Below the pieces are notes generated by a model. It searched no databases and was not told where the DNA came from. It saw only the letters and a program-made list of their open reading frames with translations. Below are positions 1 through 25,566 of a stretch of 25,566 nt of DNA, piece after piece. The DNA is from a virus: positions 1 through 25,566 of IMG/VR virus record IMGVR_UViG_3300042888_000681; one strand, given 5' to 3'. How positions within the stretch are numbered: the first letter of the stretch is position 1; every line of letters starts with the position of its first letter. Both the position numbers and the translations under genes were made by a program.

Positions 1-667
1 GGAAACCTACTTGGTCTAATCGAATAGCATCAAAAGATGATTCAACTACATATACTGTACCAGATGATTTAATTCTGTGCAGGTTAAATAATATCTTGCC
101 TTTTGGAAGTCCTGGTGTATTTTTAAAGTCTTTTCCTTCAATTGTTCTTGCAACAAAGCCAAGACACATGCCGTCTGGTGAGTGCATTGGTATAGTTATT
201 GAATCTTGTTTTTCTGAATAACCAAGTGAAAACTTTGTAAACGAAGAACTATTAATTTTCCTATACTTTAAATAATTTTTAGGTTTTTCATCTGCAAGCA
301 GTTGGTTGTGCAAACGCTTTAAAATTAACTCATCGTATGGAGTAAACTCTGGTGGGGCAACTAATGCTTTATTAACTAACTTCTCAATGTCATGTTCTGT
401 TTCTTTACTTTTAATATAACGAACTGCCTCAAAGTATGTTCGTCCAGACATATGCATAATTAGTTCTTCTAGGTTTTTTGTTGTCTGGCAACCAAAACAA
501 AAGAATAGTCCACTATCTTTTGCAACTTCCCCAGCAGGTGTTCTGTTGTTATTGTGGTATGGACAAAAGATTATAAAGTCGTTGCCAAACTCTGCCTCAA
601 TGTCAACTCCAGAACCAACAAGAACACGCTTGATCTGTTCTTGTGTGTATATGTTACTTGTCTTCAT
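1..667 (-). CDS. DnaG-like DNA primase, N-terminal part (runs off the left edge)
   Basis: This is the N-terminal 222 codons of a bacterial/phage-type primase that would make RNA primers at the replication fork with the DnaB-like helicase encoded just upstream. A CHC2 zinc-binding motif is visible as Cys35-x2-His38 followed by Cys57-x2-Cys60 (FCPYH and FCFGC). Near the left edge the stretch VYVVESSFDAIRL matches the first TOPRIM motif, with the Glu that acts in catalysis in that family. The rest of the TOPRIM and any C-terminal domain lie outside the window. I chose the ATG at 667 because the frame is open from there and it overlaps the helicase 3' end by 14 bp, which suggests translational coupling. 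The Shine-Dalgarno signal is weak (AGG about 10 nt upstream). Family assignment is firm; the full length is unknown. Confidence 0.9.
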   Translation of the reverse strand, partial: MKTSNIYTQEQIKRVLVGSGVDIEAEFGNDFIIFCPYHNNNRTPAGEVAKDSGLFFCFGCQTTKNLEELIMHMSGRTYFEAVRYIKSKETEHDIEKLVNKALVAPPEFTPYDELILKRLHNQLLADEKPKNYLKYRKINSSSFTKFSLGYSEKQDSITIPMHSPDGMCLGFVARTIEGKDFKNTPGLPKGKILFNLHRIKSSGTVYVVESSFDAIRLDQVGF

Positions 668-1874
668 AGTCTTTATACCTGTAGTATCCCTTGTCAAAAT
701 CTACCTGAACTAAGAAGTCACCCATAAAACCATTACGATTCTTGCGGAATACACATTCAATAATATCACTATTAGTTGCACGACCAAGTGCCATAACCCA
801 GTCAGCATCATAAGCAATCTGTCTAGACCAAGCAGTTTGTCCAAGTGTAGGAGGACTTGATAGATCCTTTACATCGTCTGGTGTAGCAGATGAGATAGCA
901 ATGATAGGTACTTCTTCACCAATAGACATTAGTTTAAGTTCTCTTGAAAGGTTCTTCATTCGTACCGTTTCAGAATCAGCCTTCTGGTTTGGAGACATAA
1001 GTTGAAGATAGTCAACCACCACAAAGTCTGGACGGTACTGATCAATCTTTCCACGAATAACAGAAGGAGTTACTTCTCCACCACTATCATTTGAAATAAT
1101 GTGAAACTCTGGGCGACCTTCAACTTTGTTGTGGTGCCATTTCTTTAACATATCAATTTCTACTTCGCCATTAGATAACTTTCGGTGTGACCAAAGACCT
1201 TCACCCATAATAGCAAAAATACGATTACGAACTTCTGTCTCAGACATTTCAAGAGAAATAATAAGTGGTGACTTACCTTGCTTCCAAGCCTGCACTGCAA
1301 AGTATAAAGCCATCCATGACTTACCAATTCCTGGGTAGGCAAGAAATACACCCAACTGTCCTGGCATGATTCCAGATGGAAGATAGTTATCAAACCCTGG
1401 AAGGTTTGTCTTAATTCCTATTTGTCCAGTTTCTTTTTGCTTCTGAACCATTTCGTAGTACGCAACTGCTGAGTCAAGATCTGTTGCATCAATATCACGA
1501 ATTGCAGAAGTGTTCTTTTTTAATTCTGATGTTTTTGTAATTAGGTGTTCAAGGGCTTCTCCACCGTTACCGCTTTGTACTTCTCCTGCAGCATTGCGTA
1601 AAATATCTTTTAGACTATCGTTAAGATATTCAGTTTGTAGTTCTGCTAGGTGATGCTTTGTTGCTCCAATGCCTGGTACTGGCTCAAAGTCTCTAAACTT
1701 TTCTGTAACTAAATCTGCTGGAGGAAGGCATTGATTGTTTTCAGAGTATAAACGAATAAAGTTCCATACATCATTATGTGTTCTTAGTAATGTTTCAACA
1801 TTTGCTTGAAGCAATACGTGAATCTGTTTATCTTGTAATACTGCAGAAATTAACTTTGCCTCTGTGTTATTCAC
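654..1874 (-). CDS. dnaB: DnaB-family replicative DNA helicase
   Basis: This 406-residue protein is a RecA-fold hexameric helicase that unwinds DNA at the phage replication fork. Residues 1-120 look like the helical DnaB N-terminal domain. The ATPase core follows, with Walker A at about 179-186 (AYPGIGKS), a SLEMS motif with the candidate catalytic Glu209, Walker B ending at Asp288 (FVVVDYLQLM), and a C-terminal FRKNRNG segment typical of the DnaB arginine-finger region. The length is slightly short of bacterial DnaB (about 450-470) but normal for phages. The start is a GTG at 1874, overlapping the previous gene by 8 bp and preceded by AAGGAG 7 nt upstream. It sits directly before the primase gene, the usual helicase-primase pairing. 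Confidence 0.94.
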   Translation of the reverse strand: MNNTEAKLISAVLQDKQIHVLLQANVETLLRTHNDVWNFIRLYSENNQCLPPADLVTEKFRDFEPVPGIGATKHHLAELQTEYLNDSLKDILRNAAGEVQSGNGGEALEHLITKTSELKKNTSAIRDIDATDLDSAVAYYEMVQKQKETGQIGIKTNLPGFDNYLPSGIMPGQLGVFLAYPGIGKSWMALYFAVQAWKQGKSPLIISLEMSETEVRNRIFAIMGEGLWSHRKLSNGEVEIDMLKKWHHNKVEGRPEFHIISNDSGGEVTPSVIRGKIDQYRPDFVVVDYLQLMSPNQKADSETVRMKNLSRELKLMSIGEEVPIIAISSATPDDVKDLSSPPTLGQTAWSRQIAYDADWVMALGRATNSDIIECVFRKNRNGFMGDFLVQVDFDKGYYRYKDYEDK

Positions 1875-2175
1875 TTAACCACTCCTTTGCTAATTTCCTA
1901 CGTTCTTCACGTTCTTTTTTATCTTGTTCTACTTCTGCTTTTCCGTTAATAATTTTTTCTGCATTGTATGCAAAGTAGTTCCATGATGGATCCTGTGCAA
2001 TACTAAAGTAGTACTCAAGAATATCATAGCACTGACTAATACCATATGACTCTACAAGGGCATCAGCAGCCCACTGCTCAACGTTTAGATTAATATTAGA
2101 CTTCTGCTCATACCGTTGCAAGTAAAACTTGTTAAACCTACTGAGCAAAGCCATTCGGTCTTTGCGATCAGCCAT
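1867..2175 (-). CDS. Small protein upstream of the helicase; possible helicase loader
   Basis: This 102-residue, largely helical, charged protein has a conserved-looking central segment (NLNVEQWAADALVESYG) and a Lys/Glu/Arg-rich C-terminal helix. I recognise no enzymatic motif and no Walker A. It starts with a TAATG junction (one shared base) after the preceding gene and overlaps the helicase start by 8 bp, so it is translated with the helicase. A small helical protein immediately before a phage DnaB-like gene is often a helicase loader or accessory factor. That role is inferred from position only. It could equally be an unrelated replication accessory protein. Confidence 0.8.
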   Translation of the reverse strand: MADRKDRMALLSRFNKFYLQRYEQKSNINLNVEQWAADALVESYGISQCYDILEYYFSIAQDPSWNYFAYNAEKIINGKAEVEQDKKEREERRKLAKEWLSE

Positions 2176-2381
2176 TATTCTGAGATTTCAGATTTTGCTT
2201 CTTGAATCTTCTCTGTAAGTTTATCTTCTACAAACTTATAGACACGAGCAAAAGCCTCGTCTACATTTTCACCATCACGCTTTGAATCTACAATACCTAA
2301 ATCAAGGCGTAGTGATTGAAAATTTCCTAGATTAAGTGTATATCCAAGTGTTACAGATACCTTTGTATTATCGTTTTCCAT
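2175..2381 (-). CDS. Small hypothetical protein in the replication block
   Basis: The product is 68 residues from the ATG at 2381, which has GGGTGG just upstream. The frame also stays open to a TTG at 2396, giving 73 residues, but the ATG is preferred. The N-terminal half (VSVTLGYTLNLGNF) looks like alternating beta strand. The C-terminal half is an acidic/basic amphipathic helix (VDEAFARVYKFVEDKL). No known motif is recognised and no function can be given. The tight coupling (TAATG) to the next gene and the spacing to the helicase suggest a role in replication or recombination, such as a nucleic-acid accessory protein, but this is only context. Confidence 0.75.
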   Translation of the reverse strand: MENDNTKVSVTLGYTLNLGNFQSLRLDLGIVDSKRDGENVDEAFARVYKFVEDKLTEKIQEAKSEISE

Positions 2382-2399
2382 TATCCACCCATTCAATAA

Positions 2400-2942
2400 T
2401 TAAATAGACTCACTCCACACTGGAATAAATCGCCCATCTTCTGTCTTCGTATATGTAAGTATACCGTCTCCCATTCGCCTTGTCAACTCTTGGCTTGTAG
2501 GAGTCATGTTGTTTGTTATTAATTTATCTTTTCTTGGTTGTCCAATATGTATAGTTGCCAGTATAGCACAAATCTCTCTAACGTGATCTTCTGAATAATA
2601 TGCTCTTATTTGAAACCCTGTTTTTCCATCAATGCTTGATCCAACTGGTGGAGGAATAACTCCTCGTTTTATTAATCTTGGCATATATTTTCTATGACGA
2701 TTAACTAACTTAGCAGTCTCTGCAATTGTATATGCTCTTTTTCTATTTCTTCTAAAATCAGAACGTAGACAAGTTTCTAGTCTATCTTTGTTAATATTAT
2801 AAACAGTTACCATTCCTGTTGATCTAGAACTATGGTGAAGTCTTACTAAGTCTCCATTGAGAAACCATATTTTTTTACCGCCAGAAATTACAGGTTCGCT
2901 ATTATATGCTTCGCTCTGAATTTTTCCTTTTGCAGTAACCAT
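2400..2942 (-). CDS. Helix-turn-helix (MerR/excisionase-like) DNA-binding protein
   Basis: This 180-residue basic protein carries a probable winged helix-turn-helix at residues 71-130. The segment YTIAETAKLVNRHRKYMPRLI, interrupted at its end by KRGVIPPP, has the shape of a MerR/excisionase recognition unit (choose module, bind, then a proline-containing wing). It is followed by RAYYSEDHVREIC, typical of the wing and following helix. The N-terminal 60 residues are probably beta-rich and unassigned. I chose the ATG at 2942 because GGAGGG lies 3 nt upstream. An upstream in-frame start at 3002 has no such signal and would lie deep in the zinc-ribbon gene. The gene overlaps that gene by 55 bp. 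It stands at the boundary between virion and replication genes, a plausible place for a transcription regulator; its target is unknown. Confidence 0.8.
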   Translation of the reverse strand: MVTAKGKIQSEAYNSEPVISGGKKIWFLNGDLVRLHHSSRSTGMVTVYNINKDRLETCLRSDFRRNRKRAYTIAETAKLVNRHRKYMPRLIKRGVIPPPVGSSIDGKTGFQIRAYYSEDHVREICAILATIHIGQPRKDKLITNNMTPTSQELTRRMGDGILTYTKTEDGRFIPVWSESI

Positions 2943-3076
2943 TTTCCCTCCACAGATTCGGTAGGTGGATGATAAAATTTTCTGTTTCCACACTTTACAC
3001 AATATGTTTCTAGGTGGTCTATGTTTGAATGTATTCTATCAACAAGCATTTTTCCTTCGCATCTTTTACATTTCAT
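2888..3076 (-). CDS. Small zinc-ribbon protein
   Basis: The 62-residue product has two CxxC knuckles, Cys3-x2-Cys6 and Cys26-x2-Cys29, in the stretches MKCKRCEGK and YCVKCGNRKF, consistent with a single zinc ribbon. The rest is basic and has no further motif. I chose the ATG at 3076, 1 nt after the stop of the preceding tail gene (TAGTATG). The frame extends further upstream, but that part lies inside the lectin-like gene and would put extra residues before the first CxxC. There is no clear Shine-Dalgarno, so reinitiation after the upstream stop is likely. Short zinc-ribbon proteins of this kind occur in many phages and may bind nucleic acid or a host polymerase component. The role here is unknown. 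Confidence 0.72.
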   Translation of the reverse strand: MKCKRCEGKMLVDRIHSNIDHLETYCVKCGNRKFYHPPTESVEGKWLLQKEKFRAKHIIANL

Positions 3077-3077
3077 A

Positions 3078-3518
3078 CTAGTTTGGTACACCAATTGCAA
3101 TAATGTTTACCCCTACAGATGCCGTTCCAGATGTTCCATATTTTACAATAAAACTTACATCTGATGCAGATATTTTTGATATCACCACTGAGGTATTTGT
3201 TCCTGCACTTGTTCCACTTGTATTAACAATAGATGCCGTAACAATTGGAGGAAATTTAAAATTAGAATATGAAACTGAATATTCTTTTTCTTGACCCGCT
3301 GTTACTATTTCAGCATCTGCAATTCTTTTAAATTTTGCAACAAATTTAGTTTCTGAAGTTTTTAAACTTTTCTTATCTGCTCCCACAACATCAACATCTG
3401 TGTAGTTATATGTTGCATCAGAAATTGAGGTAGATAAATCATTAACAGCCTCAACTAACTGATAGATATAAGTTACATCAAGAGGTTGACCTCTTTCTGG
3501 TAGTGGTACTTTTGCCAT
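3078..3518 (-). CDS. Lectin-like minor tail protein
   Basis: This 146-residue protein begins with a short helical stretch (PLDVTYIYQLVEAVNDL), suited to trimerisation or attachment. A beta-rich domain from about residue 50 follows, with an F-x-FPPIVTASI segment and a hydrophobic C-terminal strand ending in GVNIIAIGVPN. The beta domain resembles H-type-lectin-like sandwiches found at phage tail tips, where it would bind host surface glycans. This is a fold-level guess, not a motif match. AGGAGG lies 5-6 nt before the ATG at 3518. It is the last virion-type gene before the regulatory and replication block and has its own candidate extended -10 promoter 17 bp upstream. Confidence 0.78.
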   Translation of the reverse strand: MAKVPLPERGQPLDVTYIYQLVEAVNDLSTSISDATYNYTDVDVVGADKKSLKTSETKFVAKFKRIADAEIVTAGQEKEYSVSYSNFKFPPIVTASIVNTSGTSAGTNTSVVISKISASDVSFIVKYGTSGTASVGVNIIAIGVPN

Positions 3519-3534
3519 GTTTTCCTCCTAATTA

Positions 3535-3543
3535 ATTATACCA
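3535..3543 (-). promoter_or_regulatory. Candidate extended -10 promoter before the lectin-like gene
   Basis: On the minus strand the sequence reads TGGTATAAT, a perfect TGn extended -10, followed by TAATTAGGAGG and the ATG at 3518. It overlaps the stop codon of the upstream gene. No -35 hexamer is seen; instead a perfect inverted repeat (3546-3562) occupies the position just upstream. It is one of four exact TGnTATAAT sequences I found on this strand. Confidence 0.45.
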
Positions 3544-3961
3544 AAGACTCTGTTCCAGAGTCAAAGATATTGAGTGCTGCTTTAATTGCTTTTTTAGATG
3601 ATACTAACTGAACTTTTACTCGCACTGTTGTTGATCCTTCATTTAAAAACGAATATGAGTGAACGGCTGAGGTTCCATGCCAATAAAATGGATCCCCATC
3701 AAAACTTACAAATATATCATAGGATGGGTGTTTATTTTGATCTCCCCAAACTGCTGTAATTATTGTCTGAGTTATTGAAAGTGCTCCACTAGTTTCAGAA
3801 ATAGAAATTCCATCTGTATTATATACAGGAGACCAGTGTGATGTTCTGTTTTTGTCTTCAGAGATAATCCTATATCTAAGGTTGTATCCAAGAGTGTCGC
3901 TATTTATTGGAGGCAAAGATGATTTAGGGATTCTAACCTTTTTTATATTTGCATCAGGCAT
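3536..3961 (-). CDS. Minor tail protein with a fibronectin-III-like domain
   Basis: This 141-residue protein is built mostly of alternating strands. The middle part (LRYRIISEDKNRTSHWSPVY, then a strand-rich region including SYDIFVSFDGDPFYW) has the tryptophan and tyrosine spacing of a fibronectin type III or similar immunoglobulin-like sandwich. Such domains are common decorations of siphovirus tail tips and bind surface carbohydrate weakly. No catalytic residues are seen. The ATG at 3961 shares one base with the stop of the upstream gene (TAATG), so it is translated in the same unit as the larger minor tail protein before it. The fold is inferred from pattern only. Confidence 0.8.
   Translation of the reverse strand: MPDANIKKVRIPKSSLPPINSDTLGYNLRYRIISEDKNRTSHWSPVYNTDGISISETSGALSITQTIITAVWGDQNKHPSYDIFVSFDGDPFYWHGTSAVHSYSFLNEGSTTVRVKVQLVSSKKAIKAALNIFDSGTESLV
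3546..3562 (-). terminator. Perfect 7-bp inverted repeat: terminator or operator
   Basis: GACTCTG and CAGAGTC form a 7-bp perfect stem with a 3-nt loop inside the last codons of the upstream tail gene. On the minus strand it is followed by TTTGGTATAATTAATT, moderately U-rich, so it could be a weak intrinsic terminator. Because it lies 5 bp upstream of a TATAAT box it could instead be a dyad bound by a regulator of that promoter. The sequence does not decide between these. Confidence 0.4.
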
Positions 3962-5115
3962 TAGGTTACACCTATAGAAAATCTAAACTCAATATAATTA
4001 TTTGTATTTGGAGATTTAATAATTGTTGTTTCATCTGAATTTTTAATTACAGAGTATCCCGTTAGTCCATATAAAGGATTTACGGTTGAAATATTTTCTA
4101 GTCTCATAGCATCTAATGCAATGTAATAATCAGATGATGGTAGAGGTCCTCCACTTACTCCAGTATCAAGAACGCATGCATAAATCTTAACAACAGTTAC
4201 TGCGTCCCAAGTAAAATCTTGACTAGTATAAAGTTCTTGGAGTTGTTTTGAAACTATAAAATATCTATTTGTTGCAAAGTCATATCCATCTACACCATCT
4301 TCAATATCAACCTCAAACCTTGCATAAGTTGTTGGTGACGAACTATCGGTTCCTGCAAAATCTACCAAGATTCTAATTGTATCTGGAAGAGCAACAGAGT
4401 CTCCATCTTTATTTACTAAAGAAAATGCAAGCCTTAGTTCATCTGTTGGTGAATTTTCTGTAAAATCAACATTTGGTCCTGTTAAATGTATATGGTTTGA
4501 TCCATCTTCAACAACTATATGATCAACCCCTCCAGAGCCTCCACCATCTAAAGTTAGGTCTGAATCGTCTCCTTGAATTAAAATTGTATTATTTAAAAAT
4601 CTTGCTCGTTCATATCTTTCAAGTCGACTTGTTTTATAGAATATTGCGTTATCTGCATTTGTTTGAAAAACATTATTATGTGCTATAACATTGTCATCTA
4701 AGGGATCATCAAGCGGAGAAGAAACTGTCTCTATGGCTACTGCAGCACTTGTCGTGTGATACACCCAGGACTCTCCCTGAGCAAAAGAAAATACTGTTTT
4801 GCTATCGTAGGCTCCAGCAGATGGGTTTGAGCCTGCAGAGTATAGGCCTACTTCTGTAATTTCATACCTTTCTTCTGTTGGTAGTTCTGCTGTTAGGACT
4901 ATCTTATCAATACCGTTTTCATTTATAAAGCCTCTAGAAGAAATAGGTACTCTAAACATCTCAAAGTCTAAATTTTCTTTTGTTGCAAAGTTATCTGACA
5001 CATCCTCGGTTTGTAGAGGTTTTGGACCACATCCAACAGCCAAGTATGAAGCATATGCTGGTGCTTGACCAAGCATATATTTTCCGATAATGCTTTTACC
5101 TTTATTAGTTATCAT
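3961..5115 (-). CDS. Minor tail protein / putative receptor-binding tail-tip protein
   Basis: This protein has 384 residues. The N-terminal 120 or so (ITNKGKSIIGKYMLGQAPAY, then YEITEVGLYSAG) resemble the attachment domains that anchor tail-fibre-like proteins to the tail tip. A glycine-rich hinge, LDGGGSGG at about residue 190, leads into a strand-rich C-terminal domain of about 180 residues with aromatic and acidic loops. That arrangement would suit carbohydrate or receptor binding. The ATG overlaps the stop of the upstream gene by 4 bp (ATGA). No depolymerase motif is recognised. Its position after the tail hub and before two small beta-rich genes supports a tail-tip adsorption role. That role is inference. 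Confidence 0.82.
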   Translation of the reverse strand: MITNKGKSIIGKYMLGQAPAYASYLAVGCGPKPLQTEDVSDNFATKENLDFEMFRVPISSRGFINENGIDKIVLTAELPTEERYEITEVGLYSAGSNPSAGAYDSKTVFSFAQGESWVYHTTSAAVAIETVSSPLDDPLDDNVIAHNNVFQTNADNAIFYKTSRLERYERARFLNNTILIQGDDSDLTLDGGGSGGVDHIVVEDGSNHIHLTGPNVDFTENSPTDELRLAFSLVNKDGDSVALPDTIRILVDFAGTDSSSPTTYARFEVDIEDGVDGYDFATNRYFIVSKQLQELYTSQDFTWDAVTVVKIYACVLDTGVSGGPLPSSDYYIALDAMRLENISTVNPLYGLTGYSVIKNSDETTIIKSPNTNNYIEFRFSIGVT

Positions 5116-5945
5116 GATGCAGTTTCTCCAAAGTTTATATCATATATTGTACCATTTATAGAAATTTCAGATTCTACTTGTTCATCATTATTCATATTAA
5201 CAGTTTCAATTATTAGGTCTCCAGTTGCTGCCTCAACATATACGTTTATTCCATCTTCTCCACTGCCCTCTTCTGGCACCTTTTCATCAAATTTTATAGA
5301 AAAATTAGCAAAATATTTATCTGAGGTTTTTTGTAATGAAAAAAGGTTGTTGGGATTATATATTTGTTGAATTAGCCCTAGGTTTTTAATTGGAGAATAA
5401 GAAATTTTTTGTCCATTAATAATGTCATTTCTAGAGATACTCAACAGTTCATGTCCACCAATATCTTCAAAGACAAGATCAATCATTATTTCTGGAGATA
5501 TAGAATCATCTTCAAACAAAACTGTATCAATTGGTGCTGTTTTCGCTGGATCAACCTTATTAACTGATACAGAGGCTCCTAAAGTAAAAGGAGTTGCAGA
5601 TAAATATGTTTTCTGCCCCGTAGTTGTTGTTTGTGATGATACAGAACTTGAAGTAGAGGATTTTGGAGTAATTCGATTGCTGTCAACAGAATAACCATTT
5701 GGACTAACGACTGGCTTACCTTCTTTAAAATCAGTCAAAGCCTGCCCACTATCCCAATACGGATCCGTAACAGATATTGAGGCAAGAAGATTTTTTTGAT
5801 TTTGATCAAATCTTGCCTGTTCTGATGCTGGAACAATAGCACGGCCACCACCAGATCCAAACTCATTAAATGAATCTCTGTATTTCATTGCCTGAACTTT
5901 TTCGGCCCAGGTTAACACTTTACCTCCAGAATATGGATCAGACAT
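5112..5945 (-). CDS. Minor tail protein
   Basis: This 277-residue protein has three visible parts: a polar N-terminal region with a GSGGGR loop near residue 30, a Ser/Thr-rich low-complexity linker around residues 95-112 (SSTSSSVSSQTTTTG), and a strand-rich C-terminal domain with acidic loops (VFEDIGGHELL, then INVYVEAATGDLIIETV). I do not recognise a named family. The architecture suggests an anchor, a flexible spacer and a beta-sandwich head. GGAG sits 7 nt before the ATG at 5945. It follows a 34-bp gap after the large hub gene and is coupled by an ATGA overlap to the next tail-tip gene. A structural role in the tail tip is likely; a specific function is not. Confidence 0.8.
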   Translation of the reverse strand: MSDPYSGGKVLTWAEKVQAMKYRDSFNEFGSGGGRAIVPASEQARFDQNQKNLLASISVTDPYWDSGQALTDFKEGKPVVSPNGYSVDSNRITPKSSTSSSVSSQTTTTGQKTYLSATPFTLGASVSVNKVDPAKTAPIDTVLFEDDSISPEIMIDLVFEDIGGHELLSISRNDIINGQKISYSPIKNLGLIQQIYNPNNLFSLQKTSDKYFANFSIKFDEKVPEEGSGEDGINVYVEAATGDLIIETVNMNNDEQVESEISINGTIYDINFGETAS

Positions 5946-5979
5946 CTTGCATCTCCTTTTTATTTATATAAATCTTCAT

Positions 5980-8900
5980 TTAAACTTCGCTTAAATAAAT
6001 AGTCATTGATGGTCCTTCAATAGATCTTGAATATTCAATATTATAAATAACAAACCTTGAAGAATCAGAAGCAACTAAGTTAAGTCCAGAAGGGTCTTTA
6101 TAGTTTACAGTTACAATGTCTCCAAGTTGTAGTGTTGGTATGCTAAAAATGTTAATACCAATAGATTTTTTAGGTATCATAACTTTATTAATAATCCAAC
6201 TCATCATTGCTTCTGCATCATCCTGTGTTTGTATATATGTGCTGTCAATACTAAATTCATTTTTACCATAAGTAAGTCTACTTAGTTTAATTTCGTCATA
6301 CCTTGCTTTTTCAACTAACGGAGATAGAGTTAGTGTACTGCCTAACAACTCTGGATCGGAAAGATTGCTTCTTTTCTTAAAAAATTCATCTACCGTTAAT
6401 TCATGTGTTGTGTCTTGAGTAAAGGTAATTCCCTGGATTCTTAAAAAATTTCCTGTTGTTTCGTCTAGATTCAAAGCCTTGTCTGTTGAATTAAATATTA
6501 AAAACTCTGCACCATATGAGTCTGCATAAAATCCTGAAGTCGTATATCCTTTTATATTGTTAAACGTTGGTGATAATTTTGCATAAAGTGCAGGATATGC
6601 ACGATCATATTTAATATCAAAATAAGCACATTCACGCATGATAGATCCAAACTCTTCAAAATACATATTATATTTTGGTGGCTGTTGAGAACTTATTCCA
6701 GAAAGATAGGTTGACTGAACGATACCACTCATGGCATACTTTCTAAAAGATTCTGTTACATCAACAGACCTATCTCCAAACACATTACCAATTGTTTCGT
6801 TAACTGTAAAAACTGTATTTTGGCTATAATTCTCTGATAAAGCGTAAATATTTTCAAACATACACTTAGACGATCCACGCACAAATAAAGCCATGTTGTT
6901 ATAAGTTGGAAGTGGGTCTATATCATCAACAACTTTGATTAGTTGATTATTTATATAAAGATAAAACCTTCTAGTCTTACCAATATCCAGGTATTCAACT
7001 GACAGATCGTATACAGTTGAATTTTCTTCACCTGAGATTCTTTGCTGACCTGTAAATCTTCCGTCATCAACTAAAATCTTTGTAAGACCTCCCCAAAGTT
7101 TTATTGGGATAGCATTATTATTTGATGAGTCTTTTTTAATTTTATAAAAAACAACATTATTGATTGAAATTTCTGACTTGTTGTTTTCATCAAGTTTTAA
7201 ATATGAGTTTAAATTATCTTCTGTTAATGCAATAATTTCAAAATAATAACCATTATTAGTTTCTGGATTTAATAAAACAGCAAGCCCACCTGAGCCACCA
7301 CCAATATTAATGTTTCCACTGGGGTTATCTGCACTAGAATTATAATAAGTTGTGCTTCCTATTGGAGTCTGAGTTCTTAAATCATTGTTTTCAATCTTAC
7401 CTATAATTCTCATTCTTGTACCAAAATGTTTATAGGCATTATCTAATTGTTTATAAACGTAAGAAGTAAAGTTTAGTGGCTTTTCAGTTGTTTTAAATGA
7501 TGGTCCATTAAAAACTAAAGCAGAAGACTGTATTGTTCCAGATTTGGTTGAAGGTAAACTGTTAACGTCTGTTTCTGTTAAATAATTGGTTGACATAAAA
7601 TTTTTAATTATGCTATTTCTTGTTGATTGCCTTGCAACTGGATTGTTAACCCCAGCAGTTCCTAATACAGTTGCAGGCAAAGAAACGTCTTCATCTAATT
7701 GAGTAGTAAATAATAATTGAGATTGCATCTCTAGGCCACGAACATAATTGTTGTTTGACCAATAACTATTTATGCCAGCAAAATGAGGAACTATTGGGGT
7801 TCCAAATTGTCCACGACCATGATCTACAACTGGTCCGTTTTGAAGTCGTGTTATGCCATCAACAGTCTCGTAATATGGTGTTGAGTAAATTCTAATTATT
7901 CCTGTTGGATAGATCTTTCCATTAAAAGGAAGAGAGGCAAAATACTTTTGATATTCTTGATTGCTGCTAATAAAAACATTACCTACACCTGTAATGGAAA
8001 ATTCTGCAGCATCATACCTTATAACTTCTCCATTTGAATATAAGTATCCATTATATCTTGTAAGCCAGTAAATGTTTTCACCAAGATCTATTAAGTTATT
8101 TGTAAGTATATTTCCCACAACAACAGGAGCCGTACCTACTAGGTCTGAGTTTAATGGCATTGCTCCTAATACATAGTTTCCCTGCTTTGATGCTTGCTCA
8201 TTAATAGTTTTTGTTGATTCTGTACCAGCAACCTCCCATAGCAAAGATGGCTTGTAGATCCAACTTTTTTCTTTATCAACCATTGAAGACTGCCTTATAG
8301 ATCCATAAGATCTTTGAATATACCTAGCAGTATAATTAATCTTTCCATCATTGTAGATTTTTTTGTCTTGCGATGCAATAGAAATTATGTTAGGTAAATT
8401 TCCAGAAGTAGCGTTTTCTATAATTCCAGTATCTGATTGATTATTTGATCCAGAAATAACAAAATCAACTGGTCTCTGTGTAGCAGTTGGCATAAGGTAG
8501 TCTTTGCTCATGACAACAAAGTTATTGTATTCATCAAAAAACATTGCTGTCTGTGTTGATATTGCCAACTGATTTAAAACCTCTGCTACGTTTTGATCTG
8601 GTGCAATAAAGAAAAATGGAATTATGGGATCATTTTCTCCCTCAACACGCTTAAAGGTGTAATTACTAAATCCAACATAGTCTAGTAATAATGATATTCC
8701 ATAACTTAAAGAAGTTTGAGTTGTTAAAAGTCTTGGTGCTGGCATTGATTCTAAAAAGAAAAAGAAATCTCTTAACTCTAAAGAAAGTGTGGCAGCCGTT
8801 ACATCTGCTTGAGGCATTCCTTCTGAGTAAAGTGTTTTAATCGGAACCGAATATTCATCACCTTGAACATCAAAAATTGATTCATAAAAACTAAACTTAA

Positions 8901-10296
8901 TATTTTTTCTTATATATTTATTAATTATGCTAGAAGTATTATTTTCATTAAAGGCTTGGTCATCATCAAATAAAGACAAACTTCCAGTTGATGCTAATAA
9001 TTGTCCTACAGGAAGAGATGTAACTCCAATATCAGAAAGAATTTTTTTTATTTGAAAATCAATTACTTTATCTGAAATATTAACGACTAGTCTAGGAGAC
9101 ATTTCAATTAAATCAAAAGTACAATCAAACTTATTCATTGTCTCTGCAACAACTCTAATACCACGAATATAGGAAAAGTCTCTATACGTTATGGAGTTAT
9201 TTGCATCATTGGTAAAAAAATCTGGATTAGTTAAGTCGGTTATTAACTTTGTATTTTTGTTTAATATTCCAGATCCTAAATCCCATCCATACTCTGGAAT
9301 AAAAGTATCGTACTCTTCACTTAGGCCATTCCAAATATAGTACTCTCCACGATCATTTTCATTTTCAACAACAAAATAAGCATATCCATCAAGGGACATC
9401 TCTGGCAGCAAGGTTGTAGATGTTAGTCTTTCTGCAAAAACAAATCTTGATAAATACTCTGATGGTATCTTTAGTCCATATTCTAACTCAACATATCCAT
9501 CTTCTGAAATAATTGCTGAAGAATCTTCTCGTACAGAATTTTCATTAAATGCATATGCATCTATCCAGTTATCGTTATTTAAATACTGAATCTTCCACCT
9601 AACTGGAGTTGTTTTATTTGCAGCACCAAAAAAGGGATCCCCTATACTTTCAGACTGAGTTATAAATGGACCAAGATCTGCAGTTCCAACGTTTGTCTGC
9701 ATTTTTATAACAATCCTGTTTGCTGGAACATTTTCTTTATAAACGACAAAAGGAACTGCATCATCTATGTAGTTAAGGCCATTAGATATATCTTTTGCAA
9801 CACCACGTTCAATATTGTCTTCTGTTCTGTATGATGACCAATATTTAAATTCATCATATCTTGATGGCATATAATATCTTGGTCTCTCTGCTAATCTTGC
9901 TCCAGAGTTTGATATATATCTGTTATTAAAGTATGAGGCTTTATTAATTCCCGAACGTGGCCTAAATGGTTTTACACAATCTTCTAAAGAATAAATCATT
10001 TTTATTTTTTCTTTAACTGATGTAAATAGTTGAGGTACTCCCAAATTATCAAATCCACCATCTACTACTATATCTGCATCTGTAGCACCTGTATAATAGT
10101 TTCCAACATCTAGTTGATCAAAAGTTATGGGGAGTGTTCTATATTGAACATCTGATCCAATAGGTCTGTATCTATAGTTACCAAGTTTAAATATATTCTC
10201 TGGTAGGTTCATGTTCCACTCAGCCAACACTAAGGATTTAAGGCTTATCGTTGAAGAAGTTTCTAGGTGTGTCTTTAATACTTCACTTACAAACAT
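5980..10296 (-). CDS. Large tail hub / minor tail protein with an internal lectin-like domain
   Basis: At 1438 residues this is the second largest product of the window. It lies two genes after the tape measure gene, where siphoviruses encode the distal tail and hub proteins. The central part (about 480-650) and the last 150 residues (LGDIVTVNYKDPSG near the end) look like tail-hub beta domains of the type around which tail tips are built. Residues about 935-1155 form a probable concanavalin/LamG-like sandwich. It carries a GGGSGG loop and the strand pair FYLYINNQLIKVVDD and MALFVRGSSKCMFENIYAL, a pattern common in sugar-binding LamG-like modules. No peptidase or lysozyme active site is recognised. 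The ATG at 10296 directly follows the upstream stop and has GAGG 5 nt before it. Confidence 0.85.
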   Translation of the reverse strand: MFVSEVLKTHLETSSTISLKSLVLAEWNMNLPENIFKLGNYRYRPIGSDVQYRTLPITFDQLDVGNYYTGATDADIVVDGGFDNLGVPQLFTSVKEKIKMIYSLEDCVKPFRPRSGINKASYFNNRYISNSGARLAERPRYYMPSRYDEFKYWSSYRTEDNIERGVAKDISNGLNYIDDAVPFVVYKENVPANRIVIKMQTNVGTADLGPFITQSESIGDPFFGAANKTTPVRWKIQYLNNDNWIDAYAFNENSVREDSSAIISEDGYVELEYGLKIPSEYLSRFVFAERLTSTTLLPEMSLDGYAYFVVENENDRGEYYIWNGLSEEYDTFIPEYGWDLGSGILNKNTKLITDLTNPDFFTNDANNSITYRDFSYIRGIRVVAETMNKFDCTFDLIEMSPRLVVNISDKVIDFQIKKILSDIGVTSLPVGQLLASTGSLSLFDDDQAFNENNTSSIINKYIRKNIKFSFYESIFDVQGDEYSVPIKTLYSEGMPQADVTAATLSLELRDFFFFLESMPAPRLLTTQTSLSYGISLLLDYVGFSNYTFKRVEGENDPIIPFFFIAPDQNVAEVLNQLAISTQTAMFFDEYNNFVVMSKDYLMPTATQRPVDFVISGSNNQSDTGIIENATSGNLPNIISIASQDKKIYNDGKINYTARYIQRSYGSIRQSSMVDKEKSWIYKPSLLWEVAGTESTKTINEQASKQGNYVLGAMPLNSDLVGTAPVVVGNILTNNLIDLGENIYWLTRYNGYLYSNGEVIRYDAAEFSITGVGNVFISSNQEYQKYFASLPFNGKIYPTGIIRIYSTPYYETVDGITRLQNGPVVDHGRGQFGTPIVPHFAGINSYWSNNNYVRGLEMQSQLLFTTQLDEDVSLPATVLGTAGVNNPVARQSTRNSIIKNFMSTNYLTETDVNSLPSTKSGTIQSSALVFNGPSFKTTEKPLNFTSYVYKQLDNAYKHFGTRMRIIGKIENNDLRTQTPIGSTTYYNSSADNPSGNINIGGGSGGLAVLLNPETNNGYYFEIIALTEDNLNSYLKLDENNKSEISINNVVFYKIKKDSSNNNAIPIKLWGGLTKILVDDGRFTGQQRISGEENSTVYDLSVEYLDIGKTRRFYLYINNQLIKVVDDIDPLPTYNNMALFVRGSSKCMFENIYALSENYSQNTVFTVNETIGNVFGDRSVDVTESFRKYAMSGIVQSTYLSGISSQQPPKYNMYFEEFGSIMRECAYFDIKYDRAYPALYAKLSPTFNNIKGYTTSGFYADSYGAEFLIFNSTDKALNLDETTGNFLRIQGITFTQDTTHELTVDEFFKKRSNLSDPELLGSTLTLSPLVEKARYDEIKLSRLTYGKNEFSIDSTYIQTQDDAEAMMSWIINKVMIPKKSIGINIFSIPTLQLGDIVTVNYKDPSGLNLVASDSSRFVIYNIEYSRSIEGPSMTIYLSEV

Positions 10297-10932
10297 TTAG
10301 ACCTCTTCCAGTGATACCGAAATATTCCAGAGGTCATGATTATTACCACCACGCTTTACGACAGAGTAAGAAAAATCTGCAATATAGACTTGCATAATTT
10401 GATTATATTGCGCTAGATGTCCATAGGAATCGTTTTCACTTCCAAAGTTTGAATATTTATCATATGCCATATACATCCAAAAAGGACCTGTATGATTTTC
10501 GTACCAGTCTAAAAGTTCTACTCCTCCTGCACCACCATCTGAAGTAAACTCACCCCCTGTATTTTTTTCAGGTGATATCCCATCTTCGTCAAACTCTGCA
10601 TTTTGATAATACCCCCTTGAAGGAAGATTACTCCAAGCAACAGACATGGTTAGTTTATCTGCAATGTGATAGGATCTCATGCGTCCATTAATAGTTCTTT
10701 GTCGTTGTTCTATTCTAGTCGGGGTAAAGTTTAGTTCCCCTCGGTTATGGTCAGAAAGAACAATAAATTGATTAATTAAATTTTCATCTGTAGAAGCATC
10801 AAAATTGCCTTGAATCTCATAACCATTAGGAACATATAGCCCATTAACGAGTGTGCCTGGGTTCTCAGACCATAACAAGGCCTGGGGGCGTTGATACCTA
10901 CGTCTACCTGTTAAATACGCTGCTGTAGCCAT
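10297..10932 (-). CDS. Distal-tail-like minor tail protein
   Basis: This 211-residue protein immediately follows the tape measure gene (stop and ATG are adjacent, AAAGGG 5 nt upstream). In siphoviruses that slot usually holds the distal tail protein, which caps the tube and connects it to the hub. The sequence is strand-rich with many aromatic residues (WYENHTGPFWMYMAYDKY) and a glycine loop (DGGAGG) near residue 135. The C-terminus (YSVVKRGGNNHDLWNISVSLEEV, read in part) fits the last strands of such a beta sandwich. The assignment rests mainly on size, fold pattern and position. A generic minor tail role is the safer reading. Confidence 0.82.
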   Translation of the reverse strand: MATAAYLTGRRRYQRPQALLWSENPGTLVNGLYVPNGYEIQGNFDASTDENLINQFIVLSDHNRGELNFTPTRIEQRQRTINGRMRSYHIADKLTMSVAWSNLPSRGYYQNAEFDEDGISPEKNTGGEFTSDGGAGGVELLDWYENHTGPFWMYMAYDKYSNFGSENDSYGHLAQYNQIMQVYIADFSYSVVKRGGNNHDLWNISVSLEEV

Positions 10933-13900
10933 TTAAGCCCTTTGACTCCTTATTCTCTGTGCATCTATGTTTTTAATTTGTGTCATGACTGCTCTTGCAA
11001 TATCTTGAGGATTTGCACTAGATCCACCAACATTAATTCCTACATTATAATTATACACTGAACTAGAGTTATTATTTACAGAAGTTGAATTTGAGATATT
11101 TGAAGAGGCAGGTAAATTTGCTGAAGAGGTTTGATATTTTGGTGCGGTCATGCTCTTTTTTAACATTGATGGGAATTTAGATCCGTTTATTGCTCCAAGC
11201 AGTGGTCCAAATGCCTTTGCTGCGTTTTTATTAACTATAAACTCGCCAGGAGTAAGCATTGCTGGAACTGTATCTGTTCCTTTTGCAAAACCACCCATAG
11301 CAAATTTCATTGGCGCAATGAGGCCACCCTTTGCTGCTACTTGAATTCCAAATCTTCCACCTGGGCCACCACCGCTACCACCAGTAGCGTTTGGATCAAT
11401 AGTTGGCAATGTTGCATCATAGGCTGCTTGTGCTAGTGCTAGTAGTCTTGCTGCTTCTTCTGCAGCGGCAATGGCTGCAAGTTTGCGCTCCATGGCAGCA
11501 TCGCTTCCAGCCTTACCACTAAGAGAGTCTGCATATGCTGCTGCTGCATCTGCTGCTTCTTGTGCTGCATCAAGTTCTTCAACTATTGTTATAAATTCTT
11601 CAAGCGCTGCTTCATCTGCTGCAGTTGATGTTGGTGGAACATAAGCGTTTAAATCATTTCCTGAAGGAGAAGTATATGGGCTTGATGATGAAAAGTTCAT
11701 TGAAGATAATGCAGCCATTGCAGCAATAATTGAATCCATAAGATCTTTCATAGTTTTAAGTGGGCCATTATTTATTTCTGTTAACTTATTTTTATATCCA
11801 TCAAGTTGAATCTGTATGGATTCCCAACCAAGTTTTTCAGTTTCAATTGCAAGAAGTTTTGCATTTAGTATTTCTTGATTCTTGTCAAGTTCTCCTTGAA
11901 GAGCATCTAGTTTTGATTGTGCGGTTGCAAGTTGGTTATATTTTAATCCATCAATTACTCTTTCAATGTTTCTAATTAGAAGAAGTTTTTCTTCTCTTAA
12001 TTCTGTTATATTATAAACCTGATCTTCTAGTGAAAGAATCTGCTCTTGTACTATCTTTCTTTGTTGCTCAATAGCATAAGATTCTTGAGCAATTCTAAAC
12101 TGCTCTGCTTCAATCTGTACCTTTGTCATACCACTTGAAGATACTAGTTTGTCAGTTTCAGCCTTTCTTGCTGCTGCAAGTAATTCTCCAGACTTACGAT
12201 TTGCTGAATCTGCTGCAGTTGTACGCATGTCATTTGCCAGTTGCGCTGCTGCAGAGATATCACCTTGAGACAGGGCATCAGCAAGAGAGATTCTACTCTT
12301 TTCCTGTGAGGCAATTTCTTGATTAAGTTCAGATATTTTTTGTAGTGCTTTTTCTTGAGCATCATACTTCTCATTAATTGCTTCTGTAGCCTTATCAATT
12401 AAGGTTAAGTCATTTGATAATACCGCTGATCTATCAGAAAGAACCTGAAGTGGTCTATCAAAATTAATATCCATACTGCGTTGAGAGTCATTAATTTTTT
12501 CCTGAAGATCGTCAAGGAAATTTTGACCAATGGCTGGATCATACTTAAGTGTAAGATTAATTGCATCAATCTTGTCTTGTTCTTTTTGAATACTATCGTT
12601 AATAGATTTAACATCAAGTTCTGCAGTCTTAATCTTAGCCTTTAAACCTATATTGGCTAAATCAAATTGATTTTGTAATGTTCTAGATTGAAGATCAAGA
12701 GATGCGATATTTGCATCAATTGATTCTTGTGTGCTTTGTTCAAATGTAAGTGATTGCTTTCTAATTAATTCAAGCATATCATAATACTCTTTAGTCTTTT
12801 CTATTAAGTCGCCAAATTTGTCTTTAATATTTACAGTTGCATCTGCTGAGCCTATAGCCCAAATATTAGACTTGTCTTTTAATATTTCAAGGATGACTTC
12901 TTGTTTTACACCAGCAGCAGTAAGTTTTTTGAATGCTTCAATTTGCATATTTGTTTCTGCAATATTATCATTAAGTTTTATTGTGCTTAATTGATAATTA
13001 AGTTCAATTGTTTTCTTTATTTCTTTATTTAACTCTATCTGCTCTTCCTTAGTGGCTTTCAGTCCACCTTGTGCTGCAATTTTTGCTGTTAGTGTTGCAT
13101 CCTGTAATATCTTTTGAATCTCAATTGAGTTATAGCCTTCTTTTGTTAACAGTTGATGTGCTGCAACTTGATTTTCAATTTCTTTACTTGCATCCTTGAC
13201 ATCTTGAATGTATCCACCAATAGTTGCTTTGCGGAATCCCTCGTTAATAACTATGAAGTCATCTTTAAGACCAGTAATTCTTCCATTCTTTTGAATATTA
13301 AATAGAGTCTCTGACCATAACTTAAACTGTTCTGCATCCAAACCTCTAATAATTTCCATAAAGTCTTTATCAATAGAAATTCCAGCATCCTTTGCTGCTG
13401 CCTCTATTTGTTTAATTGCTCCAGCCTGTGCATCAAGTCCTGGGTTTATTGAGGTTTTACCACCATCTTTAAGAAACTTCCTTAAAGATATTAGAGGAGT
13501 GAGAGCATTAAAACCGCCCTCTTTAACTAATTTAAGTCTTTGAGCAAGATCATTAAGAAAAGATTCATCTCTCTTTGGACCCTCATCTTTAGGAGTTACT
13601 GGTCCACCAGTTTTAGTTGTGCTTGGAACTGCTGCTCCAAATAACTGTGTTCTAATTTTTTCCATTGCAGCCTTAGTTGCTGCTTCTATATTCTTTGGAT
13701 TTTTTACAAATGATTGTAGTGCAGCAGCAGCAAGTCTTCCAGTTTTTGCACCCTTAGCCTGTTTTTGGAATGCAGTCTTAAGTTCTCTGTCAAGTATTGC
13801 ATCAAAACTGTCGCTAAACTCAATAGATCCCATGGTTATGATTGCTTGGAACTGTAAGTCTTTAGGGAGTTTAGATATTGCAGTCCAATCCCTAATTGCA

Positions 13901-16900
13901 GAATCTAGTGTTAAGTTTTTACCTTCTCCACCTGCTTGTTCTTGCATTTTTATAAGTGCTGTCTTTGTTACTTTTCCATCAGGGAATGCCTTATTTAGTG
14001 CAGCAATTTCTGATCCAACCCTCTTAAGTCTGTCAAGGTCTGCCTTTTGTGTTTCAATACTTAGTTCAATTCCAACATATTCTGGAACTTTTCCAAGTTC
14101 TTCAATAGCAGACATTGTTGCATCGGCTTCAGTCTTATTCATATGCTTCATAGCAAATACAAGTTGCTTTTGGTTATTTTCATTTGGAAGCATTGTTAAA
14201 ATTGTAGAAAGTCTTTGAACTCCTTCTGTTCCTTGTACGGTAACAAGGGTTTGTAGTCTCTTTTGAATATCTCCACCAGTTTTTGTTAATGTGCTTACAA
14301 GTGTTGATGCTTCCATTGGTGTTAGTACATCTGACGTTACTAATGTTGAAATCTCAAGAGTTACTTTGTCATTCTTTATTTGATCAAGTTGTGATTGTAG
14401 TGCTGCAGCCTGTGCCTTAAGTGGTGCATTGTCCTTAAACTTGTCTTGCATTCCAACTGCAAATGCTTCCATATATTTATCACGTACTTGTCCACGGCCA
14501 GAGCCAAACGGACTAAGTGTTTCTCCAAGTGACCTCTTTGAAACATTATCATAATTAGATGAGGCAGATCCTAAAAGTTCTGCCTGCTTTGATCTTAATG
14601 TCTTTAGTCCAGACTGTTTCTTAGACTCTAGTTCAGCAATTTGATCATCTATGGCTTTGCGCTCTTGCTCTGTCTTTAATGTTTGTTTCTTGAGTTGAAG
14701 ATTTGCAATAGCAGAATCATACTGAGATGTAAGAGCATCTATACTTGCTTGTGATGCAGCCACATTTTGTGATACTACTCCTTGTAGCATTCCTGCTGCC
14801 TGACCTATTGCAGCCTTTTCTTTACCCTTTTGCCATTGTCTAATTGCTGTTTCAATACCACCAAAAATAACTGTTGATACTGCTAATCCAACTAATCCTG
14901 CTGGTGCTCCAACTCCTGTTGCACTAACTCCTGCAGACCCAATTGTTCCAGCAACTCTTGCTGCCTTTACAACCTTTAGCGCTGTTCCAATTTTTCCTGC
15001 ATTTCCTGCTTTTGCAATTGCTGCTTCTTGAGAAAGAAGAGATGTTGCACCTAGCCCACCTTGAACCATGTTTGCTGCTTGAATACCTGCTCTTGCCCCT
15101 AGAAGTCCACCACCAATTGCTCCTGCTCCTAACTGACCAATTTCTGACTTTGTATTAATTCCCCGTTGTTGACTAGCAACTAGGTTTAGATTTTTAAGAG
15201 CAGCCTTTTGTAAATTTTGTCCAGTAGTTATTAGATCAACCTGAACTTGTAATGGGTTGCTAACAAGGTTTTCTCCATTAGGACCAAGTAGTTGAATTAA
15301 CCTTCCTCTAACATCAAGTTCAAGTTTTGCATCTTTTAGATTTCTTGTAAGTGCAACGGCAATAGATTCTGCCTGTCCTCTATCTAGTACCCCCTGTGAT
15401 ACTGCAGTTCCTAGTTGATTTACCAATGAGTCTACCGCTGCGCTCTCACCAAGATCTGTCATTGCCTTGTCAAAGGATGTTTTTAAGTTTTTACCAAAGT
15501 CACTGCTTGAAATAATATTATTTCCAAATTCCATGCTTACTGGAACTATGTCAGTATTTCTTCCTGCTCTTTTTGCTGCAGCAACTTGAGTAATAGAAAC
15601 TCGTCCAGTAATCTTTCCAAGTTCTTCAAGTCTCTTGGTAGTCATTGTCATTGACTCTGCTTGCTTCTGTCCTTCAATGATATTTTTTCTAATTGTAGAT
15701 GCTTGCATTTTAAATACCGCAATTAATCCAACGGCAGTTGCTGCAAGTAATTTAAGTGGACTATTAAGCATTGGTAAGAGCATAGTTAACATAGACAACA
15801 TCATTATTGCGTCCATATTCTTTGCTATAGCACCTTCTGGATTCTTTTGAGCAACCATACCTGCAGCCATCGGAATCATCATTCCAGCCATCTGCATAGG
15901 CATCATCTTTTGAGTAAAGTTCATTCTATTCATTTGACGCATATTGGCACGTTCTGCTGCTGATGCGACCCTACTTGATCCATCATCATTTAGCATTGTT
16001 TGAGACACGTTTCCGTAACCACCCAAGAATCCACGGAACCCACGAGTCTTGTCCTTACCAAAAGCCTCAGTTGTTTTATCTGCTGTTTTTCCAAGATCTG
16101 CAATTTTTGGTGTTGCAAGCACTAACTTAGAAGCAACCTTATCAATTGCCTTAAATAGCCTATTAGTAGACTTTGTTGCAGCAGTGGCTTGTGCAACTGG
16201 ATTACTGCCAGTTCCAACTGATGCACTTCCTATTGGCCCTGCATACTGTCCTCCAGGTCTTAGTGATGCAGGTGTTCCAAATGGAATATTTGATTCTGCA
16301 AAGCCAGGAACCTTGTCAGCAATCATTGAACGAATAAGTGGCATGTACTTTGCAGATTGCTTTGCAGGAATTACGGCTTCACCTGGAGAAAGCATTGCAG
16401 GCTGAATATCTCCAGCACCCTTTGGTCCAGGAACAGAGACAATTCCGTTTGCCAACTTCATTGTAGGCTTAACCTTAGAATGAACTTCTTGGAACTTAGA
16501 CCAATCTACATTATCTCTTCCAGCCTTAAGGCGATCAATCATTCTTTGATAGACAACTTTTTCAATACCTGTTAAACCAAATGATGCAACAGTCTTTTCT
16601 AGTTTTGGTAGAACACGATTAATCTCTTTAATTATTTCATCTTGATACTGCGCTGGTGTCATTGACCTTGCAATATCAGCAGTGTTTTCAGCAAATGCTT
16701 TTCTAGCACCGCCCTTAACACCAAGCAAATTGATCATTGCTTGATCTTGCATTGATGGCATCTTGAAGTTAAATTCTCTTGCCCCTGATGCCTTACCAAA
16801 TACTCCAGCAGCACCTACGTCTGCTAGTGTTCCTCCAAATACGTTTGATGGAGATAAATCTTTATCCCCTCGTAATGTTGAAGCAACTAACTGCTTAAAA

Positions 16901-19900
16901 TATTCTTCCTTAGAAAACTTTGTTCCACCTGTTGCAAAGGCTGGGTTGTATGGTGATTCAAGAACAATAATCTTACGCTTACCAGTAACATCTGTTGGGT
17001 CAATCATTGTCTTAATCTTTTGCTCTGGAGCCTGTAGACCATGAGCCTCTCTAGCAATAACTGTTGCTCTTTGTTCTGCTAATGCTGCCTTTTCATCAAG
17101 TACTGGCTTAACAAAAACTACTTCTCCATTTGGCTTTCTATAGATTCCACCGATACCTGGAATTGGGAAACTGTGACCTGAAGTATCTTGTAACTTTACG
17201 CCATAGTTTGTTGGTGGTTCATCTCTAAACCTACTTGATCTTACACGAGCATCTATCTGTTGAGCCATTGATCTGTTTTTAGAAACGGTCTTAAATGGTA
17301 TTGGCATTCCCAGAGAAACAACTCCACGCAAAAATCCTGGAAGTTCTTCGTCCTTTGGTCTAAATCTCTTGAAAGATCTTATTGTTTCATTACTTAAGCC
17401 AGCGTCTTGTAGCAATGATAGTTGATTTGTTTTTGAACCAAATTTTTCATAGTATCCAGAAGAAAGTCTTCTGTCTATTGTTGCATGAACTGCTTTTTGA
17501 ACTGCTGTTCTTTGAGATGCAGGTATATCTAAAATTAATTTACGGGCAGCCTCTGCTTGTGCTCTTTTTGATATGTGCATTCCGCCAAGAGAGGTTCCTG
17601 AAATATTTTGAAAAAATGTATTGAAAAATCCTTGTTCTTCGAATACATTGCTTGGCGCATTTCTTTTAAACTGTGTTAATCCTGGTAACTCGTCTACCTG
17701 TCTATCTGTAAACCTATGGCTAAAGGCTGGAGAGTACTGAAACTCTTTAGCCCTTGATCCTTGAACATTTTGAACTTTTAGAATATCGTCTTGTGTTATT
17801 CCATATGGATTGCCTGGAGTTTTTGCAAGTAACTTTAATTCTTCAATTTCTGCTTTATGAGTAGCAACAAGTTCTTTATAGATTGGTGAATTTTGATATT
17901 TTGATCTTAAAGATGTAACCTGTGATGGAACACGACGATTTCTTTCTGATTGAAATTTAGCAAGTCTACCCATCAAGTCTTTACTTGGACTAGTAATTTC
18001 TTTTCCATTAAGATTTTTTCTTATAATTGCATGAAGAAGTTGTTCCTCTGTAGTATCTTTTCTTCCTCTAGTACTAAGCCATTCATCATTTTCTTTAAGT
18101 TTTTTCTGAACATATTCTTTTTTACCTGCAGGAATATAGAAGAACTTATCTCCAACAGAAACCCTAACTCTATCTCCTTCTGTAGCAAATGAAATTCCTC
18201 TAACTCCAGAAGAAATAGGAATTACTGGCGCTTTTGCTCCTACTACGCCTCTTGTTGATACAGCCCTTGCAGTTGCTGGCATAGCGCCAAGTCTTCCAGC
18301 CATAAAACCTGGAACCTTGTCTTGGATAATCTGATTAATAAAGCCTGCATACTTTTGTGTTTGCTTTGTTGGAATAACAGACTCTCCAGGTGAAAGCATT
18401 GCTGGAACTACGTCTCCTGCTCCCTTTGGTCCTGGAACTGATGTTGTTCCTCCCGCAAATTTCTTAGGAAGTATTACTCCACCCCTTGGCATAAACATTC
18501 CTGGGTTTGTTGCTGCAAATGATCCCATTGCTGCATTGGCCTTAGTATATACGGCCATCAAAGATGATAGCGCTGTTGATTCTAATGCATATGCTGCAGA
18601 AAGTTGTTGGTGCTTAGAATAAAGGGCATTACTAATAGATATGTTTTCTAATTCTTCTTGTGTTAGGTACTGCGTTTTTAATGCTGCATCACTTGATCCA
18701 GCAGAAAGTTGCTGATATCCTTTGCGAAGCACCTGTAGTCCCTTTACAGAGTTTGCAACAGCGTTTGCAAGCAAACCAAATGTCATTAGAAATAGAGGTC
18801 CAAGACCTCCAACAACAACAGTTATAACTCCAATAGCCTTTTTAATTCCATCTGGAAAACTATTAAATTTATCTGCCATTCTTGTTATAAATTCAATTAC
18901 AGGAGTCAGTACCTTTGCAAACAATTCTCCAATAGGGGCTATAGACTTTTTAAGTCTTTCTACTGAGCCAACTAACTTGTTCATTGGAGAGTCTGCTTGA
19001 ATCTTTAATTCTCTCTGGCTTAAGATTGCAAGTTCTTCAACTGATGCATTTGTTAGTTGAAGTACACGAGCAGCCTGAGTTCCTTCTCTACCAAGGTTAT
19101 TTAAAAGTGCAGAAATTCTTGCAAATTGGTATTTTCCAAATACCTTTTCAATTACTCTAGAACGCTCAAGATCAGTTAATGGCTCTAGTGCTTTTGCAAA
19201 TCCAGTTACTGTATTTCTTAAGTTTCCAGCATTTGCTTCAACAATTCCCTTAATGTTAATTCCAACGGCTGCTGCTGCTTTTGATGCAGCATTACTTGGG
19301 TTAATTAAAGATGCAAGACCTGACTTGAGTGCGTTAGCGCCTTGTGCTGCAGAGATTCCACCTTCTTGCATTGCAGCCATAAAATATGCTAAATCTTTTA
19401 CGTCACCACCAAGTTGTTGAATAACTGGTGCAACTTTTGGAATTGCTTCTGTTAAATCTTCAAGTGCTACGACTGTCTGGTTTTCAACAGCGTTAAGAAA
19501 GTCAATTGTTCCAGCCATCTTTCCTGTATCAATTTGGAAAGCATTCTTAAGTGCAATAGTTGTTTCTAGTGCCTTTTCTTGTGTAACTCCACCAAGTACT
19601 GCAAGTTTATTTGTTTGCTCTACAAGGTTTTCTAACCCCTTACCAGAAAAACCTGCTGCTGCTGCATCGGCTGCAGTCTTAATAGTATCTGAAACCTTAA
19701 GTCCATACTTTGTATATTCATCAGCAAGTGCACGTATATTTTTTAATGCAGCATCAGTTGCACCTTGATCTGTAAAAATATCTCCATATACTTTTTTAAA
19801 TCTAATTACTTGTGTTTCAATTTCTTTAAATGTTTTAATTGCTTGTGCACCAAAAAGCATGAGCGGAATGGTAAAACCAACCATAAGTTGGCGACCCGCC

Positions 19901-20466
19901 CACTGAGTATTCTTACCAAAATTTAATAATTTTGTAGCGCCATCATCAACTAACTTATTAAATAGTTGCTGACGCTGTGTTGCCATCATTAACTGGGTTG
20001 TTACATCTCTATAGTTAAGGGCTTTTGGACTAAACTTCATGGCGTTCATAGCGCCTTGTGCATCACGACCTAGTTGAACATACTGTTGCTGTAATGTCTT
20101 TACACGTTTTTCAACTAACTTTCCAACTGTTTCAAATTCACTACCAAAAAACTTTCCAAAAGTCTTGGTAGATGCCATACCATATCTAAAATATTCTTTA
20201 AGAGACAATCTTTGTCTATCAAGTTTTTCAGCAAACTGCTCAGATGCTGTGCTCATTCTGGTCATAGATGCTGTCCACTGACCAGTGGCGTTTACGTTAT
20301 GTAAAAGAGATTGTGCGTATTTTGCCTGTGCTGCTGCTGCAGCCTTTGTTCCAACGATTAAGGAACGGTTAAGGGCTGTGAGTTCCTTCTCAAGTAGACG
20401 CAATTGCGCCATTGCTTGTGAAGTATCAATATTTATAAAAATATTGCTATTTGTATCTCCAGCCAT
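10933..20466 (-). CDS. Giant tail tape measure protein (TP901-like) with an internal kinase-like insert
   Basis: This 3177-residue protein sets tail length and probably helps DNA cross the cell envelope. Residues about 181-470 match the TP901-type core (WAGRQLMVGFTIPLMLFG, then AAAAGFSGKGLENLVEQTNKL). Hydrophobic, glycine/alanine-rich segments lie near 194-210, 543-575, 1525-1590 and 1775-1875. The PAML-x-PGE motif occurs three times (Met690, Met1358, Met3070). The first two belong to 52-residue repeats that flank about 600 residues containing a kinase-like region (about 1085-1300). Residues about 2580-2900 are long coiled coils, followed by an Ala/Glu-rich helix and a glycine linker. The ATG at 20466 follows the short chaperone gene by 20 bp, with GAAGG 10 nt upstream. 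No frameshift or stop interrupts the frame. Confidence 0.95.
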   Translation of the reverse strand: MAGDTNSNIFINIDTSQAMAQLRLLEKELTALNRSLIVGTKAAAAAQAKYAQSLLHNVNATGQWTASMTRMSTASEQFAEKLDRQRLSLKEYFRYGMASTKTFGKFFGSEFETVGKLVEKRVKTLQQQYVQLGRDAQGAMNAMKFSPKALNYRDVTTQLMMATQRQQLFNKLVDDGATKLLNFGKNTQWAGRQLMVGFTIPLMLFGAQAIKTFKEIETQVIRFKKVYGDIFTDQGATDAALKNIRALADEYTKYGLKVSDTIKTAADAAAAGFSGKGLENLVEQTNKLAVLGGVTQEKALETTIALKNAFQIDTGKMAGTIDFLNAVENQTVVALEDLTEAIPKVAPVIQQLGGDVKDLAYFMAAMQEGGISAAQGANALKSGLASLINPSNAASKAAAAVGINIKGIVEANAGNLRNTVTGFAKALEPLTDLERSRVIEKVFGKYQFARISALLNNLGREGTQAARVLQLTNASVEELAILSQRELKIQADSPMNKLVGSVERLKKSIAPIGELFAKVLTPVIEFITRMADKFNSFPDGIKKAIGVITVVVGGLGPLFLMTFGLLANAVANSVKGLQVLRKGYQQLSAGSSDAALKTQYLTQEELENISISNALYSKHQQLSAAYALESTALSSLMAVYTKANAAMGSFAATNPGMFMPRGGVILPKKFAGGTTSVPGPKGAGDVVPAMLSPGESVIPTKQTQKYAGFINQIIQDKVPGFMAGRLGAMPATARAVSTRGVVGAKAPVIPISSGVRGISFATEGDRVRVSVGDKFFYIPAGKKEYVQKKLKENDEWLSTRGRKDTTEEQLLHAIIRKNLNGKEITSPSKDLMGRLAKFQSERNRRVPSQVTSLRSKYQNSPIYKELVATHKAEIEELKLLAKTPGNPYGITQDDILKVQNVQGSRAKEFQYSPAFSHRFTDRQVDELPGLTQFKRNAPSNVFEEQGFFNTFFQNISGTSLGGMHISKRAQAEAARKLILDIPASQRTAVQKAVHATIDRRLSSGYYEKFGSKTNQLSLLQDAGLSNETIRSFKRFRPKDEELPGFLRGVVSLGMPIPFKTVSKNRSMAQQIDARVRSSRFRDEPPTNYGVKLQDTSGHSFPIPGIGGIYRKPNGEVVFVKPVLDEKAALAEQRATVIAREAHGLQAPEQKIKTMIDPTDVTGKRKIIVLESPYNPAFATGGTKFSKEEYFKQLVASTLRGDKDLSPSNVFGGTLADVGAAGVFGKASGAREFNFKMPSMQDQAMINLLGVKGGARKAFAENTADIARSMTPAQYQDEIIKEINRVLPKLEKTVASFGLTGIEKVVYQRMIDRLKAGRDNVDWSKFQEVHSKVKPTMKLANGIVSVPGPKGAGDIQPAMLSPGEAVIPAKQSAKYMPLIRSMIADKVPGFAESNIPFGTPASLRPGGQYAGPIGSASVGTGSNPVAQATAATKSTNRLFKAIDKVASKLVLATPKIADLGKTADKTTEAFGKDKTRGFRGFLGGYGNVSQTMLNDDGSSRVASAAERANMRQMNRMNFTQKMMPMQMAGMMIPMAAGMVAQKNPEGAIAKNMDAIMMLSMLTMLLPMLNSPLKLLAATAVGLIAVFKMQASTIRKNIIEGQKQAESMTMTTKRLEELGKITGRVSITQVAAAKRAGRNTDIVPVSMEFGNNIISSSDFGKNLKTSFDKAMTDLGESAAVDSLVNQLGTAVSQGVLDRGQAESIAVALTRNLKDAKLELDVRGRLIQLLGPNGENLVSNPLQVQVDLITTGQNLQKAALKNLNLVASQQRGINTKSEIGQLGAGAIGGGLLGARAGIQAANMVQGGLGATSLLSQEAAIAKAGNAGKIGTALKVVKAARVAGTIGSAGVSATGVGAPAGLVGLAVSTVIFGGIETAIRQWQKGKEKAAIGQAAGMLQGVVSQNVAASQASIDALTSQYDSAIANLQLKKQTLKTEQERKAIDDQIAELESKKQSGLKTLRSKQAELLGSASSNYDNVSKRSLGETLSPFGSGRGQVRDKYMEAFAVGMQDKFKDNAPLKAQAAALQSQLDQIKNDKVTLEISTLVTSDVLTPMEASTLVSTLTKTGGDIQKRLQTLVTVQGTEGVQRLSTILTMLPNENNQKQLVFAMKHMNKTEADATMSAIEELGKVPEYVGIELSIETQKADLDRLKRVGSEIAALNKAFPDGKVTKTALIKMQEQAGGEGKNLTLDSAIRDWTAISKLPKDLQFQAIITMGSIEFSDSFDAILDRELKTAFQKQAKGAKTGRLAAAALQSFVKNPKNIEAATKAAMEKIRTQLFGAAVPSTTKTGGPVTPKDEGPKRDESFLNDLAQRLKLVKEGGFNALTPLISLRKFLKDGGKTSINPGLDAQAGAIKQIEAAAKDAGISIDKDFMEIIRGLDAEQFKLWSETLFNIQKNGRITGLKDDFIVINEGFRKATIGGYIQDVKDASKEIENQVAAHQLLTKEGYNSIEIQKILQDATLTAKIAAQGGLKATKEEQIELNKEIKKTIELNYQLSTIKLNDNIAETNMQIEAFKKLTAAGVKQEVILEILKDKSNIWAIGSADATVNIKDKFGDLIEKTKEYYDMLELIRKQSLTFEQSTQESIDANIASLDLQSRTLQNQFDLANIGLKAKIKTAELDVKSINDSIQKEQDKIDAINLTLKYDPAIGQNFLDDLQEKINDSQRSMDINFDRPLQVLSDRSAVLSNDLTLIDKATEAINEKYDAQEKALQKISELNQEIASQEKSRISLADALSQGDISAAAQLANDMRTTAADSANRKSGELLAAARKAETDKLVSSSGMTKVQIEAEQFRIAQESYAIEQQRKIVQEQILSLEDQVYNITELREEKLLLIRNIERVIDGLKYNQLATAQSKLDALQGELDKNQEILNAKLLAIETEKLGWESIQIQLDGYKNKLTEINNGPLKTMKDLMDSIIAAMAALSSMNFSSSSPYTSPSGNDLNAYVPPTSTAADEAALEEFITIVEELDAAQEAADAAAAYADSLSGKAGSDAAMERKLAAIAAAEEAARLLALAQAAYDATLPTIDPNATGGSGGGPGGRFGIQVAAKGGLIAPMKFAMGGFAKGTDTVPAMLTPGEFIVNKNAAKAFGPLLGAINGSKFPSMLKKSMTAPKYQTSSANLPASSNISNSTSVNNNSSSVYNYNVGINVGGSSANPQDIARAVMTQIKNIDAQRIRSQRA
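11164..11304 (-). repeat. Third PAML-x-PGE repeat of the tape measure gene
   Basis: This encodes residues 3055-3101, containing AKGTDTVPAMLTPGEFIVNK, and is the C-terminal and most diverged of three related segments. A single motif of this type near the C-terminus is common in tape measure proteins; its function is not established. It marks the ancestral location against which the two internal copies can be compared. Confidence 0.7.
16300..16455 (-). repeat. Second internal repeat of the tape measure gene, after the kinase-like insert
   Basis: This encodes residues 1338-1389. It shares SVPGPKGAGD, PAMLSPGE and DKVPGF, in the same register and without gaps, with the copy at 18304-18459. The two copies are in direct orientation and have drifted at third positions, so the duplication is not recent. 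Confidence 0.85.
16567..17214 (-). other. Kinase-fold-like domain within the tape measure protein
   Basis: This corresponds to about residues 1085-1300. A glycine-containing hairpin (GIGGIYRKPNGEVVFVKP) ends in Lys1120, in the position of the beta-3 lysine. Glu1131 or Glu1139 lies in the following helix. RGDKDLSPSNVF gives Asp1203-x4-Asn1208, the spacing of the catalytic loop in protein and lipid kinases, and LADVGAAG supplies Asp1216-x-Gly, like a DFG motif. The compact layout is nearer to atypical kinases (HipA, PI3/PI4-kinase or actin-fragmin kinase types) than to eukaryotic Ser/Thr kinases. No family can be named by eye, and a structural pseudo-kinase is possible. It lies between two direct repeats, consistent with an inserted cargo domain. 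Confidence 0.55.
18304..18459 (-). repeat. First internal repeat of the tape measure gene, before the kinase-like insert
   Basis: This encodes residues 670-721, including SVPGPKGAGDVVPAMLSPGE and ending DKVPGF. It aligns without gaps to residues 1338-1389 (16300-16455) and more loosely to residues 3055-3101. Confidence 0.85.
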
Positions 20467-20467
20467 T

Positions 20468-20490
20468 AACCGTTAACCTTCAACCGTTAA
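20468..20490. repeat. 9-bp direct repeat around the tape measure ribosome binding site
   Basis: AACCGTTAA occurs at 20468-20476 and again at 20482-20490, a 14-bp period, covering the gap between the short chaperone gene and the tape measure ATG. On the transcript the two copies bracket the GAAGG Shine-Dalgarno. This could be a binding site for a protein or RNA that modulates tape measure translation, or it may be chance. Confidence 0.35.
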
Positions 20491-20816
20491 AGTTCTTCTT
20501 GTGCTAAAGCAAGTAAAGCGGTATCTGAAAGATTAATTCCAGACGCTGCCTCAATGATTGAATAAACCGTAGGAAGATCAATTACATCCTCAAGTTTTTC
20601 AATGCTTTCCCCCAACTCTGGCTTATACTGCTCCATAGCGATTGCTACACACTCAATCAAAAGTGTCATAGACTTATCGTTATCATTTTGGACTGCCCCC
20701 AAGCCCTCAAACTTCTTCATAAATTTACGTAAAAGTGAGATCTTGAGAGGTCTTACCTTGATCTTTGTTCCATCAATCAGGGTAATTATTTTTTCTTCGT
20801 GTACTGTTGTAGTCAT
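20487..20816 (-). CDS. Tail assembly chaperone, short form (gpG-like)
   Basis: This 109-residue protein aligns along almost its whole length, from residue 1, with the N-terminal half of the next gene upstream. Shared blocks include IITL-x-DG, QYKPE and DLPT, about 45% identity by eye with one gap. It lies directly before the tape measure gene, where lambda-type gpG/gpT chaperones sit; these coat the tape measure during tube assembly. It stops after QEEL. Both shifted frames run into stops within a few codons, so it has no frameshifted T extension. AGAGG lies 5 nt before the ATG at 20816, and a candidate extended -10 lies about 25 bp upstream. It therefore looks like a stand-alone short form made in larger amounts than the long paralogue. 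Confidence 0.85.
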   Translation of the reverse strand: MTTTVHEEKIITLIDGTKIKVRPLKISLLRKFMKKFEGLGAVQNDNDKSMTLLIECVAIAMEQYKPELGESIEKLEDVIDLPTVYSIIEAASGINLSDTALLALAQEEL

Positions 20817-20841
20817 AACTTCCTCTCAGTAAGTTACCTCA

Positions 20842-20850
20842 ATTATAGCA
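20842..20850 (-). promoter_or_regulatory. Candidate extended -10 promoter before the short chaperone gene
   Basis: The minus strand reads TGCTATAAT in the 45-bp gap between the two chaperone genes. No -35 hexamer is visible at 16-18 bp spacing. Transcription from here would give a leader of about 20 nt carrying the AGAGG ribosome binding site. Confidence 0.45.
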
Positions 20851-20861
20851 TAAACAGCCTA

Positions 20862-21563
20862 TTACATTAGGTTTTCGTAGTCAAGACCCATGCCTATGCC
20901 AAACCCTGCTTTTCGTGCAGTTGCCCCCTGTAAAGATAATACATCATTGCTATCGCTGGTTTGACCACCACTAAATACTCTAGCCTTCATGTCTTCCCAT
21001 TCCTTTTGGCCTCTATCTTTATTACTTTCCCCGTCTAAATCCACACCTTGAATTGCTGCAAGAAATTTTTTTTCTTGATAGTCTAAATCTCTAATTGATC
21101 CGATTGTTGCCACTAGTTCAGGCATTGACAGATTTGCTTCTAGTTCTTGATAGTCTTTCCATATGCCAAGTAAAAATATCTCAGACTCCAATTTTGCTAA
21201 ATCTAATTCATCCCAACCGCTACCCAGGCTGTCTTGCTTGAGTGCTTGCTCTTTTACTGGCTCGTCTACTTCTCCATTAACACTAATACCACCACCAATA
21301 TTAATTATTTTATAAATTGTTGGTAGATCAACATTGTCTTCAAGGTTTTCAATTGTCCCTGCAATTTCTGGTTTATACTGTTGCATAGCAATTCTTGCAC
21401 ATTCTGACAAATAGGATATTGATTCAATATCATTTTTTGATTCTTTTATTAAATGGAATGCTTCCATAAACTCTCTAAGATATTTAATCTTGAGAGGATA
21501 AATTTCTATCTGTTCGCCATCCATTAATGTTATTATGTCTGACTTATATATTCTTGTTGCCAT
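20862..21563 (-). CDS. Tail assembly chaperone, long form (gpGT-like, fused in frame)
   Basis: This protein has 233 residues. Residues 1-95 are paralogous to the 109-residue chaperone downstream. After a short polar linker, residues about 115-233 (WDELDLAKLESEIFLLGIW, then KFLAAIQGVDLDG) look like the T-type extension that in most siphoviruses is added by a -1 ribosomal frameshift. Here it is read continuously, and no in-frame slippery heptamer is apparent at the domain junction. The start at 21563 is supported by gapless alignment with the paralogue. There is no Shine-Dalgarno; the ATG is 7 nt after a TGGTAAAAT box, so the mRNA may be leaderless. A strong terminator lies just upstream. Both points suggest low expression, as expected for the minor long form. 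Confidence 0.85.
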   Translation of the reverse strand: MATRIYKSDIITLMDGEQIEIYPLKIKYLREFMEAFHLIKESKNDIESISYLSECARIAMQQYKPEIAGTIENLEDNVDLPTIYKIINIGGGISVNGEVDEPVKEQALKQDSLGSGWDELDLAKLESEIFLLGIWKDYQELEANLSMPELVATIGSIRDLDYQEKKFLAAIQGVDLDGESNKDRGQKEWEDMKARVFSGGQTSDSNDVLSLQGATARKAGFGIGMGLDYENLM

Positions 21564-21570
21564 CTTATCA

Positions 21571-21579
21571 ATTTTACCA
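21571..21579 (-). promoter_or_regulatory. Candidate extended -10 placing transcription start at the long chaperone ATG
   Basis: The minus strand reads TGGTAAAAT, one base from TGnTATAAT, followed by 7 nt and the ATG at 21563. A start about 7 nt after the box would give a leaderless mRNA. It lies just after the U-tract of the terminator at 21590-21615. No -35 is seen. Confidence 0.4.
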
Positions 21580-21584
21580 CAAAC

Positions 21585-21615
21585 AAAAAGCCCACCCCCA
21601 GTTAAGGGAGTGGGC
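21585..21615 (-). terminator. Strong intrinsic terminator after the tail tube gene
   Basis: On the minus strand GCCCACTCCC pairs with GGGGGTGGGC (10 bp with one T-G wobble), with a 6-nt loop, followed directly by TTTTTGTTTG. It lies 16 bp after the stop of the tail tube gene and would limit read-through into the chaperone and tape measure genes. Confidence 0.88.
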
Positions 21616-21631
21616 CAGTTGTCAGTTTATA

Positions 21632-22270
21632 TTAAATTGAGTTTGATGCCCAAGTACGGTCAACGATCTTACCGTATGATCCTGAAGCGTCCTCTGGTAG
21701 TAGACGGAATGAAACTTCAAACATTGAAGCCTCATCACGCTTTGCTGAAACTGTTACGTTTTCAATAGACAAAGCACGGTATGCTGTGTAGACACGCTCA
21801 ATGTATGGAGAGTCTGCACAATCACCTGTTCCTGGTCCAACAGCACAGATTGCACGCTCTACTGGACATTCTCCGATGTCACCTGCAGAAAGATTCAATG
21901 TTCTTCCCGCTGATGTCAACTTGTTTCCAGATAGATCGTCTGAGTTTGCTGCCAATGCGAGAAGCAAGTTCTCCAAAGTAGCCTCAGCAAAAGCAGTTGC
22001 AAGATTAACCTGCATACCCTGCTTGTAAAGTTTTGCAACGTCAAGAATCTGGTCTACCTGGACTTCACCGAAGTCTGGTTGGAACTGCATTTCAAGACCG
22101 TTCATGGTATAACCTACGTTATCGTAAGCAGCGTTATCAGCCAAAGTTTCCTTGTATGATTCACCGTTTACAAAAGCGGCCATTGTACCTGGCGTTAGGG
22201 TTGTATCTGCAACGAAAAGCGCTGCTGCACCAACGATAATGTTGGTTGATGTTCCACGACTATATGCCAT
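21632..22270 (-). CDS. Major tail (tube) protein
   Basis: This 212-residue protein sits between the tail terminator candidate and the chaperone/tape measure genes, the standard place for the tube subunit. It begins MAYSRGTSTNIIVGAAALFVA and continues with strand-rich segments (IENVTVSAKRDEASMFEVSF). Both ends fit a tube-protein beta sandwich. Its codon choice is clearly more C/G-ending (AAC, TTC, TAC, AAG) than that of its neighbours, as expected for a very abundant protein. AGAGGTG lies upstream of the ATG at 22270, a 78-bp leader region with an extended -10 precedes it, and a strong terminator follows it. It appears to form its own transcription unit. There is only one tube gene and no sheath gene. 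Confidence 0.87.
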   Translation of the reverse strand: MAYSRGTSTNIIVGAAALFVADTTLTPGTMAAFVNGESYKETLADNAAYDNVGYTMNGLEMQFQPDFGEVQVDQILDVAKLYKQGMQVNLATAFAEATLENLLLALAANSDDLSGNKLTSAGRTLNLSAGDIGECPVERAICAVGPGTGDCADSPYIERVYTAYRALSIENVTVSAKRDEASMFEVSFRLLPEDASGSYGKIVDRTWASNSI

Positions 22271-22334
22271 TTATTCACCTCTTCCTTAAATAGATATTAA
22301 GTTGTTTTTGGCGTTATTTGTTTCCTCAGCCATA

Positions 22335-22343
22335 ATTATAACA
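22335..22343 (-). promoter_or_regulatory. Candidate extended -10 promoter of the tail tube gene
   Basis: The minus strand reads TGTTATAAT about 65 bp before the tube ATG, in a 78-bp gap with no gene. No -35 hexamer is visible. The leader would be about 58 nt long with no obvious hairpin, ending in AGAGGTG. Confidence 0.5.
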
Positions 22344-22348
22344 TTGTT

Positions 22349-22939
22349 TTATATAACTATTTTATTTGCATTGGACAGCCTGGCTTCAGGGGCCCAGTTA
22401 TGGCTTGTTAGGTCTTTGTGCTGGTGATAGTCAAAATCAATGATGATCTTGTTTCCGCCATAGGTACGGGCTGTTCCAAAGTCAATGATGTCTCTTGTTT
22501 CTTCAAGTTGGTAGACCTTAAAATTATGGAATAGAAACATGCTATCTACTGTACTTCCATCATCTAGACTTATCTTTCTATTGGCGCACCAGGCATTTAA
22601 CTCCTGGGCTGACTCATCTCCACGGTCAAGTAGTCTCAAAACTGCCTCTTGAATTTTTATCATATTAACCGTATTATTTGCTGCTGTTGCATAAAAATAA
22701 TATAATATCTGCTCACACTTAATGTGTGGAAAACCACTTTTATTCATTTTTATAAGTCTGTCATAAACACACATAACTCCATCAGGGGATTGTGACCATG
22801 TTTCTGTTAAGTCATCAAGGGTTGTAGGGCTAGATGGGAAGAATGGAAGCCTTGAAAATCCTGCCAGAGTTTCAACTTTTTCCTGCAAGTACTTATTAAT
22901 CCAAAGAATTGGAGTATTTATTACATCTGTATTAGCCAT
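22349..22939 (-). CDS. Neck protein, probable tail terminator
   Basis: This 196-residue protein is the last gene before the tube gene, the slot usually filled by the tail terminator that caps the tube and stops its growth. It has an N-terminal helix (VINTPILWINKYLQEKVETL), then strand/helix alternation (KCEQILYYFYATAANNTVNM) and a C-terminal strand segment (NKIIIDFDYHQHKDL). This is compatible with the alpha/beta fold of such proteins. No sequence family is recognised. Its ATG at 22939 overlaps the upstream stop by 8 bp. The role rests on position and size. Confidence 0.78.
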   Translation of the reverse strand: MANTDVINTPILWINKYLQEKVETLAGFSRLPFFPSSPTTLDDLTETWSQSPDGVMCVYDRLIKMNKSGFPHIKCEQILYYFYATAANNTVNMIKIQEAVLRLLDRGDESAQELNAWCANRKISLDDGSTVDSMFLFHNFKVYQLEETRDIIDFGTARTYGGNKIIIDFDYHQHKDLTSHNWAPEARLSNANKIVI

Positions 22940-23612
22940 TTATTATCCCCGCATTCGCTATCCATCTATATCCAACATCTAATCCTTTTGATCTTCCTGA
23001 CTTCTTGCCTGACTTAATATTCTTCTTATATAATATAGGATTTTCTAAGTAACTTGATATACCGCTTGATCTTAAAAATGCTTGTGTAAAATATTTTGTA
23101 AAGAAAGAATCAATTACCTTTTCAAATGATCCTTTTGTGGCATCTCCTCCAGGATTGTCTACAGTTACGCTATTTTTAGTAAATACCGTCTCTCCATCTT
23201 TTTCAAATACAAGCACATCAGAGTTTCTTGGTGTAATTACTACTGGTATTCCTTCTTCCATTATTCTTGCCTTGTCATAAAATGGAACCCTTGATCCCTC
23301 TTTTATTGATTTTGATTGTTTAAAATTTGTTATAAAAGATAGTCCTTGATTACTTACTGTATATTTTAAATCATATAGCCTTGCATTTGGACTTCCCACT
23401 TGTGACCACTCATATATATGGTTTAAGGCTTCTGGATTTACTCTTGCATTTGAATCAATATATTTTTCTAACATCTCTGACACACTTAATCCAAGATTAT
23501 GAAAAAATACTGTTTTGCCTGCATGAACTCCATCTACATATCCAAATGAGTATTCAACTATATTATTAAGATCTTTTTTAAACTGTCTTGTATCTATCAC
23601 TAATTTCATCAT
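22932..23612 (-). CDS. Neck / tail completion-like protein
   Basis: This 226-residue protein lies in the third slot after the capsid-proximal connector genes. It starts with a short strand-helix (KLVIDTRQFKKDLNNIVEYS) and has a helical middle. It ends in a basic stretch (KKNIKSGKKSGRSKG) before VGYRWIANAGI, which could contact DNA or a partner in the neck. The N-terminal pattern recalls HK97 gp10-type proteins, but the product is longer than most. The ATG overlaps the upstream stop by 4 bp (ATGA); two adjacent Met codons make the exact start ambiguous by one residue. The function is inferred from order. Confidence 0.78.
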   Translation of the reverse strand: MMKLVIDTRQFKKDLNNIVEYSFGYVDGVHAGKTVFFHNLGLSVSEMLEKYIDSNARVNPEALNHIYEWSQVGSPNARLYDLKYTVSNQGLSFITNFKQSKSIKEGSRVPFYDKARIMEEGIPVVITPRNSDVLVFEKDGETVFTKNSVTVDNPGGDATKGSFEKVIDSFFTKYFTQAFLRSSGISSYLENPILYKKNIKSGKKSGRSKGLDVGYRWIANAGIING

Positions 23613-24055
23613 ATATCAGATGCCTGGTTCTCTGAACGACGGATAACTAATGCAAAATGTTCTGGTTCTCCAAATGGTCCAATGATTGGAGACTGAGATT
23701 CTATTTCATAAATTGTTGACTTTCCAGCACGTGTACCAGATGTTTCTACGTAGATGGGAACATCGTTTCTTGTTCTAATATTTGTAACAATAACATTAGT
23801 TATTGCGTCTGCATTTTGTTCTTCTGAAAAACGAATATCTTTTTTTGTTCTTCCTACTAAGACTTTCTTTAGTGTTATATTTACGTTTGGCTTTACTTCT
23901 TCATCTACCGTGCCGTCTTTAGAAAAGTTACAAACAACTGTTTTATTAAATACCCAGGTCTTCTTAACATTTCCATAAGTACCTTGTTCTACTATTGGAT
24001 AGTAAACGTCTGCCTTCATTGGGTACATGAAGTCTGTCTCTTCACATAGATCCAT
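23609..24055 (-). CDS. Head-closure-like neck protein
   Basis: This 148-residue, strand-rich protein (MKADVYYPIVEQGTYGNVKK, then VCNFSKDGTV) follows the adaptor gene, in the position of a head-closure or stopper protein. The ATG at 24055 shares one base with the previous stop (TAATG). A second in-frame ATG nine codons in has GAAGAG 8 nt upstream and could be the true start, giving 139 residues. No catalytic motif is present. The role is inferred from size and gene order. Confidence 0.78.
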   Translation of the reverse strand: MDLCEETDFMYPMKADVYYPIVEQGTYGNVKKTWVFNKTVVCNFSKDGTVDEEVKPNVNITLKKVLVGRTKKDIRFSEEQNADAITNVIVTNIRTRNDVPIYVETSGTRAGKSTIYEIESQSPIIGPFGEPEHFALVIRRSENQASDI

Positions 24056-25032
24056 TACAGAACCCAGGGCTTAGAGATATTGTTAACGTATTTGTCTAAA
24101 ATTTTATCTACTAGAATGTTACCAGTGCCGTCAAGGAGTCTCTTGTCGTACTCAATCTTAAATTGCTCAGTGCTGTATGACTTTACATATCTCTTATAAT
24201 AATCTAGTTTTCCACACTTAATATCATTAATAAGCATTTTTGTTGCATCTTGGATATCATATGGAACAACCTTATGTCCAACTTCTAGCAAGAAAATATA
24301 GTCAGTTCCTTCTGCAAAGCCAACACCAGCACTTACAGTCTGAACGTTTCCACTATCTTCTGTATCAAACATAGAGATTGAGTCAGAGTATGCTAGAGGG
24401 ATTCTTGCTGGTTTTCTTTCTGCACGGTTCAGTCCATCTGTTAACTCAAGAGGGTCTTTTGTTATTGCACTCTTGTCTTTAGTTATTAAATAGTTAAAGA
24501 CTCCAAGTGTATTTGGTGTTTCGGATGAGTCATAAACTAATTCTGCATTTTCGTGTACCGTTAGAATTTTATGGGTTTTATCCCAAAGCGGTATGTAATC
24601 AGTTCCCTGACCAACAACTTCTAAGTAAGACCTCTTATAGTAAAATCCATCAGTAAATGCATCAATGATTGCTCTTGCAAGTTTTTCATGCTCTACATAC
24701 TCTGCTATCTCAGTAGGGGTTGTTCCTAAAGTTGCTGGATCTACATACGGTCTTGTTATGTCTAGATTATCTTCTACTACGATGTCTCCACGAACATCCT
24801 GAACTCCAGAGACTGTAAGGCTTTCATAAATTGTAACTGGGTATGACTTATCATACTTAGTATATTCTCCAGTGAGTTCATATGTTACTACAGAGTTTTG
24901 ATTTGACTGAAGAATGATCTCTGATTCTACTTGCTCTAGAAGGTCTTCAATTACAAGAATATATTCTGTAGATGGCTCTGGAACTGTATAAGATACAGAT
25001 AAAGGGTATGGTGGCTTGCGTAGTATTTCCAT
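24055..25032 (-). CDS. Head-tail connector (adaptor-like) protein
   Basis: This 325-residue protein is second after the capsid gene. Its middle part has an acidic helical region (TPTEIAEYVEHEKLARAIID) followed by an aromatic segment (GFYYKRSYLEVVGQGTDYIP) and further strands. The C-terminal 60 residues are helical and charged (MLINDIKCGKLDYYKRYVKS). This is compatible with a phage head-tail adaptor, although it is longer than the usual 100-200 residues. No named family is recognised. It is coupled to the upstream gene by a TAATG junction and to the downstream gene in the same way. Confidence 0.78.
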   Translation of the reverse strand: MEILRKPPYPLSVSYTVPEPSTEYILVIEDLLEQVESEIILQSNQNSVVTYELTGEYTKYDKSYPVTIYESLTVSGVQDVRGDIVVEDNLDITRPYVDPATLGTTPTEIAEYVEHEKLARAIIDAFTDGFYYKRSYLEVVGQGTDYIPLWDKTHKILTVHENAELVYDSSETPNTLGVFNYLITKDKSAITKDPLELTDGLNRAERKPARIPLAYSDSISMFDTEDSGNVQTVSAGVGFAEGTDYIFLLEVGHKVVPYDIQDATKMLINDIKCGKLDYYKRYVKSYSTEQFKIEYDKRLLDGTGNILVDKILDKYVNNISKPWVL

Positions 25033-25364
25033 TATTTACCGTAATAACTCGCTAATTCTTCAGGTGTCGCAATGCGAACCTGCTTACGTGTTAGCCATTT
25101 TTCTGATGCTTCTTTGGTTACAATATTATAACCTGGGGTTAGTTGGCCAACCTTTACCCAATGCATACTTTTAGTTGAATATATTGCAACTTTTTCATTT
25201 GTTTTACTTGGTGCAGCAACTTCTTTATTTGGGTCTGGAATAAAACTGCCTATTGTTTCCAATATCTGCATTTTTGTTGTTGCCCCATCTAGATTAATAT
25301 TATTCTTTTTGGCATAGGACTTTAACTCAAAAACTGTTTTTGTAACTAATTCTTCAATTGTCAT
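25032..25364 (-). CDS. Small post-capsid protein with a SAP/HeH-like helical domain
   Basis: The product has 110 residues. Residues about 8-37 (VFELKSYAKKNNINLDGATT, then MQILETI) form the two-helix pattern of SAP/HeH/Rho-N modules, which bind DNA or act as protein-contact elements. A low-complexity linker is followed by a C-terminal segment (VKVGQLTPGYNIVTKEASEK) ending in TPEELASYYGK. Small proteins of this build are often found right after the capsid gene in phages. GGAGG sits 8 nt before the ATG at 25364, and a candidate extended -10 lies just upstream. It heads the neck gene run, whose members are coupled by 1-8 bp overlaps. The exact role is unknown. Confidence 0.8.
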   Translation of the reverse strand: MTIEELVTKTVFELKSYAKKNNINLDGATTKMQILETIGSFIPDPNKEVAAPSKTNEKVAIYSTKSMHWVKVGQLTPGYNIVTKEASEKWLTRKQVRIATPEELASYYGK

Positions 25365-25383
25365 AAGTATATCCTCCTATGTT

Positions 25384-25392
25384 ATTATACCA
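25384..25392 (-). promoter_or_regulatory. Candidate extended -10 promoter heading the neck gene run
   Basis: The minus strand reads TGGTATAAT, followed by AACATAGGAGG and the ATG at 25364. It lies 14 bp after the hairpin that ends the capsid gene. There is no -35 match. A start about 7 nt downstream would fall just before or within the Shine-Dalgarno, giving a very short leader. Confidence 0.42.
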
Positions 25393-25403
25393 GAATGTGA
25401 AGA

Positions 25404-25431
25404 AGGAGGGCAGTTGTTACACCGCCCTCCT
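25404..25431 (-). terminator. Hairpin terminator after the capsid gene
   Basis: AGGAGGGC and GCCCTCCT form a perfect 8-bp G+C-rich stem with a 12-nt loop, 20 bp after the capsid stop. On the minus strand it is followed by TCTTCACATTCTGG, only moderately U-rich. It probably causes partial termination between the capsid gene and the neck genes. Confidence 0.7.
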
Positions 25432-25451
25432 CATTCAATTATTTATGAGTA

Positions 25452-25566
25452 TTACTCAGAAGTAGAGTTTGCATCTGCATAAGCAACTGCATCTAGTTCT
25501 TCCCATTGAATACCAAAGCGGACGAATACTGTGTATTCAATTGTATCCTTCTTTGGCTTGTATTCA
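25452..25566 (-). CDS. Probable major capsid protein, last 37 codons (runs off the right edge)
   Basis: The minus strand is open from the right edge to a TAA at 25452-25454 and encodes 37 residues ending DAVAYADANSTSE. The segment IEYTVFVRFGIQWEELDAV looks like the final strand and tail of a capsid subunit. The codons (AAG, TAC, TTC, CGC) are those of a highly expressed gene, and the gene ends in a G+C-rich hairpin. The identity is inferred from position before the connector genes and from codon choice. Too little is visible for a family call. Confidence 0.65.
   Translation of the reverse strand, partial: EYKPKKDTIEYTVFVRFGIQWEELDAVAYADANSTSE

What the first reader, a model, noticed from the sequence alone, without database searches (positions are those of the whole stretch)
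16567..17214. A kinase-fold-like domain buried inside the tail tape measure protein
Residues about 1085-1300 of the tape measure show, in the right order and spacing, a glycine-containing hairpin, a beta-3-type lysine (Lys1120), a helix glutamate (Glu1131 or Glu1139), a catalytic-loop D-x4-N (Asp1203, Asn1208) and a DxG (Asp1216-Val-Gly). This set is shared by protein and lipid kinases and HipA-type kinases and is not expected in a tape measure scaffold. Tape measure proteins are ejected from the tail during infection, and some carry enzymatic domains (peptidases, muramidases). A kinase would be delivered with or before the genome and could modify host proteins at once. The motif residues are seen; the fold and the function are inference.
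Basis: partly seen in the sequence, partly recalled or inferred. Interest (0 to 1): 0.88.

Follow-up and report, generated by a model that had tools for sequence, protein, structure and literature searches.

The report
Swappable kinase cargo in phage tape measure
Inside the giant ruler protein that sets a phage's tail length sits an intact-looking, kinase-shaped enzyme domain that related phages lack or replace with an unrelated ADP-ribosyltransferase, which suggests that these phages use the ruler protein to carry host-modifying enzymes into the cell they infect.

Summary
Residues 1085-1334 of the 3177-aa tape measure protein (TMP; window 10933-20466, minus strand) match no sequence family (Pfam, PHROGs, NCBIfam, PDB). 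They have many relatives in IMG/VR, nearly all inside TMPs. A confident AlphaFold2 model (pLDDT 87.6, pTM 0.86) matches atypical kinases throughout the top rows: CotH (Z 11.9), CtkA, PI4K-II, Fam20C, HipA. Across 141 unique domains, down to 37% identity, K1120, D1201, D1203, N1208 and D1216 never vary and E1131 almost never does.

Beyond the finding, the kinase sits in a variable slot of the TMP, bounded in the window by two 53-aa linker repeats. TMPs with over 90% identical N-terminal cores carry a kinase, a 38%-identical kinase, no kinase, or an unrelated domain. That domain is a second enzyme fold, an R-S-E ADP-ribosyltransferase, confirmed by motif and by fold. Kinase and ART never occurred together. 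A core tree needs at least 7 gains or losses of the kinase.

Best reading: a facultative, exchangeable, host-modifying effector delivered by the tail. Catalysis, delivery and substrate are inferred. No cultured phage or bacterial genome carrying the domain was found, nor any report of such a cargo slot in the literature searched.

The parts
10933..20466 (-). Tail tape measure protein, 3177 aa
   Evidence: TIGR01760 112 bits, PF10145 95 bits; tail genes around it
19135..19716 (-). Conserved TMP core, PhageMin_Tail (res 251-444)
   Evidence: Pfam PF10145 E 5.7e-27; N-terminal region 27-30% identical to Streptomyces phage TMPs
18766..18828 (-). Hydrophobic, TM-like segment res 547-567, upstream of the slot
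   Evidence: Kyte-Doolittle scan
18304..18462 (-). Linker repeat 1 (res 669-721, SVPGPKGAGDVVPAMLSPGESVIP...DKVPGF)
   Evidence: Ungapped aa alignment to linker repeat 2; 65% DNA identity
17320..18303 (-). Companion segment res 722-1049 in the same slot; variable, partly absent in relatives; fold not determined
   Evidence: 0-25% identity or absent in many relatives; related segments in TMPs of the window's clade
16465..17319 (-). Kinase-fold domain, res 1050-1334 (lobes 1085-1334)
   Evidence: AF2 pLDDT 87.6, pTM 0.86; Foldseek and VIA matches to kinases; 141 unique homologues
17107..17109 (-). K1120, strand-3 lysine
   Evidence: 141/141
17074..17076 (-). E1131, helix-C glutamate
   Evidence: 138/141
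16864..16866 (-). D1201 in the catalytic-loop segment RGDKDLSPSN
   Evidence: 141/141
16858..16860 (-). D1203, likely catalytic Asp (D-x4-N)
   Evidence: 141/141
16843..16845 (-). N1208, likely metal-binding Asn
   Evidence: 141/141
16819..16821 (-). D1216 of D-x-G, likely metal-binding Asp
   Evidence: 141/141; G1218 is Ser in a few
16300..16458 (-). Linker repeat 2 (res 1337-1389), directly after the kinase
   Evidence: relative L398 has the same linkers but no kinase between them
15712..15807 (-). Hydrophobic, TM-like segments res 1554-1585, downstream of the slot

Best explanation
Residues ~1050-1334 are an atypical-kinase-fold enzyme carried as exchangeable cargo inside the tape measure protein. 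SHOWN by computation: a kinase fold, invariant ATP/metal/catalytic residues, purifying selection, location in a variable slot between the TMP core and the hydrophobic/coiled part (bounded in the window by two linker repeats), loss in close relatives, and replacement at the same place by an R-S-E ADP-ribosyltransferase. INFERRED: the TMP is packaged in the tail tube, leaves the tail when it opens and enters the host envelope. The cargo, lying between TM-like segments, is exposed in or released into the host, refolds if it had been threaded, binds ATP-Mg through K1120/E1131/N1208/D1216, and phosphorylates host targets with D1203 (or D1201) as base. The targets are most likely proteins, less likely lipids or nucleotides. 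The effect would be to favour early infection or blunt a host defence, as T4 Alt does by ADP-ribosylation. Exchange of kinase for ART, and strong divergence of the kinase in phages with nearly identical TMP cores, fits an arms race over host targets.
For: AF2 model pLDDT 87.6, pTM 0.86. Foldseek: CtkA E 4.6e-4, further top rows kinases or kinase-fold enzymes. VIA: CotH Z 11.9 over 218 residues, CtkA 10.8, PI4KII ~10, Fam20C 8.6, HipA 8.7. K1120, D1201, D1203, N1208, D1216 invariant in 141 unique domains, E1131 138/141. 115 of 122 unique domains lie in an ORF that also has the TMP core; 6 more are cut by a contig end. dN/dS of the kinase 0.17-0.26, against 0.32-0.85 for the 2000-2300 coil. The domain keeps roughly 50-80% identity to relatives in which the flanking segments fall to 0-25%. 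TMPs with 90-93% identical cores carry different cargo. L388/L390/L391: core 96-97% identical to the window, kinase 38-40% identical, all catalytic residues kept. L398: core 95% identical, linkers on both sides, no kinase. The alternative cargo is an ART: R, S, E-x-E invariant in 32 sequences; model pLDDT 78.7; Vis ART E 2.7e-4; VIA first 37 rows ART folds, Z 7.5-9.1. Kinase and ART never together. Cargo changes on the core tree: kinase >=7, at least 4 forced by well supported branches.
Against: No activity, virion-proteome or delivery data. No cultured phage carries the domain in the collections searched. The classical HRD His is absent; the loop reads RGDKD. Foldseek TM-scores are modest (0.35-0.39), so this is a divergent kinase fold. 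A folded 30-kDa domain, present in several copies per tail, should not fit side by side in a tail tube of about 4 nm (general knowledge), so it would have to be threaded, staggered or partly unfolded. It may also act on virion proteins during assembly.
Confidence: 0.72

Rival explanations
1. An active kinase that works on phage proteins during tail assembly or maturation (TMP, chaperones, tube), not on the host.
For: It is part of a structural protein; its residues are conserved.
Against: Many TMPs of the same clade lack it, including one with a 95% identical core, and it is replaced by an ART at the same place; an assembly step would hardly be optional or exchangeable with ADP-ribosylation.
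Confidence: 0.12
2. A kinase-fold domain that modifies a non-protein substrate or uses ATP differently (lipid, nucleotide or peptidoglycan-precursor kinase, AMPylation or glutamylation as in other kinase-fold enzymes).
For: Fold neighbours include PI4K-II and VPS34 as well as SidJ; the TMP contacts the membrane.
Against: The best fold neighbours include CotH, CtkA, Fam20C and HipA, which are protein kinases (general knowledge); the cargo that replaces it is of a mostly protein-modifying class. Not decisive.
Confidence: 0.22
3. A pseudokinase or a purely structural filler that sets tail length or gives bulk.
For: No activity shown; no canonical HRD motif.
Against: Exactly the ATP, metal and catalytic residues are invariant at 37% identity while neighbours such as P1121, R1133, G1218 and G1228 vary; a filler would not keep them.
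Confidence: 0.06
4. A chance motif in a coiled scaffold (null hypothesis for the reader's reading).
For: No sequence family matches.
Against: Confident model, kinases throughout the top rows of the fold searches, invariance in 141 homologues.
Confidence: 0.02

Closest known systems
CotH spore-coat kinase (B. cereus, 5jda/5jd9)
   Same: Best fold match, Z 11.8-11.9, 217-218 residues aligned, rmsd 3.8-3.9
   Different: 8% identity; no match to PF08757; CotH is not a phage tail domain
CtkA / HipA / PI4K-II / Fam20C atypical kinases
   Same: Bilobal atypical kinase fold with Lys, D-x4-N and the Asp of DxG in order; Z 8.6-10.8; CtkA is the best Foldseek match
   Different: 8-15% identity; HipA_C model and hhalign to E. 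coli HipA give nothing
Polyvalent-protein kinases (Iyer et al. 2017, PMC5512222)
   Same: Kinase domain in a large multidomain phage protein thought to be delivered to the host
   Different: Those lack the whole C-terminal subdomain, are mostly from Verrucomicrobia-Chlamydia and Bacteroidetes (pro)phages, and keep a conserved His in the phosphotransfer site; here a helical C-terminal part is present, the loop reads RGDKD, and the carrier is a TMP
T4 Alt and MuF polymorphic toxins (PMC5512222, PMC5576092)
   Same: Virion-associated or packaged protein carrying variable enzymatic effector domains
   Different: Those travel in the head (Alt packaged in the head, MuF a head protein); here the carrier is the tail tape measure and the cargo is internal
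Sle1-type TMP-like effectors of actinobacterial contractile injection systems (Nagakubo et al. 2026, PMC13277306)
   Same: TMP-related protein with exchangeable functional domains delivered by a tail-like machine
   Different: Bacterial contractile systems with a variable C-terminal domain; here a true phage TMP with an internal slot holding a kinase or ART
TMPs with muramidase/peptidase domains (general knowledge, e.g. mycobacteriophage TM4)
   Same: Enzyme domain inside a TMP
   Different: Those act on the cell wall to help DNA entry; kinase and ART would act on host proteins

Membership tests
Protein kinase-like fold superfamily | Bilobal fold: beta-rich N-lobe with helix C, helical C-lobe | tested here: met
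   Strands 1090-1094, 1107-1110, 1116-1121, helix 1125-1140, strands 1150-1155 and 1165-1172, then helices; kinases throughout the top rows
Protein kinase-like fold superfamily | Strand-3 Lys, helix-C Glu, catalytic D-x4-N, DxG Asp conserved | tested here: met
   K1120, D1203, N1208, D1216 141/141; E1131 138/141
Protein kinase-like fold superfamily | ATP-dependent phosphotransfer | not testable with these tools
   Needs an assay
HipA family | Match to HipA_C (PF07804) | tested here: not met
   No match in the window or in members of A1; hhalign to E. coli HipA finds nothing
HipA family | Kinase fold like HipA | tested here: met
   4pu4_B Z 8.7, 2wiu_C Z 8.3, below CotH and CtkA
CotH family | Match to CotH (PF08757) | tested here: not met
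Polyvalent-protein kinases (Iyer 2017) | Loss of the whole C-terminal kinase subdomain | tested here: not met
   Helical part res 1239-1329 after the DxG, well predicted; definition
Polyvalent-protein kinases (Iyer 2017) | Phosphotransfer His before the Asp | tested here: not met
   Loop is RGDKDLxxxN without His
Phage tape measure proteins | TMP core over the curated cut-off, tail gene neighbourhood | tested here: met
   TIGR01760 112 bits, PF10145 95 bits, tail genes alongside
R-S-E ADP-ribosyltransferases (alternative cargo) | R, S and E-x-E motifs, ART fold | tested here: met
   R114, S157, E220, E222 invariant in 32; Foldseek and VIA top rows ARTs
Virion-delivered effector | Domain enters the host during infection | not testable with these tools
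   Needs virion and infected-cell proteomics

The most novel reading that the evidence does not exclude
Tape measure proteins of a large group of mostly uncultured tailed phages contain a dedicated, recombining cargo slot, bounded in the window by linker repeats and lying between TM-like segments, that delivers interchangeable protein-modifying enzymes (atypical kinase, ADP-ribosyltransferase, perhaps others) into the host: a tail-borne counterpart of MuF polymorphic toxins.
Probability: 0.6. Interest if true: 0.9.

Novelty: new variant of a known kind. Interest (0 to 1): 0.8.

Why it matters
Injected head proteins are the known route for phage enzymes that rewire the host before phage genes are expressed, and the enzymes known in tape measures act on the cell wall. 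A kinase and an ADP-ribosyltransferase that swap places inside the tape measure would make the tail itself a delivery device for host-takeover or anti-defence enzymes. It also raises a physical question that can be tested: how a 30-kDa enzyme travels through, or sits in, a tail tube of about 4 nm. No sequence library used here names either cargo domain, so annotation pipelines would miss them.

Tried and rejected
Pfam, PHROGs, NCBIfam and PDB sequence searches with the segment and with profiles: nothing significant. Phage database, plasmids and bacterial genomes: no relative of the kinase; the Arthrobacter phage hits (E 0.6) were taken as chance. HipA by profile comparison: no match. ART profile against PDB sequences: no match, so the ART call rests on motif and fold. 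Weak tblastn hits of the ART to TMPs of Streptomyces phages Madamato and Psst1 (E 0.02-0.08) were not relied on: the match covers a third of the domain. Pfam on the slots of kinase-less TMPs: no further enzyme named. Literature: no kinase or ART cargo in a tape measure found; only open-access PMC papers are held, so absence is not proof. The one unique kinase domain without the TMP core upstream (L349) lies in an ORF that starts 62 residues before it; I took it for a split ORF and did not pursue it. L299, counted as 'neither', has its ART in a separate ORF, so one of the 17 changes may be an artefact.
Full report
OBSERVATION. The long minus-strand ORF 10933-20466 is a tape measure protein (TMP) by curated models (TIGR01760, 112 bits against a cut-off of 28.8; PF10145, 95 against 33), next to minor tail protein and tail protein genes. 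No sequence library names the segment.

HOMOLOGUES. IMG/VR holds many relatives; a single scan confirmed 407 stretches. Among 122 unique domains collected up to, 115 lie in an ORF that also has the TMP core and 6 more in ORFs cut by a contig end. After adding more distant members there are 141 unique domains, down to 37% identity with the window. Only 22 columns are invariant, among them K1120, D1201, D1203, N1208 and D1216; E1131 is kept in 138. The domain is under purifying selection, dN/dS 0.17-0.26. Along the TMP it keeps roughly 50-80% identity to relatives, about that of the TMP core, while in the distant ones the flanking segments 721-1020 and 1381-2300 fall to 0-25%.

FOLD. An AlphaFold2 model from 49 relatives has mean pLDDT 87.6 and pTM 0.86. 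The order of elements is that of a kinase: strands 1090-1094, 1107-1110 and 1116-1121 (with K1120), helix 1125-1140 (with E1131), strands 1150-1155 and 1165-1172, helix 1186-1199, loop RGDKDLSPSN 1199-1208, D1216-V-G, then helices. Foldseek's best PDB matches are CtkA (E 4.6e-4), followed by other kinases and kinase-fold enzymes. VIA-align gives CotH Z 11.9, CtkA 10.8, PI4K-II about 10, and Fam20C, HipA, VPS34 and actin-fragmin kinase about 8-9. It is thus an atypical kinase, not assignable by sequence to HipA or CotH. In the viral structure library the best matches are large phage proteins, some named portal protein or ADP-ribosyltransferase, so kinase-like folds may also ride on other virion proteins. 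I did not examine those.

THE SLOT. Two 53-residue linker repeats, residues 669-721 and 1337-1389, align without gaps and bracket the companion segment and the kinase. TM-like segments lie on both sides (547-567 and 1554-1585). In other members of the clade one or both linkers are diverged or not recognised by simple motif search, so the linker boundary is best defined in the window's close relatives. TMPs whose first ~900 residues are 67-97% identical per 100 residues carry different contents here: L187 and L178 a kinase, L185 and L186 none. Among the window's closest relatives (core 95-97% identical), L398 has both linkers and no kinase between them, and L388, L390 and L391 have a kinase only 38-40% identical with all catalytic residues intact. 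In two sets of 80 TMP loci, the slot holds a kinase in 21 and 32, an ART in 11 and 0, neither in 29 and 38, the rest being truncated; never both. These sets are the nearest relatives of two chosen cores, not an unbiased sample. On a tree of 99 cores the kinase label changes at least 7 times, at least 4 of them forced by well supported branches, and the three cargo labels change 17 times.

THE ALTERNATIVE CARGO. The domain that replaces the kinase in L186, L207 and others has the R-S-E signature of ADP-ribosyltransferases: R114, S157, E220 and E222 are invariant in 32 sequences. Its model (pLDDT 78.7) matches ARTs in the two best Foldseek rows (Vis E 2.7e-4) and in the first 37 VIA rows (Z 7.5-9.1). 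Pfam does not see it.

MECHANISM. Shown: fold, catalytic residues, selection, optional presence, exchange with a second enzyme class. From general knowledge: the TMP lies in the tail tube and leaves it at infection. Inferred: the cargo reaches the host membrane or cytoplasm and modifies host molecules, most likely proteins, before phage genes are expressed. Optional presence and exchange argue against a role in assembly or as filler. The unsolved point is space: several folded 30-kDa domains should not fit side by side in a tail tube, so threading, staggering or partial unfolding must be assumed.

KNOWN AND NEW. T4 Alt, MuF toxins and polyvalent proteins are virion-delivered effectors (PMC5512222, PMC5576092). 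Iyer's polyvalent kinases lack the C-terminal subdomain and are a different group. Sle1-type effectors of actinobacterial injection systems are TMP-related proteins with exchangeable C-terminal domains (PMC13277306). I found no report of a kinase or ART cargo inside a phage TMP. I class this as a new variant of a known kind: a virion-borne, polymorphic effector with a new carrier, a new position and an unnamed kinase family.

LIMITS. No activity, no virion data, no cultured phage carrying the domain. The host is unknown; TMP core relatives among isolates are mostly phages of Streptomyces and Gordonia, with many of Staphylococcus at lower similarity. The window is a 25.6-kb fragment with 36% G+C.

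Noticed in passing
window 17320-18303 (-): Companion segment res 722-1049 between linker 1 and the kinase; related in part to L398 and L066, absent in many relatives; fold unknown. Pre-cargo segments of some kinase TMPs (L195, L209) and an ART TMP (L186) are related to each other.
   Followed up: partly
L186:11475-12185, L207:9939-10688, L256-L306: R-S-E ADP-ribosyltransferase domain inside TMPs, at the place of the kinase; no Pfam model matches.
   Followed up: yes
L185, L396, L399, L438, L452 and other TMPs without kinase or ART: Slots of several hundred residues with no named domain; may hold further cargo types.
   Followed up: partly
BFVD hits A0A6J5S481, A0A6J5PWC9, A0A6B9L6W7, A0A4D6E245: Kinase-like fold match in large phage proteins named portal protein, ADP-ribosyltransferase or uncharacterized (uncultured Caudovirales, Mycobacterium phage Onyinye, Gordonia phage GodonK).
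   Followed up: no
L388, L390, L391: Kinase domain far more diverged (38-40% identity) than the surrounding TMP core (96-97%), as if exchanged or under diversifying pressure.
   Followed up: partly
window 654-1874 (-): DnaB-like replicative helicase gene close to the tail genes.
   Followed up: no
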